Assembly (NCBI GenBank): GCA_002356515.1
Contig: AP017605.1
Coordinates: forward strand, 3,178,501-3,242,500
Direction of reading: 5' to 3'
Source of the DNA: Mesorhizobium loti
GTDB taxonomy: Bacteria > Pseudomonadota > Alphaproteobacteria > Rhizobiales > Rhizobiaceae
DNA length: 64,000 nucleotides
Both the position numbers and the translations under genes were made by a program. The notes under the pieces are model-generated. The model did not search any database. It was not told the DNA's origin and saw only the letters and a program-made list of their open reading frames with translations. Of this stretch, positions 1 through 64,000 are shown piece by piece. Numbering within the stretch: the first letter of the stretch is position 1; the number at the start of each line of letters is the position of its first letter.

Positions 1-34
1 CGGCCTCGATCGAGACACGGCCATTGCCGTTTGA

Positions 35-646
35 TCAATAGCCGACAGTGAACCGCTGCCTGACATGGGCAGGCTTCTCGATCTCGTCGACCATGACGAT
101 GGCATAGTCCTCGAAGGAGATGCTGCTGCCCTTGTCCGACGCCAGAAGCGTGTCCTTGCCAAGGCGGTATTTGCCGGTGCGCTCACCCGGGACGAACATG
201 GCGGAAGGCGACAGGAAGGTCCAGTCGAGGTCGCCAACGGTCTTCAACGTGTCGAGGAAGTCCGCGCCCTTCTGCGCCTCGGCCTTGTAGATTGCCGGGA
301 ATTCGGGGGTGTCGACCAGCCTTTTGCCGGGGGCGACTTCAAGGCTGCCGGCGCCGCCGACGACGAGGTAGCGCTTCACGCCCGAAGCGCGTACCGCGGC
401 GATCAGCGTATCGGGATCGCTGTCCAGAAAGTGCACGGCACTGATTACCACATCATGACCTCGGATCAGATTGGCGAGACCTTCCTTGTCGAAGACATCG
501 CCCTTCCTGGCCGTCACACCGGGCAGCGCGGCGATTTTTTCAGGGTTGCGGGCAATACCGGTGACCGTGTGGCCACGGTCGGAGAGTTCCTTGAGCAGGC
601 GCGAACCGACTGCGCCTGATGCGCCGATGAGAGCGACTTTTGCCAT
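35..646 (-). CDS. NAD(P)H-binding Rossmann-fold oxidoreductase-like protein
   Basis: A 203-residue atypical short-chain dehydrogenase of the NAD(P)H-binding (NmrA/YwnB-like) group. The N-terminus carries the dinucleotide-binding glycine motif GASGAVGS at residues 8-15. The middle holds a VVGGAGSLEV strand-loop typical of the family. The classical YxxxK pair is not obvious, so catalysis is uncertain and a redox-sensor role is possible. It lies 38 bases downstream of the DsbA-like gene on the same strand, so the two probably form one transcript governed by the divergent LysR regulator. The start is the ATG just before the glycine motif. Confidence 0.85.
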   Translation of the reverse strand: MAKVALIGASGAVGSRLLKELSDRGHTVTGIARNPEKIAALPGVTARKGDVFDKEGLANLIRGHDVVISAVHFLDSDPDTLIAAVRASGVKRYLVVGGAGSLEVAPGKRLVDTPEFPAIYKAEAQKGADFLDTLKTVGDLDWTFLSPSAMFVPGERTGKYRLGKDTLLASDKGSSISFEDYAIVMVDEIEKPAHVRQRFTVGY

Positions 647-684
647 GTCTTTTCCAGTCCTTGTTGGAGATCAGGTGGGGGAGA

Positions 685-1335
685 TCACGCCGCCGCTATA
701 TGGGCGAGGAGATTGTCGAAGCTGCCGAACAGCGCGTTGGAGCCGATCAGCCGGGGGGCATCGTTGCGGACAATTGCAAGGGAAGGAACGCCATTGGCAT
801 GCAGGCGCTGGAACAACGCGCGGCCGAGCCCAACCAGTTCGCGGTAAGCCGCCAGCAATGTCTCGCTCGGCTGCCTCAGCATGACTGCGGCATCCGCCAT
901 GCCGGCGTCGGCGAGCACGGCAGCGACACCTTCGACAGTCACGATGTCGCGGCCATTGACATAGCGCGCACGCTGGATCGCCTTCAGTGCGGTAAGCCGG
1001 CGGCTGGAGTCTTCGAGGCCGGCGGCACTGATGCCGAGGGGCGCCGCATGCGAGTCGAGCAAGGTGCCGCGGATGCCAAGGACGTTGCGCTGATAGGCCT
1101 GTGTGAATGCCTGTCCGGTCAGACGCTCGATACGCTGGTCGTTCGCCCAGGCATGAGTGGCAAAACCTTCATCCATCGGCCGCGCACCGGCACCGGAGAA
1201 CAGGCCGGTCGGCAGCAGCTCGACGCGCACGCCGCTGGCCGACAACCTCTCCAGCATCGGCGTGGCGCCATAGCACCAACCGCAGAGCGGATCGAACAGG
1301 TAAGTTACGTCTGGATTGCTCACGATCGCTGCCAT
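685..1335 (-). CDS. DsbA family thioredoxin-like protein
   Basis: A 216-residue DsbA/FrnE-like thioredoxin-fold protein. A redox-active CGWC motif sits near residues 18-21 in the context LFDPLCGWCYG, and the C-terminal half has the cis-proline loop GVPSLAI. No signal peptide is visible, so it probably acts in the cytoplasm, where relatives are thought to be oxidoreductases or isomerases. The frame stays open far upstream, but the family alignment starts at the ATG chosen here and the upstream part overlaps the divergent LysR gene. It is likely the first gene of a two-gene operon with the NAD(P)H-binding gene. Confidence 0.85.
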   Translation of the reverse strand: MAAIVSNPDVTYLFDPLCGWCYGATPMLERLSASGVRVELLPTGLFSGAGARPMDEGFATHAWANDQRIERLTGQAFTQAYQRNVLGIRGTLLDSHAAPLGISAAGLEDSSRRLTALKAIQRARYVNGRDIVTVEGVAAVLADAGMADAAVMLRQPSETLLAAYRELVGLGRALFQRLHANGVPSLAIVRNDAPRLIGSNALFGSFDNLLAHIAAA

Positions 1336-1433
1336 CCTTGCTGCGGGATACCGGCCGCGGGGCCAGTCGAATGTCTTGGCCCACATGTGGCAGGCGGCAG
1401 TCTTGCGATAAATGCCACTCAATAATACAAACT

Positions 1434-1450
1434 GTCTGATCAGATCAGAC
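1434..1450. promoter_or_regulatory. 17-bp perfect palindrome in LysR/DsbA divergent intergenic region
   Basis: GTCTGATC-A-GATCAGAC is a perfect inverted repeat. It begins 99 bases upstream of the DsbA-like start and ends 14 bases before the LysR TTG start. Location and symmetry fit an operator for the adjacent LysR regulator, which would control both divergent units. This is inference; LysR boxes are usually T-N11-A, and this site has no such gap. Confidence 0.6.
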
Positions 1451-1464
1451 AAAAAGCACTCACC

Positions 1465-2382
1465 TTGGCCGACCTTCTGAACCTCAACCGGCTCGTCTAC
1501 TTCACCACGGTGATGGAAACCGGTTCGTTCACGGCGGCGGCGGACCGGCTCGACGTCGCCAAGGCCGTGGTCAGTCATCAGATCGGCAGGCTCGAAGAGG
1601 AGTTGGGCGCGACGCTGCTGCAGCGCACGACCCGGCGCGTCACGCCGACCGAGGAAGGCCGGCTCTTCTATGACAGGGCTATGATCATCCTGCGCGAGGC
1701 GGAGGCGGCCTATGGCGAAATCTCGCACGGCGCGATTGAGCCAAGCGGAATGCTGAGGCTGACCGCGCCGCTCGACTACGGCACCAGGATAGTGGCGCCG
1801 GTCATGGCGGCATATCTGAAGACTTATCCAAACATGCGGGTCGAGGCGATCTTCGACGATGCGGTGAGCAATCTGGTCGACGAGCAGATCGATCTCGGCA
1901 TCCGCGTCGGCTGGCTCACCGATTCTTCCAACCAGGCGCGGCGCTTGGGCACGATACGGCAGGTCGTGGTGGCGAGCCCGGCTTTCGCCGCAAACCTGCC
2001 GCCCGACGTCACCCCGCGCCAAGCGCGATCACTGGCCTGGGTCGGCAACGCCCAGCTGCGCGGCGTCGGCCAATGGCTGTTTTCCAGGGATGGCGAGACG
2101 GTGCTGACCGAGCTCAATCCCGTCGTCGTCTGCGACAAGAGCCCGGCGGCCTATGCTTGCGTGCTCGCAGGTATCGGCCTGGGTATATTTCCCGACTATG
2201 CGGTCGATGAGGATATCATCGGGGGTCGGCTTGTGCGGATATTCGCCGAGTGGACCTTGCCGATCGGCGGCATCCATGCGGTGTTTCCGCCGGCCCGCTT
2301 CCGGCCCGCCAAGGTGCGTGCCTTCGTTGAATTGCTGGCGGCGGCCGAGAGAAAGCGGGTGCGCGGCGCTGCCAAGGGGTAG
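1465..2382 (+). CDS. LysR family transcriptional regulator
   Basis: A 305-residue LysR-type regulator. The N-terminal winged helix-turn-helix (about residues 8-65) shows the typical FTAAADRLDVAKAVVSHQIGRLEEELG pattern, split here only by the scanning helix, and ends in LLQRTTRRVTPTEEG. The rest is the effector-binding domain, ending in a FPPARFRPAKVRAFVELL helix common in LysR proteins near quinone or redox enzymes. The likely start is a TTG placed directly before the conserved N-terminus; no better ATG exists. It is divergent from the DsbA-like/oxidoreductase pair and probably regulates it and itself through the intergenic palindrome. Confidence 0.92.
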   Translation: MADLLNLNRLVYFTTVMETGSFTAAADRLDVAKAVVSHQIGRLEEELGATLLQRTTRRVTPTEEGRLFYDRAMIILREAEAAYGEISHGAIEPSGMLRLTAPLDYGTRIVAPVMAAYLKTYPNMRVEAIFDDAVSNLVDEQIDLGIRVGWLTDSSNQARRLGTIRQVVVASPAFAANLPPDVTPRQARSLAWVGNAQLRGVGQWLFSRDGETVLTELNPVVVCDKSPAAYACVLAGIGLGIFPDYAVDEDIIGGRLVRIFAEWTLPIGGIHAVFPPARFRPAKVRAFVELLAAAERKRVRGAAKG

Positions 2383-2444
2383 CGCAACATGGGATGCAAA
2401 ATGTCAGCGACAACTTACGCAAAGGCATCGTCACCCTTCCTGCA

Positions 2445-4286
2445 TCATCGCGCTTCACTCGAGCCAAAAACGCGAACGGCCCGCTTGATGCGGGCCGTTT
2501 TATGTTGGTTTTGGGGTAGGCTTTGAGTTTTCTGTCCTGCGGCTTTGGCTTTGCCTGCTTGCGGGCCGCTGATGACAGGTTCGAATCGGCGGCCAGCGTC
2601 AGCAAAAAGCAAAACGGCCCGCTTGAGGCGGGCCGTTGAATGTTGGTTGCGGGGACCCGCAACCCCTTTTGTCATAACATCGCCGGACGTTTGATTTTGG
2701 TCGGGTTTGGCGAGTTCGAGGATGCCGAACAGCTCGCCGCGTAGCTCGGCATGCACCTCGCCGCGCCTGTCGCCGGGCGTGAGCACGATCTCTCCTATTA
2801 ATGAGCGCAGCGCCTCGGCGGCTGAACGTCCATCCTCGTGGTCGGCAAGCGCTTGCGTGAGTTGCTCGATACGCTTCTTATATAGAGTGGCGATGTTGGG
2901 ATGCAGGTCGGGCACGTCAGTGGGCGCCATCGCCAGACGCGCTGTGATCTCTGCCTTCTGTCTCTCCAGGTCTTCCATTCTCGCTTTCATCGAAGGTTGG
3001 TATAGGCCATCCTCGATCGCGGTCATGATGCCAGCGATGGCGCGCTCGATCTTGTCGAGGGCTTTGCGGTCTTGTTCGCCTTGCGCGCGACGCTCCTGGT
3101 TAAGGCGATTGGTTTCCTGGGCATAGGCTCTGATTGCCTCGCCCACGGCATCGGCCGAGACGAGCCTTTCCTTCAGGCCTGCAAGGACGCGCTGTTCGAT
3201 CTTCTCGCGGGCGATGGTACGGCCGTTGTCGCAGATGCCCCGGCGCTGGTGGTTGAGGCAGGCATAGCGGTCTCGTGTAAACAGGCCGTAGCGCCCGCCG
3301 CAGCAACCGCAGGTGAGCAAGCCGGAAAGCAGGGAGACCGGCCGCCTCATCGTGTGTAGCTTCCTCGCCCGAGCCTTGCGCGTGGCGATCGCGACTGCCT
3401 CGAACTGGCCGGCAATAGATTTCTGTCTCTCCTTAACGGCCTGCCACAATTCGTCCTCGACGATCCTGAGATGCGGCACCTCGGTGCGGATCCATTTTAC
3501 TAGCGGATTGGCCCGCGACACGCGCTTGCCGGTGGCGGGATCCTTGACGAAGTGCAGGCGATTCCAGACCAGCACGCCGGTATAGAGCTCATTGTTGATG
3601 ACGCCGGTACCTCGGATGATATGGCCGCGCACGCTGGTATCGCCCCAGTGCCGGCCGAGTGGACCAGGAACGTCCTCCTTGTTGAGGTCGACAGCGATCG
3701 CCTTCGGGCTCTTGCCGGCGGCGAATTCGCGGAAGATGCGGCGCACGATGGTCGCTTCTTCCGGCACGATCTCGCGATCGCCACGGACGGGTTCGCCTTC
3801 AGCATCGAGTTTCTTCACCACCCGGTAGCCGTAGCACAGCCCGCCCCCGGCCTTACCCTTTTCCACCCTCCCTCGCAGGCCACGATGGGTCTTGAGAGCA
3901 AGGTCCTTCAGGAACAGGGCGTTCATCGTGCCCTTAAGGCCGACGTGCAGCTCGCTGACCTCGCCCTCGGCCAAGGTGACAATGGCAACGCCGGCGAATT
4001 TGAGATGCTTGAAGAGGGTAGCGACATCGGCCTGGTCGCGGCTGATGCGATCGAGCGCCTCGGCCAGCACCACCTCGAAGCGGCCGCGCTGGGCATCGCG
4101 TACCAATTGCTGGATGCCCGGCCGCAGCACTGTGCTGGCACCGGAGATCGCCGCATCCTCATAGGTTCCCGCCACGCTCCAACCCTCACGCGCCACTTGC
4201 TCGCGGCATAGCCTCAACTGGTCCTCGATGGAGGCATCCCGCTGGCTATCTGAAGAATAGCGGGCATAGAGTGCGACACGGGTCAT
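2445..4286 (-). CDS. Large serine recombinase (resolvase/recombinase/zinc-ribbon family)
   Basis: A 613-residue site-specific recombinase of the large serine class. The resolvase domain (about residues 1-150) starts with YARYSSDSQ carrying the catalytic serine near residue 11 and continues with LDRISRDQADVATLF. A recombinase domain follows, then a zinc ribbon (CGCCGGRYG...CLNHQRRGICDN, near residues 330-360), then a coiled-coil stretch that is typical of integrases. The last roughly 75 residues are unlike the family: they are read out of two terminator hairpins and a tRNA-3'-end-like palindrome, so the original stop was probably lost when the element integrated. The start overlaps the upstream 91-residue gene by 4 bases, so the two are translated together. 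Confidence 0.9.
   Translation of the reverse strand: MTRVALYARYSSDSQRDASIEDQLRLCREQVAREGWSVAGTYEDAAISGASTVLRPGIQQLVRDAQRGRFEVVLAEALDRISRDQADVATLFKHLKFAGVAIVTLAEGEVSELHVGLKGTMNALFLKDLALKTHRGLRGRVEKGKAGGGLCYGYRVVKKLDAEGEPVRGDREIVPEEATIVRRIFREFAAGKSPKAIAVDLNKEDVPGPLGRHWGDTSVRGHIIRGTGVINNELYTGVLVWNRLHFVKDPATGKRVSRANPLVKWIRTEVPHLRIVEDELWQAVKERQKSIAGQFEAVAIATRKARARKLHTMRRPVSLLSGLLTCGCCGGRYGLFTRDRYACLNHQRRGICDNGRTIAREKIEQRVLAGLKERLVSADAVGEAIRAYAQETNRLNQERRAQGEQDRKALDKIERAIAGIMTAIEDGLYQPSMKARMEDLERQKAEITARLAMAPTDVPDLHPNIATLYKKRIEQLTQALADHEDGRSAAEALRSLIGEIVLTPGDRRGEVHAELRGELFGILELAKPDQNQTSGDVMTKGVAGPRNQHSTARLKRAVLLFADAGRRFEPVISGPQAGKAKAAGQKTQSLPQNQHKTARIKRAVRVFGSSEAR
2475..2501. terminator. Hairpin terminator, copy 1
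   Basis: A 10-bp perfect stem (AACGGCCCGC / GCGGGCCGTT) with loop TTGAT and a short T-tract on the plus strand (TTTTAT). It could end the LysR transcript. On the minus strand it lies inside the last codons of the serine recombinase. A near-identical hairpin occurs 138 bases downstream (2613-2637), followed by similar tRNA-like sequence. Confidence 0.7.
2613..2637. repeat. Hairpin copy 2 (repeat of 2475-2499)
   Basis: Stem AACGGCCCGC / GCGGGCCGTT with loop TTGAG, identical to the 2475 hairpin except for one loop base. Both copies are followed by TGTTGGTT plus a G-rich run. This is the arrangement expected at a tRNA 3' end plus its terminator read from the opposite strand, so the pair looks like duplicated tRNA-downstream DNA left by integration events. 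Confidence 0.6.
2643..2664. repeat. tRNA-3'-end-like palindrome, possible recombinase attachment core
   Basis: GGTTGCGGG-GA-CCCGCAACC is a 9-bp perfect inverted repeat. Bases 2643-2656 (TTGGTTGCGGGGAC) are identical to the 3' end of the tRNA-fMet gene at 60420-60433 in the same orientation. A tRNA 3' terminus next to the end of an integrase gene is a classic attachment-site signature. The role as att core is inferred, and the other end of the element is not visible. Confidence 0.45.
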
Positions 4287-4558
4287 GGCGGCAGATCCTC
4301 TCTCCTGTTCCCAGGGGGTTCATCATCCTGCCCCCTGCCCTCTCCCTCGCGGCGGTCCGGCCGATTGTCGTTGGCCGCAAGCCTCGCCTCGTACGCCTCC
4401 CGCGCCAGCTGCCGGCCGATCAGCCGGGCGATATCCAGAACCACCCGATCCAGCTTGGCCGCCGCCGTGAGTTCGGGGCGCCCCTCAGGGCTGGCGAGGT
4501 CGCCGTTGTCGTTCGCCGGAACCAACGCCTGTGGGCCAGTCCTGGTTTGCTCACCCAT
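4283..4558 (-). CDS. Small protein coupled to the serine recombinase
   Basis: A 91-residue protein whose stop overlaps the recombinase start (ATGA-type overlap). The middle has a helical stretch LDRVVLDIARLIGRQLAREAYE with flanking PANDN and LAANDN segments; the C-terminus is charged and proline-rich. I recognise no catalytic motif. The tight coupling suggests a recombination directionality or accessory function, but this is only inferred. The frame is open further upstream to 4804, but that part reads like low-complexity shadow, so the ATG at 4558 was preferred. Confidence 0.65.
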   Translation of the reverse strand: MGEQTRTGPQALVPANDNGDLASPEGRPELTAAAKLDRVVLDIARLIGRQLAREAYEARLAANDNRPDRREGEGRGQDDEPPGNRREDLPP

Positions 4559-4725
4559 CGCGGTCGCTCTCCCAATGGTGGATCGACCCGCCATCAGAGG
4601 CCACCGGACGGCGAAGAAAAGCACGAAGTTCATGTCGTAGGGCGCCAGCGCGCAATAACTTGCGCCGTGCGGTTTCGTCTCAAGCCTCAAGGTCGAGTTG
4701 CAGGCGCAAGTGGTTATGGGGCGAG

Positions 4726-5340
4726 TCACAAGACCGAATCGCCACAACACTCCGCCTCGCCTTCCTCTTGCAGCGCTGCGACCAGCTTGACCGCGGACTC
4801 CCAATGCTTGGTGACATCGCTCCGCGTCGTTGCCCTGCTCCGGCGACGAGCCGGCAAACTCCCGGCAATCGCCTTCAAGTCACGAAGCACCGAAGCTATG
4901 TGCGGCCACGGGAAGTCGGTAGGGTCTCCGATATCCCGATCAGCACCGACGATCATTTCTAGCTTGGCGATGGCGCCGACAAGCGAAGTAGACACGACCT
5001 CGGGGATAGAGTCCTGAAGCTTCAGAGCTTCGGTCATCGCAAAGACCTCCGCCTCCCTCGCAACCGCATACTCCTGAGGATCGCGGAGAGTACGCGCTTT
5101 TCGGTCTTGAGCTCGCGTAGGAAAATCCGCGGCCAATACCTCGATTCCGGGATTGACCATGATTTGGCTTTCCAGCCGCTGCTGCACGCGGCATAGCAGC
5201 AATGAGGCATATCGAGCTCGTTGCCATTCGCTCCAAAGGCTCAAAGCGGGATCTGTGGCTTGGGACCCCGTCCTCTCGAGCTCATCGCGTTGCCAGCCGG
5301 TGACGAAAGGCAAAGTCGTGGTATTGTCGGAATCAGTCAT
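4726..5340 (-). CDS. Hypothetical protein of the recombinase element
   Basis: A 204-residue, mostly helical protein that I do not recognise. It has a regular amphipathic pattern (for example LWSEWQRARYASLLLCRVQQRLESQI and a central acidic helix) and no membrane segment or signal peptide. It lies upstream of the recombinase gene pair on the same strand and is divergent from a small HTH regulator, which suggests it is cargo or an accessory gene of the same element. The ATG at 5340 is the first in frame. Confidence 0.6.
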   Translation of the reverse strand: MTDSDNTTTLPFVTGWQRDELERTGSQATDPALSLWSEWQRARYASLLLCRVQQRLESQIMVNPGIEVLAADFPTRAQDRKARTLRDPQEYAVAREAEVFAMTEALKLQDSIPEVVSTSLVGAIAKLEMIVGADRDIGDPTDFPWPHIASVLRDLKAIAGSLPARRRSRATTRSDVTKHWESAVKLVAALQEEGEAECCGDSVL

Positions 5341-5543
5341 GGATCCGAGCTCCCAACAGCTTGGCTGTGGTTAAGCTGGGTTGCGTGCAAGCGCACGTCG
5401 CCCGGCCATATTCGCGCGACGGCCGATATCAGCAAGGACCAAGGTCGTTGCAAGCGGCTGAAGCGGCCAGTCTATCGTGCCCTTTTAACGTATCCGAGAT
5501 CACTTTGCAATCATATGATCTGAAAGATATCACCGGAGGCCAG

Positions 5544-5780
5544 ATGCGAGCGGCGCGCGCCTTGGTTCGTTGGAGCGCGAAGGATCTGGCCAAAGCTGCA
5601 AGCGTGGGCGTGGCGACCGTGAGACGTGCCGAGTCCGATGACGGCATTCCGTCGACGACCTTAGCTAATCGAAGAGCGATCCGTAGCGCGCTGGAAGCGG
5701 CAGGCATCGAGTTTATTGCCGAGAATGGCGGTGGCGCAGGCGTAAGGCTTTCCCGTCGTTTAAACAACGGATCGCGCTAG
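5544..5780 (+). CDS. Small XRE-type helix-turn-helix regulator
   Basis: A 78-residue HTH protein. MRAARALVRWSAKDLAKAASVGVATVRRAE matches the lambda-repressor-like HTH, and the C-terminal RSALEAAGIEFI tail is common to small rhizobial XRE regulators. GGAGG lies 4 bases before the ATG, which is rather close; an alternative TTG start further upstream would add about 15 residues. It is divergent from the 204-residue gene and likely regulates that side of the mobile element. Confidence 0.8.
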   Translation: MRAARALVRWSAKDLAKAASVGVATVRRAESDDGIPSTTLANRRAIRSALEAAGIEFIAENGGGAGVRLSRRLNNGSR

Positions 5781-6254
5781 CAGTATGTTTGCCGAACCGT
5801 TGCCGCAAAGCACTTGCTTGGAGTTCGCCGAGCCATCTTGGCGACGCCGCTCGCGCGCGCCGTCGAACGGGCGCCGTAGCGACCGAGCGGCTGCTTCGCG
5901 CCTCATTTCAGTCGTTCAGTCCGCGGGCTGCCTCCCCAGAAGCTGACTTCCGCTCGGCTAGCTAAGAGCACGCGACGGACTGCTGACACGGCGATTTTGT
6001 TGCCGATGAGAGCAGGTGCCAGCCTAGCCTTCGCTCGCTCGCGTTCTCCAAGGCTTCTAGCGTCGAGAACGCAGAAGACAATTCCGACGCGGGCGCGTTA
6101 CCGTTTACGGAGCTGAAATCGCCTTGATTGACGCGGTGTTCCGATCGGCACCGGACCGCGCAGCCTTGCAATGTGGTAGGCCTGCGACGCCTAACGCACA
6201 AATCCGATGCCAACGGAGGGCCATTCGTGTATGTCTGGGATAGAGGACGTTCGC
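5781..6254. other. Intergenic region, no gene seen
   Basis: About 470 bases between the HTH gene and the UvrA2 gene. No ORF has a plausible protein composition, and I see no RNA gene. The last 20 bases hold the UvrA2 ribosome-binding site (GAGGA at 6243-6247). Confidence 0.5.
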
Positions 6255-8801
6255 ATGCGAGACATCAAGGCCTCCGGCTTCGTCCGCGTTCGCGGCGCGC
6301 GCGAGCACAATCTCAAGAACGTCGATGTCGACGTACCGCGCGATGCGTTCGTCGTGTTCACCGGCGTGTCGGGATCGGGAAAATCGTCGCTCGCGTTCTC
6401 CACCCTCTATGCAGAGGCACAGCGCCGCTATCTAGAATCGGTCTCGCCTTATGCGCGCCGCCTGTTCCACCAGATGGAAGTTCCCGAGGTCGATGAGATA
6501 GAGGGCCTGCCTCCGGCGGTGGCACTGCAGCAGCAGCGCGGATCGCCAACCACCCGCTCATCGGTGGGCAGCGTCACCACCCTCTCCAACCTTCTGCGAA
6601 TGCTTTACTCGCGCGCCGGCGACTATCCGCAGGGCCAAGCCCACCTCGACGCCGAATCCTTCTCGCCCAACACTCCCGAGGGCGCCTGCCCACGTTGCCA
6701 CGGCCTTGGCCGGATCCACGAGGTCACCGAGGCGTCGATGGTTCCCGATCCTTCCAAGACGATCCGCGAGCGCGCGGTCGCAGCCTGGCCAACGGCTTGG
6801 GGCGGCCAGAATCTGCGCGACATCCTGATCAGCCTGGGCATCGACGTCGACACGCCGTGGCGGAACTTGCCGAAGAAGGTGCGCAACTGGATCCTTTTCA
6901 CCGAGGAGCAGCCCCAGGTCCCGGTCTATCCCGGGTGGAGCCATGAAGAGATTGAGCGCGCGATCCGGCGCAAGGTCGAGCCGGCTTATGTGGGCACCTT
7001 CTCGAGCGCGAAGCGCCATGTCACTCACAGCTATGCGACGACCCAGAGCGCGATGATGAAGAAGCGCGCCGCGCAATTCATGATCAGCCGTGCCTGCCCG
7101 ATCTGCGGTGGCAAGAGGCTACGCCTGGAAGCCTTATCGGTCCGCTTTGAGGGCCTCGACATCGCCGAAATGAGCCGCCTGCCTCTGGCGCGGTTCTCGA
7201 AGATCTTTGGGTCTTATGCCAAGGCGACAGCCGGTAAGCTCGGGGCGCTGCGCAAGACCCATCCGGAGAAGGCCTTGGTAGTCGAGCGCATCGCCGGCGA
7301 TCTCTGCCGCCGGCTGTCAGTGCTGCTCGACCTCGGTCTCGGCTATTTGACGCTGGAACGCAGCACCCCGACCCTGTCGCCGGGCGAGTTGCAGCGGCTG
7401 CGGCTTGCCACCCAGGTCGTCTCGAACCTGTTTGGGGTCGTCTATGTGATGGACGAGCCGTCTGCTGGGCTCCATCCCGCCGACACCGAGGCTTTGCTAC
7501 GCGCGCTCGACGGCCTAAAGGCTGTCGGCAATTCGCTATTCGTCGTCGAGCATGAAATGGACGTCGTCCGTCGTGCCGACTGGATCGTCGATGTTGGCCC
7601 TGGCGCCGGCGAACATGGCGGCGAGATCCTCTACAGCGGTCCGATCGAAGGCCTGCGCGAGGTCGCCGTTTCGGAAACACGGCGCCATCTGTTCGACGAT
7701 GAGGGCAAAATCCCGCGCCGCGTGCGTGAGCCAACCGGTTGGTTGCGACTGGAGGGGATTTCACGCAACAACTTAAAGCAGGTCGATTGCGCGATCCCGC
7801 TCGGCGTTATGACCACGGTTACCGGAATCTCCGGCTCGGGGAAATCAAGCTTGGTCAGCCAGGCGCTTGTCGAACTAGTCGCTGGTGCGCTCGGCGCGCC
7901 GGTCGCGGCCGACGACGGGGCGGATGTCGAGGCGGTGCTCGATGACCGCCCGGCCAGCGTCACCGAGGGCCGGATCGTAGGCGGCCTCGAAGGGATTAGA
8001 CGGCTGATCGAGGTCGACCAGAAGCCGATCGGCCGCACCCCTCGTTCCAACCTCGCCACTTATACCGGCCTGTTCGATCATGTCCGGACATTGTTCGCGG
8101 CGACTCCCGAAGCCAGGAAACGCCGTTACGATTCCGGCCGCTTCTCCTTCAATGTCGCCAAAGGCCGCTGTCCGCGGTGCGAGGGGGAAGGCTTCGTCAT
8201 GGTCGAATTGCTCTTTCTGCCCAGCGTCTACGCCCCCTGTCCCACGTGCCACGGCACCCGCTACAATCCTAAGACGCTTGAGATCCTGTATCGCGGCAAG
8301 ACTATCGCGGAGGTCCTCGCTCTCACCGTCGAGGGTGCTTGGGAATTCTTCGACGACGCGCCCAACGTGCGCCGGTCGCTCAAGGTGCTTCGCGAGGTAG
8401 GACTCAATTATCTGCGCCTCGGACAGCCCGCGACAGAGTTTTCGGGCGGCGAGGCGCAAAGGGTCAAGCTCGCCACCGAGTTACAACGCGCCCAGCGCGG
8501 CGGCGCGCTCTATGTGCTCGACGAGCCGACTACCGGCCTTCACCCGACCGATGTCGAACGTCTGCTCGTCCAGCTCCACGCTCTGGTCGACGCCGGCAAC
8601 AGCGTGGTCCTCGTCGATCACGACATGAAGGTGGCGGCGGGGAGCGATTGGGTGATCGATATCGGCCCCGGCGCCGGCGACGAGGGCGGGGGGATCGTCG
8701 TCAGCGGCCCGCCGGCAAAAGTCTCCGCCTGCAAAGCCAGCCGCACCGCACCCTATCTCGATCGGGCGCTAGGCGGGGAGGCGGGCCTTACGGCCAAGTG
8801 A
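6255..8801 (+). CDS. UvrA2-type excinuclease ATPase (class II UvrA)
   Basis: An 848-residue tandem ABC ATPase of the UvrA family. Both Walker A motifs are intact ([10 protein letters not shown] and [10 protein letters not shown]), as are two ABC signatures ([18 protein letters not shown]), Walker B regions ([24 protein letters not shown]) and zinc fingers ([22 protein letters not shown]...CPTCHG). The chain runs from the first ATPase part directly into the [14 protein letters not shown] zinc region, so the UvrB-binding domain of canonical UvrA is missing. That is the hallmark of UvrA2 proteins, linked in other bacteria to DNA-damage or drug tolerance. Start chosen by GAGGA 7 bases upstream; an in-frame ATG at 6231 is also possible. 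Confidence 0.92.
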
Positions 8802-9047
8802 TACTCGGCGCCGAAGCGGCTGCGCCTGTAGAAGCGACGGCATGCCCCAGCCCGCATCGACAAGACCGGCTCACATGGCTGTGTTCGCTTGACCAATTGG
8901 GCCGCTTACCCGCGGCGTGCCAGTTACAGTTCGCTACCCATCAACGTCTCTGTTCCGGTAGGAAGATACGGCGACAGGGACGGTTGGGTGGTAGGCGGCA
9001 GAGCCTCGTCCAATACTGCGCGGAGGCTGACTGAAGTCAATACGGTT

Positions 9048-9240
9048 TGCTGGAGCAAGCTTAAAATCGCCTGCGAACAGGTGTCCCCGCTGACATCGTG
9101 AGCATTGGCCCTTGAAACCAGTCAGGATGGGATTCGTGGTTTCGGTACAGTCAGTCATGACCGAAAACGATGCCGCAATCGATAGCGATATTTTCCCATC
9201 TGGGTGGTCATTAGCATATTGGTCCCCGCGTGATTGGCGG
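9048..9240 (-). pseudogene. Truncated DUF983 gene copy
   Basis: A partial, broken duplicate of the DUF983 gene at 10055-10534. The segment encoding ETTNPILTGFKGQCSRCQRGHLFAG is nearly identical to the intact copy, but the N-terminal part is in another frame and ends at a stop, and everything after the first zinc knuckle is unrelated. Similarity at DNA level runs from about 9048 to 9240. The first zinc pair (CSRC) is kept and the membrane part is lost. Confidence 0.8.
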
Positions 9241-9321
9241 GAGGGAAGTCAATGGGCCGGCGGTACGGCGCGGGCTCATGACTGGGGCGGCGTGGGCGCG
9301 TGAGCTAGGGCAGCCAGGACC

Positions 9322-9630
9322 TTACTTCGCCGATTTGTTCGCGATGATATCCAATTTATGAATTTCCGGTGTTTTGGCGAACATGTCGCCGGCCTTGATC
9401 TTCTCCATCAACCCAGCGGCGACCTTTCCGTTGAGATGCGCGTCGCGTCCCGCCTCGTCGTCGAAGGTATCGAATATAGCGAAAGAGGAAGGTCCTTCCT
9501 GAATCGCATACCATGTGATCGTTCCGGGTTCGGCGTCCACCAAAGGAACCGCGGACCGCAGGAAGTCCGCCACCTCTTTCTCCTTGCCGGGCTTGGCTTC
9601 AAGCGGAACGTACAGCGCGAACTTTGTCAT
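9322..9630 (-). CDS. Putative quinol monooxygenase (ABM domain)
   Basis: A 102-residue antibiotic-biosynthesis-monooxygenase-type protein (YgiN-like dimeric ferredoxin fold). Features are the N-terminal strand KFALYVPLEAKPGKEKEVADFL, the central WYAIQEGPSSFAIFDTFDD segment, and the AHLNGKVAAGL helix. Relatives are cofactor-free monooxygenases or small quinol-binding proteins. The ATG at 9630 is favoured over 9642 because GGAGAG lies 4 bases upstream of it. It sits between the broken and intact DUF983 copies. Confidence 0.88.
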   Translation of the reverse strand: MTKFALYVPLEAKPGKEKEVADFLRSAVPLVDAEPGTITWYAIQEGPSSFAIFDTFDDEAGRDAHLNGKVAAGLMEKIKAGDMFAKTPEIHKLDIIANKSAK

Positions 9631-9642
9631 TCTGCTCTCCAT

Positions 9643-10054
9643 GTTGTGATCTTCGCCAGTTCTGTCGGGCTGACCCTACGCTTAACGTACGGGCCTGTCG
9701 CGCCCTAACTCGCAACCGAACGATTAAGGTACAGAAAGGGAACAATGGTTGCACGTCGTTGCGCTGGTCGGGTATCATACTGCCCATGGGATGGACCTTC
9801 GGATCACTGATCGAATGCAGGATGCAGGTGACGACGCATTGCGTCCAATCAGCCACACGAAGACGTTGGACCTCGCTGATACCTCGCCGACGGTTCGGCC
9901 CCATGAACCTGTGATCGGCGGACTCTGACATCGAGCTCGTTGCCTCCGATGGCCCTGCGGACACCAAGCGAGCGACCAGGCAGATACCCAACCTGCAAAA
10001 TGACAAGGGTTAGAAACGTCCCGCCAAGCGCCGTCCAGACTGATGCTGCTCTGG
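9643..10054. other. Intergenic region, no gene seen
   Basis: About 410 bases without a convincing reading frame. The open frames here overlap each other on both strands and show no coding-like composition. Confidence 0.4.
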
Positions 10055-10534
10055 TTAGTCGTGCGGCTCTAACCTTCGGCGGTCGGCTTCAGCGGCATGC
10101 CAATCTCGATCGATCGAACCTTCTGCCGCCTTATGGAAATACTGAGAACAGACGAGCCAACCTTTAAGCGGTCGGAGTAACAATATGCATGCCCCAACGG
10201 TCAGAGGCAGGCTCGTGAGAATGTGAATCCAGAAAGGTGGCTCCAACCGCAACTGAAGCCAAAGCGCAAATGCAAGGGCTGGGAATGCAACAATCGACAT
10301 TGAGAAGAATGCAGGCCCATCGGCAGGATCGGCGAAGGAAAAATCGAGTCCACAGACATCACAACTTGGAGCAAGTTTCAGATAGCCTGCGAACAGGTGT
10401 CCCTGCTGACATCGCGGGCATTGGCCCTTGAACCCGGTCAGGATCGGATTCGTGGTTTCGTTATAGTCAGTTTTGACCGGAAACGATGTCGCAATCGATA
10501 GCGCTATTTTCCTGTCTGGATGGTCGTCGGCCAT
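10055..10534 (-). CDS. DUF983 family zinc-ribbon membrane protein
   Basis: A 159-residue DUF983 protein. An N-terminal zinc ribbon (CPRCQQGHLF...CDVCGLDF, residues about 37-60) is followed by two membrane segments (AFPALAFALWLQL and ILTSLPLTVGACILLL) and a short cytoplasmic tail. The family is widespread in alphaproteobacteria, often near respiratory or cox genes, but its biochemical role is not established. The frame is open further upstream to 10654, but the ATG at 10534 matches family length and keeps the first conserved block. A broken duplicate lies 1 kb away. Confidence 0.88.
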   Translation of the reverse strand: MADDHPDRKIALSIATSFPVKTDYNETTNPILTGFKGQCPRCQQGHLFAGYLKLAPSCDVCGLDFSFADPADGPAFFSMSIVAFPALAFALWLQLRLEPPFWIHILTSLPLTVGACILLLRPLKGWLVCSQYFHKAAEGSIDRDWHAAEADRRRLEPHD

Positions 10535-11012
10535 ATTGGTCTCCGCGTGTTTGGCGGGAGCACCTGATTTGGCTTCCAAGCGTCCACACGCCGGTGGAGG
10601 CGGACGACCTGGGGAATGTACGCTTCCGCCAGAGGTTAGCGAGTCAATTCCCAACAGGGTAAGGGTCAGAGATCATTCTGAAGCCAAAGAAGCGTTAGTC
10701 CACAATCCCCGCCATGCGGACAAAGGCCCGTCGATGCTTCTCAGTGGCGGGCTTTCTTTTTTGTCGCGTCCAGTCCTTGAAGACGCCACACCAAAATCGG
10801 TAGTCCGCTTCGCGGCCGGCGAAACGCGCTTCCAGCGCACACCAGCGGCTGCGGTCGCTGCGTGTGATCCATAAAGCTCGACCGCTGCTTGGATGGCCCG
10901 GCTCGGATTACGGCGGCCCGCACATGCCCATAACCGGTCGACTGTTAAGAAGGATCCCGAATCCGCTGCACAGAATGCCTCTAGTATTCCCCGAATCCGA
11001 CCCCTCGCCTGG
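10535..11012. other. Intergenic region with one imperfect hairpin
   Basis: About 480 bases without a recognised gene. An imperfect GCCCGTC...GGCGGGC hairpin followed by TTTCTTTTTT at about 10727-10762 could be a plus-strand terminator, but no plus-strand gene precedes it. Confidence 0.35.
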
Positions 11013-12653
11013 TCAGGCACTCACCGGAACCAACATTTGCAGTCGGGGAGGTTCGTCCGCAAGGTCGGCCAGCATGCGATTACGTCCGCCTTGCTTCGCG
11101 GCATAAAGCAGCCGATCTGCGCGCCCGATAGCGGTATCGATTGTCTCATTCCCCCCTAGCAGGACTAGCCCGCCACTTAGGGTGACAGCCTTTCCAGATT
11201 CCTCGATCCGCGACTTCATCGCATCGCTTCGAACCCGCTCCGCAACCCTCTGAACGTCGCTATTGTCATCGATTGGGAGCACGACGACGAACTCTTCTCC
11301 TCCCCAGCGACAGGCGAGGTCAAACGGACGTTTCGTTCTTAGGAGGCTTTCGCCGACCTGCTGAAGGACACGGTCCCCGGCTAGGTGTCCATAGCTGTCG
11401 TTGATCGACTTGAAGAAGTCGATATCCAGAATCAGAACGGCAAGAGCGGCGTGCTTGCGCCTTGCAAAGGCAAGGATTGGCGGCAGCTTGTCGTACAGTC
11501 CACGGCGGTTCAGAAGCCTCGTCAGCGGATCATAGTGGGTCAGCATCGTTACCTTAACAAGTGCACCTCGCAGTCGCCAGGCAATGGCCCCGACCAATCC
11601 GAACAATGCAATCATGAACCAGGTGGGTGCGCTGTCGTTGGCGGCAGCTGCAAACAGCTCCCCGCGCCTCAGCTTGTGGACAAGTCGCAATTGGTTCGCA
11701 GCGATGGGAGCGCTCATCCACATGTCCCCGCTCGCGTCTTCACTGAACTTCGCTCCCGTATCGCGCAACGGTGCGCTGACAACGGTGCCGGGCGTGAAAT
11801 CTTCCTGACTCGCGATGAGATGGTCGCCGTCGCTGACCAGAATGCTTTCGCCAATGGCAGTGCCAAGACCAATGAGCAACTGCATTGTGCTGACGCGCAC
11901 ATCAAGGGCCACTACCCCGAGGAAGCGGCCGTCCGCGTATACAGGTTCAGCAAGTGTTACAATCCACCCCTGTCCAGCCAGATCGTCATATGGGCCGGCG
12001 ACGACCATCCCAGCCGTCGGATCTGATGGGGGCGCGGCTCGAGTCCAGTAGTCCTGCTTGTATATTTGGGGGTCGAACCGGAAAGAGCGTCCGCCCCGAT
12101 CCGGCGCAAGATAGAGGAAATCGTCTGCCGACTGGTAGTAGAACCACACGACATCAGAGCTCGCGCCCGACATGGCTTCTACGACCGGGTCTATGGCGAG
12201 CGCAGACCATATTTCATGCCGTCGGTCTGCAGTTGGAATCGGCATCGTCCCGCTCAGTGAACCGCGTGCTTCAGGAACGTCTGCCAGCTCCCAGGTCTCC
12301 TTCTGCTCCATGGGTAGGAATGTCAGTTTGGATTCGCTCGCGTGGTCCTCGGTTGCGAAACGATCCAGGACGAGGGAGCGCATCGCGGTCAGCGTCTCCT
12401 CGTGAAAACTCGCAAACTTCGACAACAGCAGGCTTCGGCTGGCGAACGTGTCTTCCGCAACTGTCTTGAATTGAGCGACGTGGGCGACAAACGTGCCGAC
12501 CCCAACGGTCACCGCCGCAAGAGCGGCCCCGACTACGCAGACAGCCAAAAGGCTTCTACCACTCACGATGACCTCTAGAGACTTCGGACGCCGCCTGGCT
12601 CCATGCAGCGACCTGCTGTTTAAGGCCGTGCTCTTCCGGCTCTCGACGGGCAT
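11013..12653 (-). CDS. Membrane diguanylate cyclase with extracytoplasmic Cache-like sensor
   Basis: A 546-residue membrane diguanylate cyclase. The N-terminus has one membrane helix (SLLAVCVVGAALAAVTVGVGTF), then a periplasmic region of about 270 residues resembling dCache sensors (WFYYQSADDFLYLAPDRGG; QDYWTRAAPPS), a second membrane helix (WFMIALFGLVGAIAWRL), and a C-terminal GGDEF domain. The active-site motif is GGEEF, and an RPFD inhibitory I-site lies five residues before it, so both synthesis of c-di-GMP and product inhibition look intact. It is followed on the same strand orientation by the LOV-GGDEF-EAL gene upstream of it, so the two may act in the same signalling network. Confidence 0.93.
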   Translation of the reverse strand: MPVESRKSTALNSRSLHGARRRPKSLEVIVSGRSLLAVCVVGAALAAVTVGVGTFVAHVAQFKTVAEDTFASRSLLLSKFASFHEETLTAMRSLVLDRFATEDHASESKLTFLPMEQKETWELADVPEARGSLSGTMPIPTADRRHEIWSALAIDPVVEAMSGASSDVVWFYYQSADDFLYLAPDRGGRSFRFDPQIYKQDYWTRAAPPSDPTAGMVVAGPYDDLAGQGWIVTLAEPVYADGRFLGVVALDVRVSTMQLLIGLGTAIGESILVSDGDHLIASQEDFTPGTVVSAPLRDTGAKFSEDASGDMWMSAPIAANQLRLVHKLRRGELFAAAANDSAPTWFMIALFGLVGAIAWRLRGALVKVTMLTHYDPLTRLLNRRGLYDKLPPILAFARRKHAALAVLILDIDFFKSINDSYGHLAGDRVLQQVGESLLRTKRPFDLACRWGGEEFVVVLPIDDNSDVQRVAERVRSDAMKSRIEESGKAVTLSGGLVLLGGNETIDTAIGRADRLLYAAKQGGRNRMLADLADEPPRLQMLVPVSA

Positions 12654-12776
12654 CGGGAGTTCGATGATGACGCCTTGGGCAGAATTGAAACCGCGACGCC
12701 GTACCTACCGCACGGCCCTCACCAAGCTGCCCGCGAAGGCTCAGCGCGTCGACACTGATGGATAGGTCACGCACGA

Positions 12777-14528
12777 TCATACCCGTTCGGCGGCTTCGGT
12801 GCCGGCGCAGGCCGACTCGAAGGCTTCACCGTCCACAGGGCGACCGAACAGGTGGCCTTGTCCGATCGGACACCCCATGCCCGCGAGCAGTGTGCGCTGG
12901 GCCTCGTTCTCAATGCCCTCCGCTATAACGGCAAGACCGAGCGAGCGCCCGAGGTCGATGATGGACCGCACGATTACCGCCTTCGAGGGGCTGGCCGCGA
13001 TACCGCTGACGAAACTGCGGTCGATCTTGATTCCCGTCACCGGGAACGTCTCGATCAATCGGAGGCTCGAGTAGCCGGTCCCGAAATCGTCTACCGAGAG
13101 GCCGACACCGAGGCCTCGCAGCCGGCGGAATGCCTCAAGCACGTGGGGGGTGTTCTCGAGCAGCACGCTCTCCGTGATCTCAAGCGTCAGCCAGCTTGGC
13201 TGTGCATCAGTCTGGCGCAGGATCCGATCTAATATCTCTGCCATGTCGCGGTGCAGGAATTCGGTGGCGGATACGTTGATGGCAAAGCGCAACGGTCGCT
13301 CGCGTTGCTGGTTCACGCGCCGGGCAAAGGCGGCGACGCGGGCAAGGCCGCGTTCGCCAAGGTCGAGGAGCAGGCCGGTTCGCTCGGCCGCCTCGATGAA
13401 GCGTCCCGGCGGCTGGCTGCCGAACAGGGGATGGTTCCATCGGATCAGTGCTTCGGCGCCCACCCACTCGCCGGTGGAGAGGTCGACCTGGGGCTGGAAA
13501 TGATGGACGAACTCGTCGTTGGCGATCGCCACCTTCAGCTCTCTCGTCATCCGGACGCGGTGGGATGCCTCCTCCGCGTCTTCGCGCCGGAACCGGCGGG
13601 GCCCGTTGAACGGATCCGACTTGGCCGCCCGCAGTGACGTGCCGGCATTGCGGAGCAGGGAGATGGCACTGCCGCTCGCTTCAGCGATCGCATAGCCGAT
13701 AGCAAAGCGCAGCGAGATGTTGGCGCCGGGGACGATGAAGTCGGGGGCAAGCGCCGCGGCAACGCCGTCGGCGATCCGCTGACCGTCCTCTTCATCGGGC
13801 AGTTCGAACGCCAGGGCAAATTCGTTGGCTCCCATCCGCGCGACCAGGACTGCCCCGGTCTCCCTCAGCCTGCGCCCGGTCTCCTGCAGGAGGGCATCCC
13901 CGACATCAAAGCCATAGCCGGTATTGACGTCGTGAAAGCCGAGGACGTCGACCTTTACGATTAGCGGCAGTCCGGACTGCTTGGAGAACCGACGTTCGAC
14001 GCCGACAATGAACGACTGACGGTTCAGACACCCTGTCGCAGCGTCGAAGTTAGCGGCTCGGTCCAGGGCTATTTCCGCTTGCCGCATGGCCGACACGTCG
14101 CGGAGAATGCCGAGGTAGAGCAGGTCGCCGCCGACCGCGATGGGTCTCAGGCTGAGGCGGTTCCAGAAGGCCGATCCGTCCTTGCGGTAGTTTCGCAGGG
14201 TAACGTCCACCGGCTCGGCGGCCCCTATGGCCTGGCGGATGCGGGCGACCTCCGGTTGATCGCGTTCGTTGCCCTGCAGGTAGCGGCAGTCCTTGCCCAG
14301 CACGTCGCGCGAGCCATATCCTGTCAAGCGTTCGAAAGCCTTGTTGACGTAAAGGAGCGGGGAACTTCCCCCCGAAACGCGAGCAATGGCGATGCCGTCC
14401 GACAGTTCGTCGAGCAGCGTCGGGAACGTCGAGCGAAGCGTCGCGTTGGCCTCGAGACCTTGTTCGTTGGTGGCCGCCCGACCAGGTCCGGTGAAATCAG
14501 CGGCCGAAAATTTCTTGAACTGTTCCAT
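12777..14528 (-). CDS. LOV-GGDEF-EAL protein, candidate blue-light-controlled c-di-GMP phosphodiesterase
   Basis: A 583-residue protein with a LOV-type PAS domain (about residues 35-150), a GGDEF domain (155-310) and an EAL domain (325-575). The LOV domain has GKDCRYLQG with the photoactive cysteine at residue 81, preceded by YVNKAFERLTGY and followed by NYRKDGSAFWN, all standard flavin-binding LOV blocks; the usual Asn before the cysteine is Asp. The GGDEF motif is degenerate (GANEF, 233-237), so cyclase activity is unlikely. The EAL domain keeps EAL (359-361), NVSATEF, EITES, DDFGTGYSS, KIDRSF and AEGIE, so phosphodiesterase activity is likely. Soluble, no membrane helices. Confidence 0.9.
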   Translation of the reverse strand: MEQFKKFSAADFTGPGRAATNEQGLEANATLRSTFPTLLDELSDGIAIARVSGGSSPLLYVNKAFERLTGYGSRDVLGKDCRYLQGNERDQPEVARIRQAIGAAEPVDVTLRNYRKDGSAFWNRLSLRPIAVGGDLLYLGILRDVSAMRQAEIALDRAANFDAATGCLNRQSFIVGVERRFSKQSGLPLIVKVDVLGFHDVNTGYGFDVGDALLQETGRRLRETGAVLVARMGANEFALAFELPDEEDGQRIADGVAAALAPDFIVPGANISLRFAIGYAIAEASGSAISLLRNAGTSLRAAKSDPFNGPRRFRREDAEEASHRVRMTRELKVAIANDEFVHHFQPQVDLSTGEWVGAEALIRWNHPLFGSQPPGRFIEAAERTGLLLDLGERGLARVAAFARRVNQQRERPLRFAINVSATEFLHRDMAEILDRILRQTDAQPSWLTLEITESVLLENTPHVLEAFRRLRGLGVGLSVDDFGTGYSSLRLIETFPVTGIKIDRSFVSGIAASPSKAVIVRSIIDLGRSLGLAVIAEGIENEAQRTLLAGMGCPIGQGHLFGRPVDGEAFESACAGTEAAERV

Positions 14529-14593
14529 TGGCCAAACGTGGTGCGATCCACTTGACCGGGCAATGCGCCGCCTGGGCCGTTTCGAGCCAATTT

Positions 14594-15580
14594 TCAGCCG
14601 GGATCGGCCAAAGGTGGGCGTGCACCATCCCCCGCGGTCCGGAACCGATCGCGGTACTCGGACGGAGTCGCCCCGATATGGGCAAGAAACGCGCGGCGCA
14701 TCGCTCGCGATGAGCCAAAGCCGGTCTTGGCTGCAATCGTATCGATCTTCAGCCGGCTGCCTTCGATGAGGTAGCGGGCGACGTCGATCCGCGTAAGGTC
14801 GACATATTCGGATGGTGGGATACCGACCTCCTGAGCGAAAACCCGTGTGAAATTGCGCGCGCTCATCGCGGCGATCCTGGCCAAAGCGTCGACGGACAAG
14901 TCGGCGTTAGGGTGGTTGAGGATGTGTTGCTGGACGCTGTTGAGACGGCTGCGGTCGAGGGTCTGCGCCGCCAGATGTACGCTGAACTGAGACTGGTCGC
15001 CGGGCCTTTTCAGAAACACGACGAGGCGTCGGGCCACGTAGAGTGCCACCTCCCGGCCTAGATCCTCCTCGACCAGCGAAAGGCCCAGGTCGATTGCCGC
15101 GCTCGAACCGGCGGAGGAGATCAGAGGGCCGTCGCGGACAAATACCCGATCGCCATCCACTTTTGCTTCGGGGAAGCGCTCGGCCAGCAGGGACGCGAAT
15201 TGCCAGTGCGTGGTCACCCGGCGGCCGCTAAGCAGCCCCGCATCGCCAAGCAGGAAGGCGCCGGTGCAAACCGAACCGTAGCGTCGTGCCTGCGGAGCCA
15301 TCCGGGTAAGCCAATCGATGACGTCGCTTCCTGGCGAATTGGGAGTTCCCACGCTTCCAGCCACAAGAAGCGTGTCGGGGCAATCCGGGCTCGCGAGATA
15401 TGATGAGTCCGGCAAGACCCGGAGCCCCGACCCGCAACGGACCGGGCCATCGTCCTGCGCGACGATCGAAACCTCGTAGAAGGTCTTTGCGGCGCGAGCG
15501 TTCGCTTCAGCGAACACGTCCGTGAGGCCGGCAAGTTCGAGCGCGTGGACGTTCGATGGCACGAAGATGACGACCTGCAT
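14594..15580 (-). CDS. GlxA family transcriptional regulator (DJ-1/PfpI plus AraC HTH)
   Basis: A 328-residue regulator. The N-terminal 190 residues form a DJ-1/PfpI amidase-like domain (nucleophile-elbow-like GSVCTGAFLLGDAGLL), and the C-terminal 110 residues form an AraC-type double HTH (LSVDALARIAAMSARNFTRVF; KIDTIAAKTGFGSSRAMRRAF). Relatives control catabolism of quaternary amines or amino acids, sensing small metabolites. It stands alone between the LOV protein and a gene-poor stretch, so its target is not visible here. Confidence 0.92.
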   Translation of the reverse strand: MQVVIFVPSNVHALELAGLTDVFAEANARAAKTFYEVSIVAQDDGPVRCGSGLRVLPDSSYLASPDCPDTLLVAGSVGTPNSPGSDVIDWLTRMAPQARRYGSVCTGAFLLGDAGLLSGRRVTTHWQFASLLAERFPEAKVDGDRVFVRDGPLISSAGSSAAIDLGLSLVEEDLGREVALYVARRLVVFLKRPGDQSQFSVHLAAQTLDRSRLNSVQQHILNHPNADLSVDALARIAAMSARNFTRVFAQEVGIPPSEYVDLTRIDVARYLIEGSRLKIDTIAAKTGFGSSRAMRRAFLAHIGATPSEYRDRFRTAGDGARPPLADPG

Positions 15581-16261
15581 CGGATGTCTCCGAACGGAGT
15601 GTGGCTTTTGGCGGCCGACGGCCGCCCAGTCGAATCGGGCGCAGACACCCTAGTAGGTCGTCAGGTGGTGCGAGTTGCAGGCACTATTGGCGATGCAACT
15701 GACGCTGCGGGACAACTTTCTATGCGTAACAGCCACGTGGAACTTGGTCGTTTGCAATGATCCTACACCGTCCCTGAGCCCGGCACCACACCGCCCCTCA
15801 TCTGCAAGACGGAACCATTCGGGGCGGCCGCCAGATCGCGCGGTCGCTTCGGGTCTAGAAATGGCGCGCCTGGCGAGATTCGGGTCTACTGGCTGCGTCG
15901 GATGCGAACATATGTCTGCTTTTCCGGCCTCGGTCCCGGAAAGCTGACTGTCCGCCTCCGACCCAAAGCGGTCAAACAGACGGTTCTACAATTGCTTATC
16001 GACTGGGGTTCCTGGAAGCTTTTCGAACTTTCTGGGCCGCGCCTCAGCCGAGTTGCGGGTGCTTATGGACCCGGCTTCGTTTCGCGTGAGGCGGCCGTCA
16101 GCGGGCGCAAGTGGCTCGTTGTCGTGCATTGAAAGTCGGTGGATGCCGAGCAGGCTTCGATGGACAGCTTTGCCAAGGCACCGGCTGCGGCGAAATTCAT
16201 GAGCACGATCGACGCATCCTCAATGACGATGACGCGTTACAACGTCAACCGCTAGAGGCCG
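15581..16261. other. Intergenic region, no clear gene
   Basis: About 680 bases. An open frame at 15902-16132 (+) of 76 codons has no recognisable features. Around 16140-16255 a plus-strand frame reads MDSFAKAPAAAKFMSTIDASS..., which could be the tail of a decayed gene, but I cannot name it. Confidence 0.4.
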
Positions 16262-16297
16262 CACCGTAGGCTCACCTTAATAGGTGAGCCTACGGTG
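16262..16297. repeat. Perfect 16-bp inverted repeat with TAAT loop
   Basis: CACCGTAGGCTCACCT-TAAT-AGGTGAGCCTACGGTG forms a perfect 16-bp hairpin. No T-tract follows on either strand, so it is not a standard intrinsic terminator. It could be an operator, an RNA processing hairpin, or a small non-autonomous repeat. It lies in a region without neighbouring coding genes on either side for about 270 bases or more. Confidence 0.8.
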
Positions 16298-16537
16298 GCG
16301 CACCATGGCAACCTCCTTGGCGCACACCAGAACCGAGCTGTGGACACTGCTGATCTCACCGTGATCATATTGGTGCGGGAACGGGTGATGAGTTGGCAAG
16401 CTGATTTCTCAGTCGCTACGTCAAAGTGAATAGCGCCCCCTATGTATGAAAGCGTACAAGGGGAAGGCGGCGGCCAGTCGTGGGCTCCGCTGCTTGAGAG
16501 CGACCATCGCACTCTCGCCCGCAATGGGAGCAGAGAG

Positions 16538-16759
16538 ATGCATATGCAGTCAGCCGGCATTTATCCAAACGACCTGGACACTTTGAAAATCGCGTTTGAC
16601 GCGCTGTGTGGTGAATTTAGCGTCCTTCCCGAGACCTCCGAAGCACAGGCGGTCGCTTCGGAGTTGATAAGGCTCTTTCAAACTGGCATGACCGACAACG
16701 AGATGCTGATGATCGCCATGCGTGCCCGCTGGCAGAACGACTGGAAAATTGCTGGCTAG
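16538..16759 (+). CDS. Small hypothetical protein (rhizobial stress-region type)
   Basis: A 73-residue protein starting after a GGAG site 7 bases upstream. It reads IYPNDLDTLKIAFDALCGEF in its first half and GMTDNEMLMIAMRARW near the end, an all-helical composition seen in many short conserved rhizobial proteins. No function is recognised. The frame is open upstream to 16442, but the ribosome-binding site favours the start used here. Confidence 0.65.
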   Translation: MHMQSAGIYPNDLDTLKIAFDALCGEFSVLPETSEAQAVASELIRLFQTGMTDNEMLMIAMRARWQNDWKIAG

Positions 16760-16772
16760 AGCTTCTTCGCCG

Positions 16773-16943
16773 CTATCTCCGCGATAACAGTTCGGCTGTC
16801 AGCCTCGAATTGAGCAAATTGATAAGCGCGTCGATCTCCAGCATGTCATGAAGATAGCCCGTGCTCGCCACCATTTTCCGGATGAGCTTTCGCGCGTCGC
16901 TTGTGCTCGGGAGGGATTCCCAGAGCGTCGGCTGGTCCGACAT
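16773..16943 (-). CDS. Small hypothetical protein, 56 residues
   Basis: A 56-residue frame reading MSDQPTLWESLPSTSDARKL at its start and LEIDALINLLNSR near its end. It is convergent with the preceding small gene, with 13 bases between the stops. The composition looks coding and the start codon is in a plausible place, but there is no family assignment. Confidence 0.5.
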   Translation of the reverse strand: MSDQPTLWESLPSTSDARKLIRKMVASTGYLHDMLEIDALINLLNSRLTAELLSRR

Positions 16944-17232
16944 TGGCTTTCCTCTCTACGGCAAAAGAACCAATCCCAAAAATGCTCAGAAAAAAAGCGC
17001 TTAGGCTTAGCCGAAAGAGCGACTGACACCACGTGTTACGTCATTGCGGGGTACCGTGCCGTTCTCGGGCATGTGCGAGGGGATTCGCGTCAACCTTCTC
17101 GATCGCTTCCGGAGTCGCCTTCAGCAGCCAGCGGTGTCGTCGCGAAGGCGCTGATCGCGCGTCAGGAACGCTTTGCCGGTGAGCTTTGTCGATGGTCGGG
17201 CACAGAATGCCGACGCGATGCAGAACGGCGTT

Positions 17233-17508
17233 TTAAGCCCGATCGAACGTGAAGGATGTCAGAAGCGTGGTCACAAAGTTGCTCGCCTTTTCCTTGACGA
17301 GCGTCTCCGTCCATTCGTCGGTCCCACGCAGCATCAGCCCCGTGTAGATGCTGTCTACCGCGGCCTCTTCGATGCGTTTGATGTGCGACTTGAACGCAGC
17401 TTCGCCGCCCGTCCTGTAAATATCCCGGACAATCATTCGCAGGATTTCCTGGATGGCGATTTGCCAGGCGGTGTTGATCGTCTGAAGCTCGTTCGTCGTT
17501 TCGGTCAT
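17233..17508 (-). CDS. Hypothetical helical protein
   Basis: A 91-residue protein with an excellent ribosome-binding site (AAGGAG at 17515-17520). The sequence is helical (WQIAIQEILRMIVRDIYRTGG; FKSHIKRIEEAAVDSIYTGL). Function unknown. An upstream in-frame ATG would add nine residues (MAVKIKEIW) but destroys the ribosome-binding site spacing. Confidence 0.65.
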   Translation of the reverse strand: MTETTNELQTINTAWQIAIQEILRMIVRDIYRTGGEAAFKSHIKRIEEAAVDSIYTGLMLRGTDEWTETLVKEKASNFVTTLLTSFTFDRA

Positions 17509-17679
17509 CCAGATCTCCTTGATCTTGACGGCCATCGACAAGGTGCGGCGATACGCACGCGAATTGAAATGGGTCGGTCGGCCGGACATAAGAAAGGTCA
17601 GGCAACTTTGCCCGACCTCGCTTGGTCTCATGCTTTCAACAGTGCCAGTACATCCGTGGTCAAAGGAAAGCTGAACCGA

Positions 17680-17889
17680 TCAAACGGCCTGGAGATTGCA
17701 GGCCGACATTTTGCCCGACTTGTTGTCGCGCTCCATCTCATAGCCGATCTTCTGACCTTCGACGATTTCGCGCATTCCGGCGCGTTCGACGGCAGAGATG
17801 TGAACGAAGGCGTCGGCGCCGCCGTTGTCAGGATGAATGAAGCCGAAGCCCTTGGTGGAATTGAACCATTTAACTGTGCCAGTGGTCAT
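17680..17889 (-). CDS. Cold-shock protein, CspA family
   Basis: A 69-residue single cold-shock domain. RNP1 (KGFGFIHPD) and RNP2-like (DAFVHISAVE) nucleic-acid-binding motifs are intact, after the standard MTTGTVKWFNSTKGFGF start. It acts as an RNA chaperone in the cytoplasm. The frame is open upstream, but the protein alignment and length demand the ATG at 17889. The 240 bases upstream are free of genes, as expected for the long leaders of cold-shock mRNAs, though no specific leader element was identified. Confidence 0.95.
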   Translation of the reverse strand: MTTGTVKWFNSTKGFGFIHPDNGGADAFVHISAVERAGMREIVEGQKIGYEMERDNKSGKMSACNLQAV

Positions 17890-18239
17890 GATGAACCCTT
17901 TCCATAGCAATATTGAACGACGGCAACGCAACAGCGGTGCCGCTTGTGACGATGACGATTTTGAAGGGAAGGTTCGTTCAGGGCGCGGTGCCAAACGCGC
18001 GATAACCAAAGCTCAGCAAGCAATATCGACAGGTAAATTCATATCCGGCTTCCATGGCTACGTCAACTTTTGGTTTTGGGAAATGCGGTTTCAACTTTTT
18101 GGTGCAGCCATTAAGGGTGCAATCTGACCGAATAACCCACGGAATAGATTATGCTGATGGAGGAATATAACGGCCCATTGAGCCATGTATGGCAGCCATG
18201 CAAAATCGTGCATTGCACAAAGACAAGACTTTGTCGAAA

Positions 18240-18360
18240 GTTGTCACGTCGGCCATCTACTCCTCCCAGATGCGATGCCGATGGAATGTGAGCCACACCT
18301 CCTCCCGTGGCAAACATGATATCGAACCCGCTGCCATCTCCTCCCGGCAGCGGGTTTTTT
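18240..18360 (+). ncRNA. Trans-acting small RNA of the alpha-r14 (NfeR1-like) type
   Basis: Three successive hairpins each expose an anti-Shine-Dalgarno motif. Hairpin 1 has stem CATCT/AGATG (18254-18258, 18268-18272) with loop ACTCCTCCC. Hairpin 2 has stem GCCAC/GTGGC (18292-18296, 18307-18311) with loop ACCTCCTCCC. Hairpin 3 is a rho-independent terminator with CTCCTCCC (18338-18345) in its loop and a run of six Ts. The rhizobial alpha-r14 RNAs, such as NfeR1 of Sinorhizobium meliloti, are about 120 nucleotides long and carry three such motifs, with which they base-pair to ribosome-binding sites of target mRNAs. The 5' end is estimated from that length; the promoter was not resolved. Confidence 0.85.
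18325..18360 (+). terminator. Intrinsic terminator of the alpha-r14-like sRNA
   Basis: Stem AACCCGCTGCC / GGCAGCGGGTT followed by T6. The loop carries the third CTCCTCCC motif, so it serves both as terminator and as target-binding loop. Confidence 0.9.
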
Positions 18361-18420
18361 CATGCCATCAAGATCCGCGTAAATTTTTTTGCAAAGGGTC
18401 TTGAAGCTGTTTTCGACGCT

Positions 18421-18518
18421 TCCCAAATCGGCCGCCGTCGAGGCTGTATGGCTCGACGACGGGCGGCGCCGTTGGGCGGCGCACCTTGTACCCATGTTGC
18501 TTCAAGGAGAATGTGGCT
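18421..18518 (+). promoter_or_regulatory. ROSE-like RNA thermometer upstream of hsp20
   Basis: The Hsp20 leader contains an imperfect hairpin (GCCGCCGTCG...CGACGGGCGGC, about 18431-18467), a perfect GCGCCG/CGGCGC hairpin with loop TTGGG (18466-18482), and a 3' element TTGCTTCAAGGAGA (18497-18510). In the last element TTGCT faces the AAGGAG ribosome-binding site. ROSE elements of rhizobial small heat-shock genes have this order and the conserved UYGCU that masks the Shine-Dalgarno at low temperature. The assignment rests on layout and motif, not on a covariance search. Confidence 0.72.
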
Positions 18519-18983
18519 ATGAGAACCTTTGACTCGCTTTATCGAACCACCGTCGGATTCGATCGTCTTTTCGACATGCTCGACAACGGCACCCGCACCG
18601 ACTGGCCGCCTTACAATATCGAGAAGACTGGTGAAAACGACTATCGCATCGCAATGGCTATTGCCGGCTTCAGCTCCGAGGAGGTGGAGTTGACGCAAAA
18701 TGGCCCCGAGCTTGTGGTTGTAGGCCAGAGAGCCACCGACACTGAGGGTCGTCAGGTGCTGCATCAAGGCCTTGCCCTGCGCAACTTCAAACAGGCATTC
18801 AAGCTGGCCGACCACATGAAGGTAGTGAATGCGTCCCTTGAGAATGGTCTGCTCAGCATCGAGATTGTTCGGGAGATTCCCGAGGCGCTCAAGCCTCGCC
18901 GCATCAGCATCGGCGCGAGCAACCCGGCGGCGGTCAGCAAGCAGATCAGCCAGGACGTCGAAAAGCCGCGCAAGGTGGCCTGA
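18519..18983 (+). CDS. Small heat-shock protein, Hsp20 (IbpA-like)
   Basis: A 154-residue alpha-crystallin-type chaperone. The N-terminus FDSLYRTTVGFDRLFDMLD and the core PPYNIEKTGENDYRIAMAIAGF match class A rhizobial Hsps, and the crystallin domain ends with ASLENGLLSIEIVREIPE; the C-terminal IxI-type anchor is near PRRISIG. It holds unfolding proteins under heat stress. AGGAG lies about 9 bases before the ATG and is likely masked by the ROSE-like leader. The next gene follows after about 70 bases and may be cotranscribed. Confidence 0.95.
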   Translation: MRTFDSLYRTTVGFDRLFDMLDNGTRTDWPPYNIEKTGENDYRIAMAIAGFSSEEVELTQNGPELVVVGQRATDTEGRQVLHQGLALRNFKQAFKLADHMKVVNASLENGLLSIEIVREIPEALKPRRISIGASNPAAVSKQISQDVEKPRKVA

Positions 18984-19056
18984 CGCCGAGTTTTAACCCT
19001 GACACTGCGGTCGCCTCCCGGTTTCTGCCGGGAGGCCTTGATTGCGGAGATTGGAG

Positions 19057-19536
19057 ATGAACCAGCAGACCGAACCATACCGCGCAGCAAGCCGGCGCGC
19101 CGCTTCGTTCGAAGGTCTTTTTTGCCTTCTCGACAGTCCTCGCGACGTGCTCAGGCATCCGCGTATGAGCCTCGACGAAAAGCGGGCTTTGCTCGCATCA
19201 TGGGCCTCTGATGCTCATGCCGTTGAAAACCGGCCCACCTTACGCCGACTGGACAACGGCAAGATCATCCCTCTCGAAGATATCCTGTCGTGCCTGAAGG
19301 CCCTGGATCAGTGCTACGCCGCTGGCAAGGACCAGTCGCATCGAGCCATGCCACGGCATATCGTGTTCGATCGCCGCAGCCACCTCTTCCGTGGGTGGCG
19401 GCGTAAGCGGCGATTTGCCGGCAAAGACGATGACGATGACCCACCGCCTTTTCCCGCCGCGGTATCCCCGCGCGTACCCGGCGGCGGCCAAAGCGGTGCG
19501 TATGTCTCGGCTGAGCGCGAGCCTGCTTATGCCTGA
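19057..19536 (+). CDS. Hypothetical protein downstream of hsp20
   Basis: A 159-residue protein. The first half contains SPRDVLRHPRMSLDEKRALLASWASDAHAVENRPTLRRLDNG split over a conserved block that I associate with small rhizobial proteins next to heat-shock genes; the second half is basic then acidic and proline-rich, probably unstructured. GGAGA sits about 6 bases upstream of the ATG. Function unknown; the location suggests a stress role. Confidence 0.75.
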   Translation: MNQQTEPYRAASRRAASFEGLFCLLDSPRDVLRHPRMSLDEKRALLASWASDAHAVENRPTLRRLDNGKIIPLEDILSCLKALDQCYAAGKDQSHRAMPRHIVFDRRSHLFRGWRRKRRFAGKDDDDDPPPFPAAVSPRVPGGGQSGAYVSAEREPAYA

Positions 19537-19571
19537 CCGATCTGTTTTCGCTTCAGGCTAAAACGTATATC

Positions 19572-19600
19572 AAGCCCGCCGCGCTGGCCTGCGGCGGGTT
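19572..19600. terminator. Bidirectional terminator between convergent genes
   Basis: Stem CCCGCCGC/GCGGCGGG (19575-19582, 19591-19598) with loop GCTGGCCT and T or A runs on both sides. It lies between the stops of the plus-strand 159-residue gene and the minus-strand zinc-ribbon gene. Confidence 0.75.
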
Positions 19601-19610
19601 TGCATATGAG

Positions 19611-19826
19611 TTATTTCTTCAGGATATTGCCGTGGTTCAGATCGAAGGCCTGGGCGTCCCCGGCCAGCTTTTGAAAATCATCCTGCAACTCACCCCATTC
19701 CCCGAGATACCCGCCGCACTGGCTGCAATGGATGGCCGTGTGTTCTTCCGCGTTGTCCGGGATGTCCATCAGGATTTTCCCGCAGGCTTTGCAATCAAGT
19801 TTGTGGTCGAGGCGCTTGCTGTCCAT
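19611..19826 (-). CDS. Small zinc-ribbon protein
   Basis: A 71-residue protein with two CxxC pairs (CKACGKIL and CSQCGGYLGEW), a likely zinc ribbon, followed by an acidic helical tail. No enzymatic motif. The upstream extension to 19856 lacks family-like sequence, so the ATG at 19826 is preferred. Confidence 0.72.
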   Translation of the reverse strand: MDSKRLDHKLDCKACGKILMDIPDNAEEHTAIHCSQCGGYLGEWGELQDDFQKLAGDAQAFDLNHGNILKK

Positions 19827-20011
19827 CGATGCTGGAGACCCCACTCGGTTAAGCATTTCCTATCCGCATGGTTGCCCATCGTCCAGCCGCTTCGTAGCTA
19901 CCTGCGCGCAAAGGCCGGGGCCTGTCGTTGACTTTGGCGGTGCCGAAAGCGTAAGTCGCGGTGCGCGTCTCACGTCCAAGGCGCAGCGCTTCACCCATAA
20001 AGGTATCAAAA

Positions 20012-20314
20012 ATGGACGACAAATATGCCAATGCGCGCGAGCATTTTTTCGCGGCTATCCGGACACTGGCAGCCTCTTCCGACAGTGTTCAAACGCGCCT
20101 GATCGACGCAAATACGAATATTCTGGAGGTTACGATCGATGAGTTCGATGGTGACCCGGAGCTCAAGTTCAAGTTTGCAAAAATACTGGACCTACTGGCG
20201 ATCGATCAAGACGATATGGAAGCGGTCGCTGTCGAGACAGCCGCCCACATGACGGATTTTGAGGCCGTCAAGGTCGCCGACCTGATTTGCGATTTCTACT
20301 ACGAGCTCACCTGA
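20012..20314 (+). CDS. Hypothetical protein with a degraded partial copy nearby
   Basis: A 100-residue acidic, helical protein (REHFFAAIRTLAASSDSVQTRL at the start; AAHMTDFEAVKVADLICDFYYEL at the end). No known domain is visible. A 23-codon remnant of a second copy of its C-terminus lies at 20489-20557, so the gene was once duplicated in tandem. Confidence 0.68.
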   Translation: MDDKYANAREHFFAAIRTLAASSDSVQTRLIDANTNILEVTIDEFDGDPELKFKFAKILDLLAIDQDDMEAVAVETAAHMTDFEAVKVADLICDFYYELT

Positions 20315-20488
20315 AACTCAGCGCAACACGGTACTGAGGATGAAGCGGGGGAGCTACGCGCAAACACTTTTGCATGTCTGCAAATCACCTCCTTAATAGC
20401 GAAATAAATGCGATGGCGAACTCAGGATCAGGCTGGCCCGAATCCTTGACCATCTGATGATCGATCAGCCTGGCCTGAAACGACTGCG

Positions 20489-20557
20489 GTGGAAACGATC
20501 GCGCATGTGGGGGAGAGGGAGGCCGTCAAACTGGTGGACGTGATCTGCGATTTTTAA
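20489..20557 (+). pseudogene. C-terminal remnant of a duplicate of the 20012 gene
   Basis: Codons here read VETIAHVGEREAVKLVDVICDF-stop, aligned with VETAAHMTDFEAVKVADLICDF of the upstream gene. There is no start codon or N-terminal part. It is a truncated tandem copy. Confidence 0.75.
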
Positions 20558-20649
20558 CCCGGACCTGAATGAATTTGGGCCGGCCCCACTGCCCGTGTAT
20601 TGTTGACGACATCACAGCCGTTCCTCTTTCGACCCTTTTGCGAGTTTCC

Positions 20650-21660
20650 ATGACGACGACAGCGGAACATTTAAAGCCCCTCCTGTGGGAACCCAGGAAT
20701 CTGATCCGTGCCGTCGAAGCCGCAGGGGTCACCCTTTGGTCGTGGAACGTGGACAGCGACGCGTTGGCCATGGATGACCGGGCCTACGACCTCTGGGGCA
20801 TACCTCGCGGCACGGACGTCAAATTCGAAGACCTGTCCGCGCATATCCATCCTGCCGACCGCGATAGAGTGCGGGCAGCCTTCAACGCCACGCGGGCCAT
20901 TGTCGGCCCTTACGAGATCGATTTCAGGATCATGATCGGTGACGAACTCCGATGGATCTCCGCCCGAGGTCAAGGTGATGATGAGGGGATGGTCCAGCGG
21001 ATCATGTTCGGCATCTTCATAGACGTGACCGGCCGAAAGCAGGCGGAAGAGGGTCGAGAGCTTCTGGCGGGTGAAATGAGCCATCGCGTCAAGAATCTGC
21101 TGACCATAGCGTCCGGCCTCACTGCTATCACCTCGCGCTCGACGTCCACGACCAATGACATGGCGCGCGAGCTTACACAGCGGCTGACCGCCTTGGGGCG
21201 CGCCCATGATCTGGTGCGGCCGTTGCCCGGCCAGACCGAGGCCGCCTCCGCGCTGCTCGGCGATCTCCTGACGGTACTGCTTGCGCCTTACGACGATCTG
21301 GGGGCCTTCAGCGGGCGTATTCGGGTCTCGGTGCCCAGGATGAGCGTCGGTGAGTCTTCCGCAACGATCCTGGCGCTTGTCATCCACGAACTTGCAACCA
21401 ACTCTCTTAAATACGGAGCCTTGTCGGTCGAGACAGGGACGTTGGATGTTTCGTGCTCCGCGCAAAATGACGCTGTCACAATTGTCTGGACAGAAAGTGG
21501 CGGGCCGCCCGTTGGCCCCCCTGCTGCTGCGCCAGGCTACGGCAGCAAGTTGGTGGAGCGCAGCGTAACCGGCCATCTGCGCGGCTCGATCGCCTATGAT
21601 TGGTCAAAAGACGGCCTGGTGGTCACGCTGAAGGTACAACCGGAGCGCCTTGCGCAATGA
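20650..21660 (+). CDS. PAS-HWE sensor histidine kinase
   Basis: A 336-residue soluble kinase. A PAS domain (about residues 25-135: LWSWNVDSDALAMDDRAYDLWGIP; HPADRDRVRAAF) is followed by a HisKA_2/HWE kinase core with phospho-acceptor MSHRVKNLL, N-box HELATNSLKYGAL, the WTE residues that mark the HWE class, and a C-terminal GYGSKLVE G-box. HWE kinases in rhizobia often feed the PhyR general stress response. The ATG at 20650 was chosen because upstream residues do not resemble the family. Confidence 0.9.
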   Translation: MTTTAEHLKPLLWEPRNLIRAVEAAGVTLWSWNVDSDALAMDDRAYDLWGIPRGTDVKFEDLSAHIHPADRDRVRAAFNATRAIVGPYEIDFRIMIGDELRWISARGQGDDEGMVQRIMFGIFIDVTGRKQAEEGRELLAGEMSHRVKNLLTIASGLTAITSRSTSTTNDMARELTQRLTALGRAHDLVRPLPGQTEAASALLGDLLTVLLAPYDDLGAFSGRIRVSVPRMSVGESSATILALVIHELATNSLKYGALSVETGTLDVSCSAQNDAVTIVWTESGGPPVGPPAAAPGYGSKLVERSVTGHLRGSIAYDWSKDGLVVTLKVQPERLAQ

Positions 21661-21757
21661 ACCTCTTGCTCACCGTCAACCCTCAAGGTGGACGATTTGC
21701 ACGCAGTGAGCTCACCGGACGGCCGCGAAATGGTTTCCGGCTGATATGGATGCGATC

Positions 21758-22852
21758 CTAAAGGAACTGTACTGGCACGCCGCGGGTGAGCAGCCTGCCA
21801 AGTTCCTGAGCATCCCAATTGGTCAAGCGAACACAGCCATGTGAGCCGGTCTTGTCGATGCGGGCTGGCTCAGGCGTGCCGTGGATCCCAAAGCTCGGTT
21901 CGGACAGGTCAATCCAGATCACGCCAACGGGACCATTGGGGCCTGGTGGAAGGGTCAGGACCTTGTCGTTGTTGCCCTGTTTGAAATTGAGCTTGGGATT
22001 GTAGGTGTAGGTCGGGTTTTCGACAACCGTGCGAACCGTATGCGTACCGGAGGGTGATGGGTTCTCCTCGCTGCCAATGGTGGCGGGAAAGGCTGCCAGC
22101 AAAGAGCCGTCTTCTGCATAGGCGCGGAGCTGACCTTCTGCCTTGTCGACCTCCAGCCTGACGGTTTTGCCGCGCCTGCCTGAGCCCAGGTCGGCCACGG
22201 ATATCGTTTCGCCTTCGACGAAACTGGCATTCGGATTGAGTGCCTTCAGAAAATCTTCATCCATGTGGAAGCGCTCAGCCAAGGCTTCGCTGGCACGAGC
22301 GTAGCCGAGATACTTCATCTCCGCCATTTTGGCATAGTCCTTGGGAATGGCACCCACCACCGTCGAAAGATCGTCGGCGGTGATAACGTAGCTGCCGATC
22401 ACCTGCTTTTCCGCATCGATTGCGCCGATGACCAGCGGGCCCATCTTCCCGTCTACCGGAAGGCCACGCATGGCCTCGAAGGCTGCGATGGCGTGCCTAA
22501 GGTTGCCACCATCGAGCCCGTCAATAACGCCCGGCGACGCTCCCGCCCGATCAAGCAATATCTGCAACCGGACAATGGAGGGCGAGGGCGTGTCACCCGC
22601 CGGGGGCTGGGTGAACTCGGTCGACGGGGTGGCCGCGCCGATTTGGAAGGTACTGCTGGTGGTCAAAGGATCGACCTTCGAAGACACCGGCTCGTTACGT
22701 GCGGGGATTGCGTCCAGCGGTGCCGTGTTGATGGCCTCCGGTGTTAGCAACGACGAGGCTGTTGCCTGTGTCATGACGAGCGGCGCAGCGACCGAGCAAA
22801 GGAAGGTGCACGCCGCTAAGGTGAGCGCTGGCAGGCTGGGGGCGCGACGCAT
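21758..22852 (-). CDS. L,D-transpeptidase with peptidoglycan-binding domain
   Basis: A 364-residue exported enzyme that cross-links peptidoglycan or anchors proteins to it. An N-terminal signal peptide (LPALTLAACTFLCSVAAPLVMTQATA, split by its cleavage region) leads into a peptidoglycan-binding repeat (LQILLDRAGASPGVIDG; GPLVIGAI), a LysM-like middle (ALNPNASFVEGETISV), and a YkuD catalytic domain with HGTPEPARIDKTGSHGCVRLTN, where the catalytic cysteine lies in SHGC. It is convergent with the preceding HWE kinase. Confidence 0.94.
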   Translation of the reverse strand: MRRAPSLPALTLAACTFLCSVAAPLVMTQATASSLLTPEAINTAPLDAIPARNEPVSSKVDPLTTSSTFQIGAATPSTEFTQPPAGDTPSPSIVRLQILLDRAGASPGVIDGLDGGNLRHAIAAFEAMRGLPVDGKMGPLVIGAIDAEKQVIGSYVITADDLSTVVGAIPKDYAKMAEMKYLGYARASEALAERFHMDEDFLKALNPNASFVEGETISVADLGSGRRGKTVRLEVDKAEGQLRAYAEDGSLLAAFPATIGSEENPSPSGTHTVRTVVENPTYTYNPKLNFKQGNNDKVLTLPPGPNGPVGVIWIDLSEPSFGIHGTPEPARIDKTGSHGCVRLTNWDAQELGRLLTRGVPVQFL

Positions 22853-23191
22853 TGGGAGGCTCCTGACGGCGGACGAAATGAGGCTGGAGCGACATTCTTC
22901 TGGATTGGTTACCGCCCCCTTAACGTCGCGCTCCAGTGCCAATTCAGATCATTAACCTCAACGCCGGTGGGCCTGTCGGAACCATTGAAATTGCTAACCG
23001 TTAGGCTGTTCACGAAGAATGAGCGAGGGCATTTGTGAACCAGGATGACGCGTCACCGATCGCCTCAGGGCGTGGAAGGCCTCGACTATGTTCTCAGGGG
23101 CGGATACGCCAAGTTCAGGTCTCACCTGATAGAGGGCAGGCCCGGCTCGGGAAAAAGGTAAGCAAGGCGATCTTCTGGGGGACAAGGGGTC

Positions 23192-24232
23192 GTGACGCAC
23201 TCGAACGAAAACGTGCTCATACTTGCGCCGGTCGGCCGCGATGCCAAGATCGCGGCATCGATCCTGGCGTCGAATGGAATCGCGTGCCATGTCTGCGCGA
23301 GCCTGGATGAGGCATCGCCGCTGCTGGATCAAGCGCAATGCCTTGTCGTCGCCGAGGAAGCGTTGATCAGCTCCGACCGCGCTCAGTTTGCTTCGTGGCT
23401 TGAAAACCAGCCTGCATGGTCTGATTTTCCAGTCGTGTTGCTGACGATGCGTGGGACCGAGTTCGACCAGCGGCTGGCGTTTCTCGATCGCTATCTGATT
23501 GTGCTCGAGCGCCCCTTCCTGGCGTCGAGCCTTGCCAACTGCGTGCGGTCAGCGCTACGTGCCCGTGCCCGTCAGCTTGAGGTGAAGTCGTATATCGAAC
23601 AGAAGCAGGAGGTTGCCGATAGGCAGAAGCTGCTGATCCGCGAGCTACATCACCGCGTCAAGAACACGCTCGCCAACGTGCGAGCGATGATGTGTGCAAC
23701 TGCCAAATCGAGCGGCAGTTTTGAGGATTTCGTGCGCGACTTCTCTGCTCGGATCGTCTCTCTGGCCGACACGCATTCAATGCTCACTGACGACTACTGG
23801 CAGATGGCTTCCCTACAAAAACTGCTTGAGTCGGAACTTCGCCATTACGATACAAAGGACACCTCGCGTATATTCCTTGAAGGGCCTGATGTGGCGCTGG
23901 TCGCCGATATTGCTATCCCGGTCGGCATGGCCTTCCATGAGCTGGCGTCCAACTCATCAAAATTTGGTTCATTGTCCCGCCCTCAGGGTCGCCTCGAAGT
24001 CCGGTGGTCTGTCGGCAGCTCGGGTGACTCTCAGATCGTAAATCTAGATTGGCTTGAGCGCGACGGACCTAAAGTCGACAAACCCAAGCGACGCGGGTTC
24101 GGCACAACACTTCTGGAAAAGGTCGTCGCCGTGCAATGTCAGGCCAAGGTCGACTTGGATTATCATCGTGATGGCCTTCGCTTCAACATGGCGTTGCCGC
24201 TGCGCGACGCAAGGCTCGTGCCAGCGTACTGA
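23192..24232 (+). CDS. HWE histidine kinase with Asp-less receiver-like N-terminus
   Basis: A 346-residue soluble kinase. The N-terminal 115 residues have a receiver-like fold pattern (NVLILAPVGRDAKIAASIL) but lack the phospho-acceptor Asp (CLVVAEEAL replaces it), so it may act as a pseudo-receiver. The HWE core has ELHHRVKNTLANVRAMM, HELASNSSKFGSL and DWLERDGP with the WxE signature. The start is GTG. The response regulator at 24387 lies convergent to it and is a plausible partner. Confidence 0.88.
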   Translation: MTHSNENVLILAPVGRDAKIAASILASNGIACHVCASLDEASPLLDQAQCLVVAEEALISSDRAQFASWLENQPAWSDFPVVLLTMRGTEFDQRLAFLDRYLIVLERPFLASSLANCVRSALRARARQLEVKSYIEQKQEVADRQKLLIRELHHRVKNTLANVRAMMCATAKSSGSFEDFVRDFSARIVSLADTHSMLTDDYWQMASLQKLLESELRHYDTKDTSRIFLEGPDVALVADIAIPVGMAFHELASNSSKFGSLSRPQGRLEVRWSVGSSGDSQIVNLDWLERDGPKVDKPKRRGFGTTLLEKVVAVQCQAKVDLDYHRDGLRFNMALPLRDARLVPAY

Positions 24233-24386
24233 CGAGCAAGCACCCCAGAGTTATCTCATCGGCGCGCCGATGGTCGGCGATGATCCTTCATCATGCTCAG
24301 ATAGGTCGGATCAAACTCGGCAACCTCCGCCGGCGCAACGTCGAAGCGTCGCTTATCCTCACGTCTGGATGGAGCGTAGCGAGAGG

Positions 24387-24794
24387 TCAAGAATGCGTCG
24401 AGGGGTCGTTGAACCGCTCAAGCGGCGTCTGGTTCAGCAGCGTTGAGAGAGCCGTAATAATCTGGGCCATGACGAATGGCTTCTGGATCATGACGCTTTG
24501 CGGAACGCCTTCCGCAGGCCAAGCTGGCGCGCTGTCACCGCTCATATAGATAACGGGCATGGCGGGGACTGCCTGCCGGACGTGCCTGGCAATATCCCAT
24601 CCTGACTGCCCTTCACCCAGTCTGATATCTGTAATCAGGCCCGCAAATTTAGACGGTTCGGCGTCGAAGGACTCGATTGCAGTGGCTGCACTTCTGGCGC
24701 TGACCACTTCGAATCCGGCCTCGATTAGGGCGCTTTCAACATCAAGCAATATCAGCGCTTCGTCCTCGACCACAAGGATCACTTGCAACTGCAT
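24387..24794 (-). CDS. Single-domain response regulator
   Basis: A 135-residue receiver domain without output domain. The acidic pair (ED, residues 10-11), phospho-acceptor Asp56 (LITDIRLG), conserved serine (YMSGDS) and lysine (IQKPF) are all present. It probably relays phosphate in the network served by the two nearby HWE kinases. The longer frame to 24872 adds basic, unlikely sequence. Confidence 0.9.
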   Translation of the reverse strand: MQLQVILVVEDEALILLDVESALIEAGFEVVSARSAATAIESFDAEPSKFAGLITDIRLGEGQSGWDIARHVRQAVPAMPVIYMSGDSAPAWPAEGVPQSVMIQKPFVMAQIITALSTLLNQTPLERFNDPSTHS

Positions 24795-24881
24795 CCGACG
24801 TCCCCCGCCGGCTGCTCCGGCGGATGACAAGCGATCGCAGCAATTTAAGTTCCGCTTATACGCGTTGCGCACACAACATTG

Positions 24882-25082
24882 TTAGATACGTACAATATTC
24901 TGGAGGCGAAGGCGCGCGCGCTGAGCCTCGGCACAGCATAGTGCAAAGTCTTCAAAATCGAACGAACGGATATTCTGCCTGCCATTGTCCAATACGCGGA
25001 CAAACCATTCCCCGCACACCTCGACGACCTCAACCGTTTCTCGAAGAGGGATACATGAAGGTTCGTGTTGCGGATCGCACAT
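24882..25082 (-). CDS. Small hypothetical protein
   Basis: A short protein (66 residues from the ATG used; start uncertain) with a beta-rich core ETVEVVEVCGEWFVRVLDNG and a tail EDFALCCAEAQRARLRLQNI. Several short rhizobial proteins of unknown function have this layout. An in-frame start at 25136 would add 18 residues. Confidence 0.5.
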   Translation of the reverse strand: MCDPQHEPSCIPLRETVEVVEVCGEWFVRVLDNGRQNIRSFDFEDFALCCAEAQRARLRLQNIVRI

Positions 25083-25289
25083 GGTTCGTCCGAAGCAGGA
25101 TAGAAAAGCAATCCTACCCTGCTCACAGCCATCCACATTAAACTTTGATGGTCGGGAAGCCGCCCGATTGGTGTCGACCGAGCCCGGATTTGCTTAATCG
25201 TCATTGTGGACTTAGCGCACGTAATCGGTGGCCGCGACCGATTTGGCCTTCGGCCGCCTGCACTTCGTATTCTGACCTATTAACAAGCC

Positions 25290-25796
25290 CTACCTTCGCC
25301 TGAGGTTGATCTCGCTGATTGTGATGTTCTTGCCGGTAGCGGGATCCTTGTCGGTCGTGGTCAACCGCATTCCATTGTCTCCAACCTTTTCCAGCTTAAG
25401 CTGAGCGGTGCGGTCACCGTTGACTTCCTTTGCCCAATGAATGCCAAGGACCAAAGCGTTGCCCGAGCGATTGCCGCTGAGGCCCGCCGGGCCAGTGCTC
25501 GATCCAGTGTATGTGCCCGTATACGTTTTGCCATTGGTCTTGACGTCAGCGCCGATCGCTCGCGAGAAAACCACGTATCCAGTACATTTGCCGTCAAGCG
25601 ACAACGAACTCTCGGTTGCATCGGACGCGAATTTACAGTTGATTTTGATGGGTTGAGAATCTGCGTCGACTTTGACGGAGCCCTTGCCAACCCAACTTCC
25701 GGCGAAAGACCTCAGGAAGGCGCCATCATCGGCATGAGCGGGGACTGCGGCGCAAAGTATGGCGGCGCTCATGAATGCGAAGATCTTTAACATCAT
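25290..25796 (-). CDS. Secreted hypothetical protein
   Basis: A 168-residue protein with an N-terminal signal peptide ending at AHA (residues about 20-22). The mature part is beta-rich (SFAGSWVGKGSVKV; CKFASDATESSLSLDGKC; YTGTYTGSSTGPAGLSG), compatible with a small periplasmic beta-barrel or lipocalin-like protein. It has two cysteines that may pair. No function is recognised. Confidence 0.8.
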   Translation of the reverse strand: MMLKIFAFMSAAILCAAVPAHADDGAFLRSFAGSWVGKGSVKVDADSQPIKINCKFASDATESSLSLDGKCTGYVVFSRAIGADVKTNGKTYTGTYTGSSTGPAGLSGNRSGNALVLGIHWAKEVNGDRTAQLKLEKVGDNGMRLTTTDKDPATGKNITISEINLRRR

Positions 25797-25861
25797 CTAT
25801 TTCTTTCCAGCATGCGGATGTGTGAGCAGATTCTGCTATGGCTGTATGGCAGTTCGCTGAT

Positions 25862-26266
25862 CTAGGCCGCAGCAACAACCTTCTCTATCTCCTGCGCCGA
25901 ATGCCCGGTGAGATCCTTGGCGATCTCGCCAACAAGAACTGCCGATAGCTTTTGATGATAGTGCTTTCGCAGCTCTCCAAGCGTTCGCGGCGCGGCGATG
26001 ACGATGAGGTTGGCGATCTGTCCGCTGAGAACCTGTCGGTTGAGCAGCTCGGCGGTCCCGGCTGCGAAACTGTCTTCCTCGATCTGACTGTTGTCCGGAT
26101 TTGCGGAACTGCTTTGGTGACGGGCGCCGGACCCCTTGTTGTCGTTGGTTACGTCTTCAACCGCCGATGCCGTGAGGTTTGGATTGGCTTCGTCTCCGGA
26201 GTTGCGAAACAGGTTGAGTTTCTCGCCATCAGCTACCGCAACAGTCGCGCCCTTGGGGATATCCAT
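25862..26266 (-). CDS. Host attachment protein family (AtsE-like)
   Basis: A 134-residue protein of the family annotated as required for attachment to host cells. Family blocks include the N-terminal TVAVADGEKLNLFRN strand and IVIAAPRTLGELRKHYHQKL, and the ending KDLTGHSAQEIEKVV. In Agrobacterium a relative affects plant attachment; the structure of such proteins resembles release-factor-like RNA-binding domains, so a translational role is also possible. Confidence 0.88.
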   Translation of the reverse strand: MDIPKGATVAVADGEKLNLFRNSGDEANPNLTASAVEDVTNDNKGSGARHQSSSANPDNSQIEEDSFAAGTAELLNRQVLSGQIANLIVIAAPRTLGELRKHYHQKLSAVLVGEIAKDLTGHSAQEIEKVVAAA

Positions 26267-26537
26267 TTGTGAGTCTCCGCTATTGCGCCATACGTCGGCT
26301 AATCAGATTGATAGCCTGCTGACGTCAGTCTCAACGTCTCAACTCGCCATTGGATGCCTTGAGCCTGCGCCTTTCATTGCGCCGGCCATACCGGCTGGCG
26401 TATCGGCCGCCAGCGCCCGTGACGTGGCGGGATATGTCAGATGGGCTTTGGGCTGCCTGTAAACTGCAATGCAGATGCCGCTGGAACGATTGTCGGTGGA
26501 CGCCGTTCGCTGGGACGAGCGAATGAGGGGTGACGCG

Positions 26538-27020
26538 ATGCACCATGCTTTCTTTAGACGTCCGGTGACCCTCGAGTTGCAAAACGGCGATCTGCGCACA
26601 CTGTCCAGCGCATCCGAGGCTGCCACCTTGATGATGGAGAAATGGCCTGGGGAGCATGGCTCAAAATACCGCGATGCACTGCAAGCTTGCACAGGTCCAT
26701 TGTCCACGGCGAAAGACGTCGAAAATGCGCGGCGCGCGTTTCTGGCGGCCGTGCAGGAGGCCGGGCTCACCGTGCGGGGCGTCTCGCACGATGAGGAGGA
26801 ACCATCGGCCCGTTCGGTAGAACAACCCAAATCGTCATACATCTCTGATGAGAAACGGCGGGATCGCGGACACAAGGAGGAGCAAGAAGACTTTCTGGTC
26901 CGATTTCTGGCTCGTGAAACCGGCATTACCGAGACGCAGGCTCGGAAGTTGATCGATATGGTTGGCAACGATCGTGCCTCACTGCTGCGCGAAGCGAGAA
27001 TTTTGAACGCGCAGCGTTGA
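26538..27020 (+). CDS. DUF982 protein with C-terminal DUF3606-like segment
   Basis: A 160-residue protein. The first 80 residues are a DUF982 domain (RPVTLELQNGDLRTLSSASEA; KWPGEHGSKYRDALQACTGPL), found almost only in rhizobia, and after a charged linker the last 45 residues (FLVRFLARETGITETQARKL) resemble the DUF3606 helical motif. Such a fusion is unusual; each part normally stands alone. Start chosen by GAGGGG 7 bases before the ATG; an earlier ATG at 26469 has no visible site. Confidence 0.75.
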   Translation: MHHAFFRRPVTLELQNGDLRTLSSASEAATLMMEKWPGEHGSKYRDALQACTGPLSTAKDVENARRAFLAAVQEAGLTVRGVSHDEEEPSARSVEQPKSSYISDEKRRDRGHKEEQEDFLVRFLARETGITETQARKLIDMVGNDRASLLREARILNAQR

Positions 27021-27215
27021 GGCCGGAACTTGAGCCTGGACGCGTGAAGCACAAGAGCGGCTGTGGGATCGGCGTTGAGTGTCTGGCTGTCATGCCGCCG
27101 CGCTGACTGGTGATTGCCGAGACTCGAGCGGCCTCCTTATCCTCCAGAGGCGGGCTTTCGAGAGGCGTCGAATAAAGCGGGGATGACGATACGGGAGGTG
27201 GGATTTGATTTGAAT

Positions 27216-27401
27216 TTAAGTGCTGCCCGCTTGGCTGAACACAACCGTGCCATCATCCTTGCGAACTTCAACCGCTACGACACCTTCCAGATTCCTCTTG
27301 GAAAAATTCGCTGACGCATGGTCCCGTGCGGCCTTCTCGGCGTCAAACATTTCTTTTTCGACGATGCCCTGTTTGCCGTACCAGATTAGTGTGTAGGACA
27401 A
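27216..27401 (-). CDS. Small hypothetical protein
   Basis: A 61-residue protein (YTLIWYGKQGIVEKEMFDAE; EGVVAVEVRKDDGTVVFS). The pattern resembles short beta-alpha proteins that occur repeatedly in rhizobial genomes; the role is unknown. Confidence 0.6.
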   Translation of the reverse strand: MSYTLIWYGKQGIVEKEMFDAEKAARDHASANFSKRNLEGVVAVEVRKDDGTVVFSQAGST

Positions 27402-27695
27402 TTTGATTGAGCGTTCCTTTTCTCCGCAGCATTCGCATGGTCTGGGCCTGTGTCGAACTGAGGCGCTATGACAGTACGCTTTGGGCGGGATATCACAAGT
27501 TCGGCGATCGGGTTGTATCAGCCGAAAAATTGAAACCGGCTGCGCATCCGGTTTTGATGTATCCTGCCTGGAACTTGCTGACGAATTGATAGACGGACGG
27601 CTTCCCGGATTACAATGGATCCTTGCCGGCTTGAGACCGACTTCGAGGTTCTCCTCGAACCGAGGAAACCGGCGCGGAAATGTTTGGACGGCTCT

Positions 27696-28595
27696 ATGCC
27701 CATTTTTTCAGTGAGACACTCAACCGTATATGATTATAGGCGACCAGTGCGATTTGGCGAACACCGGCTGATGTTCCGGCCGCGCGACAGCTTCGACCAA
27801 CGGCTTCTCGCCCATGCCCTGGTCATAGCGCCGGAGCCAAACGAGATCCGATGGATCCATGACGTTTTCGGAAACTGCGTTGCGGTGATCGATTTCGTCG
27901 GGTCTGCCAAACGGCTTCACTTCGAAACCTCAATCAGGCTTGATCACACGCCTCAGCATACACCGGATTTCCGCATCGACGAGGCAGCACTCAGCTATCC
28001 GTTTTCCTATGACCCTGACGAGGCCCTCGACCTATCTCAAACCATCGAACGCCACCACCCAGACCAAGACGACGAAATCGGAAAATGGGCGCGCCAGTTC
28101 TTGAACGCCGCCGGGCGGAACGAGACAGGCACATTGTTGATGACACTCTGCTATGCCATTCACGAAAGCTTTGCATATTCCCGTCGGACTGAACCTGGGA
28201 CGCAGCCACCTCTCGTCACGCTCCATCTGAGGCGGGGCACGTGCCGTGACTTTGCGCTTTTTATGATGGAAGCAGTTCGATCGCTTGGCTTCGCTGCGCG
28301 CTTTGTTACGGGGTATGTCTATGTCCCCACCCGTGATAGTGCGGATGTGCGGGGCGGGGGCTCGACGCATGCCTGGTGCCAGGTCTATCTGCCCGGAGCC
28401 GGTTGGGTCGAGTTCGATCCGACCAACGGCATTGTCGGCAACCGGGAACTTATCAGGGTGGCAGTCGCTCGGCATCCAAGACAGGCCATCCCGCTTTTTG
28501 GCAGCTACTCTGGGTCCGCATCGAGTTTTGTCGGGATGAACGTCGAGGTGAAAGTCACCAAGGAGATGGAGCAGGCCGAACTGACCGCTCTTTGA
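27696..28595 (+). CDS. Transglutaminase-like protein 1
   Basis: A 299-residue transglutaminase-like cysteine protease family protein. It has the N-terminal bacterial transglutaminase region (HSTVYDYRRPVRFGEHRLMFRPRD) and a core with catalytic Cys in GTCRDFALFMMEA, His in STHAWCQVYLPG and Asp in FDPTNG. No signal peptide. It may crosslink or cleave peptides; natural substrates of this group are unknown. A second, divergent family member follows 67 bases downstream. Confidence 0.9.
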   Translation: MPIFSVRHSTVYDYRRPVRFGEHRLMFRPRDSFDQRLLAHALVIAPEPNEIRWIHDVFGNCVAVIDFVGSAKRLHFETSIRLDHTPQHTPDFRIDEAALSYPFSYDPDEALDLSQTIERHHPDQDDEIGKWARQFLNAAGRNETGTLLMTLCYAIHESFAYSRRTEPGTQPPLVTLHLRRGTCRDFALFMMEAVRSLGFAARFVTGYVYVPTRDSADVRGGGSTHAWCQVYLPGAGWVEFDPTNGIVGNRELIRVAVARHPRQAIPLFGSYSGSASSFVGMNVEVKVTKEMEQAELTAL

Positions 28596-28662
28596 TTTAT
28601 TTGCGGAACCGTTTGTCCGATGCGGAGTTTGCCCGGCTCTTGAGCAAAGCATTGGAGCTAGG

Positions 28663-29472
28663 ATGCGGATTCGCGCAGGCTACAACCTCACTTACGAGTG
28701 TCCGCAGCCAACACCGATGCTGCTGGTGCTTGAAGTTCACCCGTCGCGTCGGGTCGACCTGTTGACGGAGCAGGTCATCGGTTTTGATCGGCCTATCGAG
28801 GCCAGGGGCTACGTCGACAGTTTTGGCAACGCATGCACGAGAATCGAAGCGCCTGCCGGTCTCACAACGATCTCAACCGTCTTTGAGATCTATGATAGCG
28901 GCAAACCTGATGTCGTTGCCAGCGATGCCGTTCAACACGATATCAAGGAGCTGCCGGACGAAGTGCTCAAGTTTCTTCTTGGCAGCCGGTACTGCGACAC
29001 CGATCGCCTGGGCGATTTCGCCTGGGCTACTTTTGGCAACACGAAACCTGGCTGGTCTCGGGTGCAGGCTATCTGCGATTTCGTACACAATCACATCGCG
29101 TTCAATTACCAAAACGCCGACGCGTTGCGCACCGCGCATGGCGGCTTCACCGATCGAACTGGCGTCTGCCGCGACTTCGCCCATCTGGCAATTACTTTGT
29201 GCCGCTGCATGAACATTCCCGCGCGGTATTGTACCGGTTATCTCGGGGACATCGGGATCCCGCCGGTGCCGGATCCAATGGATTTCAGCGCCTGGTTCGA
29301 AGTCTATCTCAGCGGTCATTGGTTTACATTTGACGCACGCCACAACCATCCCCGCATCGGGAGGATTCTGATGGCGACCGGCCGGGACGCTACTGACGTT
29401 GCCCTCTCAACGAGTTTTGGTACTTCGAGATTGGCAGGGTTCGAAGTTATTACCGATGAGATTAGGGCTTAA
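28663..29472 (+). CDS. Transglutaminase-like protein 2
   Basis: A 269-residue relative of the preceding gene. The core shows TGVCRDFAHLAITLCR (catalytic Cys), a His/Trp region FSAWFEVYLSGHW where the usual THAW His is replaced by SAWF, and FDARHNHPRIG for the acid. The missing canonical His means that activity is unsure, although the family subgroup with SAWFE is common in proteobacteria. Cotranscription with protein 1 is likely. Confidence 0.88.
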   Translation: MRIRAGYNLTYECPQPTPMLLVLEVHPSRRVDLLTEQVIGFDRPIEARGYVDSFGNACTRIEAPAGLTTISTVFEIYDSGKPDVVASDAVQHDIKELPDEVLKFLLGSRYCDTDRLGDFAWATFGNTKPGWSRVQAICDFVHNHIAFNYQNADALRTAHGGFTDRTGVCRDFAHLAITLCRCMNIPARYCTGYLGDIGIPPVPDPMDFSAWFEVYLSGHWFTFDARHNHPRIGRILMATGRDATDVALSTSFGTSRLAGFEVITDEIRA

Positions 29473-30109
29473 ACGCTGATACCCGCGCAACATTCAATTC
29501 CCAACTGGTGGATTGGATCGTGTGCGAGGATCACGGCTCGGGCAGAGTGGCGCGGCCTTGCCCGTTTGCAGAAATTCGCCAGGTCGAAGTAGAATCGCAA
29601 TTCTAATGCTTGTCAGCTCTTCCTCTCCCGGTGGAAATCGAAACTCATTTTCCCATGCAATGCCGTTTCGTTAACCCAATGACCGATCTTTGCCGCCCCT
29701 GATCTTGCCCCACGGCTCCGGCGGCAACGAAACAGATATGTTGCCAGTCGCTTCTGCCGCTGCTCCGAGCGCCGCAGCGGTTTGGATAACTTTTAAGACA
29801 GCGTGGCGCCGGCGTATCCAATCATATTAACCGGTCCGACGTTCGCACTCTGGGCGATCGACGTCGCAGACTGCCGGTCAAAGATGCCATGTCGACAAGG
29901 GTGCAAGCCGCCGCAATGACAACGCGGCAGCCATCTAGGGCCTAACTTCACAGCGGTTCGGAACCACTTTCACATTATCCGTCGACAATCAGAAGCACAT
30001 TGTGAATTGATGAGCTAATACAATTGTTTCGCATCGGAGCGCACATTGCAGCGAAGGCTCGCAACGTGCGAGAAATGGCGAAAACGCCAGAAAAAACAAC
30101 CAACCGACC
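29473..30109. other. Intergenic region, no gene seen
   Basis: About 640 bases without a coding-like frame on either strand. It separates the transglutaminase genes from the conjugation remnants and probably holds the left edge of the accessory region. Confidence 0.4.
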
Positions 30110-30126
30110 GCCGCACAATGTGCGGC
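30110..30126 (-). terminator. Terminator after the lytic transglycosylase remnant
   Basis: GCCGCACA-A-TGTGCGGC hairpin. On the minus strand it is followed by GGTCGGTTGGTTGTTTTTT, and it lies a few bases beyond the stop of the transglycosylase gene. Confidence 0.6.
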
Positions 30127-30129
30127 CTT

Positions 30130-30999
30130 TTATCTTGCCATCGTCCGGTCGTGTTGGCAGTCTCCCGCCTCCACGCACCCCATGACACGCCGCAGCCCGC
30201 TATCGTGCAATCGGGAACCGAGCCGTTCATGGCGCATTCCGTTCGCCCGGGCGCGGACAAACAGCCCGCCCGACTGCGGCTCCATGGCGGAAACATCGCG
30301 CACGAATGACGACGTCATCGCAGCATCCGACGTGCGCTTCGCCGGCACGGGATCGGCTACGGGTGCGCGCCCAGCTTGCGCGATGGACAGCGGCGCGCGC
30401 GTCAAGCCGAGCGGATCGACCGCCGCGACCATGATCGGACCGGCCGCATTGCCGCGATCTACAAACGACGCGACGACGGCGACATGGGCGCGCGTTTCCG
30501 CGGGCAGAGGGCGGCCCTTTAGCGAGTCCTCATAGCGGGCAGGACCAGCGTTATAGGCTGCGATCCAACCGGGCGAACCGCAGCGGTCGAATAGCTCGCG
30601 GATGTAGCCAGCGCCGGCGATGATGTTGTCGTGCGGATCATTGGGATCAGCGCCGAGACGATGACGCAGGCGCAAGGCCGCCCATGTCACCGGCATGATC
30701 TGCATTAGACCCATCGCGCCCTTCGGCGAAAGCGCGCGCGGATCGCCGGCGCTTTCGGCACGCATCACCGCGCTGATCTACGCGAACCGAACGCCGAAGC
30801 GCCGCGACGCCTCGGCGATGTGATCGGCATAGGGATCGCGCGGCGACGGCCGAGCGATCGGTCCGTCCAGCGCGATCGCAATCGCGGCCATAACGCTCGC
30901 GAGGGTAAGGCCGGAAAGGAGAAGGAGAGCCATGCGCCGGGCCGCGTAGCGCGCCCCGAACGCGGTCGATCGGCTCGTCGATACGCAGCGACTAGCCAT
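30130..30999 (-). pseudogene. Lytic transglycosylase (VirB1-like) with in-frame amber stop
   Basis: The reading frame is continuous from 30999 to 30130 except for a TAG at 30778-30780. Before it the protein has a membrane or signal segment (MALLLLSGLTLASVMAAIAIAL) and PYADHIAEASRRFGV; after it come ISAVMRAESAGDPRALSPKGAMGLMQIMP and AGAGYIRELFDRCGSPGWIAAYNAGP, the lytic transglycosylase core with catalytic Glu in RAES. Relatives have Trp where the stop is (AWI-x-AVMRAES), and TGG to TAG is one base change. These enzymes open peptidoglycan for conjugation pili in rhizobial integrative elements. It starts 13 bases after a DUF736 remnant, the usual order. Confidence 0.85.
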
Positions 31000-31012
31000 C
31001 GTTCAGTCCTTC

Positions 31013-31349
31013 TCGCCGCGATCGCGCGGGCGCGACCGGTGCAAGGACAGGCGTTACCGGCCCTCGTCGTCGCGGAACAGGTTGGCGCGGATCGGATGCG
31101 GGAATGTCGGATCGTCAATCAGCAGCGCGACATATTCGCCGGCTTTCTCGCCTGTGCGTTTCCAGGCCGCGCCGACCTCCGGGACTTTTTTGTTGCTCAT
31201 GCCGTCGAAGAGGTGAACGCGATAATCCGGGGCGTTCTCCGCGTCGGATGGTTCTGCCGCGAGGATGATGATGTCGTGATGCAATAAAGGGTCCCGAGGT
31301 GTCCGCCGAAGCCGGTCTCCTCGCGTGTGAATTCGCCAATCTGCGGCAT
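31013..31349 (-). pseudogene. DUF736 gene with frameshift and nonsense mutation
   Basis: The N-terminus MPQIGEFTREETGFGGHLGTL starts at 31349; the family sequence then continues in another frame (SDAENAPDYRVHLFDG, GAAWKRTGEKAGEYVALLIDDP, PIRANLF), so there is a frameshift near 31285-31290. An in-frame TAA after DDEGR is followed by LSLHRSRPRDRGEKD, the normal C-terminus, ending at 31013. Two independent lesions make it a pseudogene. DUF736 genes mark rhizobial integrative and conjugative elements. Confidence 0.85.
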
Positions 31350-31679
31350 GACAGTCTCCATGGCGGTGAGGTTGAAAAAGTCATCGGCGAGCACCGCTCC
31401 CACCGATGGGGAAGCAGTCAGCGAGTCGGCTCGCGCCGTTCGAAGCGGCCGGTGCCGTCTTCGTCGGTCCACAGCGGGAAGGCGCGACTGATGATCTGGT
31501 CAGTCAAGAGCAGGCCGAAGTAGCGCCGTCGAGGCTGTCGCGGACCAACAGGATGCTTGGATTGATTGGTTCGATTCTACCGCTTCGGCGGCTGGCCCGC
31601 TACGGTCGCCGGCGCTAGGCTCACTCCAGTTAGAAGCGGTGCATCCAAGGTTTACCGTTCAGAGCGTTATTGAGGGCAT
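31350..31679. other. Region between conjugation remnants and defence genes
   Basis: About 330 bases. A minus-strand stretch with readable pieces could be more of the decayed conjugative element, but I cannot assign it. The end holds the promoter region of the SWQSD-domain gene. Confidence 0.35.
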
Positions 31680-32957
31680 ATGAAGATCTTCTGGTCGTGG
31701 CAGTCCGACACCCCAGGCAAAACCGGACGGCATTTCATCCGTCAGGCACTTTCTGATGCAATCGAGGCGTTGAGGGCCGCCGAAGATATTGAGGAGCCAA
31801 GTGAGCGAGAAGCAAAGGACGCGCTTCATCTAGACCACGATCGACAGGGCGTATCGGGTAGCCCCGACCTCGCGCGCACCATTCTGGAGAAAATCGACCA
31901 GTCGGCTGTTTTCGTCGCCGATGTCTCGCCGGTCTCGATCGTCGCAGCTTCGGACGGTGCTGAGGGAGGCCGTCGGGAAAAAAGGAATATGAATCCCAAT
32001 GTCGCGATCGAGCTGGGCTATGCGCTGCGCGCCCTCAGCGACCGAAGCGTGGTGATGGTGCTCAACACGCACTACGGCGATCGCAGCTATCTGCCGTTCG
32101 ATCTGGCGCACAAAGCGGGGCCGATTCAGTTCAATCTCGCCCCCGATGCGGAAAAGAAGACGCGAGAATCCGTCGCGGCTGAACTGAAAGGTAGCCTCGT
32201 TGCCGCGCTTCGCCCGTTCCTTAAGCAGATAGCCTCGGCCGCGCAGTCTGGATTTCAAGCGACGCCGTCAACACAGTCAGCCACCGTCTACTTCCAGCCG
32301 AACGAAACCTTGGCGCGGTTCGGTGAGGAGCATGACCGGGTGGAATTCACCTATACCGACAGCCTAGGATTCTATCTCCGTCTCAAGCCGTGGACGGGCC
32401 TCGCTCAGCCCGTGCCCCGGAGCGTGCTGCTTGCCGAGCTCCGCCGGACTGGGATGTTCGCAATGTGGCGGAACCCGTCGGGTCTCTACTCTCCGAACCA
32501 ATACGGCGCGATTGTTGTCGAACCCGAATCGCCAGCAGGCGGCCCGCTGAAGGCGTCCACGCAGGTTTTTTCCAATGGCGAGATTTGGGGCCTCGCACGC
32601 TGGTTGCTTGTCGACAACAATTTCGTAAAGATCATCCCAGGCCAGGCCGTCGAACAGACCTTCCGACAGGCGCTCGATCGCTACGTTGCCTTTGCAAGGG
32701 ATAATTTACACATCGCGCCTCCCTATTCTTTGGAGGCCGGTGCGGTAGGTTTGAAAGATCGTCGCATATTTATCGATCAGAACTGGGATACCGCGCTGGG
32801 TCCGATCTACGACGACGCATTCCGCGTCGATCTCGTTCTCAACGATCTTTCCAGACCCACGCTGGACAAGGCCCTGCTGACGATCTTCGAGGAACTGTAT
32901 CGGGCGGCGGGATATTCCCGGCCACAGGGCCTGTTTGGATTTCCGGTCACCACCTAA
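31680..32957 (+). CDS. SWQSD/TIR-like nucleotide-binding-domain protein
   Basis: A 425-residue protein. The N-terminal 150 residues start KIFWSWQSDTPGKTGRHFI and include SAVFVADVSPVSI and NPNVAIELGYALRAL, a pattern of the TIR-like nucleotide-binding domains found in many prokaryotic defence genes; it would bind or cleave a nucleotide such as NAD. The C-terminal 270 residues (EFTYTDSLGFYLRLKPW; WGLARWLLVDNN) are not recognised and may sense the infection signal. It begins a plus-strand group with an unknown protein 36 bases downstream and a Shedu gene after that. Confidence 0.78.
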   Translation: MKIFWSWQSDTPGKTGRHFIRQALSDAIEALRAAEDIEEPSEREAKDALHLDHDRQGVSGSPDLARTILEKIDQSAVFVADVSPVSIVAASDGAEGGRREKRNMNPNVAIELGYALRALSDRSVVMVLNTHYGDRSYLPFDLAHKAGPIQFNLAPDAEKKTRESVAAELKGSLVAALRPFLKQIASAAQSGFQATPSTQSATVYFQPNETLARFGEEHDRVEFTYTDSLGFYLRLKPWTGLAQPVPRSVLLAELRRTGMFAMWRNPSGLYSPNQYGAIVVEPESPAGGPLKASTQVFSNGEIWGLARWLLVDNNFVKIIPGQAVEQTFRQALDRYVAFARDNLHIAPPYSLEAGAVGLKDRRIFIDQNWDTALGPIYDDAFRVDLVLNDLSRPTLDKALLTIFEELYRAAGYSRPQGLFGFPVTT

Positions 32958-32993
32958 TGACGATCGCGGTGAGCGAGTAAGAATGGAGGAATT

Positions 32994-33347
32994 GTGCGCA
33001 CAACGCCGGATCGCATGCGTACGGCGTTCAAGCAGTTTCGCTTCAGACCGGACTACCGCATCGAAGACCTCTGGGGCGGTCCGGTTCAATATGTTGGTCT
33101 CACCCAGATCCGGATGAGAGGCGCTGGTATGCTCGAACGTTTCTTCTTCAGGCATTGTGCCTTCGAATGGAACGGGAATTCAGGCTCGCGATCTCGCTTC
33201 GAATGGCTGCGGAATTCGCTGTTCAAGGTTATCGGTTCGACCATAACCGACGAGGAGCGCGCAACCGTCGGAGAATGCGTGAAGGCTGCCGGGCTAACGG
33301 ATCGACTCAAGGTTTCTACGCTGCTCGGGCGTCCCCGATACGCCTAA
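32994..33347 (+). CDS. Hypothetical protein between SWQSD and Shedu genes
   Basis: A 117-residue protein with a GTG start 3-4 bases after a GGAGGA site. It is rich in aromatic and basic residues (FKQFRFRPDYRIEDLWGG; MLERFFFRHCAFEW) and has no known domain. Close spacing to both neighbours suggests one operon, and it may be a regulator or partner of the Shedu system. Confidence 0.6.
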   Translation: MRTTPDRMRTAFKQFRFRPDYRIEDLWGGPVQYVGLTQIRMRGAGMLERFFFRHCAFEWNGNSGSRSRFEWLRNSLFKVIGSTITDEERATVGECVKAAGLTDRLKVSTLLGRPRYA

Positions 33348-33432
33348 AGAATGCGAGCAATTGTCGGAAGCAGGCCGACAGTTGCCGATTGAGGATTAAT
33401 GCCGGGCTTGAAATGCATGAGGGATAGGAAAC

Positions 33433-34689
33433 TTGCTTGATTTCGTAGTTTCTGCGTCGGACGTTGTGTTGACCTATCGGGCCGACCAACTCAACAACGG
33501 ATGGGCCTGGCGGGAGCTACGCGGCCGCGGCACCGTCACTCTCAGCCGGGTGTTCAGTTTCGAGCGCCGGGACCTGATCGCGTCGCCCGGCAAATCCGAC
33601 GAAGAAAGCGACTTCGAGGACTTCCAGTACCAGTTTCGCTTCGCGAAGCGTCGCAACGGATATTTCCGTATCGAGGGCCGGGTTTTCGATATCGACAATC
33701 CCGTCCTCATCGCCGACGCCGGCCTGAATCTCGAACGCAAAGTTTTCGTCGCGGAGCGGAACATCTCCATTTTCGGCAAGATCGCCGAGCTGATCGCGCC
33801 CGATCAGCCCATTATCATTGGCGGCAGCCGAGCAAATGCCATTCCCATTCCTGATTTCCAGGCGCTCCTGAGCCAATTTCCGAACACCGGAGAACTAAAC
33901 CGCTACGCCGCGGCGCGGGTGGCAACCGTGATAGGCGACTACATCACCCCTCTGCGGGACGCACGAGCGCACTACGAAGCGTATTTGAATCGCCGCCGCT
34001 CAATGACGAGCGGAGCGCCGCTGGCGCAGCCAGAGCTGCTTCAGACAGAGATCGAGAAGTACGTCTTTATTCGCGACACAATCGCCGGGTGGTTACGCGA
34101 CGGCTCCGCGCGGTCCGAGCGCGATTGGCAGGAGATGATCATCAACTTCCTGCTGCTGATCTTCCCGAAGTACGTCGCGGTGCTCTCAAACGTGAAGGTG
34201 GTTGATGCCTATTCGACGCCTGGCACCACCAAGGATCGCTTCATCGATCTTGCGCTGGTCGACGCCGCGGGAAACATCGACGTTATCGAGATCAAGAAGC
34301 CGTTCGATGACTCTCTCGTAGGCCGCACGCCATATCGAAACAACTACATCCCTACCAAGGAGCTCTCGGGCAGTATCATGCAGGCCGAGAAATACCTGTT
34401 CCATCTGTCAAAGTGGGGGTTGGCCGGCGAGAAGGCGCTGACCCGGCGCTTCGCTGCTAAGCTGCCGCCTGGAATGGAAATTCGCATTACCAACCCCAAG
34501 TCGATGATCATTCTCGGGCGAGACAAACGGGCCGACGGGTCGTCGGCACTTGACGCGGATCAGCAACTCGATCTGGAGATCATCAAGCGCAAATATGCCA
34601 ACATGATTGACATCCTGACCTACGATGATCTGCAGCGGCGGTTGGACAACATCATCGTGTCGCTGCGCCGACGGGCTGCGGCGCGCTAG
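33433..34689 (+). CDS. sduA: Shedu anti-phage nuclease, DUF4263 (SduA-like)
   Basis: A 418-residue protein matching Shedu. The N-terminal 200 residues form a beta-rich variable domain (TYRADQLNNGWAWRELRGRG; FRIEGRVFDIDNPVLIADAGL), and the C-terminus is a DUF4263 nuclease with the PDDEXK core WQEMIINFLLLIFPKYV, DRFIDLALVDAAGNIDVIEIKKP, where Asp and the E-I-K pair bind metal. Shedu is a single-gene system that degrades phage DNA. The likely start is TTG. Downstream is a convergent minus-strand operon. Confidence 0.88.
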   Translation: MLDFVVSASDVVLTYRADQLNNGWAWRELRGRGTVTLSRVFSFERRDLIASPGKSDEESDFEDFQYQFRFAKRRNGYFRIEGRVFDIDNPVLIADAGLNLERKVFVAERNISIFGKIAELIAPDQPIIIGGSRANAIPIPDFQALLSQFPNTGELNRYAAARVATVIGDYITPLRDARAHYEAYLNRRRSMTSGAPLAQPELLQTEIEKYVFIRDTIAGWLRDGSARSERDWQEMIINFLLLIFPKYVAVLSNVKVVDAYSTPGTTKDRFIDLALVDAAGNIDVIEIKKPFDDSLVGRTPYRNNYIPTKELSGSIMQAEKYLFHLSKWGLAGEKALTRRFAAKLPPGMEIRITNPKSMIILGRDKRADGSSALDADQQLDLEIIKRKYANMIDILTYDDLQRRLDNIIVSLRRRAAAR

Positions 34690-34720
34690 CCAGGCGGGTC
34701 GGAACGGCGGTCTGATGAAC

Positions 34721-35359
34721 TCACCGCCAAAGCGCGGGAGCGCTGCCCACGCGAAGCTTTGCGAGGCGTTTCAGGCTTGAACACGCTTCGACATTCTCCA
34801 TTCCGATGACCTGGACGACCCAATCGAACTGATGTTCTCGAACCTGCATTCTGGCGCGCCGAAGTGCTTGAAACGTTGCGTCTGCCAATCGGGCAGTACC
34901 AAGTGATGCCTGGACGTTGTCGTGTGCGAGGATATCGATGGTGGTGACGATCTTGAGCGATCCAAAGCGATCTGCCGCAAGCCGCGTGGCCTTCTTCTCG
35001 TCGATTGCCGCCGAGCACCCCATCCCATGCGCGAAGGCAAGCGTCGCGGCCTCGCCGTCGCCGAGTGATTCCGATGAATTGCCCGACACGAGTTCGAAGA
35101 AGGTTTCGACAGCGCCGCCTTCAAGCTCGGCAACACGGACCACCTGATCGTCTATCAGGCGCGCCAACAGATCGAGTTCCTGCCGACCGTTCATAGCTCC
35201 ACGCTCGATCTCGCACACGACGTTGTCGGCGACCACTATCGGCATAGCCAATGCCCTTAGAATTGGGATCGGGTGGCCCGTCGCTAGTAGGTTGATTACA
35301 ACACTCGCATCAAGGACGAGCGAACTATCCTCATCAGTGAGGCAGCTTGAAAAGGTCAT
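34721..35359 (-). CDS. PIN-domain RNase, last gene of the QueC-like operon
   Basis: A 212-residue PIN-domain protein (COG2405/DUF3368 type). Acidic active-site residues are present in LVLDASVVINLL, in the GDGEAATLAFA segment and in AIDEKKATRLAADRFG. Such proteins act as sequence-dependent RNases and are usually toxins. It overlaps the upstream HTH-ImmA/IrrE gene by 26 bases, so translation is coupled. Paired with an HTH-protease it resembles toxin-antitoxin modules in which the regulator is cut to release the toxin, but the position as fourth gene behind a QueC-like gene is unusual. Confidence 0.85.
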   Translation of the reverse strand: MTFSSCLTDEDSSLVLDASVVINLLATGHPIPILRALAMPIVVADNVVCEIERGAMNGRQELDLLARLIDDQVVRVAELEGGAVETFFELVSGNSSESLGDGEAATLAFAHGMGCSAAIDEKKATRLAADRFGSLKIVTTIDILAHDNVQASLGTARLADATFQALRRARMQVREHQFDWVVQVIGMENVEACSSLKRLAKLRVGSAPALWR

Positions 35360-36509
35360 CCGCCTCATCCTCTTCCGCCGCCGCCTCATCGAGGAGTTCG
35401 CGAACCTGGGTCCGTCCGACCTTCAACATTTCGGACATTTGACCTTCACTGATCAGGTCCTTCTTCCACGCATCGATTGCGAGCAGGAAAAGCCGCGACG
35501 ATTGCGCGCTCTCGACGACGGAAGCTTCGTATGCTGCCGGGCCGAGGACTTGCCGGACTTGCTCGTCAGTAATGTTTCCGTTGTCCTTGAACCAATCCCA
35601 CGTGCCTTTCTTCGTCAGGCCGAGCTCTTCGAGACGCATGACCATGGCCTGGCGCGAAACACCAAAAAAGTTGGCGAGAAGGATGACATGACGTCGGGTG
35701 AGGTGGGTCGACCCGGTCGTTAGCTCCTTGAACTTCTCCATCACGGCACGCGCCGGAGTCAGGAAGGCCCGTCCAAATGCATTTGCGTAACGCTCTTCCC
35801 GCGAGTTCTCGTATTTCTCGTCCTGATAGACTTCTGGATGTCGGCGCGTGGCCGCGAAATGTCCGAGTTCGTGTCCCCCCGTCTGGGTCCGCCGGTCCTT
35901 TCTATGGCTGGAGTTGATGAGGACGCAGGCACCAACAGCCTCGTCGTATGCAAACAGTCCGGAGACTTTGGGATCGAGCCGTCGGCTATAGACCCTCATT
36001 CCAAGCTGAAGCTCCAGGATCGCGAATAGATTTTGTATTGGCCCTTCGCCGAGGCCGAGCCAATTCCGCAAATTCTGTGCGTCGTGCTCCGCCTGCGTAC
36101 GGACGTCGCCAGGAAGGATCATCTTTTCCGCTGGATAGTTGTAGGTCCGTTGGACCCCCAGAATGTTTTCAAGTTCAACCTCGGCCCTGACGAGGTCATT
36201 CAACATCCGGGCAGCCTGATCGATACCTGCGTCGCCCGTCTCCGGAAGCGAGCGGAAACGCGGGACAAGATCTACATGAACGGACTCACGCCGCAGCAAC
36301 GAATTAACCGAAACGCCATAACAACGGCTAAGCGCCTGCAACTCGTTGATCCGTGCACTTCGTTGGCCCTTCTCGATCGCAACAAGCGTCGTGCGTGCAA
36401 TGCCAGCAGCCTTTGCGCTGGCATCCTGAGTCACGTTCGCGGTCTCCCGCGCGACCTTTAATCTCGCTCCCAGCTCGGCCGCGCTCAGCTTGTCAATTAT
36501 CGTGGTCAT
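35334..36509 (-). CDS. HTH-ImmA/IrrE metallopeptidase regulator
   Basis: A 391-residue fusion of an XRE HTH (about residues 12-70: LGARLKVARETANVTQDASAKAAG) and a zinc metallopeptidase of the ImmA/IrrE type with HELGH (GGHELGHFAATRRHPE) and a glutamate-rich segment after it (EERYANAFGRAFLTP). In phage and ICE elements these proteins derepress genes by proteolysis in response to damage. Its start overlaps the QueC-like gene stop by 4 bases, and its end overlaps the PIN gene, so it is an integral part of the operon and the likely regulator acting on the 38470-38502 palindrome. Confidence 0.9.
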   Translation of the reverse strand: MTTIIDKLSAAELGARLKVARETANVTQDASAKAAGIARTTLVAIEKGQRSARINELQALSRCYGVSVNSLLRRESVHVDLVPRFRSLPETGDAGIDQAARMLNDLVRAEVELENILGVQRTYNYPAEKMILPGDVRTQAEHDAQNLRNWLGLGEGPIQNLFAILELQLGMRVYSRRLDPKVSGLFAYDEAVGACVLINSSHRKDRRTQTGGHELGHFAATRRHPEVYQDEKYENSREERYANAFGRAFLTPARAVMEKFKELTTGSTHLTRRHVILLANFFGVSRQAMVMRLEELGLTKKGTWDWFKDNGNITDEQVRQVLGPAAYEASVVESAQSSRLFLLAIDAWKKDLISEGQMSEMLKVGRTQVRELLDEAAAEEDEADDLFKLPH

Positions 36510-37888
36510 GATGCGGTATCTATCCATTTCCTTACGAATGATCCTGATCCCAGATCATTCGTGAACGCCGACCATTCCGTGGCGTGGTGTTGCAAAAGCC
36601 GATCGAGGCCGTCGGCAACCACCTCTGGCGGCTGCGCCAGTGCGCGGGCGAGTTCGTTCGTCGCGCGACGCTTAAGCATGTCGTACTGCGTGGAATTTCG
36701 GATCGAAGCCAAGTGCTCGAAATGCAGCACTCCCGCCAGCGCGTACTCGCGCAAAGCTTGCGTGGTATGATTGAACTCGGGGGCGGCCCCTTCCTCAAAG
36801 GTCGGAGCCTTCAGCGTCTCCCATACATATTTCTCGTTGGATTCTCGCAAGCCGGCGGCATGAACACTCAGGCGACGCAGCATGCACGCCGCGCAGATGC
36901 CGCATTGCCGCCGCGTCCCTGCTACTGAGGCCTGCCGCGACTGCTGCCAGCAGGACCGGGTCTCGGCCCATTTCGCCGCTTCAATTCCGCAATTGTCGAC
37001 GAATTCCCGAAGCGTCTCGCCCTTCGTCATCCAGAGCCGAGGAAAATTGTAGCGAAGGCGATACCCAAACAGAGCATCGACGAACTTCTCCATCAAGACA
37101 GTGAAGGCAGGGTGATTGCGGTAGTCCGCGTAGCCCTGTCCAACCGGAAGCATCGCCGGCGCAAGGGCGCCCTGCCCGCTTTCAGGTACGATCACCGACG
37201 GCGCATTGATCAGATAGGCGGCGATGGCGGCCACTAAACTGAACTTGAACCCTCTGCTTCGAGCGCTGGTCTCGGCATTATTGCCGTCCAAAGCGACCTC
37301 ATAGGGCAGTGCTGCGAATGGAACGTAAGGCCGCACCTTCCTCGGTATGTCACGGTGGTTAGTGCCTACTCTCACTCGAACCAGCCGATGTCCAAGACGT
37401 TTACGCTCGAGTCCGTCTACCGCGCGCGAATCCATCCCCTCGCTGTAGGCAATAACCGCCTCTGCGTCCCGGGGAAATTCCATGCGGCTCTGGCTAGGCG
37501 TTTCCGCAGGCGATTTGCGAGGACGAAACTCGAAATGCCAATCATCGCCTGTAAGAAGATCTAAGGCCTCAGTAAGCGTTCGCATCACTGTCCGATCCGA
37601 CCAGCGTGCCGGATCGTGGACCGGCACACGGACATGGAAGCGACGGCCCCAATTCATCGCGCTGCGGCCAAGACTGCGGTCGCAGAATTCAACTGCGGCC
37701 GCAACCACAAGGGCATCGTAAACAACTGCTTGCCAGTTGGTCGATGAGAAGGATTCCAGAATTTCGGTATCGAAACTGATGTGCCGTTCGAGTTCGCAAG
37801 CGAGAGCACCCCTACGTGGACGCCCACCGCGTTCGATAACATCGACGACTACTTCCTTGAGCTCGAGAAATAGTGCGGCCGGGTTCAT
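36506..37888 (-). CDS. QueC-like deazaguanine-synthase-family protein in a defence operon
   Basis: A 460-residue protein related to 7-cyano-7-deazaguanine synthase (QueC), about twice the size of housekeeping QueC. The PP-loop ATP motif is SEGMDSRAV (149-156; canonical SGGxDS, first Gly replaced by Glu). A central FKFSLVAAIAAYLINAPSVIVPESG block and zinc ligands C313, C329, C332, C335 (CGICAAC) match QueC. The N-terminal 140 residues are extra and unrecognised. QueC homologues also occur in Qat and type IV CBASS anti-phage systems, where they are reported to modify partner proteins or nucleobases. It is flanked tightly by an unknown gene (4-base overlap) and the HTH-protease (4-base overlap). 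Confidence 0.85.
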   Translation of the reverse strand: MNPAALFLELKEVVVDVIERGGRPRRGALACELERHISFDTEILESFSSTNWQAVVYDALVVAAAVEFCDRSLGRSAMNWGRRFHVRVPVHDPARWSDRTVMRTLTEALDLLTGDDWHFEFRPRKSPAETPSQSRMEFPRDAEAVIAYSEGMDSRAVDGLERKRLGHRLVRVRVGTNHRDIPRKVRPYVPFAALPYEVALDGNNAETSARSRGFKFSLVAAIAAYLINAPSVIVPESGQGALAPAMLPVGQGYADYRNHPAFTVLMEKFVDALFGYRLRYNFPRLWMTKGETLREFVDNCGIEAAKWAETRSCWQQSRQASVAGTRRQCGICAACMLRRLSVHAAGLRESNEKYVWETLKAPTFEEGAAPEFNHTTQALREYALAGVLHFEHLASIRNSTQYDMLKRRATNELARALAQPPEVVADGLDRLLQHHATEWSAFTNDLGSGSFVRKWIDTAS

Positions 37889-38457
37889 TGCAGCGGCACC
37901 CCGTCGTTGATTTCGCTTCTTTTGCGGGGGGCACGCGAGAGTACAGGCTGCGGGTCGACCAGCATCGAACCAAGCTTGCCCTCAGACAATCCTGAGATGG
38001 CATTGCTGAGCCTTGCGCTGACGTTATCTGCGCGCCTCTGATTTGCCTCGCGCAGGTAGTGCTCTTCCACCGACCTGGTATTCGCGAAACTTCGTTCTTT
38101 AGCGGCAAGGCCCACAGCGTCGTAGAGCGCCTGTTTATCCAGTCGGCCTTCATGGACGAGCTGGATACTCCAGGCGACAGCATTCATGCCAAACACCGAA
38201 CCTGCGGCTAACGCCTTTGCCTCATCGAGCTGTTGAAGAGCAATCTCGGTAATGCCCAAGGAGTTATCGCGTCCGGTGAAAACATCCTTCAAAGCGCAGA
38301 GCAGTCGGCCGGAAACCTCGTTCTTGAAATCGCTGGCGAGCGCGTGCGTGGCGGCCTCTGTAACTTGCCCGGAATCGTAGGTGAGCTGATCTCCTCGCTT
38401 GGCCAACTCCTTCCATGGTCTTCGCATTGGCAGGCTTCTATGCGGTCCGTCGCTCAT
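37885..38457 (-). CDS. Unknown first gene of the QueC-like operon
   Basis: A 190-residue protein, mainly helical (ALASDFKNEVSGRLLCALKDVF; LQQLDEAKALAAGSVFGMNAVAWSIQLV; EEHYLREANQRRADNVSARLS). No known motif is seen. It is the first gene of the coupled operon and so the likely substrate or partner of the QueC-like enzyme. The start used directly follows the promoter-operator region; an alternative start would shorten the N-terminus by ten residues. Confidence 0.7.
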   Translation of the reverse strand: MSDGPHRSLPMRRPWKELAKRGDQLTYDSGQVTEAATHALASDFKNEVSGRLLCALKDVFTGRDNSLGITEIALQQLDEAKALAAGSVFGMNAVAWSIQLVHEGRLDKQALYDAVGLAAKERSFANTRSVEEHYLREANQRRADNVSARLSNAISGLSEGKLGSMLVDPQPVLSRAPRKRSEINDGVPLQ

Positions 38458-38469
38458 CGACCGTCCTCC

Positions 38470-38502
38470 AATGTCAGATTTATTATACTAAAATCAGACA
38501 TT
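38470..38502. promoter_or_regulatory. Inverted repeat and promoter upstream of the QueC-like operon
   Basis: AATGTCAGATTT (38470-38481) and AAATCAGACATT (38491-38502) are inverted repeats with one mismatch, 9 bases apart. On the minus strand they flank TATAAT (38482-38487), with TTGACA at 38502-38507. The spacing of 14 bases is shorter than normal, so promoter strength may depend on a regulator. The site sits 13 bases before the first gene, ideal for autoregulation by the HTH-ImmA/IrrE protein. Confidence 0.65.
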
Positions 38503-38670
38503 GTCAAACTAACCAACGCCTCTCAAGCGCCGAACCTGCGGTTTCGCGTCGCCGAGACCAACAGGCTCTGCCGCAGGCAGTAGTCCTTGCGGCTCGTCCC
38601 AAGCCCCAAGATGCAAGCGTAGCCGTAAGCGAGTCGGGCTTTGCGGAAAAACGCGTTATTTGCCGCGCAG

Positions 38671-38698
38671 CGAATATAGACTCTTGGCCGTATATTCG
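38671..38698. promoter_or_regulatory. Inverted repeat upstream of the AbiEi-like gene
   Basis: CGAATATA (38671-38678) and TATATTCG (38691-38698) are perfect inverted repeats 12 bases apart, 36 bases before the AbiEi-like ATG. AbiEi antitoxins bind inverted repeats at their own promoter, so this is a probable operator. Confidence 0.55.
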
Positions 38699-38733
38699 AT
38701 ATAAACGCCAAATTCACTGCGCAGAGAATTATC

Positions 38734-39810
38734 ATGGAAGACCGCACAACCGACGCACTTGTTGAGGATTTCGCTGCGGCGGTGGCGGAGGTTACGGGCG
38801 CTCATCCCGAGGTCGTTTACGAGTCCGAGCCTTTGCAGGGGACCTATCGGCCTGATGTTGTGATGGAGCTGAAACACGAGAGCGGCTCGTTCCGCCTTGT
38901 CATCGAGGCAAAGCGATCGCTGTTTCCCCGCGATGCCCGCGAAGCGATCTGGCATCTCAGGAAATATCTCGAAGGCCCGACGGGCCGCTCGATCGTGCCT
39001 GTGCTGATAGCGGAGACGATTTCCCCAGGTGCGCGCCAACTGCTTCACGATGAGCGCGTAGGATATTTCGATTCCAGCGGAAGCCTCTTCATACCCGCCA
39101 GAGGGCTTTACGTCCGTGTCGATCGGCCGACGTCGAGGAAGCAGGCTCGTTCGCTCAATAATCTGTTCGCCGGCCGCCGTGCTCAAGTCCTGCACGCTGT
39201 CTGGGTTCTCGGGCATGACTGGTTCGGCGTTCACCAGATCGCAGATCGCGCGGGAGTGTCGCCGGCAACAGCATCGGAAACGTTGATCGGCATCGAGCGC
39301 CGGGAATGGGTCGAAGTGCGAGGGGCCGGGCCCTCCAAAGAACGTCGCCTGACCAACCCGCACGAGCTGCTCGACGCTTGGTCGAGCTATCAAACGTCAG
39401 TCAAACCAAAAGCCGTCCGACACTTCTACGTGCGGTCGATCACACCGCCGAACCTACAGCGACGGATCGATCACGCATGCGAGACACATGGTGTCTCCTA
39501 TGAGCTCGCCGACATTACGGCCGGCCAGATCCATACGCCCTATTTGTCGAGCGTTTCTCAGGTCTTCTGCCGAATTCCGGCCGGAGGGAACATGAAAACC
39601 ATGCTCGAGTCGATCGACGCCCGACCCGTGAGAGAGGGGTGGAATCTCGGCGTTCACGAGATCGCCTCCGATAGCGAACTGAGGTTTCGCCAGAAGATCG
39701 ATGACCTCTGGGTCGCCGATCCGCTCCAGACGTATCTCGATCTTCTCCAGGCCGGCGGGCGTGCCAAGGAACTGGCACAGCATCTGCGGGCAGAGAAGCT
39801 GGAGGCGTAA
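38734..39810 (+). CDS. AbiEi-like antitoxin with N-terminal nuclease-like domain
   Basis: A 358-residue protein of the type IV toxin-antitoxin AbiEi class in its C-terminal two thirds: a winged HTH (VLHAVWVLGHDWFGVHQIADRAGVSPATASETLIG) followed by the antitoxin domain. The N-terminal 110 residues resemble a PDDEXK endonuclease fold (RPDVVMELKH, FRLVIEAKRSL), which is not part of classic AbiEi. It overlaps the nucleotidyltransferase start by 1 base, so the two are coupled. Predicted role: autorepressor and antitoxin, perhaps also a nuclease. Confidence 0.82.
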   Translation: MEDRTTDALVEDFAAAVAEVTGAHPEVVYESEPLQGTYRPDVVMELKHESGSFRLVIEAKRSLFPRDAREAIWHLRKYLEGPTGRSIVPVLIAETISPGARQLLHDERVGYFDSSGSLFIPARGLYVRVDRPTSRKQARSLNNLFAGRRAQVLHAVWVLGHDWFGVHQIADRAGVSPATASETLIGIERREWVEVRGAGPSKERRLTNPHELLDAWSSYQTSVKPKAVRHFYVRSITPPNLQRRIDHACETHGVSYELADITAGQIHTPYLSSVSQVFCRIPAGGNMKTMLESIDARPVREGWNLGVHEIASDSELRFRQKIDDLWVADPLQTYLDLLQAGGRAKELAQHLRAEKLEA

Positions 39811-40718
39811 TGGCAAAACCACAGTTCCTCATCGACTATAGCGAGGACGTGACGCGCGATTGCGAGCGTGTGCTCGTCACACTGTTCAGCGGCCTCGGAC
39901 CATGGCGTGACTCGGTGTTCCTCGTCGGCGGGCTGACTCCGCGCTACTTGGTAACGGCCCGTCCGCCCGACGTTCCGGCACATGCCGGCACCGGAGATAT
40001 CGACGTCGTCGTCGATCTGGCCGTCCTGGCTGACACCGAGGCCTATCGCTCACTCGAAGAGAACCTTAAGCGCATGGGCTTCGAACGGGCCGAGAACGAC
40101 AAGGGCGTCAAGGTCAATTGGCGCTGGAAGACCAAGACGGAGCACGATGTCACGGTCGTGCTCGAATTCCTGGCTGACGACCCCGAACTGAAAGGCGGCG
40201 CGTTACAAGAGCTCCCGACCGATGGGAATATCTCGGCGGTCAATATTCCTCATGCGTCGCTCGTCTTCGATCTGCATGATCGGATGGAGGTGACGGCAGA
40301 TCTGCTGGGTCAAAAGGGTCGAGCCACCCAAAGCATTCCCTACGCCAACATCGTATCGTTCACCTGCCTAAAGGCCTTTGCGTTCGATCACCGTCGTGAA
40401 GGCAAGGATGCCCATGACCTGGCGTATTGTCTCGAGCACGGAGGGGGCGGGTTCGAGGGCGCCGTCGCGAAATTCAAGGATGCGTTGGCCGGCAAGCACG
40501 CCGACATCATTGATGCGGCGCTCGCGATCCTGCTGAAGCGCTTTTGCGATCCCAATCCCGATGAAGGCTATCTTCGCGAAGGCCCCGTCGCAGCGGCCCG
40601 ATTTGAGATCGAAGGGGATGACGGCGACCCTGAAGTCCGCGAGCAGCGGGCGCTTCGACAGCGCGCCGTGAACGACGTGATTTCGCGGCTGCTCGGCGAA
40701 CTCGGTGCCGGGGGATAA
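39810..40718 (+). CDS. AbiEii-like nucleotidyltransferase toxin
   Basis: A 302-residue nucleotidyltransferase. The GG motif (FLVGGLTPRYL) and metal-binding DxD (TGDIDVVVDL) are intact, followed by HDVTVVLEFLADD for the third acid. AbiEii toxins transfer nucleotides to tRNA or other acceptors to stop phage growth. It shares its start with the end of the AbiEi-like gene and abuts the PDDEXK gene, so it is the middle of a three-gene operon. Confidence 0.82.
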   Translation: MAKPQFLIDYSEDVTRDCERVLVTLFSGLGPWRDSVFLVGGLTPRYLVTARPPDVPAHAGTGDIDVVVDLAVLADTEAYRSLEENLKRMGFERAENDKGVKVNWRWKTKTEHDVTVVLEFLADDPELKGGALQELPTDGNISAVNIPHASLVFDLHDRMEVTADLLGQKGRATQSIPYANIVSFTCLKAFAFDHRREGKDAHDLAYCLEHGGGGFEGAVAKFKDALAGKHADIIDAALAILLKRFCDPNPDEGYLREGPVAAARFEIEGDDGDPEVREQRALRQRAVNDVISRLLGELGAGG

Positions 40719-41624
40719 ATGGAGCAGCTACGACCTGTCGAATTGAAGCTCGTAGACGAATTGTTCGGCATGAGCTCGGGCTATGTCCTCGACTTCACGA
40801 ACGGCACATTCTCCGAATTCTTCCGCCGCGAAGTCAGGATCGACATCTACGATAGTGCCTATGCCATTTATGGCGGCAGCAAGGGGAAGCATCTGCGCGC
40901 TTTCCTCACGATCGGACAGCCAAGAGCGATCGCCAAGGCTCTTACCGCGCTTTGGGAGTACCGTGAAACGGATCGGCTCGCGCGAGCACAGACGGAGACA
41001 GTGATCAACGCGCGTCGCCGGTTGAGCGCGATCGTGGAGCGACTGGGCGGCAGCTCTCTTGAGAGCTACGAGTCCGCAACGGGCGATGTCGAGACTAAAT
41101 CACAAAGCGCGCCGCGGGTGTTTCGCGCCGAGGAGGCTACGTTGCGGCGCCTCGAGGAGCGCTTCTTCGCGCTCCACGAGATGTCGGATGAGCCCCACGC
41201 CCGCGGCCGTCATTTCGAGACGCTGCTCACGGACCTTTTCAATGCCTGGGGCATGGATGCGCGTGGTGGCTTCACGCTCATTGGCGAGCAGATCGATGGT
41301 TCGTTTCAGCTCGGTGGCGTAACCTATCTGCTTGAGGCGAAATGGCACCGCGCGAAGACCGATGCCAACACTCTACATGGATTCCAGGGCACGGTCGGCG
41401 AACGGCTCGAGGGGACACGAGGTCTCTTCGTTAGCTTCTCGGGCTATACCGATGTCGGCCTGCAGGCGTTTACGGCAAGGAAGATCATTCTTGCCGACGG
41501 AATGGACATCTACGACGCCTTGGCCCGGCGCCTTTCGATCCCCGACGTCATCGCTGCGAAGATTCGCCACGCTTCAGAATATCGAAATCCTTTCGAGCGG
41601 GTGCGCAACTTGTTCCCTTTGTGA
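40719..41624 (+). CDS. Restriction-endonuclease-like protein of the AbiE operon
   Basis: A 301-residue protein. The C-terminal half has a PDDEXK-type Mrr-like core (RGRHFETLLTDLFNAWGMDARGGF; LEAKWHR; GLFVSFSGYTDVGLQAF). The N-terminal 100 residues (FGMSSGYVLDFTNGTFSEFFRRE; FLTIGQPRAIAKAL) resemble N-terminal domains seen on diverse abortive-infection proteins; I cannot name it precisely. The start directly abuts the stop of the nucleotidyltransferase, so it is a third member of the pair, which is not standard for AbiE. Confidence 0.8.
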   Translation: MEQLRPVELKLVDELFGMSSGYVLDFTNGTFSEFFRREVRIDIYDSAYAIYGGSKGKHLRAFLTIGQPRAIAKALTALWEYRETDRLARAQTETVINARRRLSAIVERLGGSSLESYESATGDVETKSQSAPRVFRAEEATLRRLEERFFALHEMSDEPHARGRHFETLLTDLFNAWGMDARGGFTLIGEQIDGSFQLGGVTYLLEAKWHRAKTDANTLHGFQGTVGERLEGTRGLFVSFSGYTDVGLQAFTARKIILADGMDIYDALARRLSIPDVIAAKIRHASEYRNPFERVRNLFPL

Positions 41625-41694
41625 CCACGGTGACCACTAGCTGCCGGGCTCGGTCTCGGTGCTCTTCATTCAAAAAACGAACAGGCCCGGAGAC

Positions 41695-43479
41695 ATGCGT
41701 CTAAGCAAGCTGAGCATTCGAAATTTCAGGAACTTCCGGTCAGTCGATATTCCGCTCTCAGGAAATGTCGTCCTGCTGGGCGAGAACCGCGTCGGGAAGA
41801 GTAATCTTCTCTTCGCAATCCGCCTGGTCCTTGACCCGACGCTTCCGGACTCGGCGCGTCAGCTCAAGCTGTCAGATTTCTGGGATGGCGCGGCGCCAAA
41901 CTACAGCGATCCGATCGAGGTTCATCTGGAGTTCGCGGATTTCACGACCGATCTCGGGCTCCTCGCGCTCCTAACGGATTTTCGGACGGCTGGCGATCCG
42001 ACGATCGCGCGTCTCAGCTATATCTTCAGGAAGAAGGCTGACGTCACCGGGATTCCACAATCGAGTGACGACTGCGAGTTTGTCGTATTCGGCGGCGGCG
42101 ATGAAACCCGGCCGGTGCCGAGCAAAGTCCGTCGGCGAATTGCGATCGACGCGCTCGACGCGCTGCGCGATGCCGAGGGCCAGCTCGGCACCTGGCGGAA
42201 TTCGCCGCTGCGTCCTCTTCTTGAAGATGCGATCTCGGGCGTAAGTCGTGGGGACCTCGATGCGGTTGCCGCCGAGCTCGACAAGGCAACGAAAACGCTG
42301 GAGACATTCCCGACCATCGAGGCGCTGGAGAATGAGCTTCGCGCCGGCATTCTTCATCTCTCTGGCAAGGCACATGATATCGATGCGCGGCTGAGGTTCG
42401 CGCCCTCCGACCCTTTGCGGCTTTTCCGAGCGATCGCGATGTACATCGACGGCGGCAAGCGAAGCATCGCCGAGGCTAGCCTCGGATCGGCCAATGTCGC
42501 GTTGCTCGCGCTGAAGCTGGCTGAGTTCGCTTGGCGCCGGAAAAAGAACGAACGCAATTTCTCCCTTCTGTGCATCGAGGAGCCGGAGGCTCACCTCCAT
42601 CCGCAACTGCAGCGCTCTGTCTTCAAAAAGCTGCTTGCCGGCGGAGATGCAGCGCAAGCGTTGATCGTCACCAGCCATTCGCCGACGCTGGCTGCGGTCA
42701 CCCCCCTGAGGTCGATTATCCAGCTGAAAACGCACGATCAGTCGACGCACGCGTTTTCGCTCGCCGATCTGCCGGTGACGCCGGACGAGCTGGATGACCT
42801 GGAAACGTACCTCGATGCTACCCGGGCGGAGCTGCTGTTCGCTCGCGGCGTGATCTTCGTTGAAGGCGACGCCGAGGAGGCGCTGGTTCCGGTATTCTCC
42901 TCAGCCATCGGACATGTCCTCGATGATCTTGGCGTCACAGTGTGCAACGTGGCTGGCACGAATTTCGGACCATACGTCAAGCTCGCCGAAGCGCTGGGCA
43001 TGCCTTACGCGGTAATCACCGATTGGGATCCCTTGGATGGCACGAAACCGCCCCTCGGCAAGAAACGTACACTGGATATCTGGGATGATGTAGTGAAGGT
43101 GCGGAGGCAGCCGTCGGTCCCGCCTGCCCAGCGAACCGCATGGGAGGGGCTCGACTTTGCAGCGTTCGCATCGATATGGGCGCCTGCCGGGGTCTTCCTC
43201 AACGGCCAAACATTCGAAGTCTCGATCGCAAACACGCCTTCGCTCTTGAACCCTCTGCTCGATATCCTCGATGCGCAGGGATTCGGATCGATCCGAACCA
43301 AGCGCATCGCGAACTGGCGAGCAGGCTTGGCTCCTGTCGATGCCGCGCAGTTGCTGGCCATGGTGGCGGATATCGGCAAAGGCCGACTGAGCGCCAGGCT
43401 CTCGAAAAAGGCGATAGGTTTGGCGCCCCCGAAATACATTGCCGATGCGATCGCGTTCGTGGTGAGCCGTGTCCAGTAG
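41695..43479 (+). CDS. gajA: Gabija protein GajA (OLD-family ATPase-TOPRIM nuclease)
   Basis: A 594-residue OLD-family nuclease. The ABC-type ATPase part has Walker A GENRVGKS (29-36) and the conserved LCIEEPEAHLHPQLQ and TSHSPTLAAV segments. A TOPRIM nuclease follows with VIFVEGDAEEALVP and the aspartate-bearing VITDWDPLDG. Gabija GajA nicks phage DNA when nucleotide levels fall. It overlaps gajB by 11 bases. The frame opens at 41659, but the ATG at 41695 matches the family N-terminus MRLSKLSIRNFRNF. Confidence 0.93.
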   Translation: MRLSKLSIRNFRNFRSVDIPLSGNVVLLGENRVGKSNLLFAIRLVLDPTLPDSARQLKLSDFWDGAAPNYSDPIEVHLEFADFTTDLGLLALLTDFRTAGDPTIARLSYIFRKKADVTGIPQSSDDCEFVVFGGGDETRPVPSKVRRRIAIDALDALRDAEGQLGTWRNSPLRPLLEDAISGVSRGDLDAVAAELDKATKTLETFPTIEALENELRAGILHLSGKAHDIDARLRFAPSDPLRLFRAIAMYIDGGKRSIAEASLGSANVALLALKLAEFAWRRKKNERNFSLLCIEEPEAHLHPQLQRSVFKKLLAGGDAAQALIVTSHSPTLAAVTPLRSIIQLKTHDQSTHAFSLADLPVTPDELDDLETYLDATRAELLFARGVIFVEGDAEEALVPVFSSAIGHVLDDLGVTVCNVAGTNFGPYVKLAEALGMPYAVITDWDPLDGTKPPLGKKRTLDIWDDVVKVRRQPSVPPAQRTAWEGLDFAAFASIWAPAGVFLNGQTFEVSIANTPSLLNPLLDILDAQGFGSIRTKRIANWRAGLAPVDAAQLLAMVADIGKGRLSARLSKKAIGLAPPKYIADAIAFVVSRVQ

Positions 43480-45247
43480 TCAGCAGCTCCTTCGTGCGAT
43501 TGAGGAGCTCGGTGCGAACCCGGAGCAGCTCGCGGCCGTACGTGAGACCGGTCACTGTGTGGTGCTTGCCGGCCCTGGAAGCGGCAAGACCAAGACGCTG
43601 ACAACCGCGATGGCTCGTACGCTCGCGGAGGATGTGGCGGATCCTCGCGGCGTCGCATGCATCACCTATAACAACGAATGTGCGATCGAACTCGAAACGC
43701 GGCTCGCGCGCCTTGGCGTGGAAGCCGGCGATCGCGCCTTCATTGGTACTGTGCATGGCTTTGCGCTGAGCCAGGTGATCGCCCCCTATGCTCGTTGCGT
43801 GCCGGCTGGACTGCCTGTCGATTTCCGGGTTGCGACCCGCGCCGAGACGCGCGCTGCTGTGGAGGTCGCCTACGCGAACGCGATCGGAGGCGCAGACGAT
43901 CCTCATCGCCGATGGAGCTTCACCTCGGAGAAACGTCGGCGGGACGTCGATCGCTCCCGGCCGGAGTGGCGAGGGCGAAATCCAGAACTCGCCACGTTCA
44001 TCGAAGCCTATGAGAGCGAGCTTCGACGGCAAGGCTTGATCGATTTCGACGATATGCCGCTGCTGGCCTATCACATGATCAAGCAACACGGCTGGATCCG
44101 AGATGCGCTTCGCGCCCGCTTCCCCGTCCTGTTCGTCGACGAATATCAGGATCTCGGCCATGCGCTGCACGAGCTTGTTCTCTTGTTGTGCTTCGGCGGG
44201 GGCATTCGCCTGTTTGCAGTCGGGGATGCGGACCAATCGATCTACAGTTTCACGGGAGCAAACTCGGAACTGCTCGAAAGTCTGACCGGACGCTCCGACG
44301 TGCGGACGATCAGGTTGCGCTTCAATTATCGATCGGGTGGAAAAATCGTGCGCGCTTCGCTGGGCGCATTGGGTGAGGAACGTGACTATCAGGTGGTCGC
44401 GGGCGCGCCCGAGGGCGAGCTCACATTCTGGTCGGTGCCCTTGGGCCTCGATATGCAAGCGCAAGCGATTGCCGACACCATCATTCCGAAACTCACAGAG
44501 AAGGGAATCGTACTAGACGAAATCGCCGTGCTGTATCGGGCCGCTTACCTTGGCGACAAGGTCGCGGAGGCGTTGAAGCAAACCAGTATTCCCTTCGTGC
44601 GGACCGACGGGAACGCGATTGTGCGGCGTAGCTCGCGGCTCGCTCGCTTCATCGAGGATTGTGCGCGCTGGGTAGTGGGCGGCTGGCGAGATGCGGATCC
44701 GCGCTATGGCCGTCTGCTTCGTCAAGCGCTGACGCTCGTGTACGGCAGGCAGGTCAGGGCGGACGAAGAGCAGAGTTTGTCGGATCAGCTCATCGGCCTT
44801 CTTCAGGCGACAGTAGATTCAGGCGATACTACGCACGCCTGGCTGGAACGCTTCAATCGCGAGCTGATTGCGCCATGGCGGTTGATCGCGCGAAACTCGG
44901 AGCAGGACTGGGATGTCTGCGCCGAGATGATTGCCAATACCGATCCGGCCGCGGGCCTTGATATCCCGCTCGCCCATTTTGCCGGTCGCGTCGAGGGGAC
45001 TGGGCGCGTGAGCCTAAGCACGCTGCACAGCGCGAAGGGACGAGAGTTCGACGCCGTCGTGATGTATGGGGTGAACGCGAGCGATCTTCCTAGCGAACGC
45101 GACAAGAAAAGTGCCACTGCTCTTCGAGAGGCCCGCCGCCTGTTTTACGTCGGCGTCACGCGCCCCCGCAAAGAGCTCAGCCTGATTTTCCAGGAGCATC
45201 ATTACTCGCCGTGGGTGAAGGAGCTCTTTGACAGAAGTCAGAATTGA
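43469..45247 (+). CDS. gajB: Gabija protein GajB (UvrD/PcrA-like helicase)
   Basis: A 592-residue superfamily 1 helicase. It has Walker A (AGPGSGKTKTL), motif II as VDEYQD (FVDEYQDLG), motif III GDADQSIYSF, an adenine-loop near ELGANPEQLAAV, and C-terminal LHSAKGREFDAVVMYG and FYVGVTRPRKEL. In Gabija, GajB senses DNA ends and activates the GajA nuclease. GTG start inside the end of gajA. Together with gajA it forms a complete two-gene Gabija locus. Confidence 0.93.
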   Translation: MSSSQQLLRAIEELGANPEQLAAVRETGHCVVLAGPGSGKTKTLTTAMARTLAEDVADPRGVACITYNNECAIELETRLARLGVEAGDRAFIGTVHGFALSQVIAPYARCVPAGLPVDFRVATRAETRAAVEVAYANAIGGADDPHRRWSFTSEKRRRDVDRSRPEWRGRNPELATFIEAYESELRRQGLIDFDDMPLLAYHMIKQHGWIRDALRARFPVLFVDEYQDLGHALHELVLLLCFGGGIRLFAVGDADQSIYSFTGANSELLESLTGRSDVRTIRLRFNYRSGGKIVRASLGALGEERDYQVVAGAPEGELTFWSVPLGLDMQAQAIADTIIPKLTEKGIVLDEIAVLYRAAYLGDKVAEALKQTSIPFVRTDGNAIVRRSSRLARFIEDCARWVVGGWRDADPRYGRLLRQALTLVYGRQVRADEEQSLSDQLIGLLQATVDSGDTTHAWLERFNRELIAPWRLIARNSEQDWDVCAEMIANTDPAAGLDIPLAHFAGRVEGTGRVSLSTLHSAKGREFDAVVMYGVNASDLPSERDKKSATALREARRLFYVGVTRPRKELSLIFQEHHYSPWVKELFDRSQN

Positions 45248-46263
45248 ACAATCGATGGGGCCATCGCTGCATACCTGCGGCCGACACCGGCAGTCCTTGC
45301 CCCCTTTGCGGCCTTGGTTGAAGCGTTTTGGCATTGCGGTTGAAATACGATCTGCTTCCGACTCTCATGAGACGACTCCACGCAAGGCGCCGTAAGTCTG
45401 AGAAAAGTAAGACGGGGAGCAATCGCTCGACCCTCGAAGCCACCTTCAGGAGGGGTGGCGCACCCGACAAGATTCGAACTTGTGACCTCTACCTTCGGAG
45501 GGCATCGACTAGCCTCTGTCCCCAGATTGGGAAGCTTTGGACTAAACCGCATGCCTTCGGTAGCAGAAGAACGCCTCTTCAATAGTGGGTGTTGCGATGT
45601 AGCGGTCTACCGACTCTAACCCCCAGAACCAGAAGTTCGATCATGTTTGTACCGCTGCGGAATCGCGACACCAGCGTCCTCATACTCAAGCGCATTTCGA
45701 CCGGAGGCGCAAATGCAGAAAGTACAACAACTTCCAAGAGCCCTAGTCGGTCTCTGATTGTTGAACGGTCCGGTGACGGATTTGGGGCCGACTGCAGACG
45801 GTCGGCTTTCGGCTAGGTCGCTTGGAAGCCGCCGTTCCAGACCGCGACCTTCGAAGATACGATCTCATCCGGCTCGATGACCGCAAAAGTATCACAAAGA
45901 ATTTTGGAACCATGCGCTGCAACGGAAACATCTTAAGACCTGATGCACACTTCCCTTGCAATGACGACAGCGGCACTGCGGATGCCAGGCACCGCCAACA
46001 GAAGCGCAGCTACCACAATCGCGCATAGCCATTTCGTGGCGCGGACAATGGTCATGTCAATCCATCGCGGCATATGAAGGCTAGCTTCGCTCAGAGTAGC
46101 CCGCACTGATGCGGCCCGCCCGTTGTTTAGATGGAAGCTATGGATCCAGTGCCAGGGAATTTTTTCAACACCCCAAGGTCGGATTTGCTCCTGACGTATT
46201 GCCAAACGTCAAAAAAGATTCAACCGTTTGTCGCGCCTTCGTGCAACCTCTCGTAATGTCATC
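45248..46263. other. Gene-poor right border of the defence island
   Basis: About 1 kb without a good gene, except a tRNA-Arg 3' fragment at 45456-45504. A minus-strand frame (45933-46205) contains one hydrophobic segment (WLCAIVVAALLLAVPGI) that might encode a small membrane protein or be the remnant of one; evidence is too thin to call. Confidence 0.45.
45456..45504 (-). pseudogene. 3' fragment of tRNA-Arg(CCG), probable attachment-site remnant
   Basis: Read on the minus strand, the sequence runs from the anticodon stem-loop (anticodon CCG at 45496-45498, loop CTCCGAA) through the variable region, a perfect T-arm (ACAAG-TTCGAAT-CTTGT) and acceptor strand CGGGTGCG to an encoded CCA at 45456-45458. 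The D-arm and 5' acceptor strand are absent. Partial tRNA 3' ends of this size are typical direct-repeat borders of integrated islands. No intact tRNA-Arg(CCG) is in the window. Confidence 0.85.
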
Positions 46264-47301
46264 TCAATAGAAGTTGGGCGCGCCGCCGACGTGCTTGTAG
46301 ACTTCCGCGACATTGCCAGAGGTCACGGCTACCCCCGGCAGCACAATCCACGGCGGCACAGCATTGCCGGTCAGCCCGACAATCGCGGCCATCGCCGCGA
46401 TCTCGCCCTGTTCGAAAGGCCGCTGCGCGGCAACTCCCTTGACGATCGTTCCTTCAAGAAGGGCCTCAGCGATCGCGCTACCGAGATCCACCGTGGTCAT
46501 GACCGGGATCCGGGAGCGGCCAGAAAAAGCCGGCAGCGATGCAACTGCTGGCTCGTCCCAGACGACAAACAGTCCATCCAGGTCAGGATTGGCATCGAGG
46601 TAGAGACCAACCGCGCTGCCGGCATTTGCTGGCACTTCAAATTTCAGCTGCGTCAGTGTGATGTCCGGGCGCTCGTGCTGCATCCACTTGCCGAATGCGA
46701 TCTCACGCTGCGCCGTCGCAAAGAAGTCGACATTGTAGGCAACCACGCAGACTGTGCCGTTCTGCCGGATGTGCGGCGAAATTAGACTGGCGGCGATCTG
46801 GCCAAGGCCGAAATTGTCCGACGATATGACGCTTACATAGTCGGTCTCCTGAAGCAGGCCGGAAGGCGCGTTGTCGAGTAGGATGAGCTTGATCCCGGCG
46901 ACCGCCAGTTTGCGGAAAGCTGCGGCCACGGCCGTGCTTCCGACGGGGATGCTGATCACGGCATCAGGCTTCGATTGCACCAGCCGCTCGATCGCTGCGA
47001 TCTGGGTGGCCGCGTCGTAGCCGCAATCGACGATGTCAACGACGACGGCGCCGGCCAGCTCCAAGCCGGCCTTGATGCCCGCTATCTGACGCTGCGCCCA
47101 ATCCGAAGCGGTCGTGTGCAGCACGATCGCCACGCGGAAGGCTCTTTCCCTGGCGCGCTCCAGCATGTCGGCAGATGGGAGCAGCAATTCGGGAGATGCC
47201 GGCCGTTCGCCGTGTGGCCCCAAACCTGCAACCACTGGACGCGCGACGGACGAAACCGGCAACGCACATCCAGACGGAATTGCTGCATCAGCTCTCTGCA
47301 T
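46264..47301 (-). CDS. Sugar-binding-protein paralogue without signal peptide
   Basis: A 345-residue protein of the periplasmic-binding-protein (ribose type) family, similar through its length to the binding protein at 49879 (compare VAIVLHTTASDWAQRQIAGIK with the AIVMHYAGNDWSQAQIEGLK block there). It lacks a recognisable signal peptide: the N-terminus has arginines but no hydrophobic core. It could be a cytoplasmic ligand sensor or a binding protein exported in another way. It follows the ROK regulator gene on the same strand after 127 bases, so it may be expressed with it. Confidence 0.8.
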   Translation of the reverse strand: MQRADAAIPSGCALPVSSVARPVVAGLGPHGERPASPELLLPSADMLERARERAFRVAIVLHTTASDWAQRQIAGIKAGLELAGAVVVDIVDCGYDAATQIAAIERLVQSKPDAVISIPVGSTAVAAAFRKLAVAGIKLILLDNAPSGLLQETDYVSVISSDNFGLGQIAASLISPHIRQNGTVCVVAYNVDFFATAQREIAFGKWMQHERPDITLTQLKFEVPANAGSAVGLYLDANPDLDGLFVVWDEPAVASLPAFSGRSRIPVMTTVDLGSAIAEALLEGTIVKGVAAQRPFEQGEIAAMAAIVGLTGNAVPPWIVLPGVAVTSGNVAEVYKHVGGAPNFY

Positions 47302-47428
47302 CCCGTTGCTCCTCCCGCCCGCCACCTCTGCGGGGCAGCTTTATTGGATCGAACCTACCGCAGGGGTTCGGGTTTGCAAGCATCACGGCTGACCGCGGTG
47401 ACTGCGCGACAGCGGGCGGACTGCACGC

Positions 47429-48832
47429 TCAACCGCCAGTCATAGCCGTCTTCTCGGCAACGGCCAGCAAATCGGTAACCCCGGCGTGGGCAAGCGGCGT
47501 GCCAGATACGATCCATTCGCTGAGGAACGCTGGTGCGAACAGTTCAGTCACGGCGACGGTTGCGGCACCGACAAGTCCAGCTGACCGCCCCATGCGCGAA
47601 TGGACAATACTGATATCGCGGCTGATGAGCGGCTGCGCGTGCCCGTAGATACCCTCCCGGATCGCCGCCAGGCAGATGTCCCCCGTTTGGGACAGTTCGC
47701 CGCCGAGAACGATCATCGACGGGTTGAGCATATTGGCCAACGTCGCCAGAACGGTCCCGATCAGCCGTCCGGACTGCGCCAGCAGGTCGGCCGAGAACGG
47801 ATCGCCAAGGCGGGCCGCCGTGCCAATGTCTGCCACCGTCACCTTCCCGGTCGCGGCGAGCGTTTCACCGAGAAGACGGCTTCGTCCCTCTTTCGCCGCG
47901 CGTAGGCCAGCTTCAGCGATGGCATCGCAGCCGGCGACGGTTTGCAGGCAGCCAACATTGCCGCAACCGCAAATGCGCTTGTGCGGCTCGCCGGCGTAAA
48001 TATGCCCTATCTGTCCCGCTATGCCTTGCGCGCCACGATGCAGGCGCCCGTCGACGACGATTCCGGCGGTGATATCCGAGCCAAGGTCGACATAAAGCAT
48101 GTCGCGGCTTGCTTGTACTGAAAGGGCGCTTAGTTCACCCATCGTTTCCATCTGCACGGCGCCCCGCACCCAGACTGGCGCTTGAAACCTCTGTATCAAA
48201 CGCTCCAGAAGCTTCGCCTCGTCCCACGCAGGCATAGCGCCAAGCTTAGGGATCGCGAGGCTGTTCGAGTCCTTCTGCTCTACCGCGCCCGGCACTCCCA
48301 GACCAATCGCCCACAGCGGAGCACCATCCTTGCCGAGCGACCAGTTGAACAGCGCCTCGAGCCGATCGAACAGTGCCTGCGCTGGGGAAGCGGCGTCGAA
48401 ATCCTCGTAGTGCTCAAGGATGAGCCGCCCGTCCAGATCGGCGAGACCAAGGCCGATGGTGTCGCCGTCGATGTTGGCAACCAGAATGCGCGCGGCCTCC
48501 GATCGGAACCGCACCAGACGCGGCGCGCGCCCGCCTATTGAGCGCCCGACACCGCCTTCGTCAACAAGGCCGAAGGCAGCAAGCGTCGACAGCCGGTCCG
48601 TGACCACGGCGCGGCCGAGCCGGGCCTCTCGTTCGAGGTCGAGACGCGTGCAAGGTTCACTGGAGCGCAGAATGTTAAGAAGCGAAACAAGACTCTGGCG
48701 TTCGGCTTCAAGGGCCCTCACGCGGTCGGCCGCCGCTGGAGAACCAGTCTCCCCGGATCGATCTGCATCCGCAACTGCGGTGCCTCCCAAACCAGTCCTT
48801 GCCACGGCCGATTGCTCCTTCTTGTCCACCAT
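47429..48832 (-). CDS. ROK family transcriptional repressor
   Basis: A 467-residue NagC/XylR-type regulator. After an N-terminal disordered stretch it has a winged HTH (SLVSLLNILRSSEPCTRLDLEREARLGRAVVTDRL) and a ROK domain with sugar-kinase-like ATP motif (LYVDLGSDITAGIVVDG) and zinc ligands CGCGNVGCLQT. It likely represses the divergent sugar operon until its sugar or sugar phosphate binds. The ATG at 48832 was chosen over 48910 because the upstream part is in the operator region. Confidence 0.9.
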   Translation of the reverse strand: MVDKKEQSAVARTGLGGTAVADADRSGETGSPAAADRVRALEAERQSLVSLLNILRSSEPCTRLDLEREARLGRAVVTDRLSTLAAFGLVDEGGVGRSIGGRAPRLVRFRSEAARILVANIDGDTIGLGLADLDGRLILEHYEDFDAASPAQALFDRLEALFNWSLGKDGAPLWAIGLGVPGAVEQKDSNSLAIPKLGAMPAWDEAKLLERLIQRFQAPVWVRGAVQMETMGELSALSVQASRDMLYVDLGSDITAGIVVDGRLHRGAQGIAGQIGHIYAGEPHKRICGCGNVGCLQTVAGCDAIAEAGLRAAKEGRSRLLGETLAATGKVTVADIGTAARLGDPFSADLLAQSGRLIGTVLATLANMLNPSMIVLGGELSQTGDICLAAIREGIYGHAQPLISRDISIVHSRMGRSAGLVGAATVAVTELFAPAFLSEWIVSGTPLAHAGVTDLLAVAEKTAMTGG

Positions 48833-48893
48833 GGACGAGCGTTTTCGGAAGACGCAATGCCTATTTTGTCGCTGACACAGAAAACTTAATTGA

Positions 48894-48937
48894 CTTTTGC
48901 ATTTTATCAACTAAATGTGCGTTTGCAAATACAAAAG
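48894..48937. promoter_or_regulatory. AT-rich inverted repeat between ROK gene and sugar operon
   Basis: CTTTTGCATTT (48894-48904) and AAATACAAAAG (48927-48937) form an inverted repeat with one mismatch and 22 bases between arms, in an AT-rich island inside GC-rich DNA. It is the probable ROK operator and covers the region where the promoter of the isomerase gene is expected. Confidence 0.6.
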
Positions 48938-48965
48938 CATTTGGGCCGTGTCGGGAGGAGACGCC

Positions 48966-49799
48966 ATGACTGCTTGGAAGCTGGCCTATCACGCCAATTG
49001 TTGGGGTCCGCTTGGGGGCGACGCCGTTGGTGTGACCTCCATCAACCGTTTGGCCTACCGGACGTTCGGGGACATGGCAGAGGCCGCGCGCGATATTGCA
49101 GCAGCGGGCTATGATGGCATTGAGTTCTTCGACGGCAATGTCGTCGAAAGCGAAGGCGACGATTACGCCGCCATGCGCAATATCCTCGCCGACACCGGCC
49201 TGTCGCTTGTCTCGATCTATGCCGGCGGCAACTTCATCTTCACGGACATCCTTGACGAAGAACTGGCGCGCGTCACCAAGGCGGCGGACGCAGCGCGGGC
49301 GCTCGGCGCCGAGCACCTGGTTGTTGGCGGCGGCGCGCGGCGCCACGACGGGACGCGCCAAAGCGACTACGATGCTTTGGCATCGGCGCTCGACAAGGTG
49401 ATGGCAATCGCTGCGCAGCACGGCCTGAAAGCTCACTACCACCCCCACCTTTCCACCATCGTCGAGAACCCGGACGAGGTTCGGACGATCTTCGGCAAGA
49501 CCGCGATCGGGTTCTGTCCGGATACCGCGCATCTGGCCGCTGCCGGAGGCGACGTGGCAGCTATGGTGCGCGAGCACGCGTCACGCATTTCCTACGTCCA
49601 CCTCAAGGGATGGCAGCGCGACCCGTTCGCCTTCGTGCCGGTCGGCCGGGGCGATTGCGACAATGGCGCCGTGATCCGGGCCCTGAAGGACATCAGTTAC
49701 ACGGGTTGGATCTGCAACGAACTCGACGCCTGGGCCGATCCTGCCGCCGGAGCGCGGGAAAGCCACGCCTTTGTGCAAGCGCAACTGGCGAAAGTCTGA
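48966..49799 (+). CDS. Sugar phosphate isomerase/epimerase (AP-endonuclease-2 family)
   Basis: A 277-residue TIM-barrel protein of the IolE/xylose-isomerase-like family. The barrel shows AGYDGIEFFDG, SLVSIYAGG, HYHPHLSTIVENPDEV and CPDTAHLAAAGGDVAAMVREH, with His and Glu/Asp metal ligands (H of HPH, D of PDTAH, H of YVHLKG, E of NELD). It may epimerise or dehydrate a keto-sugar or inosose in the locus pathway. A GGGAGGAG site sits just upstream of the ATG. Confidence 0.85.
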   Translation: MTAWKLAYHANCWGPLGGDAVGVTSINRLAYRTFGDMAEAARDIAAAGYDGIEFFDGNVVESEGDDYAAMRNILADTGLSLVSIYAGGNFIFTDILDEELARVTKAADAARALGAEHLVVGGGARRHDGTRQSDYDALASALDKVMAIAAQHGLKAHYHPHLSTIVENPDEVRTIFGKTAIGFCPDTAHLAAAGGDVAAMVREHASRISYVHLKGWQRDPFAFVPVGRGDCDNGAVIRALKDISYTGWICNELDAWADPAAGARESHAFVQAQLAKV

Positions 49800-49878
49800 A
49801 TTTGCCGACCGGCGTTGCCGCCGGGAGGCGTCTGTAACTGCAATAACGAAAACCAAACAATATCAGGGAGAAAACACC

Positions 49879-51003
49879 ATGCGCATGAAAACCTTGCTTC
49901 GGTCGACGGCAATCTGTCTGACGCTCGGCCTGGGCCTCGCCTCGAACGCCGCCTATGCCATCGATCCTGCCCAGGCGCTGACTGAGATCGGCCAGCATGT
50001 GATGAGCCTCGGACCTAACGGCGAGAAGCCGGAAGCCGCCTCGAGCGTCAAGCTCACCGATGAGGAACTCGCCAAGATTAAGGACATGCACGCAAAGGCC
50101 GCCATTGTCATGCACTATGCCGGCAACGACTGGTCGCAGGCGCAAATCGAAGGCCTAAAGGCGCAGTTCGCTACCATGGGTATCGAAGTCGTCGCCGTTA
50201 CCGACGCGGGCTTCAAGCCCGACAAGCAGGTGTCCGACCTCGAGACCGTAATGGCCCAGAAGCCCAATATCATCGTGTCGATTCCGACCGACCCGGTCGC
50301 GACCGCAGCGGCCTACAAAGCGGCGGCCGACGCAGGCGCCAAGCTCGTCTTCATGGACAACGTGCCGAAAGGCTTCGTAGCCGGCAAGGACTATGTCAGC
50401 TCCGTCTCGGCTGACAACTACGGCAACGGCGTCGCCACCGCGCACCTGCTGGCACAGGCTCTTGGCGGCAAGGGCGATGTCGGACTGATCTTCCATGCAG
50501 CCGATTTCTTCGTCACCAAGCAGCGCTACGACGCCGTCAAGAAGACGCTGGCCGAGAACTATCCGGACATCCACGTCGTCGCCGAGCAAGGCATCGGCGG
50601 TCCCGACTTCTCAGGCGATGCCGAGAAGGCGGCAGGCGCCCTGCTCGTCGCCAATCCCAGCATCAAGGGTATCTGGGCAGTGTGGGATGTGCCCGCAGAA
50701 GGCGTCATCTCCGCCGCTCTCACCAATGGCCGGGACGACCTGGTAATTGTCAATTGCGACCTCGGCGAAAACGTCGCCATCAACATGGCGAGCGGCGGTC
50801 CGGTTAAGGGCCTGTCAGCGCAGCGGCCCTACGACCAGGGCGTGACCGAGGCAATGCTGGCCGGCTACGGTTTGCTTGGCAAGCAGGCGCCGGCCTATGT
50901 CGCGCTGCCGGCACTGCCGGTAACCAAGGCCAATCTCGCCGATGCCTGGCAGCAGGTCTACCACAAGCCGGTCACCGACAAGATCAAGCAAAGCATGCAG
51001 TAG
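49879..51003 (+). CDS. Sugar ABC transporter substrate-binding protein
   Basis: A 374-residue periplasmic binding protein with an N-terminal signal peptide cleaved after AYA (MKTLLRSTAICLTLGLGLAS). The ribose-type fold is visible: AIVMHYAGNDWSQAQIEGL, IIVSIPTDPVATAAAYK, KLVFMDNVPKGF, DNYGNGVATAHLL and IKGIWAVWDVP. It delivers the substrate to the permease and ATPase encoded downstream. The paralogue at 46264 is the closest relative in the window. Confidence 0.92.
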   Translation: MRMKTLLRSTAICLTLGLGLASNAAYAIDPAQALTEIGQHVMSLGPNGEKPEAASSVKLTDEELAKIKDMHAKAAIVMHYAGNDWSQAQIEGLKAQFATMGIEVVAVTDAGFKPDKQVSDLETVMAQKPNIIVSIPTDPVATAAAYKAAADAGAKLVFMDNVPKGFVAGKDYVSSVSADNYGNGVATAHLLAQALGGKGDVGLIFHAADFFVTKQRYDAVKKTLAENYPDIHVVAEQGIGGPDFSGDAEKAAGALLVANPSIKGIWAVWDVPAEGVISAALTNGRDDLVIVNCDLGENVAINMASGGPVKGLSAQRPYDQGVTEAMLAGYGLLGKQAPAYVALPALPVTKANLADAWQQVYHKPVTDKIKQSMQ

Positions 51004-51132
51004 GCTTCGCAGACAGGTCCTCCCGGTGGAGATGGGTTCGGCCGAGTTCGAGCAGAAGCGCAACGTTTCTGTCCGGCAGGCCGAACCATTCGTCCCACCC
51101 GACGCAACCTTTGTTTTGCCCTAGGTGTTGTC

Positions 51133-52698
51133 ATGAACACTGCCAACGCAGCCGAAGCCGTCCGAATGCGAAATGTCAGCATGCGTTTCGGCGGTGTCCG
51201 GGCGCTTGACGACGTTCATCTCGACGTTAGCCCGGGCGAAGTGCACGCACTGCTCGGTGAGAACGGCGCCGGCAAGTCGACAATCCTGAAGATTCTGCGC
51301 GGCGTGCAACCGCCAACCTCCGGCACGGTCGAGATCGGCGGCGTGCCGCTAGCCACCTTCACCGCCGAGGCAGCGCGCAATGCCGGTGTCGCTATGGCGT
51401 TCCAGGAAATGAGCCTGATTCCGACGCTGACGGTGGCGCAGAATGTCTTCCTCAACCGTGAGATCAGGACCAACTCCGGGCTCATCGACGACAGAACCGC
51501 GGCGGCCGAATCGCGAAAGCTTTTCGCGCGCATGGGCGTCGAGATCGACCCCAACGCCAAGGTCTCCGACATTCCGGCTGGACACCGACAGCTTACCGAG
51601 ATCGTCAAGGCGACCTCGCAACCGTGCAAGGTGTTGGTGTTGGACGAGCCAACCACTGCGCTGTCGCAGAACGAAGTCGAGCGGCTGTTCGAATATGTGC
51701 GCCAGCTTCGCGGCCAGGGCGTCGCCATCGTTTATGTCTCGCACCGTATGGACGAGATCTTCCGCATAGCCGACCGCGCTACCATCTTGCGCGACGGCAA
51801 GCACATCATCACCGCGCCGATGTCGGAATTCACGCTGGAATCGATGATCGCCCATATCATCGGCCGACGCTCTCGCGGCTTCTCGGACGTGGTGCGTGAG
51901 ACGGCGACTATCGGCGAAGTGCTGCTCGAAACACGCGGCCTTTCGGGCTCCGGCAAGCCGATCGGTATCGATCTGACGCTTCGCCGCGGTGAAGTGGTCG
52001 GCGTCGCTGGCCTGCTGGGCAGTGGCCGCTCGTCGCTGGCGCGCGTGCTGGCCGGGGTCCAGCCGATGACTAGTGGCGAGATCCGGATCAAAGGCAAGGC
52101 GGTTTCGATCGCCAAGCCGCGAGATGCCATCGACGCCGGCATTGCGCTGGTGCCGGAAGACCGCGCCCGTCAGGGGTTCGTCGCCTTCCATTCGGTAGAA
52201 AGCAACATCGACCTACCCAACCTTGATCGCCTTTCGAAGAAGACATGGGTCGATCGCACCAAGTCGGCGGCACTGGCGGAAAGCTCGATCCAGCGCCTGC
52301 GCATCAAAACCGACTCGCGCAAAGCGACCATCAGGACGCTGTCGGGCGGCAATGCGCAGAAGGTCGTCATCGCCAAATGGCTGGCGACCGAACCGGAGGT
52401 GCTGATCCTCGACGAACCAACCGCCGGCATCGACATCGGTTCGAAATCGGAGATCGTGACGCTGATCCGCAACCTCGCCAAATCCGGCAAGGCAATCCTG
52501 GTGCTGTCGTCGGAGTTGCAGGAACTGCTCGCCGCTTGCGATCGAATCCTGGTGATGTCGGAAGGCCGCATCGTGCGCGACATCGCCCGTCACGACCTCG
52601 ACGACGCCGCCAAGGTGGACTCGATCGACAGTCTTCAGCACGCCGAACAGAAACTCAACAAATTCATGCAGGAAGCCCGCGGAGGAATTATCCAATGA
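51133..52698 (+). CDS. Sugar ABC transporter ATPase (RbsA-like, two nucleotide-binding domains)
   Basis: A 521-residue fused double ATPase. Domain 1 has Walker A (LGENGAGKST), Walker B (VLVLDEPTTAL) and an intact LTEIVKA-like segment; domain 2 keeps an aberrant Walker A (LLGSGRSSL) and the LSGGNAQKVVIAKW signature and LILDEPTAGID. This asymmetry is normal for the ribose/xylose-type carbohydrate uptake family. It overlaps the permease start by 4 bases, giving a coupled import operon. Confidence 0.93.
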   Translation: MNTANAAEAVRMRNVSMRFGGVRALDDVHLDVSPGEVHALLGENGAGKSTILKILRGVQPPTSGTVEIGGVPLATFTAEAARNAGVAMAFQEMSLIPTLTVAQNVFLNREIRTNSGLIDDRTAAAESRKLFARMGVEIDPNAKVSDIPAGHRQLTEIVKATSQPCKVLVLDEPTTALSQNEVERLFEYVRQLRGQGVAIVYVSHRMDEIFRIADRATILRDGKHIITAPMSEFTLESMIAHIIGRRSRGFSDVVRETATIGEVLLETRGLSGSGKPIGIDLTLRRGEVVGVAGLLGSGRSSLARVLAGVQPMTSGEIRIKGKAVSIAKPRDAIDAGIALVPEDRARQGFVAFHSVESNIDLPNLDRLSKKTWVDRTKSAALAESSIQRLRIKTDSRKATIRTLSGGNAQKVVIAKWLATEPEVLILDEPTAGIDIGSKSEIVTLIRNLAKSGKAILVLSSELQELLAACDRILVMSEGRIVRDIARHDLDDAAKVDSIDSLQHAEQKLNKFMQEARGGIIQ

Positions 52699-53657
52699 CC
52701 GACACGGCCGCATCAGCCAGCAAATTCTCGGCACTGGCCAACTGGCGTGAATACATCATCTATATCGGCTTCGTGGTTATCTTCCTCGTCTTTGCCGCGA
52801 CGCTGGGCAACAGGGGCTTTCTCGACCCCAACAACCTGTTGAACATTATCCGTCAGACCGCGATCATCGCCGTGGTCTCGGTGACGATGACCTTTGTGCT
52901 CAGCACCGGCGAGATCGACCTGTCGGTCGGGGCAGTCGCGGGCCTCGCTTCCGTCGCCACTGCAATGGGCATCGACCAGTTCGGCATCCCCGGCGGCATC
53001 CTTTACGGCCTGGGCACCGGCGTCGTCGTCGGCGCCGTCAATGGCTGGCTGACCACCGGCATCGGAATTCCCTCGTTCCTCACCACGCTGGCCATGATGG
53101 GCATCGCACGCGGCGTCGCCATGTGGATCAGCGGCACGGCGGCGATCCCCATACTAAGCAAGCCCTACGCGGCGGTCTTCGGCGCCGGCAACATCGGCCC
53201 GATACCAAGCCTGTTGGTCTGGGTGGCAATCATCGGTGTCGCCGGCCACATCGTGCTTCGCCGCACCACGTTCGGACGGCGCGTGCTGGCAACCGGCGGC
53301 AACGAGACATCGGCACGCTACTCCGGGGTCAACACCGCCTCTATCAAGTTCCGCGTGCTGATCCTGTCGTCCGTGGCGGCCGCCTTGGCCGGCATGCTTT
53401 ATGCGGGCCGTCTGCATTCCGGCCGCTTCCAGTTCGGCGAAGGCGACGAGCTTTCGGTGATCGCCGCGGCCGTGCTCGGGGGCACCAGCCTGTTCGGGGG
53501 TGCCGGCACGGTGGTCGGCTCTATCATGGGCGCGCTGATGATCGGCCTGATCAACAACGGCCTCGTGCTGATGGGACTGGAATTCAGCCAGCAGCTGATC
53601 GCCCGCGGCGCCATCATCATCATTGCAGTCGCCATCAGCCAAACGCGCAAGCGTTAG
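52695..53657 (+). CDS. Sugar ABC transporter permease (RbsC-like)
   Basis: A 320-residue integral membrane protein of the ribose/xylose permease family. Multiple membrane helices are evident (IIYIGFVVIFLVFAATL; AVVSVTMTFVLSTGEIDLSVG; LVWVAIIGVAGHIVL; SVIAAAVLGGTSLFGGAGTVVGSIMGALMIGLI), and the GGNETSARYSGVN coupling-loop region lies in the middle. The ATG overlaps the ATPase stop. Confidence 0.93.
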   Translation: MTDTAASASKFSALANWREYIIYIGFVVIFLVFAATLGNRGFLDPNNLLNIIRQTAIIAVVSVTMTFVLSTGEIDLSVGAVAGLASVATAMGIDQFGIPGGILYGLGTGVVVGAVNGWLTTGIGIPSFLTTLAMMGIARGVAMWISGTAAIPILSKPYAAVFGAGNIGPIPSLLVWVAIIGVAGHIVLRRTTFGRRVLATGGNETSARYSGVNTASIKFRVLILSSVAAALAGMLYAGRLHSGRFQFGEGDELSVIAAAVLGGTSLFGGAGTVVGSIMGALMIGLINNGLVLMGLEFSQQLIARGAIIIIAVAISQTRKR

Positions 53658-53759
53658 GCAGAGCGCAGAGAACACAGGCGGGGCTTTGCCAGGCAGCAAA
53701 CTTTGGCGCGCTGCCCCAATGCGTCGACCCAAAAAGACAACTGCAGCAAAGGACATGCC

Positions 53760-54419
53760 ATGTCTGACACCTTCTTCAATCCGCATCAGCGCGCGACGGT
53801 GGAGGCCGCGATGGCCCGCATAATTCCAACCGACGACACGCCGGGCGCACGCGAAGCCGGCTGCGTTGACTTCGTCGACCGCTATCTTTCCGGCATCGGC
53901 TACATCTTCGCCAAACCCGACGGCTCAGGCTTCGAAGTTCTCGAAGGCGCATCGGCCAAGGCCTGGATGCAGCGCATCGAAATCATGCGCGAACGCTATG
54001 TCGCCGGACTGCTCGACCTCGACGCCCGCGCCCACGAGAGATTTTCGGCCGACTTCGTCGCGCTGGCGCCACAGCAGCAGGACGATATCCTCCACGAACT
54101 GGAGCAGGCCGGCACGGGTGCGCCGAGGACGCTCGCCGTCAACGATGCGCTCGCTGGCCCGGTTTCGCCCCAACCCGCACTGCAGCAGACCTCAACGGAG
54201 GTCGATCTCGACTTTCTGCCGCTGATGGTCACCCACACGCGCCAAGGTTATTATGCCGACCCCATCTACGGCGGTAACAGGAACCGGATCGGCTGGGAGG
54301 TGATCGGTTTTCCCGGCCCCGCCTCGCTGAAGGATGTCCATATCGGCCGCTACACCACGCTGCAGTATTTCGCCGAGGGCGAAGCCGACAAGGTCAGGGA
54401 GTTTCACGATGGCCTATAA
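53760..54419 (+). CDS. Gluconate 2-dehydrogenase subunit 3 family protein
   Basis: A 219-residue gamma-type subunit. It begins SDTFFNPHQRATVEAAMARIIPTDDTPGAREAGCVDF, split here for length, and contains LPLMVTHTRQGYYADPIYGGNRNRIGWE, both typical of subunit 3 that helps export or stabilise GMC-type dehydrogenases. No Tat signal is visible, unlike periplasmic relatives, so the complex may stay inside. Its stop overlaps the GMC gene by 11 bases. Confidence 0.88.
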   Translation: MSDTFFNPHQRATVEAAMARIIPTDDTPGAREAGCVDFVDRYLSGIGYIFAKPDGSGFEVLEGASAKAWMQRIEIMRERYVAGLLDLDARAHERFSADFVALAPQQQDDILHELEQAGTGAPRTLAVNDALAGPVSPQPALQQTSTEVDLDFLPLMVTHTRQGYYADPIYGGNRNRIGWEVIGFPGPASLKDVHIGRYTTLQYFAEGEADKVREFHDGL

Positions 54420-56049
54420 GACCAAACCCGCGAGAACGGACGTCGTCATCATTGGCGCCGGCGCATCAGGCGCCGCCGCAGCCAAGGTGCTTTGCGAGGC
54501 TGGCGTCAAGGTCGTGGCCCTCGAAAAGGGGCCGTGGCGGAAGAAGGAAAGCTTTGGCGGTGACGAACTCGCCAACATCAATCGCTACAATCTGTGGCCG
54601 GACCCGATCCTTAATCCGCGCACATGGCGAGAGACTGCCGACGACGACGCGCGTTCCGAAATGTTCTGCCCGGTGCCGCAGATGGTTGGCGGCGGCACCG
54701 TCCACTGGCAGGGTTGGTTGCCGCGTTTCACCGAGAATGATTTCCGCCTGCGAACCGTGGCCGGCGACCTGCCGGGCACCAGCCTTGCCGACTGGCCGAT
54801 TACCTATGACGAGCTAGAGCCATACTACCTCAAAGTCGAATGGGCGTTCGGTGTATCGGGGCAGCCTGGCGCCAACAAATTCGAGTCGCGCCGCTCGGGC
54901 GGCTACCCATGTCCGCCTATGCCGATTTCACGCTATGCGCAGAAGTTCATCAAGGGCTGCGACGCGCTTGGCTGGAACGCCTTCCCGACGCCGCAGGCCG
55001 CCTTGTCACGCCCGTTCAACGGTCGCAAGGCGACGGTGGTCAGCGCTTTTGCACAACAGCACGGAGACCCGACCGGAACGCGCTCGTCGGCGCTCAACGT
55101 CTTCATCCCGGACGCCGTTGCAACCGGCAATTTCGAGCTGCGGCCGGATTGCGTGGTTCGCGAACTCACTCTGGACAGCGAAGGCAATATCAAGGCCGCG
55201 ATCTACCAGGACGCCGACGGCGACACGATAGAGCAGGAGGCCGATCTGTTCATCCTTGCCTGCGGCGCGATGGAAACCGCACGACTGATGCTTCTGTCGA
55301 AGTCCGGACGCTTCCCGAACGGCGTTGCCAATGGCAGCGACATGGTTGGGCGCAACGTTACCTTTCACGAATATTCGGCTGCGGTCGGCACCTATGACGA
55401 TCCGGTCTATGCCTGGGCAGGCGGCGGCTATGTCAGCGCTTCGACCTTCCAACACTACGAGCACGACGCATCGCGTGGCTTCGTCTCAGGCGGGCACATT
55501 GCGGTGGCGGGCGTCGGCATCCCGCTGCCGATCAACTGGCGCATGCCGGGCACGCCATCATGGGGCGCTGAGGCCAAGAAGAACGACCGCGACCACTTCA
55601 GCCATTCGCTGGCGATTGCCATGGTGCTGCACGACATGCCCCAACACGAAAATCGCATAGACCTCGACGAAACGGTGGTCGACGCCTGGGGACTGCCGGT
55701 CGCGCGCGTGACACTGAAGCCGCATCGGAACGATGTCGACCAGGGACGCTACCTGATCGATCGCGGCGCCGACATTCTGGAGGCCAGCGGCGCTTTGACC
55801 ATCCGCAGGGTTTATGCCGACCGCGTCACCGGCAATTGCTCGCACCAGCATGGCACGGCACGTATGGGCGACGACGGAGCGACCTCGGTGCTCAACAGAT
55901 GGTGCCGGGCGCACGAGGTCGAGAACCTCTACGCCGTGGACGGATCGCCGTTCCCGACCGGCACAGGCGCCAACCCAACGCTGACCATCATGGCCAATGC
56001 CTGGCGTGTCGCCGACAAGATCATCGCCGAACGGGGGGCGGCAGTGTGA
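54409..56049 (+). CDS. GMC family sugar/polyol dehydrogenase, large subunit
   Basis: A 546-residue FAD-dependent oxidoreductase. The N-terminal Rossmann motif DVVIIGAGASGAAAAKVL binds FAD; the C-terminus has CSHQHGTARMGDD, with a catalytic histidine, and FPTGTGANPTLTIMANAWR, the conserved asparagine block. Together with the subunit-3 gene it would oxidise a sugar or polyol and pass electrons to the respiratory chain or a quinone. No cytochrome c subunit gene is present nearby, so the electron acceptor is unclear. Confidence 0.9.
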   Translation: MAYKTKPARTDVVIIGAGASGAAAAKVLCEAGVKVVALEKGPWRKKESFGGDELANINRYNLWPDPILNPRTWRETADDDARSEMFCPVPQMVGGGTVHWQGWLPRFTENDFRLRTVAGDLPGTSLADWPITYDELEPYYLKVEWAFGVSGQPGANKFESRRSGGYPCPPMPISRYAQKFIKGCDALGWNAFPTPQAALSRPFNGRKATVVSAFAQQHGDPTGTRSSALNVFIPDAVATGNFELRPDCVVRELTLDSEGNIKAAIYQDADGDTIEQEADLFILACGAMETARLMLLSKSGRFPNGVANGSDMVGRNVTFHEYSAAVGTYDDPVYAWAGGGYVSASTFQHYEHDASRGFVSGGHIAVAGVGIPLPINWRMPGTPSWGAEAKKNDRDHFSHSLAIAMVLHDMPQHENRIDLDETVVDAWGLPVARVTLKPHRNDVDQGRYLIDRGADILEASGALTIRRVYADRVTGNCSHQHGTARMGDDGATSVLNRWCRAHEVENLYAVDGSPFPTGTGANPTLTIMANAWRVADKIIAERGAAV

Positions 56050-56119
56050 TGGCCGGCGGGAGGCCTCCAAGGTCCGCCGCCCGCCACGTCCCCGATCGAC
56101 CGCAGCAATGGAGAACGCC

Positions 56120-57286
56120 ATGAGCGGCAACCGTTTCGCTGGAAGGCGTGGCCGCATCCGTCTCGGCATGGTTGGCGGCGGCGAAGGAGCCTTCATCGGC
56201 GCGGTGCACCGCATCGCCGCCCGCTTCGACGACCGCTACGACCTGGTCGCGGGAGCGTTGTCCTCTGAGCCGGCACGGGCGTCGCGGTCCGCGGCACTAC
56301 TCGGCCTCGACCCGGCCCGCAGCTATGCCGATTTCACTGGCATGGCGCGCAGCGAGGCCTCCCGCGCCGACGGCATCGAAGCGGTCTCGATCGTGACCCC
56401 CAATCACATGCACGCGCCGGCTATCCGCGCCTTTCTTGATGCGGGTATCCACGTCATTTGTGACAAGCCGCTGACGACGACGCTGGCCGAGGCGCTGTCG
56501 CTGCGCGAGGCGGCGCGGGTTTCTGGGCTGGTCGTGGCACTGACCCATACCTATACCGGTTATCCGATGCTCCGGCAGGCCCGCGCCATGGTCCGCAACG
56601 GCGACCTGGGCGACATCCGCATCGTCCAGGTCGAATACGCGCAGGACTGGCTGGCGACGAAACTCGAGGACGGCGGCAACAAGCAGGCCGAGTGGCGATC
56701 GGATCCAGCACGTTCGGGCGCGGGCGGCTCAATTGGCGACGTTGGCACCCATGCTTTCAATCTTGCCGGTTTCGTCACCGGGCTCGAACCTGACGCACTA
56801 TGTGCCGAGCTTACCACATTCGTGGCAGGACGGCGGCTCGACGATAATGCCCAGATCATGCTCCGCTATGAAAACGGCACGCGTGGCAGTCTCTGGTGCA
56901 GCCAGGTCGCGATCGGCAACGAGAATGAGGTCAGTCTTCGCGTCTATGGCGCGAAGGGATCGTTGGAATGGACGCAGCGCGACGCGAACCAGCTGGTCTG
57001 GTCATCGCTCGACCAGAACCGGCAAGTCATTACCCGCAACGGCGCAGGCGCAGATGAATCAAACAGACGTGCCTCGCGCGTTCCGGCTGGCCACCCGGAA
57101 GGTTACCTAGAAGCTTTCGCCACCCTGTATCGTGAAGTCGCCGAGGCGATCGTCGCCATGCGCCAAGATAGGTCGCTAGCTCCTGAAACGCTGTTCCCAA
57201 CCGTCGACGACGGCGTCAAGGGCCTGGCTTTCATCGACGCCGCCATTCGTTCGTCGATTGCAGGAGGCGTCTGGACAAGATTGTGA
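56120..57286 (+). CDS. Gfo/Idh/MocA family oxidoreductase
   Basis: A 388-residue NAD(P)-dependent dehydrogenase. It has the GMVGGGEGAFIGAVHR nucleotide-binding motif at the start, the VIVTPNHMHAP and ICDKPLTTTLAEA signature (catalytic lysine in EKP-like CDKP), and GGSIGDVGTHAFNLAGF further on. Such enzymes oxidise inositols, hexoses or keto-sugars and commonly accompany IolE-like isomerases. GGAG lies about 8 bases before the ATG; a start four codons upstream is possible. Confidence 0.9.
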   Translation: MSGNRFAGRRGRIRLGMVGGGEGAFIGAVHRIAARFDDRYDLVAGALSSEPARASRSAALLGLDPARSYADFTGMARSEASRADGIEAVSIVTPNHMHAPAIRAFLDAGIHVICDKPLTTTLAEALSLREAARVSGLVVALTHTYTGYPMLRQARAMVRNGDLGDIRIVQVEYAQDWLATKLEDGGNKQAEWRSDPARSGAGGSIGDVGTHAFNLAGFVTGLEPDALCAELTTFVAGRRLDDNAQIMLRYENGTRGSLWCSQVAIGNENEVSLRVYGAKGSLEWTQRDANQLVWSSLDQNRQVITRNGAGADESNRRASRVPAGHPEGYLEAFATLYREVAEAIVAMRQDRSLAPETLFPTVDDGVKGLAFIDAAIRSSIAGGVWTRL

Positions 57287-57589
57287 TGATTACCTGCGCA
57301 TCAAGGTCCACCAGCGCAGTGCTGCTAGAAGCGATTGAACTCCCCTGGCTTCTAATCGTCAGGCCCAGGTCACTATGTCCGCTTTCGGGATCGGGAAGAT
57401 GGGCCTGACAATGACTGAAAATGGGCGCATAGCTGCCTTTTCCGGCATCGGGCCGTCCTACCCAAACTACCTCAACTCAAGAAGCCGGCAACCGACCAAT
57501 AAAAACATGGGCTTACCCCAAACGTCGCGCCTAAGCACCCTAACTTGCTCGCGCTCCCATTTCGCGCGACTTGTCGAGGCGGTGATGCC
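57287..57589. other. Intergenic region before the IS66 element
   Basis: About 300 bases without a convincing gene. The last bases form the left target-site copy of the IS66 insertion. Confidence 0.45.
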
Positions 57590-57677
57590 CCTTCAGGGTA
57601 CGCCTACGACGAAGGCCGCCTACTGACGCGTACCTTAAGGCGTTAATGTCCGCTTAGATTAAGTGGACACTTAGCGA

Positions 57678-58181
57678 ATGAAGTATCTGGCTATGGAGCG
57701 GCCGTCGGCAGTGGAAGCGAGCACGCCTGCGGCTGTGCCGCTGCCGCCGGGTGCGGGCCGACAGCGGACGCGTCGCTCCTGGACGGTCGAGCAGAAGCTG
57801 GCGATCGTGCGTGAGGTGCAGGAGTCCGGTGATCCGGTGTCGATTGTGGCGCGGCGTCACGACATGAACGCGAACCACTTGTTCATCTGGATGAAGCAAG
57901 CCCAGCAAGGGCGATTGGGCCGAGCCAACTCGGTGCCTGAGACCCCTCCGATCGCCTTCATTGACATGGGTGTTGTCGGTCCCAGCGTGCACGATGTAGA
58001 GCCGGAAGAGCCGGCTCCTGCGCGATCGCACTCTGAAGTACCAGCTACGATCAGCCAAGCGGTGTCTCTCGGTGGCCGGATGGAAATCGTCGGGGCCAAC
58101 GGTCGGCGTGTGATCGTCGACCGTACTGTCGACGTAAGTGTCCTGCTGCGGATCTTGCAGGGGCTGGAAATGCTGCGATGA
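57678..58181 (+). CDS. tnpA: IS66 TnpA-type accessory protein
   Basis: A 167-residue IS66 orf1 product. It has a helix-turn-helix near RSWTVEQKLAIVREVQESG and RHDMNANHLFIWMKQAQQG, typical of a DNA-binding accessory protein needed for IS66 movement. The C-terminal part is variable. Stop overlaps tnpB start. Confidence 0.92.
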   Translation: MKYLAMERPSAVEASTPAAVPLPPGAGRQRTRRSWTVEQKLAIVREVQESGDPVSIVARRHDMNANHLFIWMKQAQQGRLGRANSVPETPPIAFIDMGVVGPSVHDVEPEEPAPARSHSEVPATISQAVSLGGRMEIVGANGRRVIVDRTVDVSVLLRILQGLEMLR

Positions 58182-58522
58182 TCCCGACAGAAGGCGTGCG
58201 TGTGTGGTTAGCCACAGGCTACACCGACATGAGATGTGGCTTTCCATCACTGGCGCTACGGGTGCAGGAGGTCCTCAAACATAATCCCCTTGGGGGCAAC
58301 CTGTTTTGCTTCAGGGGGAAACGCGGAAATTTGTTGAAGGTCATCTGGCATGATGGCCAAGGTGCATGTCTGTTCACAAAAAGACTCGAGCGCGGCCGCT
58401 TCATATGGCCAACAGTTGAGGGTGGAGCTGTGACAGTATCTTCTGCACAGCTGAGTTATCTCTTGTCTGGCATAGACTGGCGGAACCCTCAGGAAACGTG
58501 GCGTCCAGCTCGGGTTGGGTAG
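58178..58522 (+). CDS. tnpB: IS66 TnpB-type protein (Orf2)
   Basis: A 114-residue IS66 Orf2 protein with the family sequence MIPTEGVRVWLATGYTDMRCGF and NLFCFRGKRGNLLKVIWHDGQGACLFTKRLERGRFIW (given in pieces). Required for IS66 transposition, exact role unknown; not related to the IS200/605 TnpB nuclease. Followed 44 bases later by the transposase. Confidence 0.93.
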   Translation: MIPTEGVRVWLATGYTDMRCGFPSLALRVQEVLKHNPLGGNLFCFRGKRGNLLKVIWHDGQGACLFTKRLERGRFIWPTVEGGAVTVSSAQLSYLLSGIDWRNPQETWRPARVG

Positions 58523-58566
58523 CATTTTTTAATTGAAAATACAATGGAATGTGATTCAATCGGCGC

Positions 58567-60252
58567 ATGACTTCGAAGCCGGTTGAGCTCCCCTCGGATC
58601 TTGCCAGCGCCTACGTGGCGCTGCTGGTTGAGCGTGAGGCGTTGCAGGCTGAACGCGATGTGGCGGTCACGGATGCTGCCAGCTGGCAGGCTGAAGCCGC
58701 CAACGCGAAGGCCATGCTGTCCGACAACGAGGCGCGGATTGCGCATCTCGAGCTGCGCATCGAGAAGCTGAAACGCGAACTGTACGGGCAGCGCTCCGAG
58801 CGCACGGCGCGGCTGATCGAGCAGTTGGAATTGGAGCTCGAAGACCTCGTCACCTCGGCGACCGAGGATGAGCTTGCCGCGCAGGCTGCGGCGGCGAAGA
58901 CGCAGACGGTGCGCCCCTTCACGCGCAAGCGACCGGTGCGCAAGCCATGGCCGGATGACATCGAGCGCGAGCGCATCGTCATCGAGCCACCCAGCGCCTG
59001 CGCCTGCTGCGGCGGATCCCGGCTGTCCAAGCTGGGCGAGGATGTGACCAAGACGCTGGAAGAGATCCCGCGCCGGTTCAAGCTGATCGAGACGGTGCGC
59101 GAAAAGTTCACCTGCCGCGACTGCGAGAAGATCACCCAGCCGCCGGCGCCGTTCCATGCCACGCCGCGCGGCTTCATCGGTCCCCAACTGCTGGCGACAA
59201 TCCTGTTTGACAAGTTCGGCATGCATGCTCCACTCAACCGCCAGAGCGCGCGCTTCAAGGCTGAGGGGATCGACTTGCCGGTGTCGACGCTGGCCGATCA
59301 GGTCGGCCACGGAACCTTCGCCGTCATGCCGCTCTTCCAGCTGATCGAGCGCCATGTGCTCGCGGCCGAGCGCCTTCATGGCGACGACACCACCATTCGC
59401 ATCCTGGCGAAGGACAAGTGCGCGACCGGGCGCATATGGACCTATACGCGCGACGACCGTCCCTTCGCCGGGCCTGCGCCGCCGGCGGCGATCTATTACG
59501 CCTCGAGCGACCGGCGCGGCGAGCGTCCTCAGAAGCATCTGGCTGGGTACGCCGGCATCCTTCAGTGCGACTGTTACAGTGGCTTCGAGCCGCTGTTCGA
59601 CCCGCAGCGGAAGGAGCAGCCGATCACGCCGGCCTTTTGCTACGCCCATGCACGGCGAGGATTCTTCGAATTGGCTGACATCGCGAAAGAGGCCCGGGAT
59701 GGCAAGAAGGGCAAACCGATCTCCCCGATCGCGCTGGAGGCGGTCAGGCGCCTCGACGCGCTGTTCGAGATCGAGCGCGCCATCAACGGCCGCAGCGCCG
59801 ACGAGCGGTATGCCGTGCGGCAGGAGAAGAGCAAACCACTTCTCGACGACATGCACGCCTGGTTGCTCCGCCAGCGCGATACCCTCTCGCGCTCTTCCGA
59901 GGTCCTGAAGCCGATCAACTACATGCTCAGGCGCTGGAACGACTTCGCCCGCTTCATTGACGACGGCAGAATCTGCCTCAGCAACAACGCGGCCGAAAGA
60001 GCGCTGCGCGGTATTGCTCTGGGAAGGCGCAACTGGACCTTCGCCGGTTCCCAGCGTGGCGCCGACCGCGCCGCCGTCATGCTCACCCTCATCACCACGG
60101 CACGCCTCAACGACGTCGACCCGAAAGCCTGGCTCGCCGACATCCTTGCCCGCATTGCCGATCTTCCCGTCTCGCGTCTGCACGAACTACTGCCCTGGCA
60201 ATGGAAGCTCCTGAGCCAAGCCGACAAGCCCGCCGGTCAGCAGGCCGCCTGA
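58567..60252 (+). CDS. tnpC: IS66 family transposase TnpC
   Basis: A 561-residue transposase. An N-terminal coiled coil (LLVEREALQAERD...) precedes a zinc-finger region (CACCGGSRL...CRDCEK) and a DDE catalytic domain: LHGDDTTIRIL carries the first Asp, CDCYSGFEPL the second, and the C-terminal part NNAAERALRGIALGRRNW the Glu. Length is normal for the family and no frameshift is present. Confidence 0.94.
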   Translation: MTSKPVELPSDLASAYVALLVEREALQAERDVAVTDAASWQAEAANAKAMLSDNEARIAHLELRIEKLKRELYGQRSERTARLIEQLELELEDLVTSATEDELAAQAAAAKTQTVRPFTRKRPVRKPWPDDIERERIVIEPPSACACCGGSRLSKLGEDVTKTLEEIPRRFKLIETVREKFTCRDCEKITQPPAPFHATPRGFIGPQLLATILFDKFGMHAPLNRQSARFKAEGIDLPVSTLADQVGHGTFAVMPLFQLIERHVLAAERLHGDDTTIRILAKDKCATGRIWTYTRDDRPFAGPAPPAAIYYASSDRRGERPQKHLAGYAGILQCDCYSGFEPLFDPQRKEQPITPAFCYAHARRGFFELADIAKEARDGKKGKPISPIALEAVRRLDALFEIERAINGRSADERYAVRQEKSKPLLDDMHAWLLRQRDTLSRSSEVLKPINYMLRRWNDFARFIDDGRICLSNNAAERALRGIALGRRNWTFAGSQRGADRAAVMLTLITTARLNDVDPKAWLADILARIADLPVSRLHELLPWQWKLLSQADKPAGQQAA

Positions 60253-60375
60253 CCTTCACACAACGCCATCATAGAGCCCGCCGCGCGCACGCGCATGTGC
60301 CAATCATGCGGCCTTCGCCGTATGCGTACCCTTCAGGCACGTTGCAGCGGTTGCGTCCCCATCGCAAAACGCAAA

Positions 60376-60402
60376 AACCGCCCCGGTTAGACCGGGACGG
60401 TT
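60376..60402 (-). terminator. rRNA operon terminator
   Basis: On the minus strand the stem ACCGTCCCGGT / ACCGGGGCGGT, with loop CTA and one mismatch, is followed by TTTTTGCGTTTT. It lies 19 bases beyond the tRNA-fMet 3' end and would end the rRNA operon transcript. Confidence 0.85.
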
Positions 60403-60420
60403 ATTGATTTATGATAGAAT

Positions 60421-60497
<77 letters not shown>

Positions 60498-60624
60498 TCA
60501 TATTTCGTCACCGCCAAATGAAAGGGCCGCTTGCGCGGCCCGTGGTCCCTTGGCGGGCCTTGTTCGTAGAGAGAAGATTTCACTGACATCCGCTTGGATG
60601 TGAGTTCAACGTGCGTTTAGCAGA

Positions 60625-60740
60625 CCTGGCAGCGACCTACTCTCCCGCGTCTTGAGACGAAGTACCATCAGCGCTGGAGCGTTTCACGGCCGAGTTCGGA
60701 ATGGGATCGGGTGCAGCCGCTCCGCCATAACCACCAGGTC
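60625..60740 (-). rRNA. 5S rRNA
   Basis: The minus strand carries the conserved CCCGATCCCATTCCGAACTCGG block and ends complementary to its start (GACCTGG / CCAGGTC). About 116 nucleotides; ends are approximate. Confidence 0.93.
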
Positions 60741-60954
60741 GGCAAAACGCACGTTGTTCGAGAAGCTGTTTTCTGTGCCAAGGCGACGTTTGTGGCTTTT
60801 GGGCGTAAGCCCGCAAGCGCGACTGCGCGTCGCCGGTTTCCGGCGCCCTCGCGGAGCATAGGCCCGTAAGGGCCGCTCATGCGTGAGCGCTGGTCAGACC
60901 ATCGTGTTCTGGCGCAATCCACTGGATTGCGCCGAGATGGGCATAAGGAATGAG
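60741..60954. other. 23S-5S intergenic spacer
   Basis: About 210 bases of transcribed spacer with no gene. Short inverted repeats next to the 23S end are likely RNase III processing stems. Confidence 0.5.
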
Positions 60955-63812
<2,858 letters not shown>

Positions 63813-64000
63813 TCGTTCTCATTGCCAATGCCCATCCGCGCAATCCCGAAGGGATTGTCGCATGGGCCAAATCCTGTGCGGGATTTGACCCGATGTCATT
63901 GGCACAAAAAGACCAGCTTCTCGAGATCGGTTCGAGGGCGCGGTTAGGCAAACCCATCATATGCAAGGGATTGAGCGTCCCTTGCGACAAATCACGACCC
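63813..64000. other. Start of the 16S-23S internal spacer
   Basis: The 188 bases upstream of 23S (toward the 16S) contain no tRNA; hairpins such as CAATCCCGAAGGGATTG are present. tRNA-Ala and tRNA-Ile, if present, would lie to the right. Confidence 0.5.

Follow-up and report, generated by a model that had tools for sequence, protein, structure and literature searches.

A candidate four-gene immune operon combining a QatC-type enzyme with an HTH-ImmA/IrrE protein and a PIN-domain protein in Mesorhizobium loti

We describe an operon of Mesorhizobium loti in which a putative partner protein (g1), a QatC-type enzyme of the QueC family (g2), a protein with HTH and ImmA/IrrE (M78) domains (g3) and a PIN-domain protein (g4) are encoded one after the other. 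The four genes were present in 34 of 34 loci as far as the contigs extend, with one g1 and one g2 being frame-broken. Whether they constitute an immune operon, composed of a QatBC-like modification pair and an autoregulated protease/PIN-toxin arm, is in our judgement an even call. All positions refer to the window, i.e. the whole stretch of 64,000 nucleotides that was analysed, unless another sequence is named.

Gene layout, neighbourhood and co-occurrence

All four ORFs are located on the minus strand: g1 at 37885-38457 (190 aa), g2 at 36506-37888 (460 aa), g3 at 35334-36509 (391 aa; another ATG in the same frame, at 36527, is also open) and g4 at 34721-35359 (212 aa). The longest version of g4 begins at 35389; we chose Met11 of this ORF as the start, a residue that is invariant in 18 homologues. 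Overlaps of 4, 4 and 26 bases at the junctions g1/g2, g2/g3 and g3/g4 agree with a preliminary description of this DNA, and a single promoter-operator precedes all four genes.

The same description had placed the operon between Shedu and AbiE/Gabija genes. Shedu is clearly present on the plus strand on one side (PADLOC E 1.3e-175), as are GajA and GajB on the plus strand on the other (PADLOC 2.8e-235 and 1.5e-240), but the name AbiE stays below threshold: the AbiE-like pair, also on the plus strand, scores under the Pfam cut-offs with 16.4 vs 21 bits for AbiEi_2 and 18.0 vs 22.5 bits for AbiEii. It is followed by an Mrr_cat protein (Pfam, 29.8 bits vs a cut-off of 21). In the gap between the operon and Gabija (38734-41624, plus strand) the weak AbiEi-like, weak AbiEii-like and Mrr_cat genes abut, and this trio may be a separate defence unit. 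Ten more ORFs between 20569 and 51003 gave kinase, transglutaminase, periplasmic binding protein and similar matches, except for one without a match.

The 34 loci comprise the window, L001-L009, L033-L041 and 15 fetched plasmid records, L032 having been dropped as a duplicate of L002; they are related by kinship and do not count as independent. A pattern-based scan of genome contigs for g2 yielded the nine loci L001-L009 in two Bradyrhizobium, a Rhizobiales MAG, Thauera, Undibacterium, a planctomycete MAG, Azonexus, Janthinobacterium and Massilia. Seven of them carry all four genes in the same order; the contig of L005 stops within g3 and that of L009 starts within g1. Across these nine loci g3 is the best conserved of the four proteins. 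Searching 397 genomes of the order with g3 (E <= 1e-60) we found 11 places in 10 genomes, a patchy occurrence; a g2 relative lies upstream and g4 downstream at all 11, and g1 is found at 10. With a g2 profile, six of 398 genomes from the phylum gave matches; four of the six carry the full set (the genome studied here among them, plus its second copy on contig C3), while G722 and G336 contain a different QueC-like family.

The operon occurs on plasmids as well as on bacterial chromosomes. Separate tblastn searches of 72,556 plasmid records with g2 (E <= 1e-20) and g3 (E <= 1e-30), whose result lists were compared by eye, returned the same 25 records with 26 places each. Fifteen of the 25 were fetched; the ten omitted include near-identical Labrenzia and Rhizobium/Agrobacterium records. 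All 15 loci contain g1, g2, g3 and g4, but in Sinorhizobium fredii (L059) the frame of g1 is broken, and in Mesorhizobium huakuii (L063) g2 is split. At every locus whose contig reaches that far g4 is present. The shared loci across genome and plasmid searches rule out chance co-occurrence and bear out the earlier claim that the genes, in their fixed order, are one unit. For this reason the outcome that would have spoken against it, homologues that rarely co-occur, did not arise.

A second copy in the same genome (contig C3, L012:5635-9737) has open g3 and g4, no g1 and a chimeric g2, in which the first half is exchanged for a stretch bearing HETIH. A different gene, which we take to resemble a DUF3800 protein, occupies the g1 position, and the operator was sought at this copy and not found. 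Comparison of g3 with phage records gave nothing at E <= 1e-30. An IMG/VR phage contig (L080:4911-6636), with an endolysin gene near by, encodes a relative of g3 (identity up to 63%) and a PIN gene of which no more than the initial part can be recognised, without g1 and g2. This lone g3 with its PIN stub is possibly an anti-defence decoy; as a single case it would fit a counter-measure that silences the system.

We also looked at the defence setting of other loci, using 19 flanking ORFs from 13 loci picked by size and place. PADLOC defence matches were obtained in seven of the 13 (GajB twice, SoFic three times, a PtuA-type ATPase and mad2). According to the plasmid annotations, Shedu lies directly downstream of the operon in Roseomonas (L067), as near the operon of the window, and an AbiEi/AbiEii pair is found in the neighbourhood at L056.

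The g1 partner and the g2 enzyme

Searches of Pfam, PADLOC and NCBIfam assigned g1 to no family. Its AF2 model (pLDDT 87.7, pTM 0.81) predicts a helical core of eight helices with disordered tails at both ends, residues 1-12 and 168-190 being without structure. Of 459 g1 homologues found, 120 were listed; in an alignment that includes 35 of these, 36 of 36 rows begin with MSDGP. Some of the listed homologues are only 173-180 aa long; P0144 and P0160, the two that were read, start at Met11 and therefore lack the tail as annotated. Among the 33 loci with a readable start, residue 2 is S in 24, T in eight and R in one, D3 and G4 are invariant, P5 is kept in 32 and W15 in 29. Thus the start reads M-[ST]-D-G-P in 32 of 33 and M-R-D-G-I in one. 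Conservation is concentrated in this tail: the commonest residue accounts for a mean of 94% at positions 1-5 vs 43% at positions 16-167 (32 loci), and the synonymous codons of the N-terminal tail vary among loci. At the C-terminal end [DN][DEQV]G is followed by 2-4 residues in 31 of 32. The two disordered tails carry look-alike motifs, [ST]DGP at the N-terminal and [DN][DE]G[VP] at the C-terminal end.

A far clade of g1 (nine loci) is only 20-24% identical to the g1 of the window and is homologous to it (hhalign E 3.7e-15, or 6.7e-5 with the tails cut). As a recognisable QatB g1 had to be rejected: hhalign gave no match, Foldseek gave nothing at E <= 0.001, and the likeness to the QatB fold is weak. 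A profile search for solved relatives returned none that was convincing (best E 0.1). By position and design we class g1 as a QatB-like partner rather than as a QatB member. The conserved, disordered N-terminal tail next to a QatC-like enzyme favours the earlier guess of g1 as a modified partner. The acceptor may be Ser/Thr2 or, after cleavage, Gly4; the homologue with Arg2 speaks against a strict role of residue 2.

For g2 Pfam reports QueC with 23.3 bits (cut-off 22) and PADLOC QatC with E 2.1e-32; the NCBIfam QatC model scores 126.7 bits, short of its cut-off of 280. The predicted structure matches QatC along its full length, including the N- and C-terminal extensions, and on the basis of this model g2 has a QatC-type fold. 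The QueC-like assignment made previously is supported, and g2 is QatC-like. A Y253-x-D255-x-R257 motif lies near the region of T278/T280, which are invariant in the substrate site of QatC; here a gap makes the sequence alignment with QatC ambiguous. The Y-x-D part of the motif resembles canonical QueC. The genome has two further QueC genes, each beside a QueE-like match (G000:C1:5275030-5276482 and 5408689-5410365), the second QueE match being under its family's cut-off. Another QueC-like family was noticed at L042:5218-7885 and L043:4354-7028. Its ORFs of 627-681 aa contain a TRTTHP motif as in QatC and overlap the gene of a 260-264 aa partner, which begins with MGHI[HR]LG and has a P and a W further on. 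From sequence this looks like one more QatBC-type pair.

The promoter-operator, g3 and g4

The promoter-operator (38472..38507, minus strand, TTGACAATGTCTGATTTTAGTATAATAAATCTGACA) contains a conserved core motif. As described before, an inverted repeat surrounds a TATAAT box just upstream of g1; its arms are 13 bases long with one mismatch, and its score was matched by none of 200 single-base shuffles. Elsewhere the same test gave 86 (L001), 80 (L002), 163 (L003), 16 (L004), 6 (L006), 170 (L007) and 0 (L008) shuffles of 200 reaching the score. The window's long palindrome is no general feature of the loci, which keep a shorter operator motif instead. Its core, TTGAC[AT][AT]TGT, is found in 18 of 18 loci, starting 47-52 bases ahead of g1, and in 14 of these TGACA follows 30-31 bases past the TGAC of the core. 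In 11 of the 15 plasmid loci the core is identical to this pattern, and the remaining four have variants, TTGACATGTCA in L060, L062 and L059 and CGACATTGTCG in L067. The strict pattern has one occurrence in the 8.45 Mb genome. Since the operator overlaps the likely promoter, a repressor bound there would block transcription, and we infer that g3 is this repressor.

In g3 (35334..36509) Pfam detects an HTH domain and Peptidase_M78 (54.8 bits, cut-off 22) with HELGH at 213-217, and H213, E214, H217 and E239 are kept in 34 of 34 loci, so that the HTH-ImmA/IrrE assignment holds. PADLOC matches RmrA (E 2.2e-26, protein 15-376), capP (7e-13) and capH (5.8e-6). A UPF0175-like C-terminal stretch was detected in 14 of 20 g3 proteins (best E 6.3e-5); for the g3 of the window it reaches 17.8 bits vs a cut-off of 27.9. 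The protein is likely both autorepressor and antitoxin.

The match of g4 (34721..35359) to Pfam PIN remains under the cut-off (19.2 vs 23.6 bits), and PADLOC reports PDC-S70 with E 1e-9. Of 21 g4 proteins, 11 match Pfam PIN at E <= 1, and no solved relative was found by profile search at E <= 1. The acidic residues D27, E60, D111, E113 and D130 (numbering from 35389), kept in 33 of 33, uphold the earlier view of g4 as a PIN protein, and a role as RNase toxin is likely. PIN proteins are listed both with COG2856-HTH fusions and with UPF0175 proteins (PMC2701414), and PIN-like proteins are among the reported partners of ImmA antitoxins in RosmerTA (PMC10440598). The g3-g4 half is of a known kind.

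Proposed mechanism, alternative explanations and known systems

According to our model g2, using ATP, would bind g1 and act on the N-terminal disordered tail of this partner (M-[ST]-D-G-P...W), to which it most likely joins a 7-deazaguanine-type group. Bound to the conserved operator, g3 would repress the operon, and it would also keep g4, the PIN protein, inactive. A signal linked to phage, for example single-stranded DNA or a disturbance of the g1-g2 pair, may inactivate g3 and raise expression; the analogy with PprI and CapP makes single-stranded DNA plausible in this role (PMC10904395, in part). Once free, g4 would cut RNA and halt growth. We infer binding, modification, repression by g3, toxicity, signal and defence role alike. 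Counted in favour of the immune-operon reading are the fixed linkage, the full-length match of the g2 model to QatC, the conserved g1 tail with varying synonymous codons, the one operator over one promoter and the intact M78 and PIN residues. To these we add the UPF0175-like end of g3, from a family that partners PIN proteins as COG2856-HTH does (PMC2701414, in part), the ImmA-type antitoxins reported with PIN-like partners (PMC10440598, in part), the adjacency of QueC and QueE, the enzymes for the precursor, in the genome, and defence neighbours in the window and in seven of 13 loci.

Alternatively, two separate modules may share a transcript without cross-signalling, with a QatBC-like pair serving defence and a COG2856-PIN pair only stabilising the cassette on plasmids and islands. 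Both halves are of known kinds when taken singly, QatB-QatC alone is reported to protect against some phages (PMC13279940, in part), many copies are plasmid-borne, and g3 is seen once alone with a PIN stub; however, g2 and g3 were never apart in the 25 plasmid records, and the conservation of g3 in L001-L009 is unlike that of a freely exchangeable module. We consider this explanation somewhat unlikely. In another arrangement g3 is only a DNA-damage-type regulator (a fused CapP/CapH or PprI/DdrO) that switches on g1, g2 and g4, g4 being the effector of g1-g2 and g3 no antitoxin. The capP and capH matches, the conserved operator and the same-fold proteases that lift repression when triggered by single-stranded DNA (PMC10904395, in part) are in line with this. 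Against it, the overlap and order of g3 and g4 and the UPF0175-like end suit an antitoxin, and ImmA antitoxins are reported paired with PIN-like proteins (PMC10440598, PMC2701414, both in part); we regard it as quite unlikely. A queuosine-type operon that serves metabolism or RNA modification and plays no part in immunity would account for a g2 of the QueC superfamily with a Y-x-D motif, but hardly for the presence in 10 of 397 genomes of the order, the plasmid copies, the defence neighbours, the PIN gene, the QatC-type extensions of g2 or the two other QueC proteins of the genome, and is highly improbable.

Within the immune-operon reading, a more specific version is speculative and rather unlikely as it stands: the conjugate state of the g1 tail would decide whether the HTH-ImmA protein silences the PIN nuclease. 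The 7-deazaguanine-type group would sit at a start other than glycine, namely Ser/Thr2, or, if the protease of the operon itself first cuts between Asp3 and Gly4, on Gly4. Some phages would answer with a lone g3 and a truncated PIN. If true, the operon would represent a third QueC-based defence lineage, in which a conjugate controls a toxin-antitoxin pair. With a partner smaller than QatB, a tail that is different yet equally conserved, and a canonical-looking Y-x-D in g2, the reaction of QatC on QatB (PMC13279940, in part) may be testable in a second system. Immunity of the QueC-family type is here joined with ImmA/IrrE repressor-proteases and with PIN proteins in a single mobile operon, and the lone g3 hints at a phage counter-measure.

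Among known systems qatABCD is the first to be compared. QatC and QatB form its core, and QatB is helical with an essential disordered N-terminal tail, an MGTS start and conserved P16 and W18 (PMC13279940, in part). The operon resembles it in its QatC-type enzyme with both extensions and in the adjoining helical partner with a conserved disordered tail and a downstream Trp. It differs in that the tail of g1 reads M-[ST]-D-G-P instead of MGTS, the second residue of the g2 P-loop is D/E/N/K instead of G, and g3-g4 is always attached at intact loci. MGTS starts all eight QatB proteins compared (the long matches among 11, with the start set at MGTS) vs none of the 33 g1 starts, and neither QatA (KAP NTPase) nor QatD (TatD nuclease) gave a Pfam match in the 20 ORFs scanned between 20569 and 51003. 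Lacking these and missing the NCBIfam QatC equivalog cut-off, the operon is not qatABCD. Nor is it a type IV CBASS: there is no CD-NTase, g2 has 460 aa vs about 185 for Cap9 (PMC13329287, in part), and the other genes encode g1 (no family), HTH-M78 and PIN proteins. The ten largest QueC-family clusters have been mapped, with Qat and CBASS named as the defence ones in the part of the paper available, and only about one in three members of the QatC cluster has qatA near by; the g2 family may therefore lie inside that cluster (PMC13329287).

The preliminary description knew of no described system with such a gene set. Among open-licence PMC papers (bioRxiv not covered) we found none on the four-gene combination, so the combination is undescribed in the literature found, but each half has a precedent. 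In RosmerTA and COG2856-PIN pairs an HTH-ImmA gene likewise overlaps a PIN gene (PMC10440598, PMC2701414, both in part), and both the match to the antitoxin RmrA and the adjacent PIN gene with its 26-base overlap are found here; the difference is that the pair is fixed behind g1-g2 and shares their operator. Proteases of the ImmA/IrrE fold that are triggered by single-stranded DNA relieve repression, with PprI and CapP as analogues (PMC10904395, in part). CapP/CapH and PprI/DdrO share the HTH and M78 protease domains and the promoter-overlapping operator, whereas in g3 both domains are fused and a PIN gene comes next. The operon is thus not without precedent, because its halves resemble QatBC and COG2856-PIN or RosmerTA, respectively.
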